64,000 bases of DNA, from assembly GCA_021829645.1 (NCBI GenBank), contig JAKBPI010000001.1:71206-135205 (forward strand). Direction: 5' to 3'. The notes under the pieces are model-generated. The model worked only from the letters and a program-made list of their open reading frames with translations, ran no database searches and had not been told where the DNA came from. Source of the stretch: Actinomycetes bacterium (GTDB lineage Bacteria > Actinomycetota > Acidimicrobiia > Acidimicrobiales > Bog-793). A program made the position numbers and the translations under genes. Shown one piece after another: positions 1 through 64,000 of the stretch (position 1 is the stretch's first letter; each line of letters opens with the position of its first letter).

Positions 1-85
1 TAACAATTTTTGTTGTTCTGCCTGAATCTGTTTTCCCCTACTCCCAAATCAACTCTTTAGCAGTAGGGTCTGCATACATCGTGAC

Positions 86-520
86 CTAATTTCGATGAGA
101 AAGGCATTTTTCGCATAACCCGGTTATTTCTATCACATGTGATATATCGGAAAAATGATTCTCTCTGGCCACTTTTTCAGCCCATTCTTCAAATCCAGGA
201 GGTTCAATTTCAATCGTTGTTTTGCAACCCCTACAGACAAGATGATGATGGTGTTGCACCGTACTGCATTTCCTGTACAGCGTTTCACCAGATTCTGACT
301 TCATATAATCCAGCTCACCTTGTGCCGCAAGCAGCTTCAACTGGCTATATATAGTTGTCAACCCGATGTTTTCTCCCTTAGATCGCAATGACGCAAAAAT
401 ATCTTGCGCTGATTGAAAAGAATCGGAAGAATCAATCATTTCGGCCAATGCTTTTTTTTGCTTGGTCGCACGCTCTCCTCCCGCTAAAAGATTGTGAGTA
501 TTTTTGGCTGATGTGTTCAT
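86..520 (-). CDS. zur: Zinc uptake regulator, Fur family (Zur-like)
   Basis: Fur-family metal-dependent repressor of 144 aa. The N-terminal half is a winged helix (ATKQKKALAEMI, then a recognition region GLTTIYSQLKLL). The C-terminal half has the HHHHLVCRGC metal motif and a second Cys pair (CEKC) near the end, which form the structural zinc site. The phrase FSDISHVIEI before that pair resembles actinobacterial Zur more than Fur. It lies back to back with a znuACBB importer, the usual Zur target. A GAGAGG ribosome site at 523-528 supports the start. I infer zinc as corepressor from context; an iron- or manganese-sensing relative is the alternative. Confidence 0.85.
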   Translation of the reverse strand: MNTSAKNTHNLLAGGERATKQKKALAEMIDSSDSFQSAQDIFASLRSKGENIGLTTIYSQLKLLAAQGELDYMKSESGETLYRKCSTVQHHHHLVCRGCKTTIEIEPPGFEEWAEKVARENHFSDISHVIEITGLCEKCLSHRN

Positions 521-620
521 TGCCTCTCGCTAGCTCTGTCTTTGTGCACTCCCAGATTACATCCTCTGATACATTCTAGCAAAAATCAACCTTATCTGTA
601 TCGGTTATGATTTCAGATAG

Positions 621-626
621 TATAAT
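621..626 (+). promoter_or_regulatory. -10 box upstream of znuA
   Basis: A perfect TATAAT lies 24 bases before the znuA ATG at 650. Transcription would begin near 633, so an in-frame ATG at 629 would be outside the message; this decides the start at 650. I see no convincing -35 box. A loose 8-bp inverted repeat (574-581 with 630-637) brackets the promoter and could be part of a Zur operator, but it is not a clear Zur box. Confidence 0.5.
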
Positions 627-649
627 GGATGCTAGAACAGGAGTTCCAA

Positions 650-1609
650 ATGTCACGGTTGACTTTAAAAAAAAGACGGGTTCGCAAACTCCAAAATTTG
701 ACTAAATTGTTGCCTTTAGCTTTGTCTATGGCTGTACTGCTGCCACTAAGTGCCTGTAATACCTCCGGCAACGATACGAAATCAGCTATTCAGGTTGTTG
801 CGGCCGAAAACGAATACGGCAACATCGCCTCTCAAATCGGCGGTAAGTACGTCAGTGTGACTTCTATTATGTCAAATCCCAACACCGACCCACACGAATA
901 TGAAGCTTCGGCTTCTACAGCCACGTTGATCGCCAACGCCCAGATAGTTATCCAAAACGGAGTGGGCTATGACAGTTTTATAAATAAATTAGAAAGTGCT
1001 TCTCCAAACACCGACAGAGTCAATCTGAACGTACAAAACATACTTCATTTGTCAAACAGCACGGAAAACCCTCACTTGTGGTATAACCCCTACTACATAG
1101 CTTCCATGTCAAAAGCCTTTACCAAAGCTCTGATCAACTTAGCCCCTTCCCACAGGCAATATTTTAGTGACAACGAGAATAAGTTTTTAGGATCGCTTAG
1201 AAAGCTTGAAAGCCAAATAGCAACTTTTAAGTCAAAGTACAAAAACGCGAAAGTGGCCACTACAGAGCCGGTAGCCGATTACTTACTGACGGCTCTGGGA
1301 ATAGATAACCTGACACCTTGGTCTTTACAAGCAACAATTATGAACGGCATAGACCCCTCACCGGAAGCCGTTTCTTTTGAAGAAAACTTATTTTCTACCC
1401 ATAAGGTCAATTTGTTTGTCTATAACCAACAGGTAACCACTTCACTTACCCAAAGTTTTGTGGAATACGCTAATAAAAATTCTATCCCCATTGTTGGGGT
1501 GTATGAAACTATGCCTACACCAGGGTATAACTACCAAACATGGATGGGGGCTGAAATCAAAGCCATCCAAAAAGCGCTCACCGGTCATCTCAGCACGACA
1601 AAGCTATAA
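650..1609 (+). CDS. znuA: Zinc ABC transporter substrate-binding lipoprotein
   Basis: Cluster A-1 (ZnuA/TroA-type) binding protein of 319 aa that would capture zinc outside the membrane and hand it to the ZnuB permeases. The basic N-terminus, hydrophobic stretch and lipobox LSAC (Cys about residue 36) mark it as a lipoprotein. Metal ligands are visible as the His in NTDPHEYEA and the His in NPHLWYNP; the third ligand region reads TTEPVADYLL, a variant seen in actinobacterial members. I chose the ATG at 650 because AGGAG lies at 639-643 and the promoter -10 box excludes the upstream ATG at 629. It is first of four colinear genes opposite zur. Manganese as substrate is possible but less likely beside Zur. 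Confidence 0.88.
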   Translation: MSRLTLKKRRVRKLQNLTKLLPLALSMAVLLPLSACNTSGNDTKSAIQVVAAENEYGNIASQIGGKYVSVTSIMSNPNTDPHEYEASASTATLIANAQIVIQNGVGYDSFINKLESASPNTDRVNLNVQNILHLSNSTENPHLWYNPYYIASMSKAFTKALINLAPSHRQYFSDNENKFLGSLRKLESQIATFKSKYKNAKVATTEPVADYLLTALGIDNLTPWSLQATIMNGIDPSPEAVSFEENLFSTHKVNLFVYNQQVTTSLTQSFVEYANKNSIPIVGVYETMPTPGYNYQTWMGAEIKAIQKALTGHLSTTKL

Positions 1610-1662
1610 GAATTGACAAAGAATCAGGACCAGTGAAACGGATAAAAAATACCGGAGACAAA

Positions 1663-2487
1663 ATGACGAAAAGTACTTTTAGCCAAACTACCGATACTGT
1701 TCTAAGCTTAGAAAAAATTACCGTTTTCCGCTCCGGAAGAATGATTCTGAAAGACGTTGACTTGGAAATCGAAAGAGGCGAGTTTTACGGACTGATAGGT
1801 GCCAATGGCGTAGGTAAAACAACGCTACTCAAGGTTATTCTCGGACTTATCAAACCAGACGGCGGACATATCAGTATCGTGACTGATCCGGAGGACAAAA
1901 GACCGATCTTGGGCTACGTGCCACAAAAAATACAATTTGAAAAAGAGATGCCTCTAAGAGCAAGAGACCTTGTCAAGCTGGGGTTAGACGGACATAAATT
2001 CGGCATCGGGTTGTTTGATAAAAAAAGTCGGAAGTTAGTAGATGAGATCTTGTCAGCCGTGGACGCTATGGAATTTGGTGACGCCAGAATAGGAGAACTC
2101 TCCGGCGGACAGCAACAAAAAATTCTGATTGCTCACGGCTTAATTGCCAACCCTAAAGTCCTGCTGCTGGACGAACCTTTGGCGAATCTGGATCTTAAGA
2201 GCCAACAAGAAGTTATCAACCTTGTCAATCAATTAAAAATCGAGAGAGGTATAGCCATACTTTTCTCCGCCCACGACATGAATCCTCTTACCAACGTGAT
2301 GGACAAAGTCGTCTACATCGCCAACGGCAAAACTGCCACTGGTAAAGTATCCGAAATCATTACCTCAGAAACACTAACCGGACTCTACGGCTATCCGGTA
2401 GACGTCTTGGAGCACAATAATAGGCTGATTGTGTTAACCGGCAATGAAACAGAAGGTCTGCACCATGAAACGGTCAATGAGAGATGA
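1663..2487 (+). CDS. znuC: Zinc ABC transporter ATP-binding protein
   Basis: Cytoplasmic ATPase of the metal importer, 274 aa. Walker A GANGVGKTT, signature LSGGQQQK, Walker B VLLLDEPLANLD and the H-loop FSAHD are all intact. The open frame reaches back to a GTG at 1633, but GGAG at 1654-1657 sits five bases before the ATG at 1663, so the shorter form is preferred. Its stop overlaps the start of the next gene by four bases (ATGA), so the ATPase and permease are translationally coupled. Confidence 0.88.
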   Translation: MTKSTFSQTTDTVLSLEKITVFRSGRMILKDVDLEIERGEFYGLIGANGVGKTTLLKVILGLIKPDGGHISIVTDPEDKRPILGYVPQKIQFEKEMPLRARDLVKLGLDGHKFGIGLFDKKSRKLVDEILSAVDAMEFGDARIGELSGGQQQKILIAHGLIANPKVLLLDEPLANLDLKSQQEVINLVNQLKIERGIAILFSAHDMNPLTNVMDKVVYIANGKTATGKVSEIITSETLTGLYGYPVDVLEHNNRLIVLTGNETEGLHHETVNER

Positions 2488-3365
2488 ATATTCTGCATGA
2501 CATCGTTGAACCCGGATTTTTCTCCAGTTCCGTCATAGATACGGCTTTAGTCATAGGCTGCCTTACCGCAATAGTCTCTGCGGTAGCGGGAACCTTTACC
2601 GTTCTCAGAAGTCAGTCTTTCATAGGACACGCCCTATCTGACATCGGGGCGACAGGGGGAGCTGCGGCTTATCTGGTAGGTGTACCCACCATATACGGAT
2701 TTGTTGCCATAAATTTGGCGATAGGTGTGTTCTTGGACGCACTCGGCATCAACAATAAAAAAGAACGAGATATCGTTACCGGAGTCGTGCTTGGAGCCTC
2801 GCTGGGCCTTACCGCTCTTTTTCTCTACCTAGATACCACCAATACCTCCGGCAGCGGAGACACCATGAACCTTTTATTCGGATCCATACTGACTATACAA
2901 CCCTCTCTCATAAATGTCTTTATAGTCCTGTCTGCTCTCTCAATCGCCCTACTTATCGTTTATTATCGACAATTACTTCTCTCTTCTATTGATACAGACT
3001 TACTTCAGGCAAAACGCAGGTCTCCCAAAGCTGCTTCCTTAGTATTTTTATTAGCACTCGCTTTAGCCGTTTCCATGTCGGCAATAGCGATCGGGGCCAT
3101 TTTATCCACAGCTCTTTTAGTAGGACCGGCAACGGCTGCTACAAGACTTGCCAAAGACATGAAATCGACTTTTATTTACGCTTCTCTCATCGGAGGAGTG
3201 AGTATTTTTCTCGGACTCTTGCTTTCCTATGACAGCTACACTTGGCCCCCTTATCATCACGGGTGGCCGGTAAGCTTTTTCGTCGTTGCCGTAATTTTTA
3301 TCATTTATCTGCTCACGCTACTTAAACCGGAAGCAAAAACCAGATACAAAGCAGGGCAGGTATAA
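2484..3365 (+). CDS. znuB: Zinc ABC transporter permease (first copy)
   Basis: ABC-3 family integral membrane permease, 293 aa, with about eight hydrophobic segments and the usual SFIGHALSDIGATGGA coupling region near residues 45-60. Starts on the ATGA overlap with znuC. Together with the following permease it would form the membrane channel, probably as a heterodimer. Cys/His-free membrane segments and the family assignment are clear; zinc specificity is inferred from zur and znuA. Confidence 0.85.
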   Translation: MNILHDIVEPGFFSSSVIDTALVIGCLTAIVSAVAGTFTVLRSQSFIGHALSDIGATGGAAAYLVGVPTIYGFVAINLAIGVFLDALGINNKKERDIVTGVVLGASLGLTALFLYLDTTNTSGSGDTMNLLFGSILTIQPSLINVFIVLSALSIALLIVYYRQLLLSSIDTDLLQAKRRSPKAASLVFLLALALAVSMSAIAIGAILSTALLVGPATAATRLAKDMKSTFIYASLIGGVSIFLGLLLSYDSYTWPPYHHGWPVSFFVVAVIFIIYLLTLLKPEAKTRYKAGQV

Positions 3366-4151
3366 ATGTTTGCGCCTTTCATGATCAATGCCTGGATTAC
3401 GGCATCCGTCGTCGGCGTGGTATCGGCTGTGGTCGGCTTTTTTATCGCCGTCAGGGGTCAGGCTTTCTTGGCCCACGCTTTACCAAACGGAGCTTTTGCC
3501 GGGGCGGCTATGGCCAGCCTGGTAAATATCAATCCGCTTCTTGGACTTGGCATTTTCTCTGTATTCGGTGCCGGCATAATAGCCTTCCTCGAAAAAAAGC
3601 TAAAAAAAGATACGGCCACTGCGCTTGGATTCGTTTTGTTGCTGGCGATAGGTGCCTTGTTGCTCTCCCTGACGACTGAGTACTCTCAGCAGATTTTTGC
3701 ACTTTTATTCGGTGAGATTTTAGGGGTATCCTCAACCGAACTCCTGCCTACGGTAATTTTAGCCCTAGTAACCCTAGGACTGATATCTTTTGCTTACAGA
3801 CCTCTTCTGTACTCATCCGTCCTGGAAGAAGTAGCTTTTTCCAAAAAAGTATCTCCGGATATATATAACATCGTGTTCTTACTTATCGTGGCTCTTGTCA
3901 CCACAATGGCCATACCTGTGGTAGGGACCCTTTTGATCTTTACTCTTTTAGTGGCTCCTGCCGCAACCGCTCGTCTGATCTCCAAAACCCCTAAAACAGC
4001 TCTTTGGTTCTCAGTTGGACTTTCGCTCATCATCGTGTATCTATCGATAGCTATGGCCTATTGGTCTAACTGGCCAATAGGTTTTTTCATCGGTACTTTA
4101 GGAGTTGCCAGCTATGTTGCGGGTAAGCTTTACCAAAAAGTTACTTCATAG
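3366..4151 (+). CDS. znuB: Zinc ABC transporter permease (second copy)
   Basis: Second ABC-3 permease, 261 aa, with a matching conserved region GQAFLAHALPNGAFAGAA near residues 30-47. Its ATG follows the TAA of the first permease with no gap. The two permeases are clearly related but not recent duplicates, so a heterodimeric channel is likely. It is the last gene of the importer operon; no strong terminator was seen after it, and the accessory locus begins within 150 bases. Confidence 0.83.
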   Translation: MFAPFMINAWITASVVGVVSAVVGFFIAVRGQAFLAHALPNGAFAGAAMASLVNINPLLGLGIFSVFGAGIIAFLEKKLKKDTATALGFVLLLAIGALLLSLTTEYSQQIFALLFGEILGVSSTELLPTVILALVTLGLISFAYRPLLYSSVLEEVAFSKKVSPDIYNIVFLLIVALVTTMAIPVVGTLLIFTLLVAPAATARLISKTPKTALWFSVGLSLIIVYLSIAMAYWSNWPIGFFIGTLGVASYVAGKLYQKVTS

Positions 4152-4303
4152 CCCAAGCCTCCTGCAACACTTTAAACAAAAGTATTGTCAAATACTCATC
4201 TCCAGAACCCGAGGCAGCACGGTTAAATTGCCATTCACACAATAAGATCGCATAAACTAAACAAATCTCGCTCATCCGTCACCGGTACACAAGATAAAAA
4301 TAC

Positions 4304-4331
4304 TTGCGTTTATACACGTATCCTATATACT
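4304..4331 (+). promoter_or_regulatory. Promoter of RNA gene copy 1
   Basis: TTGCGT at 4304-4309, a 16-base spacer and TATACT at 4326-4331. Predicted start of transcription near 4338. The second copy has TTGCTT at 4647-4652 and TATACT at 4669-4674 with the same spacing; one of the only two repeat differences falls in the -35 box. Confidence 0.6.
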
Positions 4332-4337
4332 GTCATT

Positions 4338-4396
4338 AACAGAACCTGCCAGTGGGCCATGCGTGCATGACACGTATCCCCGGCAGGTCATTTTTT
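4338..4396 (+). ncRNA. Small hairpin RNA, copy 1 (candidate abiF-type RNA)
   Basis: About 59 nt. Outer stem ACCTGCC (4344-4350) with GGCAGGT (4382-4388); middle GGG (4354-4356) with CCC (4378-4380); inner stem ATGCGTG (4359-4365) with CACGTAT (4371-4377) closed by the loop CATGA. It ends in CATTTTTT, so the outer stem can serve as terminator. A structured RNA upstream of Abi_2-domain genes is known as the abiF RNA motif; whether this one fits that covariance model was not tested. A role as RNA antitoxin is inference. Confidence 0.6.
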
Positions 4397-4398
4397 AG

Positions 4399-4560
4399 TT
4401 TATCTACATAACCAAGTGACCTAACAGTCTTTGTTTGTGACTGTTTATTTTCACGATCCCAATACTTGGTAATAATAGATAAATAATCACGACCTCTGCT
4501 TTTACCAACCTTCAGTACAAGATGTAGGTCGTTATGACATATTCTGCCAGTAAACAGATC
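4399..4560 (-). pseudogene. Transposase N-terminal fragment
   Basis: Reading the minus strand from 4560 to 4399 gives an uninterrupted frame containing GKSRGRDYLSIITKYWD and TKTVRSLGYVDKL. This resembles the N-terminus of IS1634-type (IS4 superfamily) transposases. There is no plausible start codon, and the frame runs straight into the first RNA repeat, where the transposase-like sequence ends. It is best read as the relic of an insertion that split or rearranged the RNA-abi locus. Family assignment is by eye. Confidence 0.45.
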
Positions 4561-4641
4561 AAATACTTGACAAAAAATAATACCCCTAACAGGGATAAAA
4601 GGAGTTATTTCAGAAATTAGGTGTCAAAGCCATGAGATAAC

Positions 4642-4741
4642 AATACTTGCTTTTATACACGTATCCTATATACTGTCATTAACAGAACCTGCCAGTGGGC
4701 TATGCGTGCATGACACGTATCCCCGGCAGGTCATTTTTTAG
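4642..4741 (+). repeat. 100-bp direct repeat, copy 2
   Basis: Second copy of the unit at 4299-4398. Its last bases run into the ribosome site (AGGG, 4740-4743) of the abi gene. Confidence 0.9.
4681..4739 (+). ncRNA. Small hairpin RNA, copy 2, abutting the abi gene
   Basis: Same folding as copy 1: outer stem 4687-4693 with 4725-4731, inner stem 4702-4708 with 4714-4720, then six T at 4734-4739. The terminator ends ten bases before the abi ATG, so abi messages would arise by read-through. That order (RNA, terminator, nuclease gene) is the one used by RNA-antitoxin loci. The C-to-T change between copies lies in an internal loop and leaves all stems intact. Confidence 0.6.
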
Positions 4742-4749
4742 GGTTGAAA

Positions 4750-5654
4750 ATGACAAAGCCTTTTGACAAAAAGCCCCTTACCCATAAAGAGCAAGTGAAT
4801 CTACTGCGTAACCGCGGAATGATCATATCAGAAGAACATAGACATTTGCTGCAACACTTAAACTATTACAGACTGTCTGCCTACTGGAAACCTTTTGAAA
4901 CTGACAAAGAATCACATCAACTACAGAGTGGGGTGAATTTTTTATCCGTACTCGCCAGATATAACTTTGACTGCGAACTGCGCTTGCATTTATTTAATGC
5001 CGTTTCCCATATAGAAATTTCTTTTCGGGCCAACTTTGCTTATCAAATGTCTATAAATCACGGTCCTCATGCTCATCTTGATGAATCTTTATGGCGCTCA
5101 GAAGACATAGGGAAACAGAACCTATGCGAACTGCAAACCTCGTCAAACGATCGCATGAAGCATACATCAAGCACTTTCAGAATACCTACGAAGAACCACT
5201 CCCGCCCATATGGGCGCTATGCGAAGTCATACCCATGGGACTACTCTCCAAGCTATATGACAACTTGGCAACTGTCACAACGCGACAGTCCATTGCCGCT
5301 GTCTACAATGTTGGCAACCAAGAACTCAGTTCGTGGCTCCATAACTTAAATGTTGTCCGCAACATATGCGCCCATCATATGCGCTTATAGGATAGGACAC
5401 TTTCCGTTCCGCTGGCAATTCCCAAAAAACCACCGCCATCTCTTCGGGATACACTTTCAAAAACTCAGAATAATAAAATTTACAATACTCTCGTCATAGC
5501 CCTTTATCTCATGGACCGCATTGACAGTAAGCATCAGTGGCGCACTCAGCTTTTGCATCTGATTCGCCGCTACGAAGATATTCCCCTAACTCAGATGGGT
5601 TTTAGGGACGACTGGAACGAGAAGAGGATCTGGCAGAACGATCAAAAGGACTAA
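4750..5654 (+). pseudogene. Abi_2/AbiF-family HEPN abortive-infection protein, broken
   Basis: About 301 codons, the normal length for Abi_2 proteins. Frame one gives the N-terminal part (KPLTHKEQVNLLRNRGMII, LNYYRLSAYWKPF, FNAVSHIEISFR). A -1 shift between about 5088 and 5120 is needed to continue into RETEPMRTANLVKRS, LPPIWALCEV and the HEPN signature RNICAHH (R-x4-H). An in-frame TAG at 5388-5390 stands where the family has Trp (RLW), a TGG-to-TAG change; the frame then continues with family-like sequence to TAA at 5652-5654. HEPN proteins of this type are RNases that act on RNA in abortive infection or toxin-antitoxin settings. With two lesions the gene is probably dead here. The ATG at 4750 has AGGG six bases upstream. 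Confidence 0.75.
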
Positions 5655-5828
5655 GTTTTAGAGATACCCTTAGGTATTTTGCATAAATTTATCAAAAGAT
5701 ACTTTAGGAATTTGCTTAATGTGAAAAGGCAGCTAATATCGCAATTGGCTAAATGTTATACTGCTAGGTTAAAGCAATATCGCATTTTGGTAAACCTTCA
5801 TAAGCGATCAATCCGAGGAGACAGATAA

Positions 5829-7106
5829 GTGACCGAAAGCATAACCGTCACAGATAATAGGACTGGTGAATCAGTAGAAATTCCCATAATGAACGGAGCG
5901 GTATCCTCTACCGCCTGGGCCAAACTCTTACCTGGTATTTGGTTTCATGACCCGGCTTTTATGAATACTGCCGAATGTGAAAGTTCTATTACTTACATAG
6001 ACGGTGATGCAGGCATCCTCAGATATAGAGGTTACCCCATAGAAGAACTGGCTTCCAAATCAACTTATTTGGAAGTAGCCTACCTCCTCCTTTACGGAGA
6101 GCTGCCAACCGAAGCTCAGTTCAGCCAGTTCAAACACGAGATAACTCACCATACTTTCATCCACGAAAACGTCCGTAAAAGATTCTTGGAAGGGTTCCAC
6201 TACGACGCCCATCCAATGGGTATGCTCGTATCGGCGATTGCCGCCCTATCAACTTTTTATCCCGATGCAAAAGATATCTTTGATGAAGACAGAGGACACG
6301 AACAAATTATCAGACTGATCGCCAAAGTCCCCACGATAGCAGCAGCCGCACACAGATTTTCGGTAGGAATGCCTTTCGTATATCCGGACAACGACTTGAG
6401 TTTCCCGGAAAACTTCCTCTCTATGATGTGGAAGACGGCAGAACCCAGGTTTGCTGCCAACCCCAAACTGGCTAGGGCAATCGATGTTCTGTTTATTTTG
6501 CACGCCGACCACGAGCAAAACTGCTCCACCACCACGATGAGAGTCATAGGTTCGTCACATGCCGATCCGTATGTGGCCTGTGCGGGAGCAGCGGCCGCCC
6601 TTTACGGTCCCAGACACGGGGGAGCCAACGAAGCCGTGGTACGCATGCTCTCTTCGATAGGCAGTATGGATAACGTGCCGGAATTTATCAGAGGGGTAAA
6701 AGCGGGTAACGGCCGTTTGCAGGGCTTCGGTCACAGGGTATATAAGAATTATGATCCCCGTGCCAAAATAGTACGTCAAATTGCCTACGAAGTTTTTGAG
6801 GTTACAGGCAAAAACCCCCTCTTAGATATCGCTTTGAAGCTCGAAGAGGTGGCACTCTCCGACGAATACTTCATCTCGCGCAAGCTTTACCCCAACGTTG
6901 ACTTCTATTCCGGTCTCATTTACCAGGCCATGGGTTTCCCGTTGACCATGTTCCCGGTGCTCTTTGCCATTCCAAGGACTTCCGGCTGGCTGGCACACTG
7001 GTTAGAGATGCTCAGTATGAACACCAAGATTGCCAGACCGCGCCAAGTCTACACGGGAAGTCCCGAAAGGTCTTACCTTCCGATTGAACAGCGTAAACCT
7101 GAATAA
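5829..7106 (+). CDS. gltA: Citrate synthase
   Basis: Condenses acetyl-CoA and oxaloacetate to citrate, first step of the TCA cycle; 425 aa, typical of the type II bacterial enzyme. The catalytic triad is in place: His263 in GPRHGGANEA, His302 in GFGHRVYKNYDPRA and Asp358 in LYPNVDFYSG. The start is GTG with GAGGAG at 5815-5820 eight bases upstream. A TATACT at 5757-5762 may be the -10 box. It stands alone between the abi locus and a strong terminator. Confidence 0.95.
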   Translation: MTESITVTDNRTGESVEIPIMNGAVSSTAWAKLLPGIWFHDPAFMNTAECESSITYIDGDAGILRYRGYPIEELASKSTYLEVAYLLLYGELPTEAQFSQFKHEITHHTFIHENVRKRFLEGFHYDAHPMGMLVSAIAALSTFYPDAKDIFDEDRGHEQIIRLIAKVPTIAAAAHRFSVGMPFVYPDNDLSFPENFLSMMWKTAEPRFAANPKLARAIDVLFILHADHEQNCSTTTMRVIGSSHADPYVACAGAAAALYGPRHGGANEAVVRMLSSIGSMDNVPEFIRGVKAGNGRLQGFGHRVYKNYDPRAKIVRQIAYEVFEVTGKNPLLDIALKLEEVALSDEYFISRKLYPNVDFYSGLIYQAMGFPLTMFPVLFAIPRTSGWLAHWLEMLSMNTKIARPRQVYTGSPERSYLPIEQRKPE

Positions 7107-7186
7107 ATTGACATGAAATAACAATAAATATCAATTTATTATCTCTCTTGGCTATCCATGAGATACAATAAAGAGATAAAGGGGGA

Positions 7187-7234
7187 ATGCGACGAGTATC
7201 AATGCCCGTCTTACGGCCTGTCAAGCCACGCTGA
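7187..7234 (+). CDS. Possible 15-codon small ORF before the gltA terminator
   Basis: ATG at 7187 preceded by GGGGG at 7181-7185 and a TACAAT at 7164-7169. The predicted peptide is MRRVSMPVLRPVKPR, and its last codons lie inside the left arm and loop of the terminator hairpin. The layout recalls a leader peptide, but the next gene downstream is on the other strand, so classical attenuation has no target. May be chance. Confidence 0.2.
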   Translation: MRRVSMPVLRPVKPR

Positions 7235-7245
7235 CAGGCCGTTTT
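7214..7245 (+). terminator. Rho-independent terminator downstream of gltA
   Basis: Ten-base perfect stem CGGCCTGTCA (7214-7223) with TGACAGGCCG (7232-7241), eight-base loop, then TTTT. Closes the gltA transcript; rlmB converges from the other side. Confidence 0.8.
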
Positions 7246-7250
7246 CCATT

Positions 7251-8048
7251 TTATGGCTTAGAAGTACGTGCTCTTACAACTCCAAAAAGTGCCACAGCCG
7301 CCGCCGCACTAACCCCCAAAGACTCCGCCGGCCCGTACATCTCAATGGCAGCCAGGATGTCGCAGCGCTCTTTGGCTAAAGGTGAAATTCCTTTGCCTTC
7401 GGATCCCAATACCAAAACCAGCGGCATTGATAAAACTTCTACGCTATCCAAATACGTTTTGGAATGTGAATCCAAACCCACAACCCAAAATCCCTTTTCT
7501 TTGAGTAAGCCTATGGCAGACGGTGCTCTGCTGACTTTGGCGAAAGATAAATGCTCTATAGCACCAGCAGCAGCTTTGGCTGCAGCGGGTGTAATGCCGG
7601 CAGCGGAGTGCTCGCATAGGATTACGCCGTCGATACCGGCCGCCAAGGCAGTTCTTATGATACTCCCAACGTTATAGGGATCGCTTATCGAATCAAGCAG
7701 TACAAGAAAAGGAGCCGATTTCTTGTCCAGACTCTCTTTTGCTAACCCATTAAGCGTTACGCCTGCTATGGGTTCGGCAGTAGCAATAACCCCCTGCGGG
7801 GCTTCTGTTTTAGCTTTGCGCAAGAACTCGTTTTTTGTCACTTCTGCAATCACGATGTCAGACGCTGCCGCATGATTGTATATTTCACGCATGGCAGATG
7901 ACATCGGTCCGTCCTGTGAGATTGTCAACTTATGCACACGGCGTTTCCCGACACGCAGAAGTTCCAAAACCGCCTGTTTGCCTTCTATCTGCTCCCCGCC
8001 GACACTTAAGTCTCTTTGCCCCGAGGTTTTCTGTATCTGACTTCTCAT
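7251..8048 (-). CDS. rlmB: 23S rRNA 2'-O-ribose methyltransferase, SpoU/RlmB type
   Basis: SPOUT-class methyltransferase, 265 aa. An N-terminal substrate-binding domain (residues about 18-90) is followed by the knotted catalytic domain with motif 1 LLDSISDPYNVGSIIRTALA, motif 2 VLGSEGKGI and motif 3 SLGVSAAAAVALF. RlmB methylates G2251 in the peptidyl-transferase P loop. Motif 3 has Gly where Asn is common (SLNVS), a small departure. Last gene of the carD-ispD-ispF-rlmB stretch; cysS, often between ispF and rlmB in actinobacteria, is absent here. Exact target nucleotide is inferred. Confidence 0.85.
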   Translation of the reverse strand: MRSQIQKTSGQRDLSVGGEQIEGKQAVLELLRVGKRRVHKLTISQDGPMSSAMREIYNHAAASDIVIAEVTKNEFLRKAKTEAPQGVIATAEPIAGVTLNGLAKESLDKKSAPFLVLLDSISDPYNVGSIIRTALAAGIDGVILCEHSAAGITPAAAKAAAGAIEHLSFAKVSRAPSAIGLLKEKGFWVVGLDSHSKTYLDSVEVLSMPLVLVLGSEGKGISPLAKERCDILAAIEMYGPAESLGVSAAAAVALFGVVRARTSKP

Positions 8049-8086
8049 GAGATAGCCTTATTTAGCTCAGATGGACCCAAATTGCA

Positions 8087-8635
8087 TCAACTCCGCCCGA
8101 TGAGAGCCACAGCAAAGCAGGCCAAACCTTCGTTTCTACCCAAAGCTCCCAACTGCTCCGGCCTAGTGGCTTTGACGTGAACCTGACCTTTGGCGGCTTC
8201 CGACAACTTGCCCATTATTTCTTTTATTACGGGAGCCAATTTAGGCTTTTCCGTTACAACCGTACAGTCTGCATTCAGCAAATGCCAGCCGTCCTGGCTT
8301 AGCCTTTCGGCAATTACAGAAAGCATCCAAAGAGAATCGGCATTTTTATAGCTCTCGTTGTCGTCGGGAAACATCATCCCTATGTCACCCATGCCGGCTG
8401 CTCCCAACATGGCGTCACTAACGGCATGAGCAAGGGCATCGGCATCACTGTGGCCCAAAAGCGGTGGCATTCCGTCAAACTTTACTCCGCCTAAAACTAA
8501 ACAGCGATCATCGGTTATATTTTGAGTTGTCTCATCCCTCACAACTGAGCTTTGAGCCTCGCCTGCCTCTCGGTCTTTGCTTTCTTTTTCAAAGGGATGA
8601 ACGTCAAAGCCAAAACCCACTCTTATTTGTTCCAT
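8087..8635 (-). CDS. ispF: 2-C-methyl-D-erythritol 2,4-cyclodiphosphate synthase
   Basis: MEP-pathway enzyme that cyclises CDP-ME-2-phosphate. Metal ligands are seen in GFDVHPF (Asp, His) and LLGHSDADALAHA (His); the CDP-binding ATRPEQLGALGRNEG region is present near the C-terminus. At 182 aa it is about 25 residues longer than usual: residues 17-44, between DVHPF and CLVLGG, are a charged insertion rich in Glu, Asp, Ser and Thr where most IspF proteins have a short turn. AAAGG before the ATG supports the start. Confidence 0.92.
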   Translation of the reverse strand: MEQIRVGFGFDVHPFEKESKDREAGEAQSSVVRDETTQNITDDRCLVLGGVKFDGMPPLLGHSDADALAHAVSDAMLGAAGMGDIGMMFPDDNESYKNADSLWMLSVIAERLSQDGWHLLNADCTVVTEKPKLAPVIKEIMGKLSEAAKGQVHVKATRPEQLGALGRNEGLACFAVALIGRS

Positions 8636-8729
8636 AACAACCTTTCACCATTACCAAGGACTGTCAAAGTCCTCTTGTAAAGTTCAGTTTTTACTATTCA
8701 AAAGACATGTTTTAACAGATCGCCACCTT

Positions 8730-9509
8730 CTACCCATGGCGCTTGAGACTTTGAGAGGAACTCGTTTTTGCCGTAAGCACTGCCTCCAGCAAAAGGACGT
8801 CATCGGGATCCGTTATTTTCCAATTCAACGCTTCACCTTCCACCAGAGCTATTTTGGCACCCGCTTTTTCCAGTAAAGCGATGTCGTCCGTTGCCTCTTC
8901 CCCTTTGGAATGAACCGCACGTAGGACGTCTGGTGCAAAAGCCTGAGGTGTCTGAACGGCAATAAGTTTTTGCCTATCCAGCGTAGACAGGGAGCCGTCA
9001 TCTTCCAAGAGTTTAACGGTATCGGTAACGGGGAGGTAACAGGTGGCTCCATCGTAACCTTCGTCTATCTTGCCCATCACACGGCGAAACAGATCAGCTG
9101 TGGCCAAAGGGCGGGCCGCATCGTGAACGACAACGACGGAATAGTCCTGAGAAAGGACAGAAAGCCCGTTACGCACCGACTCCGATCTCGTCACGCCTCC
9201 AGATACTATAGTTATCATGCCGTCATCTAAATAGCGGTAATCAAGACTTTTCAAAAAGTAGGATGCCGCCGGTTCTGGCAGCTCGACAGCATCAACAAGT
9301 GAGCGTAGAGTTTTTAAAACAGTTTCTCTGTCTGTCTCTTGCAAAACCTGTGGAGGAATTACAACAGCGATATGATCAACCGCTTGTACAAGTTGGTGAA
9401 TGCACCAAGATATGACGGGGAAACCAAAAAATTCTACAAATTGCTTCAGCGAGCCAAATCTGGTTCCACTGCCGCCCGCCACAACGATAGCCGCTGAACG
9501 GTCTTTCAT
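8730..9509 (-). CDS. ispD: 2-C-methyl-D-erythritol 4-phosphate cytidylyltransferase
   Basis: MEP-pathway step before IspF, transferring CMP to MEP. The nucleotide-binding loop VVAGGSGTRFGSLKQF and the VVVHDAARPL motif are clear. At 259 aa it is about 30 residues longer than typical, the extra residues lying around 70-105. It follows carD and precedes ispF, the standard arrangement. 94 bases separate it from ispF, with no terminator in between. Confidence 0.9.
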   Translation of the reverse strand: MKDRSAAIVVAGGSGTRFGSLKQFVEFFGFPVISWCIHQLVQAVDHIAVVIPPQVLQETDRETVLKTLRSLVDAVELPEPAASYFLKSLDYRYLDDGMITIVSGGVTRSESVRNGLSVLSQDYSVVVVHDAARPLATADLFRRVMGKIDEGYDGATCYLPVTDTVKLLEDDGSLSTLDRQKLIAVQTPQAFAPDVLRAVHSKGEEATDDIALLEKAGAKIALVEGEALNWKITDPDDVLLLEAVLTAKTSSSQSLKRHG

Positions 9510-9559
9510 GACAGTAAAACTTTTTGCTTGTACCCCATCGGGATATACCGCTTCCGTCT

Positions 9560-10057
9560 CTACGGCAATGCCGAGTTAAGACGCTTTTCTGCCTCAGTCT
9601 CGTCAACTCCGATGGCAAACGTAAGTTCTGAAATTAGAATCTGACGGGCTCTCACCAGCATATTTTTTTCTCCGATGGACAGCCCATTATCTTTGTCTCT
9701 GATGGAAAGATTTCTGATAACTTCTGCTACCTGATATATATCACCTGACTTCAATTTCTCTAGGTGATTCTTGTAGCGCCTAGACCAATTGACAGGCATT
9801 CTGGCATCTTTTTTACCCAAGACGGCAAAGACTTCTTCTACCTCTTCGTCGTTGATGACTTCCCTGATACCCACTTCTTTGATGTTTTCCACGGGTACCA
9901 TAAGTGTTAGATCCCCATAGGCTAATTTCAATACCAGATATTCCCGTTTTTCACCGAAAGCCTCCTTGATTTCCCTACGTTCAACAATCGCAGCGCCGTG
10001 GTGCGGATATACGACTTTATCGCCGACGTCAAATAGCATCTGGCTTTGTGCGGTCAT
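9560..10057 (-). CDS. carD: CarD-type RNA polymerase-binding transcription regulator
   Basis: 165 aa. The N-terminal RNA polymerase-interaction (Tudor-like) domain contains FDVGDKVVYPHHGAAIV; the C-terminal helical DNA-binding domain includes MPVNWSRRYKNHLEKL, with the Trp that contacts the upstream edge of the promoter bubble. CarD stabilises open complexes, especially at rRNA promoters, in mycobacteria and relatives. I placed the start at the ATG at 10057, because AGAGGTG at 10067-10073 is its ribosome site; the upstream GTG at 10069 lies inside that site. Confidence 0.92.
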   Translation of the reverse strand: MTAQSQMLFDVGDKVVYPHHGAAIVERREIKEAFGEKREYLVLKLAYGDLTLMVPVENIKEVGIREVINDEEVEEVFAVLGKKDARMPVNWSRRYKNHLEKLKSGDIYQVAEVIRNLSIRDKDNGLSIGEKNMLVRARQILISELTFAIGVDETEAEKRLNSALP

Positions 10058-10792
10058 ATTTGGTATCACCTCTAACGGTTCAGATAATAAAATATAATAT
10101 TACTATCATACCTTATGAATCGGCTCAAAAGAAATCAGGAATGGTATTTAGGTAATATTTGACACTGAGGTTCCCCGGAAAAACTGGGCACTCAAGTTAT
10201 CACCCAGCCGAGTAGTAATCACTGTAACCGTGAGTCATCCGGACCCATACAATTTGTATGTTTTAGAGTCTTATAAAATCGGATATATTCCGTTACTCCT
10301 GCTTGGCAGAAAAGCTCTGACGGTAACCGGTATTGCAGTTTAGAAAACAGACCAAAATGATTTCATGCTACACGAAATCAATTTTAGCACTACTTGCAAT
10401 AGGGAATCCGTCATGGAGTTCAACTACTGATTTAGCTTGGTATTGTGAGATCCGGTCGGCATGGAAGATACTCTCTTTTGTATTTTGTTCTTCTTGTGTG
10501 AATAGCTTTATCGGCTAAAAAATAGAGCGTCGTCAGCTTGACCGTAGATCTATTACGCTGTTAACTGCCTCAATTTTGAACTAAAACCTTTCATGCCGTG
10601 GTAGCTATGTATTTACCACTGATAATCTATCGCCTCATTGGATGCCCGGCAATTCAAGGTAAAATCAAGATCGTATTTCATACTTTCATGATAATTAGAT
10701 TAGCTAATTCTCAAAACAACTAAAGACCGACTTTAGTGCTCTCGGTACAACGGCCAATGGGCTTCAGACGAGTTAAATGCAGATTTCGACAT
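10058..10792. other. Long intergenic region between disA and carD, no gene seen
   Basis: 735 bases without a credible coding frame. The carD promoter must lie near its right side of the carD start (about 10,070-10,130, AT-rich). The segment 10,160-10,200 has two similar short units (GACACTGAGG and GGGCACTCAAG) spaced like the multiple end repeats of some insertion sequences, but too short to assign. The region sits where the missing C-terminal domain of disA could once have been, yet I find no helix-hairpin-helix sequence in any frame. Confidence 0.5.
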
Positions 10793-11608
10793 TTAGTCCT
10801 TCAGAAACGGGGAGTGATCGGGTAAAGCCTGTACTCCCTCTTCTCCAAACATCTCAGTAATCTCTTCCGGCGAATAACTGTCTCTCAGTTCCAGGTAGAG
10901 CTTTGTCATAGTTTTTTTCGCCTCAGTCAAGTTTTCTTTCATATCGCTCAGTTCAAAATACTGAAACTTTCCCAGAGTACCCAGCTCGCTCAAAAGGCCC
11001 TCGATTTCACCGGCAACGCGATCGAAAACTCTAATCTGTTGAAAAAATAAAAGAATTTTTTTGAGCACCCCGCTGGTATTTGGATCCTGTAAGATATCGA
11101 CTTCCGTGGCGTTGATACGCCTAAATTGTCTTTCCAAAACTTGCATCATTCTGTTAAAGCGTATACCTATATTTTCCGTGGGTTCGAGGATGTGTTTTTC
11201 TTCGCGAAAATATAAGGTAATGGAACCCATTTCTTCTGAAACAGATACCACGAAGGCATCGGTGGATCTGGCAACGCGTTCAGCGGTTCTATGCCTGGTC
11301 CCGGTTTCGGTGGTGAAAGCAGTCGGATCCGGCATCAGATGAATATTGGCCCACAGAATTCTTTTGGCTCTTTGGTCCAATATAATGGCTCCGTCCATTT
11401 TTGCCAATTCCGAAAGGCGCTGTGGGGTCATGGAGGCGTCGATGTGAAAACCTCCGGAAGCGATATTTAGGATATCCCGGCTGTCGTCCAGAACGAGTAA
11501 GGCACCCATTCGGGCTTTTAAAATCCTATTCAGGCCTTCCCGTAAGTCGGTACCCGGCACCACCAAAGAGAGTTTTTCGCTCCATTCCATCCTGCCCGTT
11601 TCGTCCAT
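10793..11608 (-). CDS. disA: Diadenylate cyclase DisA, lacking the C-terminal HhH domain
   Basis: Makes cyclic di-AMP from two ATP. The DAC domain (residues about 1-150) carries the catalytic DGA (residues 72-74) and RHRTAE (105-110) motifs; the helical linker follows to about residue 250. The protein is 271 aa, whereas DisA is usually about 355 aa with a DNA-binding helix-hairpin-helix domain at the end. That domain is missing and is not found downstream. Cyclase activity and octamer formation could persist, but DNA-structure sensing should not. It lies 69 bases downstream of radA, the common partner. Confidence 0.88.
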   Translation of the reverse strand: MDETGRMEWSEKLSLVVPGTDLREGLNRILKARMGALLVLDDSRDILNIASGGFHIDASMTPQRLSELAKMDGAIILDQRAKRILWANIHLMPDPTAFTTETGTRHRTAERVARSTDAFVVSVSEEMGSITLYFREEKHILEPTENIGIRFNRMMQVLERQFRRINATEVDILQDPNTSGVLKKILLFFQQIRVFDRVAGEIEGLLSELGTLGKFQYFELSDMKENLTEAKKTMTKLYLELRDSYSPEEITEMFGEEGVQALPDHSPFLKD

Positions 11609-11677
11609 AATCTAGATTCTAGACACTGGACTGCACCCAAGGTGCAACGAGTAGGTAAAAAATGGTACAACGGCTTA

Positions 11678-13045
11678 TCATTCTATGGTCAACGCTTTGA
11701 GAGCTTCGCGTAAAGTTCTCACCCCAATAATTTCAATTTTGTTGCCTTCCGACTTCTCATCCAAATTGTCTGCGTCAGAAGCTGGAACTATAAATTTTTT
11801 AAAACCCAACCTGATCCCTTCTGCTAATCTCTTGTCCAAGTGAGCTACCTGTCTTACTTCTCCACCTAACCCTAACTCCCCACAGGACAAAAGAGCACCG
11901 TCAACTTTTGTGTCATGAAAAGCAGATGCCAAACAAAGAGCCAGTGGAAGGTCCAAAGCCGGTTCGCTCACTTTGATACCTCCCACAATGGAAACAAAGA
12001 CATCGCTGGCAGAAAAACTACAGCCTGCTCGCTGTTCTAAAATAGCCAAAATAATGGCTAAACGCGAACCGGCAACACCTTGCACCTGTCTTTTGGGATT
12101 GGCTAAATTGCTCTTTACTACCAAGGCTTGCAATTCCACCAGCAGACTTCTTTGACCTTCCAAAACCGGAACCACAACCGATCCGGGGACTTCTTGACAC
12201 CTGTCAGCCAACATCAGACCCGAAGGATCGGGAATTTCCCGCAAGCCTTCTGCACTCATAGAAAAAATAGCCGTTTCGCCGGATGTACCAAATCTATGCT
12301 TTAACACAGTCAGAACGCGTAGGCTATGATGCCTGTCCCCTTCAAAGCTGACCACGGTATCCACTAGGTGTTCGAGCACTTTTGGTCCGGCCAAAGTGCC
12401 GTCTTTGGTGACATGACCGGCCATAATGACAGCCGTATTCATTTTTTTGGCAAACTTTACCAAATTTTCCGTCACTGCACGCACTTGCGTTACGCTTCCG
12501 GAAGCAGAGTTGACGGTTTCATCGCAGACCGTCTGCACTGAGTCCACAATCAATAAATCGGGCTTCAGGTCTTTGGCATAAGCTAATATTTCGGCTGTCC
12601 CGAATGCGTGCAGCAAGTTCATACCGGAGTCGTGAATAAAAAGTCTTGCCGCCCGTAAAGATATCTGATTCAGACCCTCTTCGGCGGAAACGTACATGAC
12701 ACTGATGCGCTTGGCCATCGAAGCGGCGATTTGTAATAAAAACGTGGATTTACCTATCCCGGGCTCGCCCCCGAGCAAAGTGACGGAACCGGGAAGAAGA
12801 CCGCCGGAAAAAACCCGGTCCGCTTCTGCTATTCCTGTCGGAATCGGCTGAATCGTTCCGGCATCCGGATGGGTCGTATCCATACGGCGTAGACGGAAAG
12901 GATCCAAAGGGAGATTTTGGGAAGTTTTTGTCTCATCCACAACAGACAAGGCGTCCCAACGATCGCATTCCAAACATTTACCCTGCCATCTGGAAGTCTC
13001 GTGTCCGCAGTTATTGCAACGGTACAATACTTTATTCTGAGCCAT
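11678..13045 (-). CDS. radA: DNA repair ATPase/helicase RadA (Sms)
   Basis: 455 aa. Four-Cys zinc finger (Cys10, 13, 24, 27), RecA-like ATPase with Walker A GGEPGIGKS (Lys99) and a C-terminal Lon-protease-like domain. RadA drives branch migration of recombination intermediates. The RadA-specific motif normally KNRFG reads KHRFG here (residues 249-253), an unusual substitution next to the essential Lys. It is followed by disA. No strong ribosome site was seen before the ATG. Confidence 0.92.
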   Translation of the reverse strand: MAQNKVLYRCNNCGHETSRWQGKCLECDRWDALSVVDETKTSQNLPLDPFRLRRMDTTHPDAGTIQPIPTGIAEADRVFSGGLLPGSVTLLGGEPGIGKSTFLLQIAASMAKRISVMYVSAEEGLNQISLRAARLFIHDSGMNLLHAFGTAEILAYAKDLKPDLLIVDSVQTVCDETVNSASGSVTQVRAVTENLVKFAKKMNTAVIMAGHVTKDGTLAGPKVLEHLVDTVVSFEGDRHHSLRVLTVLKHRFGTSGETAIFSMSAEGLREIPDPSGLMLADRCQEVPGSVVVPVLEGQRSLLVELQALVVKSNLANPKRQVQGVAGSRLAIILAILEQRAGCSFSASDVFVSIVGGIKVSEPALDLPLALCLASAFHDTKVDGALLSCGELGLGGEVRQVAHLDKRLAEGIRLGFKKFIVPASDADNLDEKSEGNKIEIIGVRTLREALKALTIE

Positions 13046-13090
13046 AAAGCAATACTAAAAAAAGGTTGTATCAACTCTGCGGAAAAATCA

Positions 13091-13128
13091 ATAAGTGCGC
13101 CAAGAAAGGAGCAACTTGGCGCACTTAT
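13091..13128 (-). terminator. Terminator between clpC and radA
   Basis: Perfect 14-base stem (13091-13104 with 13115-13128) and a ten-base loop. On the minus strand it is followed by TGATTTTTCC, ending the clpC message. On the plus strand it is followed by six T, so it could act in both directions. Confidence 0.75.
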
Positions 13129-13187
13129 TTTTTATTTATACAGTTTCCTAAAGCCCGTTTGACAAGCCGGGCAGCAGATCTTATTCC

Positions 13188-15671
13188 TTACGAGTCTGCA
13201 CCCGCACCGGCTAGCTCGATTGACTGGTGTTCAAAACCGGGAACGGCAGTGAAAATTATCTTTTCGTCTGCCACGTCGACCACTACGGTTTCGCCGGGAG
13301 TAAATTCTTTCCACAGAATTTTTTCCGCCAATGGGTCTTCAATCAACTGTTGAATAGCCCTGCGCAGAGGTCTGGCACCCAGAGTTGGATCGTAGCCTTT
13401 CTTGGCCACGAATTGCTTGGCAGTAAGTGTCAGTTCCACGCCTATGCCTTGTCCTTCCAGTTGTGCGACAAGCCGTTTGGTCAACAGTTCCACTATTTCC
13501 ACTACTTCTTCCAGCTGCAATTCGTGGAAAACGACTACCTCATCAATACGGTTCAGGAACTCTGGCTTAAAGTGAGACTTAAGGGCTTCATGAACTTTGG
13601 ATTTCATCTTCTCATAAGTTATGGCTTCGGAAAACTTCTGGAAACCTACGTTTGCCTTCCGGAGATCTGCCGTCCCAAGATTGGATGTCATGATCAAAAT
13701 AGTGTTCTTGAAGTCTACGGTTCTCCCTTGAGAATCTGTAAGTCGACCGTCTTCCAAAATCTGTAGCAAAGTGTTGAAGATATCCGGATGAGCTTTTTCT
13801 ATTTCGTCGAAAAGTATGATAGAAAATGGCTTTCTCCGAACAGCTTCGGTCAGTTGACCGCCTTCGTCATAGCCCACATACCCCGGAGGAGAACCTACCA
13901 GTCTGCTCACAGCGTGCTTTTCCATGTATTCACTCATATCCATCTGGATAAGAGCGGTCTCATCGCCAAAAAGCAACTCGGCTAGAGCTTTGGCCAGTTC
14001 GGTTTTCCCGACACCTGTCGGACCGAGGAAAATAAAGGAGCCGCTGGGACGTTTCGGATCTTTTAACCCGGCCCTCGTCCTACGTATCGCCCTGGAAAGG
14101 GCGTTGACGGCGTCTTCTTGCCCTATGATGCGCCTGTGAAGTTCATCTTCCATACGCAACAACTTGGCGGTTTCTTCTTCGGTAAGTCTGAAAACAGGTA
14201 TACCGGTCCAGTTAGCCAATACTTCGGCTATAACGTCTTCGTCAACTACGTCAAACAAATCGACGCCTTCCGATCTCCACTCAGCCTCAAGAGCCGACTT
14301 ACGCTCCTGCTTGACTTGAATCTCGTCAGCTATTTTCTGAAGTTTATCCTGGTTGTCTTTTGCCGACTCTACTTCGCGCTCTTTGTAGAGTCTGGAAAGA
14401 TCTTCTTCGATTTTCTTGTACTCGGGAGGGGTAGACATTCTGCGAATTCGCAGTCTACTCCCTGCTTCGTCAATGAGATCGATGGCCTTGTCAGGCAGAT
14501 ATCTGTCTGAAATATAGCGATCGGCTAAATTGGCAGCCGCTACCAAAGCTTGGTCTGTGATCGTAACTTGGTGGTGCTCTTCGTAACGTTCCCGAAGACC
14601 TTTTAAGATTTCAATAGTGTGCTCCAGTGAAGGCTCTTCTACCTTGATGGGCTGGAAACGCCTTTCTAGGGCGGCGTCTTTTTCCAAGTGCTTACGGTAC
14701 TCGTCTATTGTGGTAGCGCCTATCGTTTGCAATTCTCCTCTGGCAAGCATCGGTTTCAGTATCGAAGCTGCGTCAATAGCCCCTTCGGCAGCACCTGCTC
14801 CCACCAAAGTGTGTAGTTCGTCAATGAAGAGTATCGTGTCACCTCGGGTTTTGATTTCTTTCAAGACTTTCTTTAGTCTTTCTTCAAAATCACCGCGGTA
14901 ACGACTCCCCGCTACCAGAGCCCCGAGATCCAAAGTGTAAAGCTGCTTTCCTTTCAAAGTCTCGGGTACGTCGTTATTCACGATCTGCTGCGAAAGACCT
15001 TCGACTATGGCTGTTTTCCCAACCCCAGGTTCGCCTATCAAAACTGGATTGTTCTTGGTTCTACGAGAAAGTACCTGCATAAGGCGCTCTATTTCTCTGT
15101 CTCTACCTATCACCGGGTCTAACTTGTGTTCCCTGGCAAGCTGGGTAAGATTACGTCCGAATTGGTCAAGCACAGGAGAACCGGTTGGCGCTTGGTCAGA
15201 AGAGCCGGAGCCCACACCGGATGCTTCCCTGCCTTGGTAACCAGAAAGAAGTTGAATAACCTGTTGGCGCACACGGGGAAGATCGGCGCCCAAGCTTTGC
15301 AGCACTTGAGCTGCCACTCCTTCGCCTTCTCTCACCAAACCCAGCAACATGTGTTCTGTGCCTATGTAGTTGTGACCCAATTGCAAAGCTTCCCTGAGGG
15401 AAAGTTCCAAAACCTTTTTTGCCCGCGGGGTAAAAGGCGGAGACCCTGTGGGGGCCGTGCCGGCGGGTCCTATGGTTTCTTCCACTTTGGCCCTTACTGC
15501 CTCCAGTGAAATACCGAGAGACTCTAGCGCCTTGGCGGCAAGGCCTTCACCTTCGTGTATCAACCCGAGCAGAATGTGCTCGGTACCTATAAAACTGTGA
15601 TTGAGCTGGCGGGCTTCTTCCTGTGCCAACACTAATACTCTTCGTGCCCTATCAGTAAAGCGCTCGAACAT
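13188..15671 (-). CDS. clpC: Clp protease regulatory ATPase ClpC
   Basis: Hsp100/Clp ATPase of 827 aa that unfolds substrates for ClpP. Two Clp_N repeats occupy residues about 5-140. D1 has GEPGVGKT (Lys219), a UVR-like coiled middle domain follows around 410-460, and D2 has GPTGVGKTE with the ClpP-binding and C-terminal ClpB-small domains after it. AAGGAG lies five bases before the ATG. Class III-type ClpC is essential in many actinobacteria. A possible ECF-type promoter lies upstream. Confidence 0.96.
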
Positions 15672-15761
15672 TTTACTCCTTCGAAGCTCTTTTTACAATT
15701 TGAGCTTACATCTATAAAAGCCTGTTTGTACTGTCATTAAATATAAACATTTATAATAATC

Positions 15762-15788
15762 AACGACTGTAAGCGGCCAAACCTTCCC
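15762..15788 (-). promoter_or_regulatory. Possible SigH/SigR-type promoter of clpC
   Basis: On the minus strand GGGAAG (complement of 15783-15788), a 17-base spacer, then CGTT (complement of 15762-15765). This resembles the GGAA(T/C)-N17-18-GTT consensus of actinobacterial thiol-stress sigma factors, and such a sigma/anti-sigma pair is encoded at 28.5-29.5 kb. The fifth position of the -35 box is G, not T or C, so this is tentative. Confidence 0.35.
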
Positions 15789-15867
15789 ATATTGTCCAAT
15801 CTTTTTTATAAATATAGTTTACCTTAATTAATTGCCTGATAATATCGCTGATTTTATTTGTCCTGAT

Positions 15868-15898
15868 AAAAGCCATCACAACTAGGTGGGATGGCTTT
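15868..15898. other. Hairpin in the clpC / polyprenyl synthase divergent region
   Basis: AAAGCCATC (15868-15876) pairs with GATGGCTTT (15890-15898) around a 13-base loop. It lies between two outward-facing promoters, where a terminator is not expected, so it may be a regulatory site or a short transcript end. The rest of the 311-base gap is AT-rich, with nothing else recognised. Confidence 0.3.
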
Positions 15899-15982
15899 CT
15901 AGAGTAAAAATATTTAAAAATTTATAAATAATATTGGCAGTAGCGTCAAAAGGGCTCTATATTTGCCGTAACGTTACATCTA

Positions 15983-16978
15983 GTGACTTTAAACGATTTC
16001 TTTTCCTCTTTGACAACCGAAGAGAGTATTGAGCGTCTGGAGAGCCAACTAGTTGAGGCTGTCTCCGTAGACGATATGTACCTCAATGAGATCGCCACCC
16101 ACTTGATAAAAGCTGGGGGAAAGCGCCTACGCCCTGCTCTTACCATATGTGCTGCTTCGACAAGACATGGTGAAATCAAACACGAAACCATTATGGGCGC
16201 TGTTTCCGTAGAATTGGTCCACTTGGCCTCCCTTTACCATGACGATGTGATGGACGAAGCCGTAAAAAGACGCAATGTAGCCAGCGTCAATGCCCTCTGG
16301 GGTAATAGATTGGCCATCGTGGTAGGAGACTACCTCTTGGCTAGATCTGCTGAAATTGCAGCCAGTTTGGGAAGCGAAATTGCCTCTTTAATAGCGGCCA
16401 CCTTGTCAAGACTTTGTCATGGCCAAGTTACTGAAGTCCGTTCTTGTTACGACGTCAACCGCACGCAAGAACAATATCTGGAATCGATAGCTGACAAAAC
16501 CGCCTCGCTGACAGCTACAGCCTGCCGTATAGGGGGCATAACAGCAGGTTTGGGCATGGATGAGATCGATGCCCTCACCGTCTACGGCGAAAATCTGGGT
16601 ATGATATTTCAGATCAGAGACGACGTATTAGATGTAGTCGCCACAGAAGAGTTCTTAAGAAAACCCCCCGGACAGGACTTGGCTGAAGGGGTATACACCA
16701 TGCCCGCATGTTGGGCGTTGCAAAATCCATCTGTGGGAGAAGAACTGGCTTCACTGCTAGGTCGTCCGCTCACTCCGGAGCAATTGACAGTTGCCAGACG
16801 CTTAATCATCAGCTCAGACGCCATAGAACGCACGGCAGTGGTGGCAAAGCAATACGCTAAAACAGCTCAGTTAGCTTGTGAAAAACTTAGCAATACCGAA
16901 GTCGCCACAAAACTTGCCAACTTGGCAGACAACCTTTTGCTGGCAATAGACACCACTGACGCCGCCCTCGCTAGCTAA
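15983..16978 (+). CDS. Polyprenyl diphosphate synthase (trans, long chain)
   Basis: 331 aa. Both Asp-rich motifs are present: DDVMDEA (first, in LYHDDVMDE) and DDVLD (second, in FQIRDDVLD), with the KAGGKRLRP substrate motif near residue 43. It would add isopentenyl units to make the C35-C50 side chain, probably for menaquinone; chain length cannot be read reliably. GTG at 15983 is the only start consistent with the upstream stop at 15941, and no ribosome site precedes it, so a leaderless message is possible. It is the only plus-strand gene in a long minus-strand block. Confidence 0.88.
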   Translation: MTLNDFFSSLTTEESIERLESQLVEAVSVDDMYLNEIATHLIKAGGKRLRPALTICAASTRHGEIKHETIMGAVSVELVHLASLYHDDVMDEAVKRRNVASVNALWGNRLAIVVGDYLLARSAEIAASLGSEIASLIAATLSRLCHGQVTEVRSCYDVNRTQEQYLESIADKTASLTATACRIGGITAGLGMDEIDALTVYGENLGMIFQIRDDVLDVVATEEFLRKPPGQDLAEGVYTMPACWALQNPSVGEELASLLGRPLTPEQLTVARRLIISSDAIERTAVVAKQYAKTAQLACEKLSNTEVATKLANLADNLLLAIDTTDAALAS

Positions 16979-17002
16979 AATTTCTGTTTGAAGTTATAGA
17001 AA

Positions 17003-18466
17003 CTACTGTCTCTCATCTTTTCTGAGTGCCGGAAAAAGAATGACCTCTTTGATGTTTGGCTGATCGGTCAGCAGCATGACCAGTCTGTCTATGCCCACTC
17101 CCAAGCCACCTGTCGGAGGCATCCCATGCTCCAAAGCCCGTAGGAAATCTTCGTCAACTGCCATGGCTTCTTCGTCGCCAGCAGCCCTCAATATGGCTTG
17201 AGCTTCCAGACGGACACGCTGCTCGATTGGGTCATTGAGTTCAGAAAACGCATTGGCCAATTCTCTTTTGACAATGACGGTTTCAAAACGTTCTACATAG
17301 TCTGATTTGGATCTGTGGTCACGAGCCAGGGGAGATACTTCCTTAGGATAGTCATAAACATGGACCGGTCCGATCAGGTTAGGCTCCGTGGTCTTTTCAT
17401 ATATTTCCAATATGATTTTCCCTGCACCGTCGTTTTTGGTGTAAGCCACCTTGAGGCGATCTGCCACTTCGGCCACTTCTTCCCTTGTCATTGAGAGATT
17501 TACTGTTTCGGAAGTAGCTTCAAAAATCAGTTCCTCCATACCGGCTCTTCTCCAAGGAGGAGTCAAATCAACTTCTTGCCCTTGATAAGTAATAACGGTT
17601 TTACCATGTAAGCTCAGGCATACGTAGGACACCAATTGCTCCACCATGTCCATCATGTCGGTATAGTCCGCATACGCCTCATACAACTCCAGCATGGTGA
17701 ACTCCGGATTGTGGCGCGGAGAAAGTCCTTCGTTCCTAAAGACCCTTCCCAGTTCATAAACCTTTTCAAAACCGCCTACCAGGGCCCGCTTTAAATAGAG
17801 TTCGAGTGCTATACGCAGGGAGAGATCGGCGTGCAAAGCGTTGTGATGTGTTATGAAAGGTTTGGCAGTCGCTCCTCCTTCCACGGCCTGTAAAATAGGG
17901 GTTTCCACTTCGATAAAACCTTTTTCGTCCAAGAAGCGCCTTATGTATTTGATAATCTCCGAGCGCTGCAAAAAAATTTGCCTTACTCCTTCGTTGGCCC
18001 AGAGATCCACTTCACGCTGCCTATACCGCAATTCCGGGTCCGAAATGCCTTTCCACTTGTCACCAAAGCCTCTATGAGCCGGCGCCAATAGCGACCAGTC
18101 CTGCACTTTGACAGAAAGCTCACCGCGCTTTGTACGCATTGGCGTACCCGATACCCCTATCCAGTCACCCAAATTGAGCAATTTAAAAGATTCAAAATCC
18201 TCAGCCGTACTCTGTTCCACGAAGAGTTGAATGGCTCCGGAGCCGTCACGCAATTCGGCAAATATAAGCTTTCCTTGTCCTCTAAAGCGCATCACGCGTC
18301 CGGCGACTCTCACAGTGCCCTCCGCCACGGCTTCCGGCTCAATATCGCTATAGTCTCTGATAACATCTACTATGGGTAGCACATCCGGGAATCTATACGG
18401 CACAGTTAAATTCAGCCTGCCACCCGGTCCTTCCTGGAGTAATTCGTTCTCTGCTGCTTCGTTCAT
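17003..18466 (-). CDS. lysS: Lysyl-tRNA synthetase, class II
   Basis: About 487 aa. An OB-fold anticodon domain (VRVAGRVMRFRGQGKLIFAE) is followed by the class II catalytic core with motif 2 RNEGLSPRHNPEFTMLE and motif 3 GGLGVGIDRLVMLLT. Charges tRNA-Lys. The frame is open back to 18532, but an ATG at 18466 with a weak GAGAG site gives the normal N-terminus, so I prefer it; MIKRAA just upstream is the alternative. Sits downstream of coaX, as in other actinobacteria. Confidence 0.95.
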   Translation of the reverse strand: MNEAAENELLQEGPGGRLNLTVPYRFPDVLPIVDVIRDYSDIEPEAVAEGTVRVAGRVMRFRGQGKLIFAELRDGSGAIQLFVEQSTAEDFESFKLLNLGDWIGVSGTPMRTKRGELSVKVQDWSLLAPAHRGFGDKWKGISDPELRYRQREVDLWANEGVRQIFLQRSEIIKYIRRFLDEKGFIEVETPILQAVEGGATAKPFITHHNALHADLSLRIALELYLKRALVGGFEKVYELGRVFRNEGLSPRHNPEFTMLELYEAYADYTDMMDMVEQLVSYVCLSLHGKTVITYQGQEVDLTPPWRRAGMEELIFEATSETVNLSMTREEVAEVADRLKVAYTKNDGAGKIILEIYEKTTEPNLIGPVHVYDYPKEVSPLARDHRSKSDYVERFETVIVKRELANAFSELNDPIEQRVRLEAQAILRAAGDEEAMAVDEDFLRALEHGMPPTGGLGVGIDRLVMLLTDQPNIKEVILFPALRKDERQ

Positions 18467-18593
18467 TGCTGCTCTCTTTATCATCCAAATAAGATTTATT
18501 GAATCCGTGATTTTATCTGACTCATAAGCCATGCTAGCTAAAAAATCACACCCGTAACGTCTTCAAAGAAAGACATTACCCGTGCAAATCAGC

Positions 18594-19466
18594 CTATTTA
18601 CGCCCATAACGCTTATCGTAGGCAATTTTTAGACCGTGCAGAGTCAACCAAGGTTCATAGGCAAATCGCCTATCCAATATCTCAAGCATTGTTTTAGCCA
18701 AGCCACCCGTCAGAATCAAATCCGCCTGCGTCCCCAGTTCTTTTTCTATTCTTGAGCACATACCTTCGATCATAGACGCATGTCCGAAAGTAAGCCCCGA
18801 TCTTATTGATTCAGTCGTAGATCGCCCCACAACGAGATCAGGAGGAAAAAGTCTTACGTGTCTAAGAGCAGCGGCTTTTGATGCCAGCGCGTCTTGCGAA
18901 ATAACTAAACCGGGAGTTATGGCACCGCCTAAGTAATCTCCGGCCGGAGAAATTACGTCAAAAGTCGTTGCCGTTCCCAAATCGACAATAATGCACGGGC
19001 TGCCGTATAGGTCTTTAGCCGCCACCACGTCAACTATCCTGTCCGGACCGACATCTTGTGGAGTGTTATAAAATATTTCAATACCGTCGGCAACCGTATA
19101 ATCTGCAACGAGTATATCTACTCTAAAAAATCTCCTGAGCATCAAAAGCATCTCCGCCAACGCCTGTGGAACAGAAGAAGAAACTGCCACAGCGTCTATT
19201 TCATCTACCGTGTTAACCAATTGCAATAAATTGCTAAAAATGATTGCAAGTTCATCGGCAGTTCTTGTCGTAACGGTAGATATTCTAAATGCACAAAACA
19301 AGTCTTTGATGCGTGTCTCATGCTGTGATAGGTCTTCAAAAAGTATGTCGTAAAATAAAGATTTTTCTTTTATTGGATATGCTAATTGCTGACTTTTTAT
19401 GGCAGTTTTATTGTTAAAAATACCCAAAACTGTATTGGTATTCCCTATGTCAACGGTGAGTAACAT
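18594..19466 (-). CDS. coaX: Type III pantothenate kinase
   Basis: First step of CoA synthesis, phosphorylating pantothenate. The ASKHA-fold phosphate loop DIGNTNTVLGIF opens the protein; GPDRIVD (pantothenate contact), IVDLGTATTFD and GGAITPGL follow. 290 aa, normal for the family; CoaX lacks feedback inhibition by CoA. Starts 16 bases after nadC, in the nadB-nadC-coaX-lysS run. Confidence 0.93.
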   Translation of the reverse strand: MLLTVDIGNTNTVLGIFNNKTAIKSQQLAYPIKEKSLFYDILFEDLSQHETRIKDLFCAFRISTVTTRTADELAIIFSNLLQLVNTVDEIDAVAVSSSVPQALAEMLLMLRRFFRVDILVADYTVADGIEIFYNTPQDVGPDRIVDVVAAKDLYGSPCIIVDLGTATTFDVISPAGDYLGGAITPGLVISQDALASKAAALRHVRLFPPDLVVGRSTTESIRSGLTFGHASMIEGMCSRIEKELGTQADLILTGGLAKTMLEILDRRFAYEPWLTLHGLKIAYDKRYGRK

Positions 19467-19482
19467 ACAAAACCTATTTTGT

Positions 19483-20334
19483 CTAGTTTAATATGTCTAA
19501 TCCTATATCAAGGGCGGGAGCCGAATTGGTAATCGTACCCAAAGAAATAAAATCTACATCCAGTTTTGCATAGTCGACTATGTTACCCATATCTACACAT
19601 CCCGATACTTCCACAAGCGGTAAACGATAATTTTCCGATCCCAATGTCATGAGTGCTTCTTTGGCGGCTTTAGCCAGTTCAATAGGCATGTTGTCAAACA
19701 TTACTATGTCACTGCCCGCCAATGTCGCCTGCCTGACCTGTTCAATAGTTTCACATTCAACTTCTATGAATCGTCCTGGCCATATTGATCTTGCTTTTGC
19801 TACGGCATCTTTAATTTCCAAAAAAGCCAAGTGTGTATCTTTTAGCATTACCGCTTCCGATAGATTGCCGCGGTGATTGTGACCTCCGCCGGCTCTCACG
19901 GCTGCTTTTTCCAAAAATCTAAGACCCGGCACTGTTTTTCTCGTGTCAAGGATTCTTGTTTTTGAAGAGACGGTTTTAATTTTCTCAACAAACAAATTGG
20001 TACGGGAAGCTATCCCCGAAAGGTGACTTAGAAAGTTAAGAGCCGTTCTTTCAGATGTAACTATGCTTCGCAGTTTGCCCCTTACCACCGCCAAAGCATC
20101 ATTTGAAGCAACTGCCGCCCCGTCCGGCAGGATAATCTCCAGTTCCAAAAGCGGATCAACCTGTCTAATGACTTCTTTGACTGCGTCCATGCCTGCCAGT
20201 ATGCCGTTTTGCCTAGCGACAAAAGTACCTGCGGCTACGGCATCTTCCGGTATCAAAAAAGAAGTTATATCACCCATGGGGAACAGGTCTTCCCGCAAAG
20301 CAGCACTTACTGTATCTTTGAGCAGTGGTTCCAA
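19483..20334 (-). CDS. nadC: Nicotinate-nucleotide pyrophosphorylase (quinolinate PRTase)
   Basis: Converts quinolinate and PRPP to nicotinate mononucleotide. Typical motifs: SERTALNFLSHLSGIA, DTRKTVPGLR, and RAGGGHNHRGNLS near the middle, with the C-terminal EVSGCVD and ISLGTITNSA strands. 283 aa, normal. Directly follows nadB with a 30-base gap. nadA, the quinolinate synthase needed between NadB and NadC, is not in the window. Confidence 0.94.
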   Translation of the reverse strand: MEPLLKDTVSAALREDLFPMGDITSFLIPEDAVAAGTFVARQNGILAGMDAVKEVIRQVDPLLELEIILPDGAAVASNDALAVVRGKLRSIVTSERTALNFLSHLSGIASRTNLFVEKIKTVSSKTRILDTRKTVPGLRFLEKAAVRAGGGHNHRGNLSEAVMLKDTHLAFLEIKDAVAKARSIWPGRFIEVECETIEQVRQATLAGSDIVMFDNMPIELAKAAKEALMTLGSENYRLPLVEVSGCVDMGNIVDYAKLDVDFISLGTITNSAPALDIGLDILN

Positions 20335-20364
20335 CCAAATCTCCTATTCTCGCAATGTAAAAGT

Positions 20365-22005
20365 CTATATCGCTGAGAGCATTTCTTTAGCCCCATGTAC
20401 CAACCTAACCCGGTAACGTTCGTCTGAATCTGGGAATTCTTCTCTGATGTGAGCTCCTCTGGATTCCCGACGCCGCTCAGCCGAAGCAATGAGTGCTTTT
20501 GCTATTAGAATCATATTTACCATTTCCGCGTCTTTACGCCCAAATGCTTCAGGAAGCAGTTCGGATAGCTCATTTAGTTGCTTTTCTGCTTCTAAAAGCC
20601 CTTCACTCGAGCGAGACATCGCAAGATATCTACCCGTTGTTAAATAAAAAGTTGACAAAAAGTCTTCTCTGGCCTCAGCGTGAAATTTCTTCCCGATTCG
20701 CCCCGCCAGATCCGGCGAGGTCATGTCGCCCAAGTATAACAACGGTATATGGTCATTTGCGCTTTGCTCCAACATTACCTGATTACTCAAGCTCTCCTCT
20801 GCATAGAAAGCAAAAACACCGTTTGGAGAAGCTTTTTTTACTCCGGTTGCAATGCGCTCTGCGACTCTTTTCCCCGATACCAAACCGTCTAATAACGAAT
20901 TGGAAGCCAACCTGTTTGCTCCGTGCACGCCGTTGCAAGCCACCTCTCCCACCGCACAAAGACCTGGCAGAGAAGAAAAACCGTCCGGATCCGCCAATAC
21001 GCCGCCACATAGGTAATGTGCTGCTGGCGCTACCGGTAAAAGATCAACACCGGGATCAAAACCTTCCTTCTTGACGATTTCATCCAGATTCGGAAATTTA
21101 GAGGCAAAATTTTCCACATTACGAACATCCAGAAATAATTCCGTGCTTTTTTCCTCGGCCATTTTTTCCGCCATTTTTTTGCTGACAACATCCCGAGGTA
21201 ACAGCTCATCCACGAATCTTTTTCCGCTGTGATCCAGCAGTAAACCCCCTTCGCCCCTGACAGCTTCGGAAATCAGAGGCTTTGGCTGTCCTTTGACGGC
21301 AAGAGCGGTGGGGTGGAACTGCACGAACTCCAAATCGGCACATGCCGCTCCTGCCCTTAGTGCCATGGCTAATCCGTCTCCTGTGGACTGATGCGGAGCG
21401 GTCGTAAGAGGAAACATCTGTCCTGCACCTCCCGTGGCAAGGATGACATAGTCGGCACTGATGTTGGTCATCTCTCCCAAAGCATCCACGGCCATGAGTC
21501 CCGTGATACCGGAGGTAGTATACAAGAGATCCGTAGCAAAATAATTTTCCAAAACCTCTACGCGCAAAGATGCCAAAAACCGTATTAAACTGCTCTCTAC
21601 CTCCCGCCCAGTGGCAGCTCCGCCGGCATGCACAACCCTGGCAAAACTATGACCGCCCTCTCGACCTTTTGCCAGATGACCGGAAGCATCTGTGTCAAAA
21701 TGTGCACCGAGTTGAATAAGATCCCTGACTCTTTTAGGACCTTCCGTAACTAAAACACGGACCGTTTCCACATCACACAGGCCTGCCCCTGCTGACAGTG
21801 TATCACTGAGATGAATTTCCTTCCTATCCCCGTTCTGCTCCATAACAGCGGCTATCCCGCCCTGGGCTATGTTGGTAGCCGAATCGGCAAGAGTGTCTTT
21901 GGTCACTATCGCTACATCAATATGTTTTTGAGCTAGGTTAATCGCTGCCGTTAAACCGGCAACCCCGCTGCCCACCACAACTACCTGAAAGGACTTATAT
22001 TTCAT
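20365..22005 (-). CDS. nadB: L-aspartate oxidase
   Basis: FAD enzyme oxidising aspartate to iminoaspartate, first step of de novo NAD synthesis. N-terminal dinucleotide fold VVGSGVAGLTAAINLA, NIAQGGIAAV, the active-site region GGHSFARVVHAGG, and the capping domain with TAPHQSTGDGLAMA. 546 aa, normal. Its start overlaps the folK stop by eleven bases, linking the folate and NAD genes in one operon. Confidence 0.94.
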   Translation of the reverse strand: MKYKSFQVVVVGSGVAGLTAAINLAQKHIDVAIVTKDTLADSATNIAQGGIAAVMEQNGDRKEIHLSDTLSAGAGLCDVETVRVLVTEGPKRVRDLIQLGAHFDTDASGHLAKGREGGHSFARVVHAGGAATGREVESSLIRFLASLRVEVLENYFATDLLYTTSGITGLMAVDALGEMTNISADYVILATGGAGQMFPLTTAPHQSTGDGLAMALRAGAACADLEFVQFHPTALAVKGQPKPLISEAVRGEGGLLLDHSGKRFVDELLPRDVVSKKMAEKMAEEKSTELFLDVRNVENFASKFPNLDEIVKKEGFDPGVDLLPVAPAAHYLCGGVLADPDGFSSLPGLCAVGEVACNGVHGANRLASNSLLDGLVSGKRVAERIATGVKKASPNGVFAFYAEESLSNQVMLEQSANDHIPLLYLGDMTSPDLAGRIGKKFHAEAREDFLSTFYLTTGRYLAMSRSSEGLLEAEKQLNELSELLPEAFGRKDAEMVNMILIAKALIASAERRRESRGAHIREEFPDSDERYRVRLVHGAKEMLSAI

Positions 22006-22624
22006 CTAGCAACCTTGGATCTATATTTACACCATCAAGCACCACGGGCAGGTCGTAAGTGTCTGCAGAACCGAGAACATCGTACCAAGAACTACTAAGA
22101 AATTGCGGATAAATTGCCGTAAAGATTGTCAGTTCCGCGATGTTTACCAGATCGGAAAGCGGAGCCAGCACAAAAGCCCGTTCATGCATACGGGGATGGG
22201 GAATCGTTAGGGACTCGTCAGACATCAGCACACCATCCATAATCAAAATATCTATATCGAGCGTTCTCGGCCCAAATCTTTCTTTTCGCACCCTTTTGGC
22301 CGCGCTCTCTATGCCGTTGACAAGGCTTAATAAATCATAGGGATGCAGCGACGTATCGAGAGCAACAGCTGTATTATAGTAATTGTCCTGGCCAGCCGGT
22401 CCTCCTACCGGTTTCGTCTCGTATACACGTGAAATTTTTAAGTGCTCATCCAGCTTTAAAAGTTCTTTGACTCCCAGCAAAAGATTTTCCGATTTATCTC
22501 CAAGGTTGGAACCCAAAGATAAATAAGTTGTTCTCGTAGGGCCAAAACTTTCCTCGGCACCGTAAGATGATATATCTAAGCGTTGACGTGTTATAGACGA
22601 GGAGTCATTGTCGTTATTTTTCAT
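21995..22624 (-). CDS. folK: 6-hydroxymethyl-7,8-dihydropterin pyrophosphokinase
   Basis: HPPK of the folate pathway. LSLGSNLGDK, VYETKPVGGP, the catalytic RFGPRTLDIDIL and IPHPRMHERAFVL are intact. 209 aa, with about 30 extra polar residues at the N-terminus before the conserved fold begins. Between folB (36-base gap) and nadB (overlap). Confidence 0.94.
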   Translation of the reverse strand: MKNNDNDSSSITRQRLDISSYGAEESFGPTRTTYLSLGSNLGDKSENLLLGVKELLKLDEHLKISRVYETKPVGGPAGQDNYYNTAVALDTSLHPYDLLSLVNGIESAAKRVRKERFGPRTLDIDILIMDGVLMSDESLTIPHPRMHERAFVLAPLSDLVNIAELTIFTAIYPQFLSSSWYDVLGSADTYDLPVVLDGVNIDPRLLDEI

Positions 22625-22660
22625 AGCAAAATCTTTATCTATCAGTTTAGTCGCTTTATT

Positions 22661-23065
22661 TTAGGAACCAGTATGTCCGGTATCATTTTGTCTAAGAAGT
22701 GTGACTTTGACATGTTTTATATTTTCTTTGACCGGTGGATTTTCTTTAGTCAGAGAAATCCGTACGGCTCTCACATGTTCTATATCTAAAATTTCCTGCG
22801 CCATATGATTTGCCAATGCTTCAATTAAATTAAAACTTGAGCTTTCAATTGCGTTGACAACTTTATGAGTTAAAAGTGAATAATCAACAGTGTCGGCTAC
22901 ATTATCTGTTACACAACACTTGTCAGAATAAAACCAAACTACGAGATCGACACTGAAAGGCTGCTTTTGTTTTTTCTCAAACGGCAAAACTCCGTGTATG
23001 CCATACGCTCTTATAGCTGTTAGCTCCAAATAGTAATTCCCCAAACGGCAATCACAGCATTCCAC
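22661..23065 (-). CDS. folB: Dihydroneopterin aldolase
   Basis: Cleaves dihydroneopterin to 6-hydroxymethyl-dihydropterin and glycolaldehyde. Conserved GIHGVLPFEK, TVDYSLL, FNLIEALA and the catalytic KENPPV (Lys) are present. 134 aa; the first ten residues (four of them Cys-rich, MECCDC) are unusual. In the folP-x-folB-folK operon. Confidence 0.9.
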   Translation of the reverse strand: MECCDCRLGNYYLELTAIRAYGIHGVLPFEKKQKQPFSVDLVVWFYSDKCCVTDNVADTVDYSLLTHKVVNAIESSSFNLIEALANHMAQEILDIEHVRAVRISLTKENPPVKENIKHVKVTLLRQNDTGHTGS

Positions 23066-23134
23066 GCGATTTTCCTAACTGTTGAATAGACGTATCATCA
23101 TAACAAAAGATACTTGGCAAAAGAGCTCTCCGGG

Positions 23135-23707
23135 TCAGGAGGCATCAGGAGCTGAGTCGCCGCTTTCATCCTCTGAAATTTTAGTGTTTTTTAGCTTGGT
23201 CTCCCGTTCGTCAACCAATAGGGCCGTCGTGGCGACTATTTGCCGGCCACTCGCCCCCAGATGGCGTTTAGTCATCCTTTCCATCTGAAATATTGCCTTA
23301 GTAGCCGGATAGTATATTTTTTCCCAGCATAAGAATCCGGCAGCAGCCCCAAAGGCAACGTCGCCCAACATGCCTTCATGCATAATGGTTCGTTCGCCTT
23401 GCCTTATCCACTTGTCTAGATTTTCATATAGCTCTACAAGCACTTGATTCCCGGCTCTGTCTGAAGTAATCGGAGCATGGTACCATGCTATTTTTGACTC
23501 GGTATAGGCTGTTATATTGTCTGCCGTTGAAAGTAAAGATACGACGTGGATAAACTTATTGGCTTTGAGCCAAACTATTTCTTCTCTCTGTCTGATGGCT
23601 CTATGTGTCTCATGATGGCCGCCGGGCCTCTCACTTACAGCCAGCAATTCGGGAATAATCCAAGTCAAGTTCCTTGGCTGTAGCCCTTCTGCCCAACGAC
23701 TTACCAC
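23135..23707 (-). CDS. Protein resembling a degenerate dual-specificity phosphatase, in the folate operon
   Basis: 190 aa; I do not recognise a named family. The sequence order looks like a tyrosine/dual-specificity phosphatase fold: an entry strand with ERPGG, a central HVVSLLSTADNITAY, a strand ending YHAPI, a helix with LVELYENLDKW, then a loop TIMHEGMLGD at about residues 107-116. In active enzymes that loop is HCxxGxxR; here the catalytic Cys is Glu and the Arg is absent. It overlaps the end of folP by seven bases, so it is co-translated with folate enzymes. Possibly a nucleotide- or pterin-phosphate-binding pseudoenzyme; the fold call is by eye and could be wrong. Confidence 0.45.
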   Translation of the reverse strand: MVSRWAEGLQPRNLTWIIPELLAVSERPGGHHETHRAIRQREEIVWLKANKFIHVVSLLSTADNITAYTESKIAWYHAPITSDRAGNQVLVELYENLDKWIRQGERTIMHEGMLGDVAFGAAAGFLCWEKIYYPATKAIFQMERMTKRHLGASGRQIVATTALLVDERETKLKNTKISEDESGDSAPDAS

Positions 23708-24594
23708 TGCAGTTCTCCCATTAGGTCTAAAATATATTTAGTTTCCGGTACGTCATGTACTCTTAGTATTTTAACACCAGCAAGTAGCATAAAAGCCGCT
23801 GACGCCAATGAAGCTTCTTTCCTTTCCATAGGAGGGTAGCCTGAATCATTCGTTAAATCAAGCTTTGGCAATTCTAAAAAAGTTTTTTCCTGCAAATTTT
23901 GCAGATACGCTCTCAGATCTTCTTCTTTTATTTTCTCAGGACGCTTTTCTTGGGCAAGTATATGACCTAGAAAGCGTTTACGACTCGCCCCCACCAGCAG
24001 TGGAAAGTGACCGGCGTTATTTTGCAAAAGAATTGGAAGATAGCCAAGTAAGGATAAATTGTGCTCAGCCGATTTACCAAAACCTATTCCGGGGTCTATA
24101 TATATCTCATTGACTCCTTTGGCCGCTGCCTCTTGACCCATTTGGATAATACGCGGATACACTTCTGCCACAACGTCTTGATAATACGGCTTATCCTGCA
24201 TACGCCGATATTCTCCCTGCCTGTGCATCACCACAAGTGCGGTATTGGATTCAGCGGCAACTTCTGAAAGATTCCCACCCACGTCATTGATGAAAGTGGC
24301 ACCTGCCTTGACCGCCTCTTTAGCCACTTCCGCTTTGAACGTATCTATAGAAATACGCACTTTTGGGGCCAGCTCGCGTATAACGGGAATTACCCTTCTC
24401 AATTCTTCTTCCGCAGGAACAGGCGACGCACCCGGACGGGTCGACTCACCCCCTATATCTACGATATCTGCCCCCTGATCTACCAAAACTAAGCCGCGCT
24501 CTATGGCCTTTTCGTGATCAAAGTAAAGTCCCCCGTCGTAAAAAGAGTCAGGCGTAACATTCAACACCCCCATAATCATAGTTTGCTTTTCCAT
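23701..24594 (-). CDS. folP: Dihydropteroate synthase
   Basis: Joins p-aminobenzoate to hydroxymethyl-dihydropterin diphosphate; the sulfonamide target. MGVLNVTPDSFYDGG, the pterin-site DIGGESTRPGA, ISIDTF, FINDVGG, and the phosphate-binding GASRKRFLG are all present. 297 aa. Followed with overlap by the phosphatase-like gene. About 600 bases separate it from folE upstream. Confidence 0.95.
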   Translation of the reverse strand: MEKQTMIMGVLNVTPDSFYDGGLYFDHEKAIERGLVLVDQGADIVDIGGESTRPGASPVPAEEELRRVIPVIRELAPKVRISIDTFKAEVAKEAVKAGATFINDVGGNLSEVAAESNTALVVMHRQGEYRRMQDKPYYQDVVAEVYPRIIQMGQEAAAKGVNEIYIDPGIGFGKSAEHNLSLLGYLPILLQNNAGHFPLLVGASRKRFLGHILAQEKRPEKIKEEDLRAYLQNLQEKTFLELPKLDLTNDSGYPPMERKEASLASAAFMLLAGVKILRVHDVPETKYILDLMGELQW

Positions 24595-25201
24595 TTTTAA
24601 AATAATGCCCCATCAGGTTAAGATATCTAATCAGTACTATAAAATAACCAACAATTGTTATCAATCTAGCATATATATCAACCGGAAGCTTCTGTGTGTA
24701 GCGGCGGTGCTTTTTAGGTTTGTCTCCTATCTGAGTATTTATTACCTAATTTTATAAAAAATAGTCTGATCAGAATCAGTGAGATGTCACAGGTGAGAAA
24801 ACAGACTTGGGTTATGTTCTGAGGGTATGTATGAATAGACAGCTCTCTTTGCTTTCATAATTCAAAAGCAGCCTTATTCCTTTTCCTTAACTCAAACAGT
24901 AAATATCTCTTTGCTTTTCCAGTTACTATCTTGTCCAAAAAGACAGAGTCCTTCATTAATCGGATCACTTCAGTGACAGATTTGGGACAATAGATAAAAG
25001 TTATTGCATAATATACAAATTACATAGTTTCTAAATATTGCTGCATAACTTTTCAAAGTTAGCATCCTCAGAGTTCATGTCCGCTTTCCGGTAACAGAAA
25101 AAGACCTTGTGAACAAAGTAGGATTTCTTGTGCCAATAAACCTTACGAAGACCATAGTACGATTATAGAGAAGAAAGCTGATGTTGATTTGTGCTCCTTA
25201 G
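24595..25201. other. Intergenic region between folE and folP, no gene seen
   Basis: 607 AT-rich bases within what is otherwise a compact operon. The minus frame 24,855-25,019 stays open for about 55 codons but matches nothing I know. In many actinobacteria ftsH lies between hpt and folE; it is absent here, and I see no trace of it in this gap. The folP promoter presumably lies close to 24,600-24,680. Confidence 0.5.
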
Positions 25202-25789
25202 TCAACCTCTAATAAAAGCCATGGCTTCCTGCCTTGAGGATATATCTGTCTCAAAGACGCCCCTTACAGCCGAAGTAACGGTTATAGCCCCTGGCTTTTT
25301 GATACCTCTCATCGACATACACATATGCTCGGCTTCTATAACTACCAGCGTTCCGATGGGATGCAAACGGGCTTCTATGGCTTGGGCTATCTGAGTGGTC
25401 ATTCTTTCCTGAACTTGCAATCTTCGCGCATAGCCTTCGACCAAACGGGCAAGTTTGGAAAGACCGGTAATACGACCAGTGTTATTTGGTATATAAGCCA
25501 CATGTGCCTTGCCAAAAAATGGCACCAAATGGTGCTCACAAAGAGAAGTGAAGGTAATATCTTTCACCATCACCATTTCACCATGGCTTTCATCAAATAC
25601 TTTGTCTAAATGCTCACCGGGATCTGAAAAGAGCTCTGAGGTCATTTCCAAAAACATCTTGGCTACCCGCTGTGGGGTATCGCGAAGCCCGTCGCGACTT
25701 GGATCTTCTCCTATAGCCGACAAAAGTTCTTTGACAGCCTGTTCTACTCTCTCCAAATCATAAGTTCTTTTCGTTCCGTCTGCTGCCAT
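25202..25789 (-). CDS. folE: GTP cyclohydrolase I, type IA
   Basis: Opens GTP to dihydroneopterin triphosphate, first step of folate synthesis. Zinc ligands are visible as Cys and His in [12 protein letters not shown] and Cys in [22 protein letters not shown] is the standard active-site helix. 195 aa, normal. Sits between hpt and folP. Confidence 0.95.
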
Positions 25790-25848
25790 TTTTAATCCCT
25801 AAAATCAAAATACATAATTACAAATATGCATTATATTAACTGTACTTA

Positions 25849-26418
25849 TTATATTTCTAAAGAATAAATATCGGCTAAGTTTCTATAGCGCTGCCCTACA
25901 TCCAAACCGTATCCTACGACAAAATAGGGCGGTATTTTAAAACCAACATACTTGATATCTAATGCCGCTTTTTGCTGCCCGTCCTTTACCAACAGTGAAC
26001 ATACGCTAAGACTGGCCGGATTACGAGCTAAAAGACCTTTGCGTAAATAAGAAAGTGTGAGCCCGCTATCTACTATATCTTCGATGATGATGACGTTCCT
26101 ACCCTGTATATCCGTATCTAGGTCTTTAGCTATCCTAACTACACCGGAGGTCTTGGTGGCTGCTCCATAAGAGGCAACAGCCATAAAATCTGTTTCTACA
26201 TCCAAATCAACGGCACGAACCAAATCGGCTAGAAAAATAAAAGCGCCCTTTAGAATACCTATAAACAAAGGGTTTTTGTCTCTAAAATCATTTGTTATTA
26301 AGTCTCCAATTTCGGTTACCCTAGCCAATAAGTCATCCTTTTTGATGAGCATGGTGGCTTTTGCGTCTGAGCATCCGGGCAATTCGACGTAAAATGAATC
26401 AGGTCCTTTTTCTTTCAC
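25849..26418 (-). CDS. hpt: Hypoxanthine(-guanine) phosphoribosyltransferase
   Basis: Purine salvage enzyme, 189 aa. PRPP-binding motif VIIIEDIVDSGLTLSYL, a pyrophosphate loop GILKGAFIF, and the C-terminal VGYGLDVGQRYRNL purine site. tilS precedes it with a 39-base gap, a near-universal bacterial pairing. Confidence 0.93.
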   Translation of the reverse strand: MKEKGPDSFYVELPGCSDAKATMLIKKDDLLARVTEIGDLITNDFRDKNPLFIGILKGAFIFLADLVRAVDLDVETDFMAVASYGAATKTSGVVRIAKDLDTDIQGRNVIIIEDIVDSGLTLSYLRKGLLARNPASLSVCSLLVKDGQQKAALDIKYVGFKIPPYFVVGYGLDVGQRYRNLADIYSLEI

Positions 26419-26457
26419 AGATCCAGATTAGTACTTTTAAACACGACATAGCTAAGT

Positions 26458-27426
26458 TCACGTAATCGTTTTCGACGCGCGCACAACGAGAGATCCTTTT
26501 GATCTGTGCACATCGATACCGCCTGGCAATTGACAGGCCAGTCTTTTCTTTTTTGCCACTTCCATAACCCGTTCCAAGCTCTCATATGAAGGAGGGTGCT
26601 TTTCTGCGTTTAAACCCCTGAGCCAGCCGCGTAACGCCCTTTTGGCCAGCACTTCCTGTACTTGTAGAATTTCAGCGACACTGTCCGCTTTGATACCGGC
26701 AGCCAAGTCCTCCAAGAGCTCATTTTCGGCAGATACAACTTCAGCTGTGCGCGCCAATAAAACAGCCACATCGCGTCGGGCTATTTCGTTACACAGGGGA
26801 AGGAGCTCGTGACGTACCCGATTGCGTAAAAACCTTGGATCGTCGTTGCTCGGATCCATAACGGGATCTAAACCCAATAGCTCCGTAAGTTTTCTTGTCT
26901 CCCATCTTCTGATCCTAAGAATAGGATGAGAGAAATTGATCTCCATACCACTCAAGCCGTCTAACCCGGCCCCTCTCAGTAAATTAATGAGTACCGTTTC
27001 TGCTTGATCATCCAAAGTATGCCCGGTGGCAGCGTCTGGCGGTAGGGCCGCTTTGCGCAAAGCCCGTGCTCTGGCTTCTAAATTTGGGCCCTCCTCTACC
27101 GCCACACTCAGGGCAACGAATTCTGCTCCCAATAACTTGGCAGCCGAGCGCACTTTGGTGGCTTCCAAATGAGATCCTTCTCTGATCTGATGATCAACAT
27201 GGTAACAAGTGACCCGTAAACCTGCCCTGACAGCTAAGGCAAGCAAAGCAAGAGAGTCGGGGCCACCGGAAACAGCACATTTATAGGAAGTGCCTTCTTG
27301 AGGAAAATTACATCTTAATAGTAAAGAGTCGGCAAAACGTGAAGCTTCGTCGTTCCAGACAGAAAGATCAGATTTAGGTTCTGCGTCACAATTGATTTCC
27401 GGAAGCTTTGAATTATCGTTTCCCAT
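26458..27426 (-). CDS. tilS: tRNA(Ile)-lysidine synthase
   Basis: Modifies C34 of the CAU-anticodon tRNA-Ile so that it reads AUA. N-terminal PP-loop ATPase with the SGGPDSLALL motif, the HVDHQIREGS strand and ATGHTLDDQAETVLINLLRG. 322 aa, consistent with the shorter actinobacterial form lacking the extra C-terminal domains of E. coli TilS. Confidence 0.92.
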   Translation of the reverse strand: MGNDNSKLPEINCDAEPKSDLSVWNDEASRFADSLLLRCNFPQEGTSYKCAVSGGPDSLALLALAVRAGLRVTCYHVDHQIREGSHLEATKVRSAAKLLGAEFVALSVAVEEGPNLEARARALRKAALPPDAATGHTLDDQAETVLINLLRGAGLDGLSGMEINFSHPILRIRRWETRKLTELLGLDPVMDPSNDDPRFLRNRVRHELLPLCNEIARRDVAVLLARTAEVVSAENELLEDLAAGIKADSVAEILQVQEVLAKRALRGWLRGLNAEKHPPSYESLERVMEVAKKKRLACQLPGGIDVHRSKGSLVVRASKTIT

Positions 27427-27439
27427 CCAGATATGCTTT

Positions 27440-28495
27440 TTATTTGCCGAGTACCCTATTTACCCACAAATCCGGCTGTGCTATTTCCTCTATGGTAGGA
27501 AGCGCTGTGGGAGAATCCCAAATTTTGTCCATTACTTTTTGTCCTCCGACTGACTCGATATGGTAGATGAATTCCTCACCTTTTTTGTACTGAGCAGCTT
27601 TGGCTTCCATACCGGTCATTTGACGAATGAATTTTGCGGGACCGCTCCCTGCCTGACGCCTGGCATGCAGGGTATCAGAAAACAGCTTGGCATCTTTGAT
27701 ATTCTCTCCGGCGGCCCTGTCCATAATCACATCAGAATGACCTTCTACTACACTCATCAGGGCCTGAGCCTGTCGTAGGGCATCCATATGCTCTCCGGAA
27801 ACAAACAGTCCCACCAACCCGTGCTCGGCTAAAGGGTTATTACCAGTCGCAAGAGCCGCTATGCTGCGACGCAAACCGGCCAGTAAATCGTCAAGTGTTA
27901 AGGTCGCGAGAGACATGCTTCGTTTGATCAGATCTTCAAAATAGTTATTCATCCAAGCCACACCCCGAAATTGAGATCTGTGCGTCAACTCATGAATGGC
28001 AACCCACAAGCGAAATTGACCTTTGTCGAATTTATACTCGTCTTCTACCGCCAGAATATTTTCCGCTACGAAATACACCGTATCGCCGGCCTGTGCCGCT
28101 CCTATGGCCATATCGTATTGGCCAAGCACTTTGGTCGACAGCCAAGCGAGCATCAAACCCAGCTCTATGCCGGCTGCCGCACTGGTAGCAGGATTTAATG
28201 CTTTGCCAAACAGCTGGGATCGCTTAGCCTTGCCTTGACCCAAAGACATCAAATTTCTGAGAGAAGAAATATTTGCCTCCACCCAAGAGGCTCTGGTTAC
28301 TACTTGGCATACGGCTTTCCCGGAAGGCTTAAGACCGGTTTCTTTCTTGACAATTTTCTCGGCTTTTTTCCCTATTTCGTTGAATTCCGATTGCAAACTT
28401 TCCAATTCTGCTTCCGGCAGAGCAGCGTGCGAATAAGAAATTGTTTTTTCGGCTACGCTTTTCGCTAAATCCCAAGCTATCGGTTCAACTTTCAC
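27440..28495 (-). CDS. Zincin-like metallopeptidase, DUF2342 family
   Basis: 351 aa, a family (also listed as F420 biosynthesis-associated uncharacterised protein) found almost only in actinobacteria, usually beside tilS. The zinc motif HELTH (an HExxH form, in WVAIHELTHRSQF) lies around residues 168-172, with VVEGHSDVIMD further on supplying a likely third ligand. Thirteen bases separate it from tilS. Function is unknown, and the association with F420 in its name rests on co-occurrence only. Confidence 0.82.
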   Translation of the reverse strand: MKVEPIAWDLAKSVAEKTISYSHAALPEAELESLQSEFNEIGKKAEKIVKKETGLKPSGKAVCQVVTRASWVEANISSLRNLMSLGQGKAKRSQLFGKALNPATSAAAGIELGLMLAWLSTKVLGQYDMAIGAAQAGDTVYFVAENILAVEDEYKFDKGQFRLWVAIHELTHRSQFRGVAWMNNYFEDLIKRSMSLATLTLDDLLAGLRRSIAALATGNNPLAEHGLVGLFVSGEHMDALRQAQALMSVVEGHSDVIMDRAAGENIKDAKLFSDTLHARRQAGSGPAKFIRQMTGMEAKAAQYKKGEEFIYHIESVGGQKVMDKIWDSPTALPTIEEIAQPDLWVNRVLGK

Positions 28496-28552
28496 TTACT
28501 GACATCTTTCGTTTTCATAAATAACAAAACCACCGATCCAAAAAATTTTTGC

Positions 28553-28900
28553 TTAGCTATCTGTATCTGATTCGGAATTTGTTCTTTCGTAAAATAGCTT
28601 GGTAGTTTGTTCTTCCATCGAGATGACGGCGGCAATTCTCTGCTTTAGGGTGTCCGGAACTTTTTCCTGACACTTACACGACACCAGCTTTCTGAGGTCG
28701 TTTTCAAACTCAAAAACCTCTACACAGGGAGCACAGTGATCTAAATGGAACTGTATTGCTTTCCTCTTGTCTTCCGTAAGTTCTCCATCCAGGTACTCGT
28801 ATATCTTACTTGCGACGTCATTGCAATTGACGTACCCGGAAGAGACACCCGCAACTGCCATTGGGTTTTTATTTTCCATATGATTATTTTGCTTATCCAC
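28553..28900 (-). CDS. rsrA: Zinc-binding anti-sigma factor, RsrA-like
   Basis: 115 aa ZAS-domain protein. The redox switch signature H-x3-C-x2-C is present as HLDHCAPC, with an upstream Cys in YVNCND and a further CKC. In RsrA these thiols hold zinc, and disulfide formation releases the sigma factor. It starts two bases after the sigma gene, so the two are co-translated. Redox sensing is inferred from family and pairing. Confidence 0.85.
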   Translation of the reverse strand: MDKQNNHMENKNPMAVAGVSSGYVNCNDVASKIYEYLDGELTEDKRKAIQFHLDHCAPCVEVFEFENDLRKLVSCKCQEKVPDTLKQRIAAVISMEEQTTKLFYERTNSESDTDS

Positions 28901-28902
28901 GA

Positions 28903-29472
28903 CTATCCCGGCTCCGTCACCAAAAGACCTTTTTCAAGTCCATATTGTGATAACGCTTTTTGTAAAGCTTTTCTTCCGCGATGCAGTCTGCTCATGATGG
29001 TACCCACAGGCGTTTCCATGATATCGGCAATTTCCTTATAGGAAAAACCTTCCACATCGGCCAAGATAACCGGAATCCGGAAGTTTTCCGGCAGGGATTC
29101 CAAGGCTTCTTTGACTTCGTCGTCGGTAAAAAGATCAAGGGCTTCGTCTTCTGCGCTTTTACCAAATACGGTTTGATCCTGTTTCAGTCTATGGTAGAGA
29201 TAGAAGTCTTCCACATCTTCTAAATCGTCAATTTCAGGACTGCGCATTTTTGCCCGATAAATATTTATATATGAATTTGTCAGAATCCTATAGAGCCAAG
29301 CTTTTAAGTTGGTACCTTCCTGAAAACTCCCAAAGGCCCTATAGGCTTTCAGGTAGGTCTCCTGCACCAAGTCCTCTGCGTCTGCCGGATTCCTTGTCAT
29401 TCTCATGGCCGCGGAATAGAGCGAGGGCATATATTCCATGGCTTGTTCTATAAAATCGGCTTGATCTGCCAT
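28903..29472 (-). CDS. sigR: ECF sigma factor, SigH/SigR type
   Basis: 189 aa from the preferred start. Sigma-2 region with [17 protein letters not shown] and [19 protein letters not shown]; sigma-4 with [23 protein letters not shown] and [11 protein letters not shown]. This is the thiol-oxidative-stress sigma family of mycothiol-using actinobacteria. The frame continues upstream to 29679 with unrelated sequence; I chose the ATG at 29472 (MADQADF), which gives the family's normal start. No strong ribosome site is visible, so initiation at 29484 is also possible. Confidence 0.88.
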
Positions 29473-29646
29473 TACTGCCATCATATACCATAGAGGAATC
29501 AAAATAAGATCACTTCCCGTAACTTCTGCTTTTCTCCGTGGAAGAAGCCGGACTTGAGACGGTGTCCCAAGTTTGTCCACACACACACGGTATGGCTTAG
29601 GTGTAAGATAGGTCTCTAGGCGTCCCAGTAAGAAGGAAAGGCACAC

Positions 29647-30273
29647 ATGGCAGGTCAAGTCGGCACTTTTGTAGCACATATAGGATCACAGCAATTGGAT
29701 CTACCGGTAACACTCCTGAGTGAGGACTTAGCCGTAGCACTTTTGATAACAGCCGACTTGGACTTAGATGTACTTTCTCGGGCAGCATCGGAATTAGCAG
29801 CCAAGTTAAGCGAGACACCCATCGATATTGTGGTGACAGCAGCTACGATGGGCATACCGCTAGCTATAGAAGTTACCAAGTCCTTGGGGCTGAATAAATA
29901 CCTGGTATTACACAAGACCCCAAAAACCTACTTACAGGATGCCCTGTGTGAAGAAGTCAAGTCTATTACCACCAATAAAATACAAACTCTCAGGCTGGAT
30001 GCCGCCAGGATAAAAGACGTTCAGAACAAGTCTGTGGCCTTTATCGACGACGTCATCTCTACCGGTCAGTCCGCTGCGGCGGCTCTAAGATTGCTCAGAA
30101 AAGCGGGGGCTAATATATCAGCCATAGGAACCCTCGCAACAGAAAACGGTAGCTACAAAGAAATTTTGGGGCACGATGCGGTACTCATTAAAGCTTTGGG
30201 GTCTTTACCTATCTTTAAACCCACCAAAGCGCCGGAGGAACAGGTAAAGGAATGGGAACCTATTTACGAATAA
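29647..30273 (+). CDS. Phosphoribosyltransferase, adenine/xanthine PRTase-like
   Basis: 208 aa type I PRTase. The PRPP signature [14 protein letters not shown] lies around residues 136-150; a [14 protein letters not shown] loop and a flexible KTPKTYLQD segment precede it. Overall order resembles Apt/Xpt-like enzymes of purine salvage, but the base cannot be named. It faces away from the sigma operon and converges on the next gene with no spacer. Confidence 0.75.
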
Positions 30274-31398
30274 CTAGTCGGCCAGAACGTCGGCCGGCCC
30301 TATACTTAAGTTTTTTTGTAAAAACTCTCTGAGCTCACTTTCGTATCTCTCACGATTGGAATTGATTAACAGCATGTGCCCGCCTTCTTTGAAATTGCAA
30401 AGCGTCGCGTTGGTATATTTTTCGGCAAAGAGTTGACTGGCTCCAAAAGGCACCACTTCGTCATCACGGGCATGCAATATCAAAATAGGACAATCTATAG
30501 CTATATCGTTATCTACTAAGTTTAAGTCCTTAAAACTTATGCCTTTGGTAACTTCTAACATCTTCATAGTCAAAAGACTGACAAAGCGAGGCAAGTGATA
30601 TTTATTTCCCTGATATATCAAAGTCCTACCCCAATCTAAGACTGGGCCGTCCAAAATTATTGCAGAAATCATGCTTTTTAGCTCTGAGCGGATAGCGGCC
30701 TGCATGACTATCTCACCGCCCATGGAAAAACCATATAAGACGATGTTTTTGGCACCGTTGACGACGGCATAATCCGTAGCCGCTTCCACTTCCTGCCATT
30801 CAGTCAATCCCAAACGGTATTTGCCGTCTGGGCTGCTAGGAGCACCCTCGTCATTGTGATAAGACAAGACTAGGCAATTGATACCCAGCGCAACAAGCAG
30901 TGGAACATACTGGAGACAATAAGCTCTCTCCTGTCCCCAGCCATGAACCAAAATGGCCCAACTATCGCTACGGGCTGGATTCTCTCCAGCGGGAATAACC
31001 CAGGCAGGAATGTCATCCACACCTACTTTTAGACTTACGTTGGAGTATTCAAGACCCAGTCTTGTTTTGGGATTCCCGCCATAGACCCTGCCAAAGTCAG
31101 CAGATCCGATTTTCAACTTTCCAAAAGGCACATCGATGAGGCGTCTGCAGACCATGTTATCGTATATCTCTGCAACTTCACCTACTAAAGCCATGCCACC
31201 CGGAAAGTTGAGCTCATAAATGCCGGGTCTCGTGGTGGCTGAGGTAAGGCGCAATACCACCTCATCCGGTCTTACCTCTATGATTCTATCCTGACTGTAA
31301 TCGGGTCTTTTGGGTGGTGTTATGATCTTGAACATTAAAAAACGTATCAAGGCTGCGAATGTTGCCGGCACAAAAAACACTTTCCGCCAAATTTTCAT
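30274..31398 (-). CDS. Alpha/beta hydrolase with N-terminal membrane anchor
   Basis: 374 aa. A hydrophobic N-terminal segment (about residues 8-25) is followed by a beta-rich region and then the hydrolase core: oxyanion ILVHGWG, nucleophile elbow GFSMGG (Ser), acid LHARDDEVVPF (Asp), and base EGGHMLL (His). Substrate unknown; probably an esterase or peptidase acting at the membrane. AAGGAG lies eleven bases before the start. Its stop codon abuts that of the phosphoribosyltransferase. Confidence 0.8.
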   Translation of the reverse strand: MKIWRKVFFVPATFAALIRFLMFKIITPPKRPDYSQDRIIEVRPDEVVLRLTSATTRPGIYELNFPGGMALVGEVAEIYDNMVCRRLIDVPFGKLKIGSADFGRVYGGNPKTRLGLEYSNVSLKVGVDDIPAWVIPAGENPARSDSWAILVHGWGQERAYCLQYVPLLVALGINCLVLSYHNDEGAPSSPDGKYRLGLTEWQEVEAATDYAVVNGAKNIVLYGFSMGGEIVMQAAIRSELKSMISAIILDGPVLDWGRTLIYQGNKYHLPRFVSLLTMKMLEVTKGISFKDLNLVDNDIAIDCPILILHARDDEVVPFGASQLFAEKYTNATLCNFKEGGHMLLINSNRERYESELREFLQKNLSIGPADVLAD

Positions 31399-31584
31399 AG
31401 TGCTGAGAGCTCCTTTTCCTTATTGTCATTTTACATAGATATTGTTAAAAATGTCTCTTGCCCAAGGAATTGGCTATTCCCCTTAAAACTGCCTAAAGTC
31501 CAATTATTTATAAAATGCTACTTTCAATCAGCATTCTTTATAAAGTTATAGGTAGATATACAAAAAGGAAAGTTAAGGAGGGTT

Positions 31585-32784
31585 ATGGAACTTGATTTAG
31601 ACAAGAACCCTGAATCAAGAAGTAAAGCCAATAATGCACCTACCGTTGTCGGAATCATCAAAGAAGAAAACGACAACCGGGTTGCTTTAGTGCCAGGCTC
31701 TGTACCGCAACTAAAAAAAGCGGGGTTGGAAGTTTTGGTGGAAAACGAAGCCGGTGTAGGTGCTCATTATGACAACTCTTCTTATGAAAAACAGGGTGCT
31801 GAAATCGTTGCAAGAGATGAAGTATTCAAAAAATCAAACGTGATAGTAAGCGTTAAAAAACCAGATGCAAAAACCCTGACAAAACTGCACGCCGGCCAAA
31901 TATTTATAGGCCTCTTGCAGCCCCAGATCAACACGGAACTCATAGAAACCCTCCGTCAAAAAAGCATCACAGCCATCAGCTTAGACAGTATCAACAGAAG
32001 ACTTAGCAGGGCACAGACCATGGACGTACTGTCATCACAGGCCAACATTGCCGGCTACAAAGCTGTCTTGGTGGCTGCCGATACTTACGGACGCTACTTT
32101 CCTATGATGATAACCGCGGCTGGGACCGCTAAACCAGCCGGTGTCTTGGTACTGGGAGCGGGTGTAGCGGGTCTGCAGGCTATGGGTACGGCAAAGCGCT
32201 TAGGGGCTCTGGTCTTCGGCTACGACGTTCGCCCGGAAACAAAAGCAGAAATTACATCGGTGGGCGCCAAATTCGTTGACTTAGGAGAGGTATCGGGATC
32301 AGGAGAAGGCGGCTATGCCCGTGCCCTCACCCCGGAAGAACTTGCCCGTCAACAAGAAGCGCTGAACGCCCACATCTCCAGACAAGATATCATCATCACC
32401 ACCGCGCAGGTACCCGGCAAAAAGCCTCCTCTCCTTGTCACCGAAGAGGCCCTTCAATTGCTAAAACCGGGCTCTGTTATCGTCGACATCGCTGCCAGTG
32501 ACCTCGGCGGTAACGTGGCCTTTTCGAAACCTAACGAAACCGTAGTGACCAAAAACGGCGTCCGGATAGTGGGAGCTGCCAATTTGCCTTCTGCCATGCC
32601 GGCAAGCGCGTCGGATGCTTTTTCCGGAAACCTGTCGTCTCTGCTCATATATATAACCAAAGACGGGGTCTGCGGTATAGATACGGAAGACGAAATACAA
32701 CGCGACATTGTGATTTGTCATCAAGGTGAAATTGTCAACAAGACGATAGCTGATTTAGTCAACGAGAAAAGAGGACAACTATGA
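31585..32784 (+). CDS. pntAA: NAD(P) transhydrogenase, alpha-1 (NAD-binding) subunit
   Basis: 399 aa soluble domain I of the proton-translocating transhydrogenase, which reduces NADP with NADH at the expense of the proton gradient. N-terminal VGIIKEENDNRVALVPG; NAD-binding VLGAGVAGLQAMGTAKRLGA; RQDIIITTAQVPGKKPPLLV. The split into three genes is the Rhodospirillum-type arrangement. AAGGAGG lies just upstream, and its stop overlaps pntAB. Confidence 0.93.
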   Translation: MELDLDKNPESRSKANNAPTVVGIIKEENDNRVALVPGSVPQLKKAGLEVLVENEAGVGAHYDNSSYEKQGAEIVARDEVFKKSNVIVSVKKPDAKTLTKLHAGQIFIGLLQPQINTELIETLRQKSITAISLDSINRRLSRAQTMDVLSSQANIAGYKAVLVAADTYGRYFPMMITAAGTAKPAGVLVLGAGVAGLQAMGTAKRLGALVFGYDVRPETKAEITSVGAKFVDLGEVSGSGEGGYARALTPEELARQQEALNAHISRQDIIITTAQVPGKKPPLLVTEEALQLLKPGSVIVDIAASDLGGNVAFSKPNETVVTKNGVRIVGAANLPSAMPASASDAFSGNLSSLLIYITKDGVCGIDTEDEIQRDIVICHQGEIVNKTIADLVNEKRGQL

Positions 32785-33107
32785 GCCACCAACTCCTTAC
32801 CGACCTCAGTATATTCATACTGAGTCTTTTAGTCGGCTTCGAAGTGATATCAAAAGTACCAGCCACTCTTCATACCCCTTTGATGTCGGCGGCGAACTCC
32901 ATCCATGGAATAGTATTAGCAGGAGCCATGCTGACAGCGGCTCAGGCCCACAGCAATTTGGGGTATGTGCTCGCTTTTTTTGCGATGATGTTTGCCGGCA
33001 TGAACGTAGCCGGGGGATATAAAGTGACTGACCGCATGTTGAAGATGTTCAAGCGCCGTCCTACTAAGCCGGTTGTAGAAAACGTTCAGGCGGAGGTAAA
33101 GCCGTGA
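32781..33107 (+). CDS. pntAB: NAD(P) transhydrogenase, alpha-2 (membrane) subunit
   Basis: 108 aa with about three membrane helices and the conserved SAANSIHGIVLAGAM stretch of the proton channel. Overlaps pntAA by four bases (ATGA) and pntB by four (GTGA), so all three subunits are translationally coupled. Confidence 0.92.
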   Translation: MSHQLLTDLSIFILSLLVGFEVISKVPATLHTPLMSAANSIHGIVLAGAMLTAAQAHSNLGYVLAFFAMMFAGMNVAGGYKVTDRMLKMFKRRPTKPVVENVQAEVKP

Positions 33108-34525
33108 GTACCATACAGACAATCGTAGATTTAATTTATCTCTTGGCTGCTGCCCTATTTGTCATAGGTCTGCATCTCATGAATTCTCCGGCCACGGCAC
33201 GTAAGGGTAGTCAGTTCTCCGTTGTAGGTATGGTACTGGCTATTGCCGCCACTCTGGCCTATCTCATAGACGTAGGCGGAGTCACCACCACGGGTTGGAT
33301 CGTTTTGGCTGCCGGATTTGCGATAGGAGGCCTAGTCGGTCTCAGATCAGCAGACAAAGTCAAAATGACCGACATTCCTCAACTGGTTTCCATCTTTAAC
33401 GCAGTAGGTGGCGGAGCCGCAGCTCTTGTGGCTCTTACTGACTTTGTTCATGATAAAAACCTGCACTTGGCAACCATTGGACCTACGCCGGCAGTGGCAA
33501 CGGCATTGGACATACTCATCGGAGCGGTTACCTTTACCGGATCGATAATAGCCGCAGGAAAGCTGCAAGGCCTTATCTCGGGTAGTCCTATCATCATTCC
33601 GGGATCCAAAATCATCAACACGATTCTCACTGTCGTGGGACTTGGCAGTGCGGCGTTTTTGTTTACAGGGACGACAAATACCGATGTGCTTATCCTGCTT
33701 TTGGTCGCCGCTCTCTTGTTCGGTATAACTCTGGTGCTGCCAATCGGAGGAGCAGACATGCCTGTGGTGATTTCCCTCCTGAACGCTTTTACCGGTACGG
33801 CGGTGGCAATGGCAGGATTCGTCATCAACTCTTCTGCTCTCATCATAGCTGGGGCTTTAGTAGGAGCTTCGGGTACCATTTTGACAAAGCTGATGGCGGA
33901 CGCTATGAACAGATCTATTCCCAATATTATGATCGGAGGCTTTGGTCAGGGTGAAACAGCCGCAGCGGTCTCCGGAGGAGTAACCGGCAACATCCGGCAA
34001 CTTTCTGCCGACGACGCAGCCATCCAGCTTTCTTATGCTCAAAAAGTTGTTTTTGTCCCCGGATACGGTTTGGCCGCAGCTCAGGCTCAGCGGGAACTCA
34101 AAGACTTGGCACAGCTGCTAGAAGACAGGGGAGTAGAAGTTCTGTTTGCCATTCACCCCGTGGCAGGGCGTATGCCGGGACACATGAACGTTCTTTTAGC
34201 AGAAGTTGACGTCCCTTATACACAGCTGTATGAGATGGAGGCAGCTAACTTGGAATTTCCAACAGCAGACGTAGCTTTGGTCATAGGAGCAAACGACGTC
34301 ATCAACCCCGCTGCCAGACGGCCTGGGAACGCCATATCCGGTATGCCGATCTTGGACGTCGACAAAGCAAAAAATGTTATTGTCATCAAGAGATCCATGG
34401 GACAAGGCTATGCCGGTATCGACAACGAACTGTACTTGGATGAGAAAACCTCTATGTTCTTTGCCGACGGAAAGAAAGGACTGGCCTCAATAGCCGCAGC
34501 CGTCAGAGAACTGGTTGCCAACTAA
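33104..34525 (+). CDS. pntB: NAD(P) transhydrogenase, beta subunit
   Basis: 473 aa. About eight N-terminal membrane helices make the rest of the proton path; the C-terminal domain III binds NADP ([36 protein letters not shown]-like segment, [13 protein letters not shown] and [10 protein letters not shown]). Starts with GTG inside the end of pntAB. Main expected role is NADPH supply. Confidence 0.94.
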   Translation: [473 protein letters not shown]

Positions 34526-34576
34526 GCGTTTTGATAAAAACCCCTGACTCAAAGCTTGTCACAGAGGAGCGTATGA

Positions 34577-34610
34577 AAATACTTAGTTTATATAAATAAA
34601 CTAAGTATTT
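34577..34610. repeat. Perfect 15-bp inverted repeat downstream of pntB
   Basis: AAATACTTAGTTTAT (34577-34591) and its exact complement (34596-34610) around four bases. It is AT-only in the core and has no T-run on the plus strand, so it is a poor terminator. It lies about 50 bases before the dienelactone hydrolase gene and could be an operator for that gene or an mRNA 3' end. Confidence 0.7.
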
Positions 34611-34663
34611 AGAAGAAAAAACGTTACCTTGAGAATAGAATGGCTTAAGAGAAAGGGGTTTTT

Positions 34664-35407
34664 ATGCCATACGATGCAATATTGTCAGAAACAGTCACTA
34701 TATCCGGACACAATGGGGATAACCTCGAAGCATACCTTTCCAGACCGCTTGATGCTACCCTACGCGGTGGGGTAGTTCTCATACACCATATACCCGGCTA
34801 CGACAGACAGACAAAAGAAATGGCCAGGCGCTTTGCCACCGAAGGCTACATAGCTCTTGTCCCCAACCTATACCACAGGGAAGCCCCTGGGCAAAGTCCC
34901 GACGACGCAGCCGCAACTGCCAGAAACTTGGGCGGTGTGCCCGATGAAAGACTTGTCGGTGACGTCAAAGGGGCGGCAGATTATATTAAGAACCTCTCCA
35001 ATTCCAATCAAAAAGTGGGTGTCATAGGACACTGCTCCGGAGGAAGGCAGACTTTCTTGGCCGCCTGTTCGCTGCCACTCCAAGCAGCTGTGGACTGCTA
35101 TGGTGCATTTGTGGTAAAAAGTCCGCCTGAGGGGGCTCCGTTCACATTTACTTCCCTGATACACTTGACTCCTCAGTTGAGTTGCCCGTTACTGGGTCTG
35201 TTCGGAAAAGAAGACTCATTCCCCTCCCCGGAAGAAATCGAGGAGTTGGATGCAGAATTGACCAGACTTGGCAAAGAACATGAATTCCATTCTTATGAAG
35301 GTGCCGGGCACGCTTTCTTTGCCGCCGACCGCCCCAGCTATCGTCCCGAAGCAGCTGTTGACGGTTGGGGAAAGATATTTACTTTTTTTGCCAAACACTT
35401 AAGCTGA
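34664..35407 (+). CDS. Dienelactone hydrolase family protein
   Basis: 247 aa alpha/beta hydrolase of the DLH family. The nucleophile is Cys in GHCSGG (dienelactone type), with Asp in LFGKEDSFP and His in GAGHAFFAAD. N-terminal part carries VVLIHHIPGYDRQT. May hydrolyse lactone or ester substrates in aromatic or carboxymethyl-compound breakdown, but no such pathway is adjacent. AAAGGGG precedes the start; it may be controlled by the palindrome upstream. Confidence 0.85.
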   Translation: MPYDAILSETVTISGHNGDNLEAYLSRPLDATLRGGVVLIHHIPGYDRQTKEMARRFATEGYIALVPNLYHREAPGQSPDDAAATARNLGGVPDERLVGDVKGAADYIKNLSNSNQKVGVIGHCSGGRQTFLAACSLPLQAAVDCYGAFVVKSPPEGAPFTFTSLIHLTPQLSCPLLGLFGKEDSFPSPEEIEELDAELTRLGKEHEFHSYEGAGHAFFAADRPSYRPEAAVDGWGKIFTFFAKHLS

Positions 35408-35490
35408 TAGGAAGCCGGCCGGAACTTCAATATTAATGGACTGCTGCGATTGCAGAAATCAGACATCATGCTTATAAGTATGGAGGAAAT

Positions 35491-35772
35491 ATGTGTACGT
35501 ACAGAACTGAAATAATTGAAACAAAAGGCAGCGGTAAGGGTACTTTAGCTTGGACAACAGTCGACGAAGCCACCGTTTACTTTGACCATCCGGTGCATGC
35601 CCCGTTTGCACACAGTATCAATATAGATTTTCGTAATACCGCTTTGACAAACGGAGAACGTATAGCTCTCGAGCTGGAACCTAAATCAGCACTGAAAATG
35701 GCTCAGACAATTTTGCAATTGCTAAAAGATACCCCGATTGAAATCACCGAACTCGACAACGTCATCGCTTAG
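35491..35772 (+). CDS. Small conserved protein, DUF6295-like
   Basis: 93 aa. The opening MCTYRTE, GSGKGTLAW, and TVYFDHPVHAPFAHS, NIDF are a pattern I associate with a small actinobacterial family of unknown function (DUF6295). No membrane or signal segment. The His/Asp-rich FDHPVHAP could bind metal, but nothing is shown. GGAGG precedes the ATG. Confidence 0.65.
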   Translation: MCTYRTEIIETKGSGKGTLAWTTVDEATVYFDHPVHAPFAHSINIDFRNTALTNGERIALELEPKSALKMAQTILQLLKDTPIEITELDNVIA

Positions 35773-35797
35773 TCGACCCAGATCGTTACAAAAAACG

Positions 35798-38700
35798 TCA
35801 GTTGCCGTTAACTTGCGTAAGAGCAGCAGGGTTACTCATACCTGTAACGGCCTGAATAGAAATTTCTTTAGATCCCGGACTCGACACTACAGAATTGGGC
35901 AAAACCGAAGTTATGACGATTACGAGGTTACCCGTAATGTATTCGAACTTGGTCTGCTCATTGGCCGCCACTTTGGGATTACCGACATTGACCCACTCCA
36001 GAGTTAAAACGTTGAAGTTTTTACCCGTGATGGTCAAGGGGATATTACTGGTATCTACTTGATCAGAAACCAATACGCTTTTTATAGTAGGCGGTTCTGC
36101 ATAGTCAAACTCCGTTGTCGCCGGCGTCACTTCCCGACCTTTGACTACTTTGTCGTAGCCTCCTGGAGCCAGCACTATATTGCCGACAACCGGCGGTAAT
36201 ATACGCGAGAAAGGACTCTTACCTCCGGCATCCACAACCTGTACATCAGTTTGACATACGGTGGCCGGTATAAAGCCTCTCCCTTTCCGGCATGTTGTCC
36301 TGCCCGTCATGGCGGGGGTAACGGCTATGAGTTCGCGATCCGAAACTACTCTGAAACTCCTGGCCTTCCGCCCTCCAAAGAGCACCTCTCTTACCCCGCC
36401 GCCTTCAGTAAAACCGTTGCCGAAAACGGTCACTTTCGTGCCTCCGGATTCCCGTCCTCCCGTCGGCGCCAGATAAGTCACTACCGGTTTCACGCGGGTG
36501 TTCAAAATTCCGGATGAAGTGCTTTGCAACTTGGCAAAATCTACATAGTTATACACAGAAGCCTTATTTTCCGCACTCACACTCATCGATTGAGCGACAA
36601 GCTTGGTAACGGTTACCGCCACTTCACCCGCACCGGCAAAAGGTGCCGAAGAGGTATAGACGGGGGAGGGAGGGGTGAGTACCGTTATTTGGTTGTTTGC
36701 TGCCGATATGATTTTGGCTTTGACGTCACCGAAGTAAACGGACAAGTCGTTTGGCAGAGTCCCAAAACCATTTCCGTCAATGCTGACTGTCTCATTACCG
36801 GTCACGCTTCCTTCACCCGGCGTAACTGAAGCCACTGTTACATTGCCGGAGGATCCGCTAACGGTACTTTGCTTACCCAATGCCAAAGCACACACATTAG
36901 CGTCAAAAGCCGGTGAACCACCGGAATTCGTAAGTATCACAGAACCGAGACCGGTCACCAAGTTATAGCCCGGTCCGGCCTGATAGCCTTTCCCATCATG
37001 AAACACGTCATTATTGCCGGAAGTGACCTGATCAAAAGATTGAGCATAGGTTGCTGGATTTGAAGCCAATTGATATAACAGCGGCGACAGAAAACCTATA
37101 TCGGGCCCACCCTGCGTAACAGGCAGACCGTTGCATGCAGCAGAAGATGCCACTAAAGCCATGGAAGCGGCCATAATTGGAGCCGCTTCGGAAGTTCCTC
37201 CGACCGAGGTCCACCCGCCAGGCAATACGGATATGTGATGTCGCATCACAACAACGTGACTTGTCTGTATGACTTTACTCTTGTTCTGATACTTAGCTGA
37301 ATGCCTCACAACAACGTTGGGGTGTAAAAATACTTTCTTTTTTGTCTTTATGTAACCAAAACCATAAGCTGTACGGGAAAAGACAGTCACCCCGTAATCT
37401 TCGTTAGCCGTCATACTTATATCAGGCAATTCCCTGTTAGAGTTACCCTGATTGCCCTGCAATGACAGTGAGGACTGCCAAGCCGGTTGCGACCAAACCG
37501 TTGACAGACCTCCGCCTCCGCCTCCGCCGGCTGGACCGTTATTCCAAACAGCCTGTAACGGTGGATTGGTAGCAGCAAGCATCGTATTGCCTCCCACTCC
37601 CACCACAAATGGCTGGCTGGCCGGGTCATCCACTGAAAGGTAAGGAGCTTCTTTGGTGTTAGAACCGTACGGAGTACTGGCACAGTCATCCGCTCCGTCG
37701 TCTCCGGTAGCTGCGAACAAAGATATGCCCTCTATGGCTCCCTCTTCAAAGATAAAGTTCTCCAATTGCTCTGCCCCCGGAGCTGATGCCTGCAGAGCCG
37801 CCTCGCACTCTCCCCAGCTGGTAGTGGCTATATTGGCTTTATCTTGGATAACCATATCATTGTAGGCTTCCAGAACACCTGCGGCAGTGTTAGGGGATTC
37901 GTAAATCAACAAGTGGGCTTCGGGAGCTAATGCCGACAATAACTCCATATCCAAAATGGCTTCACCGCTACCAGCACCCTGTAAAGAAAAGCCGTCGACT
38001 TTGACTCTTGTGATATTGTCCAAAAAAGAATGTCCGAAATAACATTGTTCAAAAGCAGCTAAGTCTGACCTGAGGAAAGGCTCCAGTTCAAAAACAGCTA
38101 TTGTCTCACCTTGCCCCAAGTCCCCTTGATCATACAAGGGACCGAGTCCATAAGCGTTGGCAATGGCATTTATCGTCCAGGCTTTTGTTTTGCCCGCATC
38201 CGATAAGGCAGCAGAGCAAGCATGGGGAGAAAGGGGGTTAGAAAAAATCGGGTTTTCCAAAGAAGAAGTTGAATGAGTTCCAAATTTGAAAAGATCTGCT
38301 CTTCCCGCTTTCTGTATCGATTTGGAGAGCAAACTTTTGCTTTGCTCTCCAAAAGCAGACGAACTCAGCCAATTATTTCCATACGATTTTCCAGATTGAT
38401 CTGCAGAGCTCACTCCGACCTCTGCTTTCTTTGTAACGACCAAAGAAGCATGTTGTAGCCGAGCCGCAGGAGAAGTGGAATTTTGCTTTAATACACCTAT
38501 GGCATACGGCCGTAAAAAGGACGGCAACCCAAGAGAGTTGACAATCAAGTCAGAACTTTTCCCCGCTCTCCCTGTCTTTTCGCTTTGGAAGTGGGCACCA
38601 AGAAAGCCCGCTGACCCGGTAGCAAAATAGGTGCTTTCTTGTTTTTTTGTAGCATAAAATGGGATTAAGAGTTTGTTTGCCGGCAAGCTGCCTATACCAA

Positions 38701-39184
38701 GTCCGTGCTGAAGCAAAATGCTCTCAATAACAGAAATAGTATTTTGAGTAGGAGCAAATTCAGTCATTATTTGCTTCGAGCTCAAATACTTATGATAGTA
38801 AGGTGATCCTTTTATATCTACCTGTGACGCATACTGATTGAGCAGTGATACATTACGCGGTTTCAATTCCAAAACAAGTGCTTGAACTCCAGATCCTTGC
38901 AATTTATCTTTGGCAGTTAAAGTAGCCTCAGTAGTCAGATTGACATTTGTTGAAGCCGGCAGAAAAAAGTTTTTGTTGTTTGCATGGCTATCCTCAAAGC
39001 CTAAATTCGTAGAGTTTGAGTAGGATTTCCTCAACTGAGATACACCGCTTTGAATAAGAGATTTACCCACACCGGAATTATGAGTCGTCAACGGATAGAC
39101 AGATCCTGTCGCAAAACCCAGCAACGCTACCAGAGAAAAAACCGATACAGCTGATATAGTGAACTTTCTCTTAAAGAAATACAC
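35798..39184 (-). CDS. Secreted S53 (kumamolisin/sedolisin) acid peptidase with TIG domains
   Basis: 1128 aa. Signal-like segment at residues about 8-30; pro-kumamolisin activation domain about 85-245; catalytic domain about 330-755 with Glu408 and Asp412 (GEAILDMEL), oxyanion Asp495 (ATGDDGADD) and nucleophile Ser665 (GGTSEAAP). Sedolisins are serine-carboxyl peptidases active at low pH. Residues about 604-655, just before the Ser motif, form a basic insertion not usual for the family. The C-terminal third (about 785-1125) holds roughly three IPT/TIG immunoglobulin-like repeats that may tether it to the surface. GTG start with AAAGGG five bases upstream. Confidence 0.88.
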   Translation of the reverse strand: MYFFKRKFTISAVSVFSLVALLGFATGSVYPLTTHNSGVGKSLIQSGVSQLRKSYSNSTNLGFEDSHANNKNFFLPASTNVNLTTEATLTAKDKLQGSGVQALVLELKPRNVSLLNQYASQVDIKGSPYYHKYLSSKQIMTEFAPTQNTISVIESILLQHGLGIGSLPANKLLIPFYATKKQESTYFATGSAGFLGAHFQSEKTGRAGKSSDLIVNSLGLPSFLRPYAIGVLKQNSTSPAARLQHASLVVTKKAEVGVSSADQSGKSYGNNWLSSSAFGEQSKSLLSKSIQKAGRADLFKFGTHSTSSLENPIFSNPLSPHACSAALSDAGKTKAWTINAIANAYGLGPLYDQGDLGQGETIAVFELEPFLRSDLAAFEQCYFGHSFLDNITRVKVDGFSLQGAGSGEAILDMELLSALAPEAHLLIYESPNTAAGVLEAYNDMVIQDKANIATTSWGECEAALQASAPGAEQLENFIFEEGAIEGISLFAATGDDGADDCASTPYGSNTKEAPYLSVDDPASQPFVVGVGGNTMLAATNPPLQAVWNNGPAGGGGGGGLSTVWSQPAWQSSLSLQGNQGNSNRELPDISMTANEDYGVTVFSRTAYGFGYIKTKKKVFLHPNVVVRHSAKYQNKSKVIQTSHVVVMRHHISVLPGGWTSVGGTSEAAPIMAASMALVASSAACNGLPVTQGGPDIGFLSPLLYQLASNPATYAQSFDQVTSGNNDVFHDGKGYQAGPGYNLVTGLGSVILTNSGGSPAFDANVCALALGKQSTVSGSSGNVTVASVTPGEGSVTGNETVSIDGNGFGTLPNDLSVYFGDVKAKIISAANNQITVLTPPSPVYTSSAPFAGAGEVAVTVTKLVAQSMSVSAENKASVYNYVDFAKLQSTSSGILNTRVKPVVTYLAPTGGRESGGTKVTVFGNGFTEGGGVREVLFGGRKARSFRVVSDRELIAVTPAMTGRTTCRKGRGFIPATVCQTDVQVVDAGGKSPFSRILPPVVGNIVLAPGGYDKVVKGREVTPATTEFDYAEPPTIKSVLVSDQVDTSNIPLTITGKNFNVLTLEWVNVGNPKVAANEQTKFEYITGNLVIVITSVLPNSVVSSPGSKEISIQAVTGMSNPAALTQVNGN

Positions 39185-39386
39185 ATTTACCCTTTCAACG
39201 TTGCTTATTTAGATCATCATAGATGGAAAGCAAAGCCTAACCGCGCGCAGTTCTGAGCAAAATCCTACAAAGCTGCACCTATGTAGCCAGTCGTTACCAT
39301 AAGACAGCTTTCACATTTTTTAATATTTATAGATACTTGATAAAACACAACTAAAAAAGTTTTAGAATGGAATATCATTTTGATAC

Positions 39387-39480
<94 letters not shown>

Positions 39481-39481
39481 T

Positions 39482-39528
39482 TACAATTGAGAAAAAGCCC
39501 AAAAAACCAGGGCTTTTTCTCAATTGTA
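39482..39528 (+). terminator. Terminator after tRNA-Ser
   Basis: Perfect 19-base stem (39482-39500 with 39510-39528). The core GCCC-loop-GGGC is followed by TTTTTCT inside the arm, an effective intrinsic terminator. Confidence 0.85.
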
Positions 39529-40421
39529 CAAAACCGTATGCCGGTTAAGATTAGAAGAAAATTGTTATATCTTCCTCCCGCACCAACTTGCTATAGACAG
39601 ACCTGATTGCCCGGTAACTTTTCGCCCAAAACAGAGTTCCAAAGAGGAATCCGGCCTCGAAAAGTTCTGGATTGTCATACAGATCTTTGGCATCTATCCG
39701 ATACTTCTCTTGGATGCTAGTTGCCAATATCGTTGTCGTCGGAAGCAGACAATTCCATACTAAGGCTTGACTGTAAGCCCAGAGGTTCCATGGAAAAATT
39801 TTTAGAATAACGCCCTCACATGAAAATGCCGGATCGCATCATAATGACGATGGGGTCATCCATGTTTCCCGGCAAACTGCAACTTTCAACGGCGGCATGC
39901 GCCACGTGTTTCATCTTAGGAACTTCTTGGATCTAGTAAATCAAGAATAACTCATAACGTACTGTCCGTAATGCCGGCATAACGCACTAGAGACCATCAA
40001 CACATTTGGTCTTAGAAAAGACTTCTCCGAAAATAACCTTATCGTCTCAGGTATAAAAAGATATCGAGACGCTTTTTTATCGATAACATTTGCCATTGAA
40101 ACTACTCATAGGTAATCAATAGACAGAAAAGCGACCTTTTAGTTAGGCGCCTATATCCTTACCGTGCCAGTTTTTAAAAGTGTACTAATTGTTATGGCAA
40201 CTTATAAAAACACTTTAAGTGTAATTAATACTTACAAATATTCAATTTAAATATCGGATTAGTATTTTATAGAACTTCCAGAGTGATACGAGTTTGTACT
40301 CAGTGGTAGGAATATTAGTCCATAGCCCTCTGGATATATGTTTACTACATCCTATATGGCATCATAAAGTGATAACCATGCATTTCGCATTGAGAAGTTT
40401 AAGTAACTAAATTTTCGGGCT
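39529..40421. other. Long intergenic region, no credible gene
   Basis: About 890 bases. Short open frames exist on both strands (for example plus 39,524-39,763), but none has a recognisable sequence, ribosome site or codon pattern like the neighbours. A plus-strand terminator at 40043-40078 suggests that something in 39,530-40,040 is, or was, transcribed. The part from 40,080 to 40,420 is AT-rich and featureless. Confidence 0.5.
40043..40078 (+). terminator. Orphan rho-independent terminator
   Basis: CGTCTC (40043-40048) pairs with GAGACG (40066-40071), with extra inner pairs, then C and six T (40073-40078). No recognisable gene lies upstream before the tRNA-Ser terminator. Confidence 0.6.
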
Positions 40422-41609
40422 TCAACCTTTCTCAGAATCCGAGCCGCTTGTATCTTCACTCTCTGTATCTTGAACGCTTCCCGACTTATCCTGATCCTCG
40501 CTTATTTCGATATCTGCAGGCGATAAGTCCTGTACATACTTGAGAGATCCGAATTCAACTCTGTCACTCGGATTGGGCATATTACCAAACCCGCTTTGGT
40601 CAGGCGATACATCTTCAGGGGTCGGACTAGGATAGGCTTGCATACCCGTCTCCTCTCTATTTGCAGGATACTGACTTTGATATGGAAACGGGAAATTTGC
40701 ATTAGATGAAGCAGGGTCCGAGCTATTAAATTGACCGGAAAACGAGGAGTTCTTGTCGATAGTGGTAAGAGACATGCCTATATACGCTGACAGTTGCTCA
40801 TAGGAGATGCCCTCTTTTTGCGTCCTGAGATCAGCGTAAAATACAAATGCGGCACAGGAGTAGACGGGGAACAACAGGAGTGAACATAGAAGCAACACCA
40901 TAAAAATTGATTCAGCGGCGAGAGATGTTTTACTCAATAAAAACCCAACTACAGTATTTACTGCAATTTGTGAAATTAACAATACGATTTGCACTCCAAA
41001 TATCCGCAAAGTATTGTATTTGACCAACTGTCTTGACCTTAGGAAGAAATCAAAAAAAGAAGGTTGATCTTCCAGAGCCATACCGGTCACAACCAAGTAA
41101 TTGATCAGATACCAGATGATACCCGGGACAAGCAAAATCGAATATCCGATAATAAAAAATATACCTATAACGACAGAGGCCAAGAAAGCCTTGGCAACTT
41201 TTTCAAAAGGAGCACGTAACTGAGCTCTGTCTGACGGGGTATAGGAAAAATATTCAGCTGCAATGCTTCGCGTTGAAAAAACCTGTCCCCAAAATACTCC
41301 AACAAGCGCAATTCCCAATGAAGCTAATAGGTAATATTCTTCGTGCAAGGCTGCTGCAGAATGGTTCGTAATATTTACTTTAAAAGGCTGAGCATTCTTT
41401 GTCAACAAAAAAATTGCCAAAGCCATCAATATATAAGCAGGTGAGCTCATAGCAAGCCACTTAAAATACCCTCTTTTGGTAAGAGCAAAAACCTGCCTAA
41501 GTATTTTTGCTGCCGGTGTAGGGGGCATGACATTTTGGTTTGTTGCCCATTTACTATAACTCATTTCCATAATACTAGCACAGCTAATAATTTTCTTTCC
41601 AACGCTCAT
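40422..41609 (-). CDS. Multi-pass membrane protein with acidic tail
   Basis: 395 aa, not confidently assigned. About six hydrophobic segments lie between residues 50 and 270. The stretch LLVPGIIWYLINYLVVTGMA followed by FFLRSRQLVKYNTLRIFG has the pattern of the membrane domain found with glycerophosphodiester phosphodiesterases and related DUF families. Residues about 290-395 are a hydrophilic tail rich in Pro, Ser, Asp and Glu. Start is uncertain: ATGs at 41609 and about 40 bases on both lack a clear ribosome site. Role unknown. Confidence 0.6.
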   Translation of the reverse strand: MSVGKKIISCASIMEMSYSKWATNQNVMPPTPAAKILRQVFALTKRGYFKWLAMSSPAYILMALAIFLLTKNAQPFKVNITNHSAAALHEEYYLLASLGIALVGVFWGQVFSTRSIAAEYFSYTPSDRAQLRAPFEKVAKAFLASVVIGIFFIIGYSILLVPGIIWYLINYLVVTGMALEDQPSFFDFFLRSRQLVKYNTLRIFGVQIVLLISQIAVNTVVGFLLSKTSLAAESIFMVLLLCSLLLFPVYSCAAFVFYADLRTQKEGISYEQLSAYIGMSLTTIDKNSSFSGQFNSSDPASSNANFPFPYQSQYPANREETGMQAYPSPTPEDVSPDQSGFGNMPNPSDRVEFGSLKYVQDLSPADIEISEDQDKSGSVQDTESEDTSGSDSEKG

Positions 41610-41754
41610 AAGCGGATCGAAAATCTCTCAAATAGTCTTGCCAAAAAGCTGAGTTTGGTGCATTCCGGCCAATTCTTACAAGGATCCAATTAGTTAATAC
41701 ACTAACCACAAACTTGATTGTCATTTTGTCGCTATTATTATTTATGCTAAATAT

Positions 41755-41831
41755 GCGCTCGTAGCCCAATTGGATAGAGCATCTGACTACGGATCAGAAG
41801 GTTGGGGGTTCGAGTCCCTCCGAGCGCGCCA
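41755..41831 (+). tRNA. tRNA-Arg (ACG anticodon)
   Basis: Acceptor GCGCTCG (41755-41761) with CGAGCGC (41821-41827), discriminator G, encoded CCA to 41831. Anticodon loop CTACGGA at 41787-41793 gives ACG at 41789-41791; A34 should be deaminated to inosine to read CGU, CGC and CGA. Confidence 0.95.
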
Positions 41832-41985
41832 AGGTGTTTGAGTTTTTAGTCTTTTATCCCGTTAAGTAAATTTATTATTCTCGTCTAGGATCAACAGAGA
41901 ATTTGTACTTACATTCGCCTATACGGAAACCAAATAAATACTGACCCTGCCTCAGGAATGGCAGGTGTGATGGCTATTTAAGTAC

Positions 41986-42912
41986 TTATGAACAAACTGA
42001 AAATTTCTTTAAGAAAGAAGCGTACTTTGTTAAGTGCTGTTCAGAGAGAACCTCTGTAATGTTTTGTTCCAATGAACAGCTTTCATATAGGTTTACGTGC
42101 TTACTTCCATCGTATGTTGCATACAGTACACGCCCGCAAATATCTGCATCTACCGCAACAGATTGATGAGTTCCCCAAGTAAAGCTCAGGTTATATAGCA
42201 AAGAGTTTTCCATACACAGTACAGTCACTGGAGCTATTGGCTCTGAATTGAAAACTTTGATGACCCCTGCTTTGTATTTGGCTAACACCTTGATATTTAC
42301 TTTCCCAGAAGCCTGACGGAAGAGGCTGGGTTTGGTGTATAAAACCATCTTGACGGACGCATTCCTCGGCACAATTGCCTGTCGGGTTCTTGGATTCAAA
42401 TATACGGTATTTGAATCCACCCGTAAATAAGTGGCATAGGCATTAGGACCGGGTGCAAGTGTATAAATCAACTCGCTAAGGTAGTCGGAAAGTATGCCTG
42501 TCTTTACGTTTACGATAATATCCGTATAACCTTTCTTGGTAGAGCTATTGTAAAATGAGCCCTGTGAGGTAATTGTTTCCTCTTTTGAAAGATGAGCCTT
42601 AACGAATGCCAGCAGTCTTGGCTTTGTCATCTGTACCAGATAAAAAGCATGCAGGTCTTTCAGGTTCCCTACTGCTTCTGTGGGTACGTTGTTAGGAAGG
42701 GCTCCCGGCTTTATTTTTAACAGCTTGGTATCTTTGGGTAATACAGCTTTGTGAAATATTTCTTCAGCAAATCGATTAGCTGCTGAAATATTCTTGGATA
42801 CCCCATAAGCAGGCATAGGCAATAAAAAATACCCTGCGAATACTAAACCGGCTGTCAAGGCCACCCACCTGTGTAGCCGGTAAACGTGCCTTGATCCTAA
42901 AGCCCTTTTCAT
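41986..42912 (-). CDS. Secreted protein of unknown function
   Basis: 308 aa; no family recognised. The N-terminus has basic residues, a hydrophobic core around residues 16-34 and a likely signal peptidase site near PAYG. The mature part is beta-rich and mildly basic, with four Cys in the last third (VLCMEN, DADICGR, YESCS, FSVCS) that could form two disulfides outside the cell. It stands alone between tRNA-Arg and the TIGR03086 gene. Confidence 0.6.
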   Translation of the reverse strand: MKRALGSRHVYRLHRWVALTAGLVFAGYFLLPMPAYGVSKNISAANRFAEEIFHKAVLPKDTKLLKIKPGALPNNVPTEAVGNLKDLHAFYLVQMTKPRLLAFVKAHLSKEETITSQGSFYNSSTKKGYTDIIVNVKTGILSDYLSELIYTLAPGPNAYATYLRVDSNTVYLNPRTRQAIVPRNASVKMVLYTKPSLFRQASGKVNIKVLAKYKAGVIKVFNSEPIAPVTVLCMENSLLYNLSFTWGTHQSVAVDADICGRVLYATYDGSKHVNLYESCSLEQNITEVLSEQHLTKYASFLKKFSVCS

Positions 42913-43079
42913 AGATTTATAGTACCATAGCTACCACTTAAGCATCCAGCGGGTTACAATGCGTGTGTAAAGTGTCTAAGCTAAAAATCTTCTTTGAAAA
43001 CCTCCTTCATTTCACACAATACTGTAGAGTACGGCCATAAAACAATTGATAGCATGAGTTAAAAAAGGAGATACCAATT

Positions 43080-43652
43080 ATGGAATCTGAAGCATCCCGA
43101 CAGGAAGTGCTGAAACGCTATTCTTTAGTAGCCGAAGACTTTGCCCATCGACTCGCTAATGTAACGCCCGCACAGCTTCATCTCCCAACTCCCTGTCATG
43201 AATGGGACGTCTCGAGACTAATCACACATGTCATTGAGACCAATTTTCGAGTCGGTGCGCAGGTTGATAGTTCAAACCAACACCGTTCTGCAGACGACTT
43301 TGTAAGTCAATGGGAAACAGCCAAAAGCTTAATTACCGATCTTCTTGCCAACGAAGCGACCGCCAATCAGATGACTTCTGGCATGTTCGGCGAGCAAAGT
43401 TTTGCCTCACTCGTCGGTCGCTTGCTTTGTGCGGATACCCTATTCCATACCTGGGATCTGGCGAAGGCAACTTCACAAGATACAAATCTCAACCAAGATG
43501 CCGTAGAAAAAGCCTTTGCTTTCCTCGAACCGCTGGATGAGGCCATACGTCGACCGGGCGGATTTGCGCCAAAAATTACCTCCGCTCCTGATGCGGATTT
43601 ACAAACACGGTTTTTAAACTTTGGCGGTCGCCAAGTCCAATTGATCGATTGA
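43080..43652 (+). CDS. TIGR03086 / mycothiol maleylpyruvate isomerase-family protein
   Basis: 190 aa DinB-fold protein. PTPCHEWDVSRLITHVIE holds the conserved W-D-V and the His of the three-His metal site; TLFHTWDLAKAT supplies another. This family (MDMPI N-terminal domain, TIGR03086) is expanded in actinobacteria that make mycothiol, and most members have no known substrate. AAGGAG lies nine bases before the ATG. Confidence 0.82.
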   Translation: MESEASRQEVLKRYSLVAEDFAHRLANVTPAQLHLPTPCHEWDVSRLITHVIETNFRVGAQVDSSNQHRSADDFVSQWETAKSLITDLLANEATANQMTSGMFGEQSFASLVGRLLCADTLFHTWDLAKATSQDTNLNQDAVEKAFAFLEPLDEAIRRPGGFAPKITSAPDADLQTRFLNFGGRQVQLID

Positions 43653-43714
43653 GAAATGTAACAGGTAGCCATCAGTACCTACTCGCAAAGTATATTCGAA
43701 AAAGAAAACAGAAT

Positions 43715-43757
43715 TTGACTATATATCGTAATACGTTATAATCGTATTACGATATAT
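43715..43757 (+). promoter_or_regulatory. Promoter with 15-bp palindromic operator before the ClC gene
   Basis: -35 TTGACT (43715-43720), 16-base spacer, -10 TATAAT (43737-43742). A perfect inverted repeat, ATATATCGTAATACG (43721-43735) with its complement at 43743-43757, encloses the -10 box. A dimeric regulator bound here would block polymerase. The MarR protein encoded in the same operon is the obvious candidate. The ATG at 43758 follows the right arm directly, giving a leader of about nine bases. Confidence 0.8.
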
Positions 43758-45422
43758 ATGTTAGATCTTTCCCGCATTTCTAAAAAGTCTTCTAGTGATG
43801 TCAGTCTGGGAACTACCGGGCAACGCCTTTGCTTCCTTGGTATCCTGGGTTTCTTTCTTGGGCTCATCGGAGGAACTCTGGCTTTTGCATTAGTACGCAT
43901 TGTTGCTTTTATATCCAACTTGGCGTTACTGCACCATATCGGGTATAACCTCCCAGACCTTAGCCACTACCATCCGAATTGGACTCTTATCCCTATAGCA
44001 CTCTTAGGAGCAGGCTCGGTTATCATCATGGCCAGAGCAACGCCAATTATCAAGGGGCACGGCATACCGGAATCCATTGAGGTCATTCAACGACATAAAA
44101 GCCGCATTCAAGCAAAAACCGCCATTACCAAACCACTATCTTCAGCTATAGCTATGGGGACAGGGGGACCCTTCGGCGCAGAAGGTCCGATAATAGTGAC
44201 CGGAGCCGCCGTTGGATCTTTATTTGGCCAAGGATTGCCGGTATCGCCCACGGAAAGACGAATTTTGCTATCTGCAGGTGCCGCTGCCGGCATGGCCGGA
44301 GTTTTCGGTACTCCACTGGCTGCCGTGGTATTAGCATTTGAGCTCCTACTATTCGAACGGTCCCTCAGATCTTTGGCACCGCTCATGATAGCTTGCGGAG
44401 TAGCTACAGAAATCCACAATTTACTGATATCCGACAGGCCCTTATTCGCGCTGAGACACCAACCTGTCTTGCCAACATCGCAACTGCCTTTTTTCTTACT
44501 GGTTGGTATTGTTGGCGGCGTACTAGCCATCTTGATCAACAAAGGACTGTTCTTTTTTGAAAAATGCTTCGCTAAAACTCCTATGCCGACTTTTTCCCAC
44601 CCGCTGATTGGAGCTATCGGTTTTTCCGCCATCGGTTTGGTGGTGCCTGGATCTTTATCTGTAGGATATTGGGCAATCACCGATGCTGTCAACAACCGCT
44701 TTTTAGCAGTTACTGCTCTTATATTGGGGTTAGCAAAATTACTTTCCTGGCAAATAGCCTTGGCTTCCGATACGTCAGGTGGCACACTTGCACCAATTCT
44801 CCTGATAGGGGCTCTTACGGGAGAGGTCTTCGGTATTGCACTTTCCCGTCTCTTTCCGAGCTTACATATCTTCCCGGGATATTTTGCCATAGTATCGATG
44901 GGAGTGGTACTCGGTACATCGACGCGCGCTCTTTTTACGGGAGCTATATTCGCCGTTGAAGTGACCGGCACTTATCAACTTTTACCGGAAATCTTCACCG
45001 CAATGGTTATAGGTGAACTCATAACACAGCGCTTCCTAAAAGAACGTCTCATGACAAACAAACTCACCCGCCGGAATTTGACTGTTGAATTTGATACCAA
45101 AACAGACATCCTACGAACCACATTGGCTAGAGAAGCTATGAGACCGATAGCCGGTAACGAGATAGCAAGCCGTTGTCCCACCGTGAACGAGAACGAGCCA
45201 TTATACCGCGTTGTGCCGCTTCTGAAAAAAACGGATGTTACAGTACGAGATCAGTTCAGCAACGAAATCGGGGTGATCACCGCCCAAAGCATTGTAGGAA
45301 TACTGGATTCTCAGTATAATGATGAGATTATTGAAGACCCGACACTCGATATAGAGACCATCAAATTGTTCTTCCGTCGACATCGCTCCAATAAAAAACC
45401 CACCGGGGAAAACTATGAATGA
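43758..45422 (+). CDS. ClC-family chloride channel/antiporter
   Basis: 554 aa with about ten to twelve membrane helices. Selectivity motifs are seen: KGHGIPES (GSGIP variant, His for Ser), GPFGAEGPII with the gating Glu, and SGGTLAPILLIGALTG (GxFxP-like). The C-terminal 90 residues resemble a partial CBS region. ClC transporters exchange chloride, nitrate or fluoride, often with protons, and aid acid resistance. The substrate here is open because of the altered GSGIP motif. Near-leaderless start; ends inside marR. Confidence 0.85.
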   Translation: MLDLSRISKKSSSDVSLGTTGQRLCFLGILGFFLGLIGGTLAFALVRIVAFISNLALLHHIGYNLPDLSHYHPNWTLIPIALLGAGSVIIMARATPIIKGHGIPESIEVIQRHKSRIQAKTAITKPLSSAIAMGTGGPFGAEGPIIVTGAAVGSLFGQGLPVSPTERRILLSAGAAAGMAGVFGTPLAAVVLAFELLLFERSLRSLAPLMIACGVATEIHNLLISDRPLFALRHQPVLPTSQLPFFLLVGIVGGVLAILINKGLFFFEKCFAKTPMPTFSHPLIGAIGFSAIGLVVPGSLSVGYWAITDAVNNRFLAVTALILGLAKLLSWQIALASDTSGGTLAPILLIGALTGEVFGIALSRLFPSLHIFPGYFAIVSMGVVLGTSTRALFTGAIFAVEVTGTYQLLPEIFTAMVIGELITQRFLKERLMTNKLTRRNLTVEFDTKTDILRTTLAREAMRPIAGNEIASRCPTVNENEPLYRVVPLLKKTDVTVRDQFSNEIGVITAQSIVGILDSQYNDEIIEDPTLDIETIKLFFRRHRSNKKPTGENYE

Positions 45423-45846
45423 CACCGGCACTAACCCACCCACAACGATTACCGACGAGCACTATCGTCAAATACTCAAATTTCGCACCCAACTACGTTA
45501 CTTTTTACATTGGAGCGAACAAGAAGTGCGATCGGTGGGCCTTACTCCAAATCAGTACCAGCTTTTATTGGCAATTCGCGGACACCCGGACAAAAACCAC
45601 CCTACGGTAAGCGACATAGCAAATTACCTTTTCTTAAAACATCATTCCGCCGTAGGACTCATCGACAGAGCGGAAAAGGCCGGACTGGTGAAACGTATAA
45701 AAGATCCCGACGATCACAGAATTACCAGACTCAGCCTGAGCACACAAGGAGAAAACTGTCTTGTGCAACTGGCGTCTACACACATACAAGAGTTGAGAGA
45801 ACTGGCAAAGGCTTTTCCGCAATTCAACAATTCCCATACGGAATAA
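45415..45846 (+). CDS. MarR-family transcriptional regulator
   Basis: 143 aa winged-helix protein. QLLLAIRGHPDKNHPTVSDIA, the recognition helix region HHSAVGLIDRAEKAGLV, and wing RIKDPDDHRITRLSL are characteristic. Its start overlaps the ClC stop by eight bases, so the two are made together. It likely represses their shared promoter through the palindrome at 43721-43757. Ligand unknown; an anion, phenolic compound or pH-linked signal are possibilities. Confidence 0.85.
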   Translation: MNDTGTNPPTTITDEHYRQILKFRTQLRYFLHWSEQEVRSVGLTPNQYQLLLAIRGHPDKNHPTVSDIANYLFLKHHSAVGLIDRAEKAGLVKRIKDPDDHRITRLSLSTQGENCLVQLASTHIQELRELAKAFPQFNNSHTE

Positions 45847-45955
45847 ACCGGCTAACGTCTGCGAGTGTCAGACAAAAGGTCTGCGCCTTAAAGACTTAGA
45901 TTTTTGTAACAACCGGATTCTATGATTTGTTTTAATAAAATCAAGAAGGCAAATC

Positions 45956-46471
45956 ATGAGCGTCTTTACACGGATAATTCTATTTTTCTCATCTTACGTG
46001 CCTCTTTTTGTATTCCTAACGATACTCAATACCTTTGGATTCTTCCCGGGAGATATTGTCACCGCGGCAATGGCGTTTCTCGGAATTATCGGCTTTTTTC
46101 GACTTTTATCAGGAACTGCTACATCCGCACCACAAAATCTGACAATACGTTCTTTACAACCCAGAGACGGAGACTTTATCGGCTATACACTCACCTATAT
46201 AGTACCTTTCCTCGTTAGCCAGCAGAGTTCAGTTAATAAAAAGGTCGTTTTTGCACTCTTGCTTGCTTTGCTGTGCTTTATGTATATAAAATCCGAATTT
46301 TTTTATATAAATTCTTTGTTCGCCCTTAAGGGCTACAGACTTTTTCAAGTAACCACTTCACAAGGCGCATCGGCAGTTCTTATCACACCAAAGCCTTTCA
46401 TTCAACTGCCGGTTACGTTGAGTGTGTACAGATTGGCCAACTTCGTCTTTTTGGAAAAAAACAATGGTTAG
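45956..46471 (+). CDS. kwaA: Kiwa defence protein KwaA (membrane component)
   Basis: 171 aa with four hydrophobic segments (about residues 7-24, 33-51, 76-90, 97-115), then a soluble C-terminus with FALKGYRLFQVTTSQGASA and VLITPKPF, a pattern I associate with KwaA. In Kiwa the membrane protein senses phage attack at the envelope. AGAAGG precedes the ATG. Its stop overlaps the next gene by eight bases (ATGGTTAG). Identification leans on the DUF4868 partner next to it. Confidence 0.65.
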   Translation: MSVFTRIILFFSSYVPLFVFLTILNTFGFFPGDIVTAAMAFLGIIGFFRLLSGTATSAPQNLTIRSLQPRDGDFIGYTLTYIVPFLVSQQSSVNKKVVFALLLALLCFMYIKSEFFYINSLFALKGYRLFQVTTSQGASAVLITPKPFIQLPVTLSVYRLANFVFLEKNNG

Positions 46472-47465
46472 CGAAATTGCAAACCTTGACATCCCTTCAA
46501 TATCTGAAAAAGGATCGGCTTTACTTGCTGCGATCAATAGCTACATAAGTACGAATCCCGACCATTTATACCCCGTGTCCATGATCATAGGCGTGGGTAA
46601 AAATAAAAATACTCACACCTATCAAGCCAAGCTCACTCAAGAAGCCACGGACGAACTCCGTACAGCTATGATAGAAAGCCTGGAATACTATGGGAACTAT
46701 GAATTAATAACTTATGAGTATGCCAATCCCCCCAATGCCACACAGGCCATATGCACAGACATCCATTTTGAATTAATAGATCAGCTATACACTTATTTTT
46801 CTGATCTTGCAACTTTGGAGTTGTTTACAGGAGACAAAGCGACTAACTGTCCCCCAAAATATATGGCTTTGCATACCGAAGTGGACTCACACCAAATCCT
46901 TTTCATTGAAAAACTATCCCAAAACAACTACCTAACAGCAAAGAAAAAAATTTTTTCTTTATTTGGGACGGAGTTGCATTTGTTAAAAAAAGAACTGCTT
47001 TACTTCGAGAAAGAGTTCACGGCAATCGTTATAGATAGTGTGATTTATTTCAAAAATCTAACATATCTCCAACGCATCTGTGGGATAGGTGAGAAACTAA
47101 AGCAAGAAGCGCTCACTACAGCCAATCAAATCGCTGATGCACTTCCGATTGCCAACTTTGACAAAATGCGCGAAGACATCGTTAAATCGCTTCCAATGAT
47201 TATGAAACTAAAATCTATTAGTCAAAAAATGTTGGAAGATGCCGATTACACAAAAAGTATTTTGAACAGCGCAGCTATTTTTCAATTTTTAGATCATCAC
47301 CCGGAATTCGACGTTCCAACCGTAGACACGGAAAAGGGCAGACAGCTCGAGTATGTAACACATCCTCAAAAAAGATATACCATTCTCAAATTACTCGACG
47401 ACGATTACCTTAGCTCACCTATCACTTCTGCCAGCTATAGCGCTAACTCCAAACAGCGCCCGTAA
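46464..47465 (+). CDS. kwaB: Kiwa defence protein KwaB (DUF4868)
   Basis: 333 aa, soluble. The middle to C-terminal DUF4868-type features are KELLYFEKEFTAIVIDSVIY, FKNLTYLQRICG, then FDVPTVDTEKGRQLEYV and a closing KRYTILKLLDDDYLSSPIT with a SANSKQR end. KwaB binds DNA and interferes with phage replication and transcription in characterised Kiwa systems. Start at the ATG at 46464, overlapping kwaA by eight bases; the frame is open upstream to 46422 inside kwaA. Base composition is visibly more AT-rich than the housekeeping genes, in line with horizontal gain. Confidence 0.7.
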   Translation: MVSEIANLDIPSISEKGSALLAAINSYISTNPDHLYPVSMIIGVGKNKNTHTYQAKLTQEATDELRTAMIESLEYYGNYELITYEYANPPNATQAICTDIHFELIDQLYTYFSDLATLELFTGDKATNCPPKYMALHTEVDSHQILFIEKLSQNNYLTAKKKIFSLFGTELHLLKKELLYFEKEFTAIVIDSVIYFKNLTYLQRICGIGEKLKQEALTTANQIADALPIANFDKMREDIVKSLPMIMKLKSISQKMLEDADYTKSILNSAAIFQFLDHHPEFDVPTVDTEKGRQLEYVTHPQKRYTILKLLDDDYLSSPITSASYSANSKQRP

Positions 47466-47473
47466 AGGAGTTG

Positions 47474-47494
47474 TTAAAGTAAAATTTACTTTAA
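47474..47494. repeat. 21-bp perfect palindrome after kwaB
   Basis: TTAAAGTAAA, a central A, then the exact complement. Located nine bases after the kwaB stop. It has no GC core or T-run, so it is not a usual terminator; operator or element boundary are options. The remaining 200 bases before the MFS gene hold one GC-rich imperfect hairpin (about 47,510-47,545). Confidence 0.55.
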
Positions 47495-47713
47495 GACATC
47501 ATATGTTCATCTTTGAGGTGCGGCTTTCTGCCTCAGTGTCAAAGTGAGGGTTGACATGGGCTTAAGCTGGTCTTTACGGGACTTAATAACTTTTTAAGAT
47601 TTACAAAAATTCACCTAATGTTACTTTGGCGTTTAACGAGACAAAATCTTCCGGCAACTTTTATTGTCTAACATATGGCAGATAACTTTTACAAAACCAA
47701 AGGAGCAATACCA

Positions 47714-49138
47714 ATGTCATCATTAGATTTCGCATTGGATGAAGCACCGCTCAGTCGTTTTCATACAAAATCTGTTGTTACGGCGGGAATGGGCTTTTTT
47801 ACCGATGCTTACGATTTATTTGTCATAGGCGTGGCCACCACGCTCATCACCCCGCTTTGGCACTTGAATTCTTCACAAACCGGATTGGTGAATTCCATCA
47901 CACTGATATCGGCTTTTGTGGGGGCTTTCATTTTTGGTCGTCTTTCCGATGTTTTGGGAAGAAAAAAAGTCTACGGCATAGAAGCCGGACTGATGGTTAT
48001 AGGAGCTCTTGCTTCCGCCTTTGCCCCCAACTTTGCATTTCTTATAGTTTGTCGTTTCATTTTGGGTATAGGCGTGGGTGGAGACTACCCCATGTCGGCT
48101 ACTCTAATGACCGAGTTTTCCAACCGGAAAAACCGTGGTAAGTTGGTAGGTCTGGTCTTTGCCATGCAGGGTCTTGGTACAGTAGCAGGATACATCATCG
48201 GACTTGCCCTACTTTCGGCTCACGTATCCAACGACTTGACATGGCGTATTTTGCTGGGTATGGGAGCTGTTCCTGCGGCAAGCGTCCTTGTCATGAGGCG
48301 CAGAATGCCGGAGTCACCGAGATATTCAGATAAAGTACTCGGGAAAACCGCCAAAGCGAGTACAGATATTGCTTCCTACTCTGAAGGTGTCGTTATCACC
48401 AACTCAGACAACTCCACCCAAAAAAGTGCCAAGGGCTACATGAAACTGAGAGAATTCCTCTCCAACCCCAAATATCTCTTGTTGCTGCTTGGCACAGCCG
48501 GTACTTGGTTCGTGTTTGACTACGCTTACTACGGCAACTCCGTATCTGCACCTCTCATCGTAAAGAGCGTACTTGGGAAGCAAGGTGCCGGTGTCCTTAC
48601 AGAAACTTTGGCCCTGCAGCTGATCGTCTTTAGCTTGGCAGCGTTGCCCGGTTACTATCTCGCAACACACTTCATGGATAGAATAGGCCACCGCCGCTTA
48701 CAGTGGATAGGCTTTTTAGGAATGGGTACAGCGTTTCTACTGATAGGTGTGATTCCAAATATCACTACCATGGTGACGCCGTTTTTGCTTCTGTTCGGTG
48801 TCAGCTACTTCTTCGCTGAGTTTGGCCCAAATACAACGACATTTGTACTGTCAGCAGAAATGTATCCCACTAGGGCAAGAGCTACCGGTAGCGGTATTTC
48901 GGCTGGTATGGCCAAGGTGGGAGCTTTCATAGGAGTTTATCTCTTCCCCATCATCAAAACAGATTTGGGTATCACCGGCGCTCTGCGTCTCTCCTTTGGT
49001 ATGGCGGTTGTGGGATTTTTGCTTACACTCCTTATCCCGGAACCAGCCCAAAAGAGTCTGGAGGAAATTTCTTCCGACGATGTAGTACACGAAGCTGAAA
49101 AAGTCATCCAGACTTCAGCTCTCGCCACCAACAACTAA
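47714..49138 (+). CDS. MFS transporter, phosphate:proton symporter-like
   Basis: 474 aa, twelve membrane helices expected. AGMGFFTDAYDLFVIGV, FGRLSDVLGRKKVYG, and GIGVGGDYPMSATLM are close to the PHS (Pho84-type) inorganic phosphate symporter subfamily. Within the major facilitator superfamily, sugar or organic-acid porters are the alternatives. I chose the ATG at 47714 because AAAGGAG (47699-47705) lies eight bases upstream; the frame begins at 47675. Stands alone, closed by a strong terminator. Confidence 0.83.
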   Translation: MSSLDFALDEAPLSRFHTKSVVTAGMGFFTDAYDLFVIGVATTLITPLWHLNSSQTGLVNSITLISAFVGAFIFGRLSDVLGRKKVYGIEAGLMVIGALASAFAPNFAFLIVCRFILGIGVGGDYPMSATLMTEFSNRKNRGKLVGLVFAMQGLGTVAGYIIGLALLSAHVSNDLTWRILLGMGAVPAASVLVMRRRMPESPRYSDKVLGKTAKASTDIASYSEGVVITNSDNSTQKSAKGYMKLREFLSNPKYLLLLLGTAGTWFVFDYAYYGNSVSAPLIVKSVLGKQGAGVLTETLALQLIVFSLAALPGYYLATHFMDRIGHRRLQWIGFLGMGTAFLLIGVIPNITTMVTPFLLLFGVSYFFAEFGPNTTTFVLSAEMYPTRARATGSGISAGMAKVGAFIGVYLFPIIKTDLGITGALRLSFGMAVVGFLLTLLIPEPAQKSLEEISSDDVVHEAEKVIQTSALATNN

Positions 49139-49148
49139 TAAACGACTG

Positions 49149-49191
49149 AAATAGAAGAACCCCGGAAATCTTCTCCGGGGTTCTTCTATTT
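49149..49191 (+). terminator. Terminator of the MFS gene
   Basis: Perfect 18-base stem (49149-49166 with 49174-49191), seven-base loop, GC core CCCCGGA/TCCGGGG and a T-rich tail (TTTTC). Confidence 0.9.
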
Positions 49192-49276
49192 TCTCTGGCA
49201 ACTCAATGCCGGCTCTGACTTTAAAAATTTATCTTCTGAAGCCATAAACCACTTGCCTGCTATAAACTGATAAGTG

Positions 49277-49762
49277 ATGGGGGCAAAGAAAAATCATCAG
49301 AAGTACCTATACCGCAAAGTACTTTTAGCTGTATTGGCAGTCGGCTGCGGCGTAGGCATATTTTTTGCCTTTTCACAAAGCAGCAAAAGCCAAATAACCA
49401 CCATTGCCGCTTGGAATAAAGAATACTTGTCTCAAACAGAACATCTCGTCACACCCATCAAAGGTATCCTGGACGCCTTGGGGGCAGAAAATTACAGCTC
49501 ATTGGTGTCATCCTGCAAACAACTTGGACAGGATGCCACCGATGCCGAATCATGGCCTGCCATTCCAAACTCCCCGGCGGCTTCACACTTTTCTTCCCTG
49601 ATCAACTCATTAGACCAAGTGGCCCTAGATTGCCAAAACCTCACTGAAGGTCTGCAAAAGCAGCAAAATCCAAAGGGGGCAATCAATAAAATGTCCTCTG
49701 AAATGTCAGTAGCGGCTCAGCAAATGAAAGACGTGATAACAGCTTTGCAAGCTCCGGCTTAA
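49277..49762 (+). CDS. Small membrane-anchored or secreted protein, unknown
   Basis: 161 aa from the ATG at 49277 (an adjoining GTG at 49274 is also possible). One membrane segment at residues about 14-32, then a helical, Gln/Ser-rich outer domain with two Cys (SSCKQLG, LDCQNL) that could pair. No family recognised. TATAAA at 49261-49266 lies about eight bases before the start, and there is no ribosome site, so the message may be leaderless. Confidence 0.55.
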   Translation: MGAKKNHQKYLYRKVLLAVLAVGCGVGIFFAFSQSSKSQITTIAAWNKEYLSQTEHLVTPIKGILDALGAENYSSLVSSCKQLGQDATDAESWPAIPNSPAASHFSSLINSLDQVALDCQNLTEGLQKQQNPKGAINKMSSEMSVAAQQMKDVITALQAPA

Positions 49763-49858
49763 GATAATACGCCGGACTAAGCCGGACCGTTGTATAACGC
49801 TTCTTGCCAAAATGCAAAATATCACCGGCGCTAAGAAATTCTCAGGTTAGCCGGGCTT

Positions 49859-49893
49859 AAAAAACATGAACCCGGCCAGTGGCCGGGTTCATG
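49859..49893 (-). terminator. Terminator of the Lipoprotein_15 gene
   Basis: Minus strand: 13-base perfect stem (49881-49893 with 49865-49877), loop of three, then six T (49864-49859). Lies 22 bases beyond the stop of the gene at 49915. Confidence 0.9.
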
Positions 49894-49914
49894 CAACCTA
49901 ATAGGAAATTATTT

Positions 49915-50511
49915 TTACCACTTCTTACTGGTGGAAGCTGTAGTTTTGGCTTTTGTCGCTTTCGCTGATTTCGACTTGGTGACCTTAGGAGCAACGGGCT
50001 TGCCGGTTGCAGCCGATACGACATCCCAAAGACCAAAGGGGGTCTTGAGAGCTTCGCCGTGATATTGATGCGGACCGTTATCTCCTATAAATTCATACAG
50101 AAGATGTCCGCCGTAGGAGAGCTGTTTCAAACCGGACTTGATTTTGACTTCTTTGATCAACTTGGTATTTACGCCTTTACCATAATGCGGCTTAGCAGTA
50201 ACCACCAGAGGGGGCCAAGCACCTTGGCACCTGGTCGAAGAACAGTTCCCCGTTGTCTCATACAGCGTTCTGCCCTCTCCTGTCTCCAGCACCATGCCAT
50301 ACTTGGAGTGTTCCACTTCCAAAGCAGGGGGGACGCTCACATGAATGGTAGTCGTGGTGGTTTTAGTTTTCTTTTTGGTACTTTTATGCTTGACCGCCGT
50401 CTTGGCCGAAGTGGCATGAGACGTCGCTGCCCCGGCAAGCGGGACTGCTATTGTGGCACTTCCCAAAGCCACGGCTGTTGCGGCTATTAGCCTACCCCAT
50501 GTATTGTTCAT
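49915..50511 (-). CDS. Secreted protein with Lipoprotein_15 (COG4315) repeats
   Basis: 198 aa. Signal peptide at residues 1-28 ending LAGAA; then a Lys/Thr-rich linker (about 30-58) and two tandem units of the COG4315 type, visible as YGMVLETGEGRTLYET with CQGAWPPLVV, and YGGHLLYEFIGD with FGLWDVV. The C-terminus is again Lys/Ala/Thr-rich. No lipobox Cys. Found widely in soil and acidophilic bacteria; function unknown, possibly wall- or electron-transfer-associated. Confidence 0.75.
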   Translation of the reverse strand: MNNTWGRLIAATAVALGSATIAVPLAGAATSHATSAKTAVKHKSTKKKTKTTTTTIHVSVPPALEVEHSKYGMVLETGEGRTLYETTGNCSSTRCQGAWPPLVVTAKPHYGKGVNTKLIKEVKIKSGLKQLSYGGHLLYEFIGDNGPHQYHGEALKTPFGLWDVVSAATGKPVAPKVTKSKSAKATKAKTTASTSKKW

Positions 50512-50658
50512 TTTACTACCTCCCTTTTATATCGCCTTTTCGCGATACTTTAACTTTTGCTGTGGAAAACATATTAATCGGTAATTAGAATGATACATAT
50601 CTGACAAAAAAACTGGTGCGCGCCTAGCTAAAAAATATTCGTCACATTATTTTGAAAA

Positions 50659-50928
50659 TTAACTCAGTTTTAGAAACATTTGCTTGATGGCTTCCAGATC
50701 ATAACCGTCTTCTGCTGCAGCTTCTGGATCGTCCAGACAATAGGACATACCTGAAGCGAGTAAATGAAAACCTACCTGTTCTAGAGCTTTATTGGCAGCT
50801 GATATTTGAGTGATGATGTCCTTACAGTCTCTTTTTGCTGTAAGCATTTTCTCTATACCGTCAATTTGTCCTTTGATCCTATGAAGACGCATACTGCAGT
50901 CTTTTACTATGTCTTCTGGGAATTCCAT
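50659..50928 (-). CDS. CsoR/RcnR/CstR-family metal- or persulfide-sensing repressor
   Basis: 89 aa four-helix DUF156 protein. MRLHRIKGQIDGIEKML is the DNA-contact helix. Cys35 (KRDCKDI) and Cys64 (SYCLDD) match the two Cys of CsoR (29 residues apart), but the His that completes the copper site (four before the second Cys) is Gly60. This Cys pair without His is the arrangement of the persulfide sensor CstR. I set the start at the ATG at 50928 (GGAG six bases upstream); the longer frame to 50973 runs through the promoter. No sulfurtransferase or copper pump is adjacent. Confidence 0.8.
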   Translation of the reverse strand: MEFPEDIVKDCSMRLHRIKGQIDGIEKMLTAKRDCKDIITQISAANKALEQVGFHLLASGMSYCLDDPEAAAEDGYDLEAIKQMFLKLS

Positions 50929-50961
50929 GCCTGACTCCAATATTTGAACGTTCCTTGCTTT

Positions 50962-50986
50962 ATTATACCCCATATGGTAGTGGTAT
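50962..50986 (-). promoter_or_regulatory. -10 box and CsoR-type operator
   Basis: Minus-strand TATAAT (complement of 50962-50967). Overlapping it, 50965-50986 is an inverted repeat with arms ATACC and GGTAT and G/C runs between, like CsoR-family operators. Suggests autoregulation, and perhaps control of the divergent methyltransferase gene at 51059. Confidence 0.55.
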
Positions 50987-51058
50987 AAACTACTTTGTCC
51001 ACTTAAGCCCTAGATAATCCACTAAAATGCTAACATAGATAACGAAAAAAGAGGAGCA

Positions 51059-52318
51059 ATGGAATTATCTGAACTGGCGAGAAACTGGGATCTGTTGGGT
51101 AAGCAACAGGCCATAACCGCCATTATTTCAACCCTTGGTACAGAAGACGAAAAGATTTTCTTTGAAACCGGTCTTACGGAAATCAAATGGTTGCTGGAAA
51201 TGCTGCAAGAGGAAGGGATCACACCAACTGACCCTGTACTGGATTTTGGTTGCGGTATAGGACGTTTGACTCAAGCACTTTCCCATTATTTCACCGAGGT
51301 AATAGGTTTAGACATCGCTGCCTCAATGCTCAAGGTTGCCAAAGAAAAAAACGCTTTTCCGGATAGGTGCTCATATGTCCTCAACCAGACCGATAACCTT
51401 GGAATTTTTGAGGATAACAGATTCTCCCTCATCGTATCCAGCATTGTTTTACAGCATGTCGGACAAGATTTGGCGAAGAGCTACCTAAAGGAGATGATTA
51501 GGGTATTAAAACCGGGCGGCGTTTTATTTTTCCAGATTCCTGCCCAACTGAAAGAAATACCAATAATCGAAGATACGGCTTGCAGAACAAAAATCTCTGT
51601 GGATCTATCCGGATACACGGATGCGCTGCAGCCGGCAACTACTCCGCCGAGTGTTTCTCCGGAGCACAGCCTAAAACTACTGAGAAAAATTTTTGGGGTT
51701 AAATCCCGTGCCAAAACCCCTGTCGGGTCCGACACCGTCACAAAAGCCCCCGATTCACTTTTCCAGGCTAACGCCGGCGAAGTGCTTGTACTGCCGGTTG
51801 AGATAACTAACACTTCAGAAATTGACTGGAAGGCAGAGCATATGGTCAGCCTAGGGAGAAGATGGCTGTCATATCCGGAAGGTTTGCTCTTGGCTTATGC
51901 CGACGACGGAGGGAGAGTTCCTCTTGCCAGCGGTCTCGAGTCACAAAACAGCGTAACCGTTGATATGGAACTCAGAACTCCTGTCAAAGAAGGAAACTAC
52001 TGGTTGGAGTTGGATCTATCTCAACCGGGGCGGCCGCTATTTGCCGACCTCGGTTCTAAGCGTTATCTCTTACCCGTACGGATAAGCACTGCGCAGAACA
52101 GTGAAAACATGGGGCACACAGAAAATGCCGTTCAACACGTTCTAAGTGATGACCAAATACAAGAAACCGTACTCGCCGAAATAGAAATGCACGGAATCGG
52201 TAGGCAAGAAGTAGAAGAATTGCTCCTTGACAAAGGCGCGGAGATAATCCGGGTTATGGAAGATAATAGCGCCGGTGAGTCTTGGCAAAGCTACCGCTAC
52301 TTAGCAAGAAAACCCTAA
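51059..52318 (+). CDS. Class I SAM methyltransferase fused to an Ig-like domain
   Basis: 419 aa. Residues about 55-170 are a Rossmann methyltransferase: DFGCGIGRLTQAL (motif I), GLDIAASML, and a motif IV-like SLIVSSIVLQHV. Residues about 230-345 are a beta-sandwich with SLGRRWL, YWLELDL and FADLGSKRY, a domain often attached to sugar or polysaccharide methyl- and glycosyltransferases. A role in capping or modifying an envelope glycan is inferred. GAGGAG precedes the ATG. The gene is divergent from csoR-like and converges on an LCP gene with no gap. Confidence 0.8.
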   Translation: MELSELARNWDLLGKQQAITAIISTLGTEDEKIFFETGLTEIKWLLEMLQEEGITPTDPVLDFGCGIGRLTQALSHYFTEVIGLDIAASMLKVAKEKNAFPDRCSYVLNQTDNLGIFEDNRFSLIVSSIVLQHVGQDLAKSYLKEMIRVLKPGGVLFFQIPAQLKEIPIIEDTACRTKISVDLSGYTDALQPATTPPSVSPEHSLKLLRKIFGVKSRAKTPVGSDTVTKAPDSLFQANAGEVLVLPVEITNTSEIDWKAEHMVSLGRRWLSYPEGLLLAYADDGGRVPLASGLESQNSVTVDMELRTPVKEGNYWLELDLSQPGRPLFADLGSKRYLLPVRISTAQNSENMGHTENAVQHVLSDDQIQETVLAEIEMHGIGRQEVEELLLDKGAEIIRVMEDNSAGESWQSYRYLARKP

Positions 52319-54082
52319 TTACTTCTTTGCTTTTTTAGCTTTTGTAGTCGTTGTGGCTGCTTTTTGTATCTCTGACTTGCTCAAGTGTGCATAGCTGGAA
52401 GGCGACTGCAAATCTTGGGCAGGACATGCCCTCGGGTCGTAAGAAGGCAGAGGGGCTGTTGCAGACGTAGGCGGATCCAGATACGGAACCGATGCGGAAG
52501 AATCCAGAACTGCACTCAAGAGCTGTGCCAAAGACTGACTTCTGCTGCCGGCGTTGGTTAGTTTCACGCTTCCCACAGATGTCATCGGGACTTTCAGTGT
52601 GAGTTTAGCTAAAGTAGAGGCGGCTGCTTTCGGAGAATCGACGGAAAAATTGGTACCGGTTATAATGGTCACATCTGCGTTATCCAAAGTTTTACCCTGC
52701 CCCATGGCAACCGCACCGCTCAAATCGGCTAAAACTCGATTGCCGTCAGGCATTGAAACGGAATTCTTGTACAGCACGGAGGCTTCGACTACCGGACCGA
52801 CGGGAGTCTGTTCTCCTGTACCGATAACATCAAAACCCAAAGTCTTCAACTGGGTGGCAACTTGTGCCGTTTCCACAGCATCCCCGATACCTCCCAGTAC
52901 CGACACCGTGATTTTCTTAGGATTGAGCGTAGCACCCGGAACTTTGTGACCGAGCCAACTCGTAACGTCTTCCAGATCCTGAGGTTCGGAAGCAAATACG
53001 ACATTTCCGTAATCGTATCCCTGGTACATGTAAGAATAAGTTGGATCGTTCATCACCGGCAACGTGGATTCCGGAACACGGTAGGGGTTAATGTGGCGCA
53101 TCTGGGTAATAAGGTCTACCATATCATGTGGGGTAAAACCCTGATCCACGGTCAACTGCGGAGCCACATCCTGTACCAGGGCGTTATCGTAAGTCACACT
53201 TCCGATACCGTGATGAACAACCTGCGATGCAAGGACCCTCAGGAATTCATGCACCCTGATGATACGTCCCAAATCCCCGGATCCGTCATAAAGCCAGCCT
53301 TGACCTTTGACGTAGTAGTACATGTGACGTGCCCTGACAAGAGCCAATGCCTGGAATGCGCCCAATTTATAACAACCGGATACAGGTACGTTTAAGCCAG
53401 AAACGGCATCTTTCACGGGATCCGGAAACCACATGGAAAGACCGCCCAAACTTTTCACAACATTTTCAAAAGAGTCAAAATTCAACTCGGCAAAGTGTTG
53501 TATCGATATGCCCAAATCCTGTTCTAAGGCCAAAACAAGCTGACTGGGACCATAGACAAGGGCTGAATCTATTTTGTCGTTCTGGTTTGGCCTTGCATTG
53601 ATCAAAAACGAGTCTCTCGGAATTGAAATAAGCGAAATTCTGTTTGTATTTGGATCAACCCTGACCAGTATGATGACATCGGCATTGATGCCCGTAACAC
53701 CCGCTGCGCATGAACCAAAAGCCCCGGCCTGTTTGCCGTTTAGGGCACAACGAGACGTGGAACCTATCAATAAAATATTTTCCGTATTGGCATCTATGCC
53801 TTTGGTGGGGGTCGCCTGTAGATGCTTTACGTTGACGTGATGAACCTCGCTGTTGGTATATTGCAGATAGCCGGCTACGGATCCGAACACCACCAAAGAG
53901 AGTAGAACGATGGCTACTCCAGCCCAGAAGACAACTGGGTGAGCCTTTTTTCTTTTGACTTTACCTTTTGACAAAGATTCCTTTGCCGATAACGCGGAAC
54001 CGGCCGTATCCGGCAATTGTTCACCTGCGGTATTATTTGAGTCGTTTTGCACATTACGAAAATAGTTGAAGTTCCCACCCAA
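52319..54082 (-). CDS. LytR-CpsA-Psr family glycopolymer ligase
   Basis: 587 aa. A cytoplasmic Lys-rich stretch, one membrane segment (about residues 50-72), then the LCP domain: DVIILVRVDPNTNRISLISI, PRDSFL, the KIDSAL motif and LVRARHM with basic residues that bind the polyprenyl phosphate. A LytR_C-like domain follows (about 380-480). Attaches glycopolymers to peptidoglycan outside the membrane. Start uncertain: TTG at 54082 or GTG at 54052, neither with a good ribosome site. Confidence 0.85.
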   Translation of the reverse strand: MGGNFNYFRNVQNDSNNTAGEQLPDTAGSALSAKESLSKGKVKRKKAHPVVFWAGVAIVLLSLVVFGSVAGYLQYTNSEVHHVNVKHLQATPTKGIDANTENILLIGSTSRCALNGKQAGAFGSCAAGVTGINADVIILVRVDPNTNRISLISIPRDSFLINARPNQNDKIDSALVYGPSQLVLALEQDLGISIQHFAELNFDSFENVVKSLGGLSMWFPDPVKDAVSGLNVPVSGCYKLGAFQALALVRARHMYYYVKGQGWLYDGSGDLGRIIRVHEFLRVLASQVVHHGIGSVTYDNALVQDVAPQLTVDQGFTPHDMVDLITQMRHINPYRVPESTLPVMNDPTYSYMYQGYDYGNVVFASEPQDLEDVTSWLGHKVPGATLNPKKITVSVLGGIGDAVETAQVATQLKTLGFDVIGTGEQTPVGPVVEASVLYKNSVSMPDGNRVLADLSGAVAMGQGKTLDNADVTIITGTNFSVDSPKAAASTLAKLTLKVPMTSVGSVKLTNAGSRSQSLAQLLSAVLDSSASVPYLDPPTSATAPLPSYDPRACPAQDLQSPSSYAHLSKSEIQKAATTTTKAKKAKK

Positions 54083-54163
54083 TTGGTGTCAGACTGGCAA
54101 TATTTTTCTGTTTTTTTCTATTTTTTGACTAAATCCTCTGATTGAAGACACAATTAGACGAAA

Positions 54164-55825
54164 TTAAACATCCACCCCGGCGTTAGCTGTCCCCCCTGGA
54201 AGATAGAACTCGCGCCAATTGGCTTGTGAAGGATGAACGGTGTCCGCCGGAGCGTTGGCAAAAACTTTCAAGACATTTTTGGTTATTGCGGTAAGTGGAA
54301 ACATGGCCGGTCTTATCCCAAAATGGAGTCCGTCTTCCACTTTTTTTGATCCGTCCCATAAGAGGGAAACCCACTGCGCTGTTCCTGTTGCAAATACCCC
54401 GCCTCGGCCTTTTACGCTATAATACGACATATCGGAATGCAGGGGTCCTAAAACCGAATCTATAGGCGAATGCGCCAACAGATTGACGTTTCGAGGAGCC
54501 TCACTGGGCTCATAGGCATCAAACTCCGAACCCACAACGCCTGGAATCGAGGCGTTGTTTTTAAGACCGGTACCTTCAAATATCCATGAAGAAGCGTCTT
54601 TTATTACCATAGGAGCAGGAGAGGAGCCATCCGGCTGAAAAGCCTGATACATGATGCCGATCATGTTGCTTTCAAACCACGGAACGGGATCGGTAGCCCA
54701 GGAAACCCCAGTGGCAAGTGAGGGATCCGTTCTCATCTCAGGATCCGCCACGGCATCTTTATAGCAAATTTCGTGCCGATAAGGACCGATATGAGACGAC
54801 TCCAGCCTGATCTGACGATAGCAAGCGTTCGCTCCCAGGAACATAAGGTTGACACCCTTGGCGAGAGCTGATTGGGCCCCCAAGCGCATCGGCATAGACC
54901 AGTATTCGTCGTGACCCAGACTGACAAGTACTTTATGATTGGTAAGCAAGTCAGGCCGTATATGAAAATCCACATCTGTCCAGTAGGTAACGTCCAAACC
55001 TAAGCGCTCCGCCAAATATACGAAGGGGTATTCGTTGCCAATGAAATCACCGGACCCTCCTGCATCCAAATTCGGTCCGTAAGGACGGTCAAAAGACACA
55101 ATCCTGGATCTGTACTCCAATGCCCCCGTGGGAAGACCGCCATAAAGAGAGTAACCGCCCCACAGGTTATAAGCCTGCCAAGTCGTAACGGAGCTTTGCA
55201 CCACTATTGCTGCCTTACTGGAATCGTCTCGCACCATGAACGGCACATACCGCTCGGCACCCTGCGAGGATACCAGTTTGATCAGATAATAACCCGGAAC
55301 ATAAGTGTCATCTATTCCAAAACGCCTGGACGGATTCCAATGACACTCCGTCATATTTATACCGGGAGTAAACGTCGGAGCGGACTGAATTTGTCCTTTG
55401 AGCTTGGGGGTACGATGGATCAATCTGGCACCCAATCCCTGATAATAACCCATGCGGTAAATTTCAGCATAGTATTGAGGAGCGGAAGTATTCACGTAGA
55501 GGGTCAGGATATCGCCGTTCTCAAGACTGACTTTGTCTACAAAACCTTCTATGCCAGGGGAATAAGAATTTTGATTCCCGCGCAAAAGCCATCCTAATGA
55601 GCCTTTTTTGTTATTTTCTTCTATGATTTTTTCAGAAACAGGCAGTTCTGAGGCTATTTTATGCTTTTTTTTGACACCGGTGACGGCGTCATACGAGACA
55701 CGCTTGCTGCCTGTCGGATCTTTGGCACTCTGCCCGGAACGGAGAATAATATCCGCTATTGTTCCCCCAACCGCCAGAGAACCTAAAACCGCCGCCACTG
55801 ATTTTATGAAATGTCTTCTCTCCAC
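54164..55825 (-). CDS. Tat-exported protein with DMF_B (N,N-dimethylformamidase large-subunit-like) domain
   Basis: 553 aa. The N-terminus ERRHFIKSVAAVLGSLAVGG is a twin-arginine signal. The body resembles the C-terminal domain of the large subunit of N,N-dimethylformamidase: YRMGYYQGLGARL, TWQAYNLWGGYSLY, a glutamine-amidotransferase-like VLVSLGHDEYW and HEICYKDA. Proteins with this domain are common, secreted and mostly uncharacterised in actinobacteria, often near envelope glycan genes. Amidase activity is not shown. Confidence 0.75.
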   Translation of the reverse strand: MERRHFIKSVAAVLGSLAVGGTIADIILRSGQSAKDPTGSKRVSYDAVTGVKKKHKIASELPVSEKIIEENNKKGSLGWLLRGNQNSYSPGIEGFVDKVSLENGDILTLYVNTSAPQYYAEIYRMGYYQGLGARLIHRTPKLKGQIQSAPTFTPGINMTECHWNPSRRFGIDDTYVPGYYLIKLVSSQGAERYVPFMVRDDSSKAAIVVQSSVTTWQAYNLWGGYSLYGGLPTGALEYRSRIVSFDRPYGPNLDAGGSGDFIGNEYPFVYLAERLGLDVTYWTDVDFHIRPDLLTNHKVLVSLGHDEYWSMPMRLGAQSALAKGVNLMFLGANACYRQIRLESSHIGPYRHEICYKDAVADPEMRTDPSLATGVSWATDPVPWFESNMIGIMYQAFQPDGSSPAPMVIKDASSWIFEGTGLKNNASIPGVVGSEFDAYEPSEAPRNVNLLAHSPIDSVLGPLHSDMSYYSVKGRGGVFATGTAQWVSLLWDGSKKVEDGLHFGIRPAMFPLTAITKNVLKVFANAPADTVHPSQANWREFYLPGGTANAGVDV

Positions 55826-55860
55826 CGATTAGATCCTAAACCAATTTTAAGTAATAATAT

Positions 55861-56769
55861 ATGTCAGACATGAAACCTATACCTGTTGCATTTCACATCG
55901 GTCCTCTTGAGGTACACACATATGGAATCGGGCTGGCCATTGCATTCTGGTTCGGATACCGCTATTTTTGCTATAGACTCAGAAAACACGGATATGACGA
56001 CTCTTGGTTTGCCGTAACGTTTATAGAAATAGTAATTTCTGCCGTCATCGGGGCAAGGGTAGTCCATATTTTGGCTCATACCAGGTATTACTCACACAAT
56101 CCGGGACAAATCATAGCCATTTGGAACGGAGGTCTCTCCAGCTACGGTGGACTATTGGGGGGTATACCGGTAGGTTTTTTGAGTGCAAAAAAGCGTTGTA
56201 AAAACTTAAAGCTGTCTATAGCGGCAGATCTGATCGCCCCGGTATTGGTGGCAGCCTGGGCCGTGGGAAGACTCCTGGGGCCTCAACTAATGTACTCCGG
56301 GGGAGGAAAGCCTACCAACGCTTGGTATGGTATGTATTATGCAGGTGAAGTCGGTAAACGGCTACCGGTACCGATATTTCAAGCCATCGAATGTACGGTA
56401 GTTTTCCTGATCAGTCTTTATGTCGAACGGTTGATTGCCAAACGAGGCGGACCGATAGGCATAGTGGCTTGTACGGCTACCGGGCTGTGGGGACTCAGTC
56501 GCTACTTTGACGAATCAGTATACTTGCCTCACGATAACGGCACAATCGGAGTAGAGGTAGCCGGACTGGGTATGTTCTTTGGCGGTCTCTTGCTCGCCGG
56601 AATGATTATGTCAAAAAAGAAAAATTTACCTCCGCTCAGCACATCACAATCCACTTTGGCTGCCAACAATCCCGAAATATCCCCGACTAACGACATTGAT
56701 ACCGAATTGCCGAAATACCCCAGAGGTGACCCTTGGGGTAATAAAGTTAGCCTTGTCGGCACGACTTGA
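55861..56769 (+). CDS. lgt: Prolipoprotein diacylglyceryl transferase-like protein (divergent)
   Basis: 302 aa, about seven membrane helices. YGIGLAIAFWFGY, GARVVHIL, WNGGLSSYGGLLGG match the Lgt fold. In the signature region the sequence is GRLLGPQLMYSGGGKPT: the essential Arg is kept, but the Asn three residues on (Asn146 in E. coli) and the Glu near 151 are not. It may be an active variant or a paralogue with another acceptor. It is divergent from the DMF_B gene; no ribosome site precedes the first ATG. Confidence 0.75.
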   Translation: MSDMKPIPVAFHIGPLEVHTYGIGLAIAFWFGYRYFCYRLRKHGYDDSWFAVTFIEIVISAVIGARVVHILAHTRYYSHNPGQIIAIWNGGLSSYGGLLGGIPVGFLSAKKRCKNLKLSIAADLIAPVLVAAWAVGRLLGPQLMYSGGGKPTNAWYGMYYAGEVGKRLPVPIFQAIECTVVFLISLYVERLIAKRGGPIGIVACTATGLWGLSRYFDESVYLPHDNGTIGVEVAGLGMFFGGLLLAGMIMSKKKNLPPLSTSQSTLAANNPEISPTNDIDTELPKYPRGDPWGNKVSLVGTT

Positions 56770-56987
56770 GTTAACGACAAAGACTCTTTACACCAAAAAA
56801 CACTTCATCCACAAAGAGATTCCTTAATCATGGGTTAAATCTTGCAATAAATTTCATATCATCTCTTGTATCTTCACTACATGTAATATATACTGTGCAC
56901 CGAGTGGCAATTTTATGGTTTTCTTCCCGAAAGCCACGCTATAGGCTAAGCAAGAGGCCCTTTAGCCGGCGAGGAGCGCTGATAACA

Positions 56988-57161
56988 ATGGCCAACTTAA
57001 CCATCCAAGACTTACGTAAAATGTCGGATGAAATAGCTTTAAGGAAATTTGCCCATATCAAAGAATGCATACAAAAAGCTTTTGACATCCTCAACCGTAA
57101 AGACCCTGACGTTGAATCGGTAAAAATTATTTTGCAAGATATTCTTAGTAATATCGACTGA
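56988..57161 (+). CDS. Small helical protein, unknown
   Basis: 57 aa from the ATG at 56988, with GAGGAG eleven bases upstream. It is charged and predicted helical (IQDLRKMSDEIALRKF, HIKECIQKAFDIL); no family recognised. The frame stays open upstream to 56895, but the ribosome site favours this start. It lies before msrB and might be part of the same unit. Confidence 0.45.
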   Translation: MANLTIQDLRKMSDEIALRKFAHIKECIQKAFDILNRKDPDVESVKIILQDILSNID

Positions 57162-57294
57162 CCAACTCATAAGTTGCCGGATTTTGCCAATATATAAAAA
57201 GAGCGCAACCGATTTTTGCCACGATAGCATTATGCTTAGATAAATAGGTCACAATAACGATGCGTCGTTAAAATCAAATGACGAGAGGCAAAAA

Positions 57295-57720
57295 ATGGCT
57301 ACAGACCAAGAATCTGAAAAAGGTTCAGATAAAGAATGGCAAAATAGCCTTACTGCAGAGCAGTTTTACGTGCTCCGGCAAAAGGGAACTGAGGCGCCTT
57401 TTACGGGTAAATATAACGATTTTCATCAAAAAGGGTTTTTTGTCTGTGCCGCTTGCGGCAATTCGCTTTTCTCCTCAGACGACAAATATGATTCGGGATC
57501 AGGCTGGCCCAGTTTCACAAAACCCGTCGACTCTGCCAATATCGATACCCGGCAAGACACCTCACACAACATGCTGAGAACAGAGGCACTTTGCACAAAA
57601 TGTGGATCGCACCTGGGACACGTCTTTGAAGACGGCCCCGGAGAACTTGGTCAGAGGTGGTGCATCAATTCCGTATCACTGGAATTTATGCCAAAAAGTC
57701 CCTCCGAAGAAGAGACCTAG
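57295..57720 (+). CDS. msrB: Peptide-methionine (R)-S-oxide reductase
   Basis: 141 aa. Zinc Cys pairs CAAC and CTKC, SGSGWPSF, GSHLGHVFEDGP, and the catalytic Cys in RWCINSVSLEF. Repairs R-methionine sulfoxide. GAGAGG lies before the ATG. msrA follows two bases after its stop. Confidence 0.95.
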   Translation: MATDQESEKGSDKEWQNSLTAEQFYVLRQKGTEAPFTGKYNDFHQKGFFVCAACGNSLFSSDDKYDSGSGWPSFTKPVDSANIDTRQDTSHNMLRTEALCTKCGSHLGHVFEDGPGELGQRWCINSVSLEFMPKSPSEEET

Positions 57721-57722
57721 TC

Positions 57723-58355
57723 ATGTTTTCCTTTGATCACAACTTGAGCATGGTGGAAGCACATAACGCACTTCCCGGCAACAAAACTCCCGTCATCGTG
57801 TCCGGCACTCATTACGTGTTGGGAACCCCCCTCACACCTCCCTTCCCGCCGGATTACGAAAAAGCGGTGGTGGCCATGGGTTGTTTTTGGGGAGCCGAAA
57901 GAGCTATGTGGAGTTTGGAGGGCGTTTATACAACAGCAGCCGGATACTGTGGCGGATTCAGCCAAAACCCAACCTACGAACAAGTCTGTTCGGGAAAAAC
58001 CGGACATGCAGAATCTGTTTTGGTGATTTTTGATCCAACATTACTGAGCTACGCCGAAATTATAAAGGTTTTTTACGAAACACATGACCCCACTCAATAC
58101 ATGAAGCAGGGCAACGACGTCGGTACTCAATACCGATCCGCCATATATTGCGACGACCCCAACCAAATGCAAACGGCGCTGGAAATTACCCAACGCTATC
58201 AAAATACGCTAATAACAGCCAATATGGGGCAGATAACCACTGAGATATCATTACAAAGTGATTTTTATTATGCCGAAGAATACCACCAGCAATATTTGGC
58301 TAAAAATCCCAGCGGATATTGCGGACTTAAATCTACCGGTTTAAAATGCCTCTAA
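57723..58355 (+). CDS. msrA: Peptide-methionine (S)-S-oxide reductase
   Basis: 210 aa from the ATG at 57723. Catalytic GCFWGAE, GYCGG, THDPTQ, and QYRSAIY are intact, with Cys in the GYCGLKSTGLKC tail for recycling. Repairs S-methionine sulfoxide, paired with MsrB. The frame extends upstream into msrB, but that part is unrelated. Confidence 0.94.
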   Translation: MFSFDHNLSMVEAHNALPGNKTPVIVSGTHYVLGTPLTPPFPPDYEKAVVAMGCFWGAERAMWSLEGVYTTAAGYCGGFSQNPTYEQVCSGKTGHAESVLVIFDPTLLSYAEIIKVFYETHDPTQYMKQGNDVGTQYRSAIYCDDPNQMQTALEITQRYQNTLITANMGQITTEISLQSDFYYAEEYHQQYLAKNPSGYCGLKSTGLKCL

Positions 58356-58554
58356 AGAGACATGTCCACCCGTGTATAGCCTCTAAAATCAAAAGGCTGT
58401 AACACTATTGTGAAATCTTTTACAAAAGGGCGAGCTAAGCCAGTTTAGCAGCATATATATGCTAAAATGAATACATCACAGTTTTATTAAATTTTTATCA
58501 GCAAATGTTAAGATTTGTACGCCATGGTGGTTATATAGATGCTTACAGAAACGA

Positions 58555-59103
58555 ATGCAAAAAGTGACGAAAATCTTTAAGCAGTTTTGGGAAACATTTT
58601 CTGCCAGCAAGTTTGCTAATTCCATCATAAGAATGTTTCGCTACAGTGCGACTTCTGTTATATGCCTTGGTATAAGCGAAGCCACTATATTGATCCTTAC
58701 CGCCACTAATTTATTTGGAGCCACTACTGCTGCTTTAATTGCCAATTTCGCAGGAGTTATACCTTCATACTTGCTGAGCAGATACTGGATTTGGAAAGAA
58801 GCGGACAGGAAAAACACCACCCAGCAAATTATACTTTACTGGGCAATATCGATTATATCGATATTGATCAACAGTTTTGGAACTGGCTTCATAACCCATC
58901 ACTCCAACACTACCGGCAACGAGCACCTAGAGGTTGTAGGTGGGTCTTTCTTGGCTCTCAATTTCATAACATGGATCGCCAAATACGTCGCATACCAAAA
59001 AGTAGTTTTTAAAATAGCTCCGGACTTGAATAAGAAGACAAGCCGTGATGAAACTTTAGAAACCGCTGCCCTTGACAAAATATATAGCAATCCCTCAAAA
59101 TAA
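58555..59103 (+). CDS. GtrA-family membrane protein
   Basis: 182 aa, four membrane helices. RYSATSVICLGISEATI, FAGVIPSYLLSRYWIW and AKYVAYQKVVF match GtrA, proposed to flip or present undecaprenyl-linked sugars for cell-surface glycans. An upstream out-of-frame 13-codon ORF (58539-58580) overlaps its start and could couple translation, but this may be chance. No glycosyltransferase is adjacent. Confidence 0.75.
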   Translation: MQKVTKIFKQFWETFSASKFANSIIRMFRYSATSVICLGISEATILILTATNLFGATTAALIANFAGVIPSYLLSRYWIWKEADRKNTTQQIILYWAISIISILINSFGTGFITHHSNTTGNEHLEVVGGSFLALNFITWIAKYVAYQKVVFKIAPDLNKKTSRDETLETAALDKIYSNPSK

Positions 59104-59133
59104 GTAAATCAAATTTCTAAAAGTAATCCCTGC

Positions 59134-59544
59134 CTAAGAAGAAGTGATCTTTCTCCCGGAGATTGAATTGATATGAATTCGTATATAGTGTTCGTCTTCT
59201 TCGTTAACCCATGAGTCAAACTGCAGGTGGCGTTCACTTTCAGAAATATTGTCAATGGCGTTCGTGATCTCACGTCCCACGCCGTCGACCATAATACTCC
59301 ACCCACTGCGGTTGACATAGTCCAAAGAGTCGACTTCGAATGACACACTGTTTAAAGCAGAGTGCTCAAATTTTGTTCCTATGGTAGTTTTAAACACGAT
59401 CGCATAATCATCGAAGACGTAATTGACGGGAAAAATCAGTGGACGTGAATCTGCCACTATCCCCAATCTTCCGACAGACTGGGTTTTCAACAATTCAAAA
59501 CATTCTTTTTCGTCCATTATTTCTATGTGACTTGACTCTGTCAT
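59134..59544 (-). CDS. Pyridoxamine 5'-phosphate oxidase-fold flavin-binding protein
   Basis: 136 aa split-barrel protein. LLKTQSVGRLGIVADSRPLIFPVNYVF, then IVFKTTIGTKF and SFEVDSLDYVNRSGWSIMV follow the PPOX-class pattern common in actinobacteria (FMN- or F420-binding). Probably a small oxidoreductase or cofactor-binding protein; substrate unknown. Confidence 0.8.
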   Translation of the reverse strand: MTESSHIEIMDEKECFELLKTQSVGRLGIVADSRPLIFPVNYVFDDYAIVFKTTIGTKFEHSALNSVSFEVDSLDYVNRSGWSIMVDGVGREITNAIDNISESERHLQFDSWVNEEDEHYIRIHINSISGRKITSS

Positions 59545-59634
59545 ATCTCCTCCGCGTTCCGTTCACTCTATTACAGACTAGCTTAGAAAGCTTCTCCCAT
59601 ATAAGGCACCTTTTTTAAAATAACTTCAAAATAC

Positions 59635-60426
59635 CTATATGGCATAACCGTAAATAGGCCAGTGCCTCTGCTCTTCTGTCAGAGGCTCTCGGTGTCGTGA
59701 TGTTGAACTTATAAAATAATTTTGTGCCCAGTCCAAATACCACTGACCCTGCAGATGATGCAACATGGCAGGTTCGTAATCGTCTATCTTAAATTGATCT
59801 GCCATTTTAAATAAAATTTCGCATGAAGCTTGGGCATCGGAAAATGACTTGTGGGGCTGCCTATTGCCAATACCGTAGTAGCCACACAGAGCTGCCAAAT
59901 TGCGACGCCCCATTCTCTCTTTAACAAAATACCTGTCCAAAACCAATATATCGACAGCAGGTCCCTTCCATCCAACTTCGTACAGACTTGCACCAAGAAA
60001 CTGTTTACCCAAAAGACTAACTATGCTTAAGTCATACGTTAAATTCATACCCACCAGCGGTATGTTACGCTTCCCTAAGTCCAAGATGTTGTCATACATA
60101 CGGCGGATGGCCACAGCCAAATCTTCTCCGCGCTCAACGGCTTCTTCGTTGCTAATACCGTGAATAGCTATAGCTTCTTTTGGTATTTCGACACCCGGAT
60201 TCACAATTTGTTCGTTAGCCAAAGCCAAAAAACGGTTTTGGTACGTACAAAAAGCGTAGCTAACAGGCAAAGCCGTTCTTATATCAAGACCTGTCGTTTC
60301 CAAGTCAAAAGCAACAACTTCTCCGTATGACCACATCTTATCTACCGATATTTCCTGACTGTGCTCATAAGGCAAGCACTGCTGCATATATCTGTTCGTC
60401 TCTCTTAACACAATCGATAACCCCAT
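59635..60426 (-). CDS. DEDDh 3'-5' exonuclease (DnaQ/epsilon-like)
   Basis: 263 aa from the ATG at 60426, which has an AAAGGAG eleven bases upstream; the frame is open to 60492. Catalytic residues: Asp and Glu in FDLETTGLD, Asp in MNLTYDLSIV, His and Asp in HKSFSDAQAS. May act as a proofreading or repair exonuclease on its own; no BRCT or other domain is attached. Confidence 0.85.
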   Translation of the reverse strand: MGLSIVLRETNRYMQQCLPYEHSQEISVDKMWSYGEVVAFDLETTGLDIRTALPVSYAFCTYQNRFLALANEQIVNPGVEIPKEAIAIHGISNEEAVERGEDLAVAIRRMYDNILDLGKRNIPLVGMNLTYDLSIVSLLGKQFLGASLYEVGWKGPAVDILVLDRYFVKERMGRRNLAALCGYYGIGNRQPHKSFSDAQASCEILFKMADQFKIDDYEPAMLHHLQGQWYLDWAQNYFISSTSRHREPLTEEQRHWPIYGYAI

Positions 60427-60640
60427 ATTAGCCACATCTCCTTTTTTTATCACATATATTTCTGCTGATTTTGAGGCCGAATCTTCGATCACTGCCTAAA
60501 ATAACATTATTGTTATTTTCACATATGGCTATAACATAACGCTCAAAGCAGAATAAAACATCCGAGCAGAAGTGTTTGCGGTAACGACTTACCTGCAAGA
60601 ATTTACGACCTGCTGCAAAATAACTCTTATTCTTAGTTAC

Positions 60641-60646
60641 TATACT
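60641..60646 (+). promoter_or_regulatory. -10 box giving a leaderless message
   Basis: TATACT lies six bases before the ATG at 60653, so transcription should begin at or next to the start codon. No ribosome site is present. Leaderless mRNAs are common in actinobacteria. Confidence 0.5.
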
Positions 60647-60652
60647 GGTAAT

Positions 60653-60994
60653 ATGTGGTGGAACAAAAGAGCCGTAGGTTTACACGCTACGTTGCTTATT
60701 GTACTGCCCATATTCTCCGGACTGGCTGATTGGCAACTGAGTAGAGCTTTGGGTGGGAACTCTCTAAGTTGGGTCTATACTTTCGAATGGCCTTTTTTTG
60801 GATTTTATGCCATTGTTCTGTGGTGGAAACTGATTCACGAAGACGAGGAAAAAGAAAAGACCACAGGACTACGGTTCTCCAGAAAACAGGCTAAACCTAA
60901 AATTCAGGAAGATGAGCTGGAAGCAGAGACCGCGGCTTACAATAATTACCTGTCTTCCTTGTATCAAAACGACGGGAAAACCACCAAAACTTAA
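60653..60994 (+). CDS. Small actinobacterial membrane protein
   Basis: 113 aa from the ATG at 60653. Two membrane segments (residues about 7-24 and 43-62); WQLSRALGGNSLSW and YTFEWPFFGFYAIVLWWKL are a pattern typical of a conserved but uncharacterised actinobacterial family, sometimes mislabelled as a regulator. The WQxxR part recalls the N-terminus of SURF1. The C-terminus is charged and soluble. The start is set by the -10 box. Confidence 0.65.
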   Translation: MWWNKRAVGLHATLLIVLPIFSGLADWQLSRALGGNSLSWVYTFEWPFFGFYAIVLWWKLIHEDEEKEKTTGLRFSRKQAKPKIQEDELEAETAAYNNYLSSLYQNDGKTTKT

Positions 60995-61265
60995 CTGCGA
61001 TCACTGTCAAAAAGATAGCACGTCTGCTAGATTGAGCAAATGGGCATAATTATTCGCGTTCTGGTCAAGATCTTAGTTAAAATAAAAAGAAACAAGCAAG
61101 CCAAGAAGAAAAGCTACTCATAGGCCAGACGGGCTGTTTTCGAAAATCCATAAGCCGTTATTTACCTCTCTTACTCATGGTTGTTATACCTACCTGAAAA
61201 CGTTAACAAACCACCGTGGCTTTTGTTTTTCTTTTCCGGGTATATAAGGCTGTAGAATACAAGTT

Positions 61266-61985
61266 ATGACGAACGACCAAAGCGCAGACAATAACCCATA
61301 TGGCAACTCTGAAACAAAAGAGGTTTACCGGCAGGTAAAGTTCATCCCAAACAGTAAAGCCGTTACATTACTTTTAATTCGTCACGGGGAATCTGCAATA
61401 GCAGACATGGAAAAACCTTTTCCATTAACAGAAGGTCGTAGCGATCCTCCTCTGTCGCCCATTGGCACACTGCAAGCTCAGGCACTGTCGGCCAGATTGG
61501 CCGGTTATCAACTGGATGCCATCTATGTCACCCAGTTGAAGCGCACTCAGGAAACAGCTGCGCCTCTATGCGCTGCCCTAGGACAAACGTGGACCATGGA
61601 AAAAGATTTGGTAGAGATATTTATGGGTGAGTGGGAAGGCGGTATCTACCGTAAATACATGACAGAGGGTCATCCAATAGCACAAAAGATACTGAATGAG
61701 CAACGTTTTGACGTTATCCCGGGCGGCGAATCAAATCATTCTGTAACTTCAAGGGCCGTTGCAGCTATTCAAAGAATTGCCGCTGAACATGCAGGTCAAA
61801 CGCTGGCCATATTCACACACAGCGTCGTAATAGCTAATATACTCGCCTCTGTCACCCACTCAGAGCCTTTTGCTTTTTTAGGTAACGACAATGCCTCTAT
61901 ATCCGAAGTTGTCATTGCCGACAAAAAATGGTATTTGCGAAGATTTAACGATACGGCACACCTTGAGCACATCAAACACCTTTAG
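61266..61985 (+). CDS. Histidine phosphatase family protein (phosphoglycerate mutase-like)
   Basis: 239 aa. Catalytic RHG in LLLIRHGESA, LKRTQETAAPL, the acid region VEIFMGEWEGG and the second His in IFTHSVVIANIL. A phosphatase rather than a glycolytic mutase is likely from the length and motif context. Substrate unknown. Confidence 0.85.
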   Translation: MTNDQSADNNPYGNSETKEVYRQVKFIPNSKAVTLLLIRHGESAIADMEKPFPLTEGRSDPPLSPIGTLQAQALSARLAGYQLDAIYVTQLKRTQETAAPLCAALGQTWTMEKDLVEIFMGEWEGGIYRKYMTEGHPIAQKILNEQRFDVIPGGESNHSVTSRAVAAIQRIAAEHAGQTLAIFTHSVVIANILASVTHSEPFAFLGNDNASISEVVIADKKWYLRRFNDTAHLEHIKHL

Positions 61986-62022
61986 AAAATCCATTTTGTC
62001 GAAAAGAATCCGATCCGGGTCT

Positions 62023-63627
62023 CTATTTTTCGGAAGAGCTCTCAGAATCTGCTTTACTAACCGGTATTTCAACCCAGAAGTGTGTGCCCACACCGACTAC
62101 TGAATTAACCCCGGTGTTTCCCCGATGGGCTTCAATTATGGAAGAAACTATCGCTAAACCTAAACCCGTACCTCCTTTGTCCCTGTTTCTGGAAGAATCG
62201 GCTTTGTAAAAACGCTCAAAGACTTTTTCCAAGTGCTCAGGGGGTATACCAGGCCCTTCATCTACCACTTCAAAAATACCTTTTCCTTCATTTTGCTTTA
62301 CATTGATATGAATACTGACCGTATGAGGGGTATGCACGATCGCATTTCTGACTAGATTGACCGCCACTTGCCGCAAACTTGCTTCATCTCCGTATACCTC
62401 AACAGGACCTTCTGACAAAAAAGTAATTTCTCTGTCAGGATCCATCGCTTGGGCATCGATGGCCACATCGGCTGCAATTTGATTCAGATCAACACTATCG
62501 AAGCGATATACGTGACCTTGATCAAGCCTGGCAAGTAGCAATAAATCTTCCACTAGTTCAGCCATACGCTTAGCTTCGCTTTCGATTCTAAGCATGGATC
62601 TTTCCAAGTCCTCGGGATGCTTGTTGGCCCCCCTGCGGAAAAGTTCAGCATATCCTCTTATCGAAGTGAGTGGTGTTCTCAGTTCATGAGAGGCATCTGC
62701 CAAAAATTGTCGCAGTCTGTTTTCAGAAGACTGCTGCTCGTTGAAAGCGTGCTCTATTTGAGAGAGCATAGTATTTAGTGACATGCCTAACCTGCCTAGT
62801 TCTGTGGTAGGTTCAGCTAGCGTAACCCTTTGCGAAAGATCGCCTTTTGCAATGGCATCGGCTGTTTTTTCTATCTCTTCAAGAGGTTTCATCCCAATTC
62901 GCACCAAGAAATAACTTAGTAACGTTAAAACCACCAGTACGCTCATACCTACAGCCAAATCAAAGAGTTTCAGGTGTCGCAAAGTATCGTAAAAAGGATT
63001 GAGGGGAATGGCAATCACCTCTACTCCGGCCAGCTGTTGCGTAAAACCGTTTATTGCCGGTATGGCCATGACCCGATAAGAAGTTATCGAAGAGTTGCCT
63101 CCTTTTGCCGGAGACGAGAATACATCGACATCATTGGGGGTGTTAAACTGTTTAACAACACTTTTAACAACAGACATTGGGACCACCGGACCCGGACCGT
63201 CGGTGGAGGGGAAAGCACTTATCACCGTACCGCTAATACCTATTACTTCGCCATAAGTACCGGTGGGAGCAGCACTCAAATCAGGTGACCTAAAACCCCC
63301 ATCACCGAAATAGCGTTCTACGGGTTGTTTGGCCGCAGCCAGCTCTTCATCGACTTGTCTTGTTAAAAAAGATTCAGTTTGAGAATAAACTATCACGTCA
63401 GCCACTGATAGACCAACGGTTGTAATAAGAACCAGACCGATCAATAAGCGGGCTCTCAGGGACATTTTCCCGAGTTTGAATGCCGCTTTTGCCAATCTTT
63501 TTGAAGAAGTCATAGATTTTGTAAAAAACGGTCGTTCGTTGTCTTGCTTGCCATTCAAAGGTACGGACAGATCGGCTGTAAGAACAAGTGTTTCCTCATT
63601 TTCTTTAAATTGGCCTTTTTGCTCCAT
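62023..63627 (-). CDS. Two-component sensor histidine kinase
   Basis: 534 aa. Cytoplasmic N-terminus, TM1 (about 61-81), extracytoplasmic sensor (about 82-220), TM2 (about 222-243), HAMP (about 245-298), HisKA with phospho-acceptor His314 in ASHELRTPLTS, and HATPase with NLVRNAIVHTP (N box), DEGPGIP (G1) and GGTGLGLAI (G2). It starts seven bases after its response regulator. Signal unknown; architecture resembles TrcS/MprB-type actinobacterial kinases. Confidence 0.92.
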   Translation of the reverse strand: MEQKGQFKENEETLVLTADLSVPLNGKQDNERPFFTKSMTSSKRLAKAAFKLGKMSLRARLLIGLVLITTVGLSVADVIVYSQTESFLTRQVDEELAAAKQPVERYFGDGGFRSPDLSAAPTGTYGEVIGISGTVISAFPSTDGPGPVVPMSVVKSVVKQFNTPNDVDVFSSPAKGGNSSITSYRVMAIPAINGFTQQLAGVEVIAIPLNPFYDTLRHLKLFDLAVGMSVLVVLTLLSYFLVRIGMKPLEEIEKTADAIAKGDLSQRVTLAEPTTELGRLGMSLNTMLSQIEHAFNEQQSSENRLRQFLADASHELRTPLTSIRGYAELFRRGANKHPEDLERSMLRIESEAKRMAELVEDLLLLARLDQGHVYRFDSVDLNQIAADVAIDAQAMDPDREITFLSEGPVEVYGDEASLRQVAVNLVRNAIVHTPHTVSIHINVKQNEGKGIFEVVDEGPGIPPEHLEKVFERFYKADSSRNRDKGGTGLGLAIVSSIIEAHRGNTGVNSVVGVGTHFWVEIPVSKADSESSSEK

Positions 63628-63634
63628 AACTGTC

Positions 63635-64000
63635 TTATGAGCTCGGCGCCCTTAAGGAATAGCCGGCTCCTCTTAGGGTATGAATAAGAGGTGAATCCTG
63701 AGAATCAACTTTTTTCCGAAGATAACTTATATAAGTCTCAACGACGTTTGCATCTCCTTCAAAATCGTATTCCCATACATAATCGAGAATTTGAGCTTTT
63801 GACAAAACTCTCCTGGGATTCAGCATTAGATATCTGAGAAGCTTAAACTCTGTAGGTGTCAGCTCTATTGGCCTGTCCCCCCTGTAAACCTCTCTCGTCT
63901 CTTCGTCAAGTTCCAAATCATGGAATGTTAGCTTTGCTTTACTTCCCGACGACTCACCCGTTCTGCGCAGAATTGCCCTTAGACGAGCCACCAATTCTTC
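63635..64000 (-). CDS. OmpR/PhoB-family response regulator, C-terminal part (cut by window edge)
   Basis: Only the last 121 residues are inside the window; the frame continues past 64000 (it reads ELVARLRAILRR at the edge), so the receiver domain lies outside. The visible part is the winged-helix DNA-binding domain with LTPTEFKLLRYLMLNPRRVL, NVVETYISYLRKKV and the wing LIHTLRGAGYSLR. Cognate of the downstream kinase. Confidence 0.92.
   Translation of the reverse strand, partial: EELVARLRAILRRTGESSGSKAKLTFHDLELDEETREVYRGDRPIELTPTEFKLLRYLMLNPRRVLSKAQILDYVWEYDFEGDANVVETYISYLRKKVDSQDSPLIHTLRGAGYSLRAPSS

Follow-up and report, generated by a model that had tools for sequence, protein, structure and literature searches.

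In the AbiF/RCd22 system of C. difficile, most transcription ends at a terminator placed after the RNA, and read-through makes AbiF (PMC12373285). The RNA, RCd22, neutralizes AbiF both in cis and in trans by binding it directly (PMC12373285). A second point of reference for the locus described here is a pair of insertion sequences, IS1549 and IS1634, for which variable direct repeats of 8-514 bp have been reported, with a terminal consensus, C-----YT, tabulated for IS1634 (PMC2266710).

We analyzed a 64-kb stretch of DNA, referred to below as the window, from a source genome available as a 2.1-Mb draft assembly. Taken as a whole, the locus that we describe in it is very probably a decayed, horizontally acquired abortive-infection (phage-defense) unit of the AbiF kind, whose second RNA copy came about as a long target-site duplication made by an IS1634-type element. 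It is a fossil of a known kind of system and not a new kind.

Results

Two 107-nt repeats that are 97% identical lie at 4292-4398 and 4635-4741, and no third copy was found in the 2.1 Mb of genome searched. The copies differ at three sites (4298/4641, 4308/4651, and 4358/4701), and each holds a structured RNA of ~58 nt that is preceded by a -10 box and has a U-run after it. Copy 2 stops 8 nt short of the abi start codon, the ATG at 4750. The initial annotation of this DNA had described much the same layout, with two near-identical repeats of ~100 bp (98%), each holding a promoter, a ~59-nt RNA of nested stems, and a terminator, and the second lying directly before an Abi_2/AbiF gene; our measurements bear this out.

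4292-4398, plus strand: repeat copy 1, read as the left arm of a long target-site duplication, its right end cut by a deletion that would have taken most of the insertion sequence
4635-4741, plus strand: repeat copy 2, read as the right arm of the target-site duplication, starting at the nucleotide after the element terminus

The RNA had been linked in the initial annotation to the abiF motif, and the link holds when judged by models built from homologues and fails with the Rfam model. RF03085, the Rfam abiF model, has no match in the window and thus recognizes neither copy, whether applied strictly, at the gathering score, or permissively, at E <= 10. The annotation had named a missing abiF RNA hit as grounds for abandoning the idea, and this result, standing alone, would have been enough to abandon it. 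Covariance model R2, built from 19 AbiF-homologue loci with the window excluded, has exactly two matches in the 64-kb window, and model R3, in which the window is included, scores copy 2 at 47.7 bits.

4339-4396, plus strand: abiF-like RNA copy 1, hairpin and U-run (model R2, 29.7 bits, E 2.6e-6, a rough value, as are all E values of the models built in this analysis; fold)
4682-4739, plus strand: abiF-like RNA copy 2, directly before the abi gene (model R2, 33.3 bits, E 2.1e-7, equally rough)

Beyond the window, R2 was applied to 90 AbiF loci and finds an RNA 5' of the abi gene in 77, of which 58 lie outside the model-building set; a related hairpin sits just upstream of the gene in nearly every close AbiF homologue examined. 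The Rfam gathering score for RF03085 is reached by 8 of 40 related loci, with several close homologues falling below the cutoff.

The predicted fold of both window copies is an identical nested hairpin of -24.7 kcal/mol (z of about -3 to -3.6), a stability equaled by 0 or 1 of 200 shuffled sequences. Covariation was assessed on 70 distinct RNA sequences taken from the R2 matches and aligned by structure with cmsearch; a MAFFT alignment that included the window was rejected, as it misplaced the inner stem of the window RNA. Compensatory changes in homologues, on which the initial annotation had staked its claim, are plentiful: 13 of the 17 pairs vary on both sides, and 93.9% of cells hold a pair. 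Covariation scores 0.244 on the model structure, compared with 0.082 after shuffling and no more than 0.070 when the structure is slid. Because the alignment is fitted to the model structure, the counts favor that structure, but both controls are exceeded by a wide margin. The window RNAs contribute to the compensatory changes, the third C-G pair of the outer stem being U-A here.

One element usual in these RNAs, a 3' internal loop of the CUCAAA type with five or six unpaired bases, is absent from both window copies, leaving five R2 positions gapped. The same shortened 3' side occurs in L031, L038, and L049, loci from Mariprofundus and other Zetaproteobacteria that have intact AbiF frames and the same fold without the 3' loop, and L031 encodes the closest protein found (49% identity). 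Because Zetaproteobacteria with intact AbiF frames share the shortening, the missing loop more likely marks a subtype than decay. By the model matches and the covariation, the window RNA is a divergent abiF-type RNA whose nearest counterpart is this zetaproteobacterial form, in which the usual 3' internal loop is missing.

Other arrangements of abiF-type RNAs came to light among the loci compared. L043, from Desulfuromonadales, has two adjacent abiF-type RNAs (2371-2433 and 2436-2486) ahead of one abi gene, both above the Rfam cutoff and apparently a natural tandem. L030, on a cyanobacterial plasmid, has one such RNA at 1257-1311, and visual inspection suggests a second, divergent hairpin at ~1420-1475, closer to the gene. 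In L059, from Methylococcaceae, a second RNA (3961-4014) lies 3' of the abi gene and possibly belongs to a second unit. Several AbiF relatives on phage contigs (L129-L139) have a different-looking upstream hairpin (ACCGGCTCGCTTGTATCGG...CCGGT), which may be a further RNA subtype.

A promoter for the RNA is indicated by comparative spacing. Among 79 homologous loci, 36 have a TATAAT-like hexamer at a distance of 7-8 nt upstream of the RNA motif, compared with 0-2 at other spacings, and TATACT stands 7 nt upstream of the motif in both window copies. The -35 region of the window RNA promoter is weak, and a consensus promoter scan did not report the promoter. The scan found no promoter-like site between the RNA and the abi gene; a hairpin with a U-run is present. 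Both RNA copies are probably still transcribable.

4326-4331, plus strand: -10 box TATACT of RNA copy 1 (comparative spacing)
4669-4674, plus strand: -10 box TATACT of RNA copy 2 (comparative spacing)

The order of RNA, terminator, and nuclease gene had been recognized from the start as that of RNA-antitoxin systems, and it matches C. difficile AbiF/RCd22 (PMC12373285). By analogy with RCd22/AbiF, a distant relative, most transcripts of the window unit would stop at the terminator and give the RNA, read-through would give AbiF, and the RNA would bind and neutralize AbiF. Alternatively, the hairpins could serve the abi gene only as terminators or attenuators and not act as antitoxins, which would suit a hairpin that ends in a U-run 8 nt before the abi ATG. 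We consider this unlikely, as conservation among homologues extends to internal bulges and loop nucleotides (AGGCUAUG, CUCAAA) that a terminator would not need, and binding of AbiF by RCd22 has been demonstrated (PMC12373285).

The downstream gene is an AbiF homologue that is no longer intact. Pfam Abi_2 (PF07751), searched across frames, is matched in two of them with 88.5 and 88.9 bits (cutoff, 25.6), and PADLOC calls the gene AbiD. The HEPN motif RNICAHH is present, as originally reported, and in an alignment of 10 sequences (the window and nine homologues) R203, N204, H208, and H209 are invariant. The gene is also broken, again as originally reported, and the lesions that we find are one frameshift and one stop codon. 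Sequencing error is possible, and the presence of two independent lesions makes it less likely. A profile-free scan of the genome contigs with the single read-through protein gave no match, and the profile scan gave matches. Homologous loci with an intact toxin frame do exist: L031, L038, and L049 each combine one with a single RNA.

4750-5654, plus strand: AbiF/Abi_2 pseudogene (ATG at 4750, final TAA at 5652-5654; PF07751 in two frames; PADLOC AbiD; alignment)
5133-5145, plus strand: frameshift, about one base lost (alignment with homologues)
5358-5378, plus strand: HEPN motif RNICAHH (R-x4-H), retained (alignment)
5388-5390, plus strand: premature TAG, at the W of the homologues' RLW (alignment)

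With respect to its origin, the unit has few counterparts nearby. An AbiF match was obtained in one of 146 relatives, a distant genome of the same order and another family, and this match is weak (33% identity, E 4e-7); none of the 39 relatives searched for such an RNA has one. The genes that flank the locus are ~210 bp apart in a congener, compared with ~1.5 kb in the window. Since AbiF and the RNA are nearly absent from relatives and the congener spacer is short, the RNA-plus-AbiF unit was most likely gained horizontally in this lineage.

The sequence between the repeats, 4399-4634, had been overlooked in the initial annotation and is the remnant of an insertion sequence.

4399-4634, minus strand: remnant of an insertion sequence, probably IS1634-type (94% match between its end and copies at the C38 and C51 contig ends; N-terminal frame similar to C55/C13)
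4399-4533, minus strand: N-terminal transposase-like fragment (NDLHLVLKVGKSRGRDYLSI...SLGYVDK), with similar fragments in the same genome (E 4.5e-8 to 1e-5)
4543-4634, minus strand: insertion-sequence end A, terminal region (...AGAAATTAGGTGTCAAAG plus 5 nt), recurring at contig ends

The terminal sequence AGAAATTAGGTGTCAAAG is also present at the C38 and C51 contig ends, and a second, inverted type of end, AATATTTAGGTGTCAAAGACGGG, is found at the ends of contigs C46, C49, and C28. Starting at element end A, the C46 flank is 100% identical to the C51 flank over 290 bp, and the C49 flank is 100% identical to the C38 flank over 371 bp. The two contig pairs, C46/C51 (L143, L146) and C49/C38 (L144, L147), most plausibly represent two insertions of a single type of element, each with a very long target duplication, the body and transposase of these sister elements being absent from the assembly and their two ends seen only at separate contig ends. 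For the third element end, on C28, no partner was found in the genome contigs. The 3'-terminal part of a reading frame seems to fall within the 371-bp duplication.

Both ends of the sister elements, CCCCTCTT and CCCGTCTT, fit the terminal consensus C-----YT. The left end of the window element is missing, so its two ends cannot be shown together. At the end that is preserved, copy 2 of the repeat starts at the very next base, GTCAAAGCCATG being followed directly by AGATAAC, where the sister copies have GTCAAAGAGGGG followed by AAG; the last five bases of the window element are CCATG, compared with AGGGG in the sister copies. The transposase fragment, which covers the first ~45 residues and is too short to be assigned to a curated family, matched none of them, NF033559 included; its relative on C55 gave no usable match in curated families, and plasmid tblastn found nothing. 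Other IS1634 transposases are present elsewhere in the source genome; a whole one on C19 was rejected as the source of the window fragment.

Discussion

Why the RNA gene is present twice is most simply addressed through the element that separates the copies. Because copy 2 starts exactly after the element terminus and sister elements make repeats of 290 and 371 bp, we read the second RNA copy as a target-site duplication. On this reading, an IS1634-type insertion sequence would have landed a short way 5' of the RNA promoter. With a target duplication of 107 bp or more, the insertion would have copied the RNA gene in full, so that an entire unit of RNA and abi gene remained to the right of the element. 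A later deletion would have removed the left end of the element, the greater part of the transposase gene, and perhaps some of the left duplication. The abi gene would also have acquired its frameshift and stop codon. Repeat identity is 97% in the window compared with 100% at the sister insertions, which fits an older insertion in the window. In the part of the literature covered, we found no paper in which a long target duplication is described as having copied a small-RNA gene.

It could instead be supposed that the RNA gene underwent an ordinary tandem duplication, perhaps favored by dosage, and that the insertion sequence landed between the copies afterwards. Tandem abiF RNAs do occur elsewhere, as in the two adjacent copies of L043 and the two motifs of C. 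difficile RCd22 (PMC12373285). Such a history would, however, require a coincidence, a tandem duplication followed by an insertion at the exact boundary, as copy 2 starts precisely at the element terminus, and elsewhere in the source genome this type of element makes duplications of 290 and 371 bp. We therefore regard it as very unlikely. Nor does the duplication call for selection for more antitoxin, given that target-site duplication by the insertion sequence explains it.

A separate matter is whether the surviving RNAs are maintained. One of the three differences between copies falls within the 58-nt RNA, in an unpaired bulge, and the remaining two fall in the 49 nt of the repeat outside it (Fisher p = 0.59). 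The original remark that the RNAs "still look functional" carries no weight, because the RNA has diverged no less than the rest of the repeat. At so low a divergence, drift by itself would leave an RNA that looks intact next to a 900-bp gene that is broken, and nothing in the comparison of the copies gives a sign that either is kept by selection.

These considerations bear on the idea that both RNAs are maintained antitoxins guarding against incoming AbiF genes, a form of anti-addiction, which we judge highly improbable. In its fuller form, which has an equally slim chance of being right, the orphaned RNAs would be retained in trans so that the cell accepts or survives phages and plasmids that bear AbiF, the insertion sequence having copied the antitoxin without the toxin. 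In its favor, the fold, -10 box, and terminator are kept in both copies, and RCd22 acts in trans (PMC12373285). Against it, the RNA has not diverged less than the remainder of the repeat, a mechanical process accounts for the duplication, and a close AbiF is absent among the 146 relatives. The hypothesis is possible but unsupported.

Read as a decayed unit with a target-site duplication, the locus widens the abiF RNA family, adding a subtype without the usual 3' internal loop together with many loci that the Rfam model misses. It also offers a clear case in which a long insertion-sequence target duplication copied a complete small-RNA gene, from promoter to terminator. This is a simple physical route to extra copies of an antitoxin RNA and, in principle, the same route could lead to the tandem RNAs discussed for the origin of Cas13 arrays.

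Among described systems, AbiF/RCd22 of the C. difficile prophage phi027 has the same order of promoter, RNA, terminator, and Abi_2/AbiF HEPN gene, with a hairpin directly before the gene (PMC12373285). It differs in that RCd22 carries two abiF motifs in one transcript (PMC12373285), whereas each window copy is a separate, complete gene with one hairpin; moreover, RCd22 matches RF03085 and the window RNA does not, and the window toxin gene is broken. Compared with the RF03085 motif itself, the window RNA has the same position, outer stem, inner stem, and bulge but is without the CUCAAA-type 3' internal loop, and its relatives score just under or over the Rfam cutoff. With IS1634/IS1549-type elements, the sister elements have long direct repeats in common, and their ends begin C-----YT (PMC2266710), although here the transposase body is absent from the assembly and the window copy is without one end. 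The zetaproteobacterial RNAs of L031, L038, and L049 share the short 3' side and nested fold of the window RNA and differ from it in having a single RNA copy, an intact AbiF frame, and a four-base loop.
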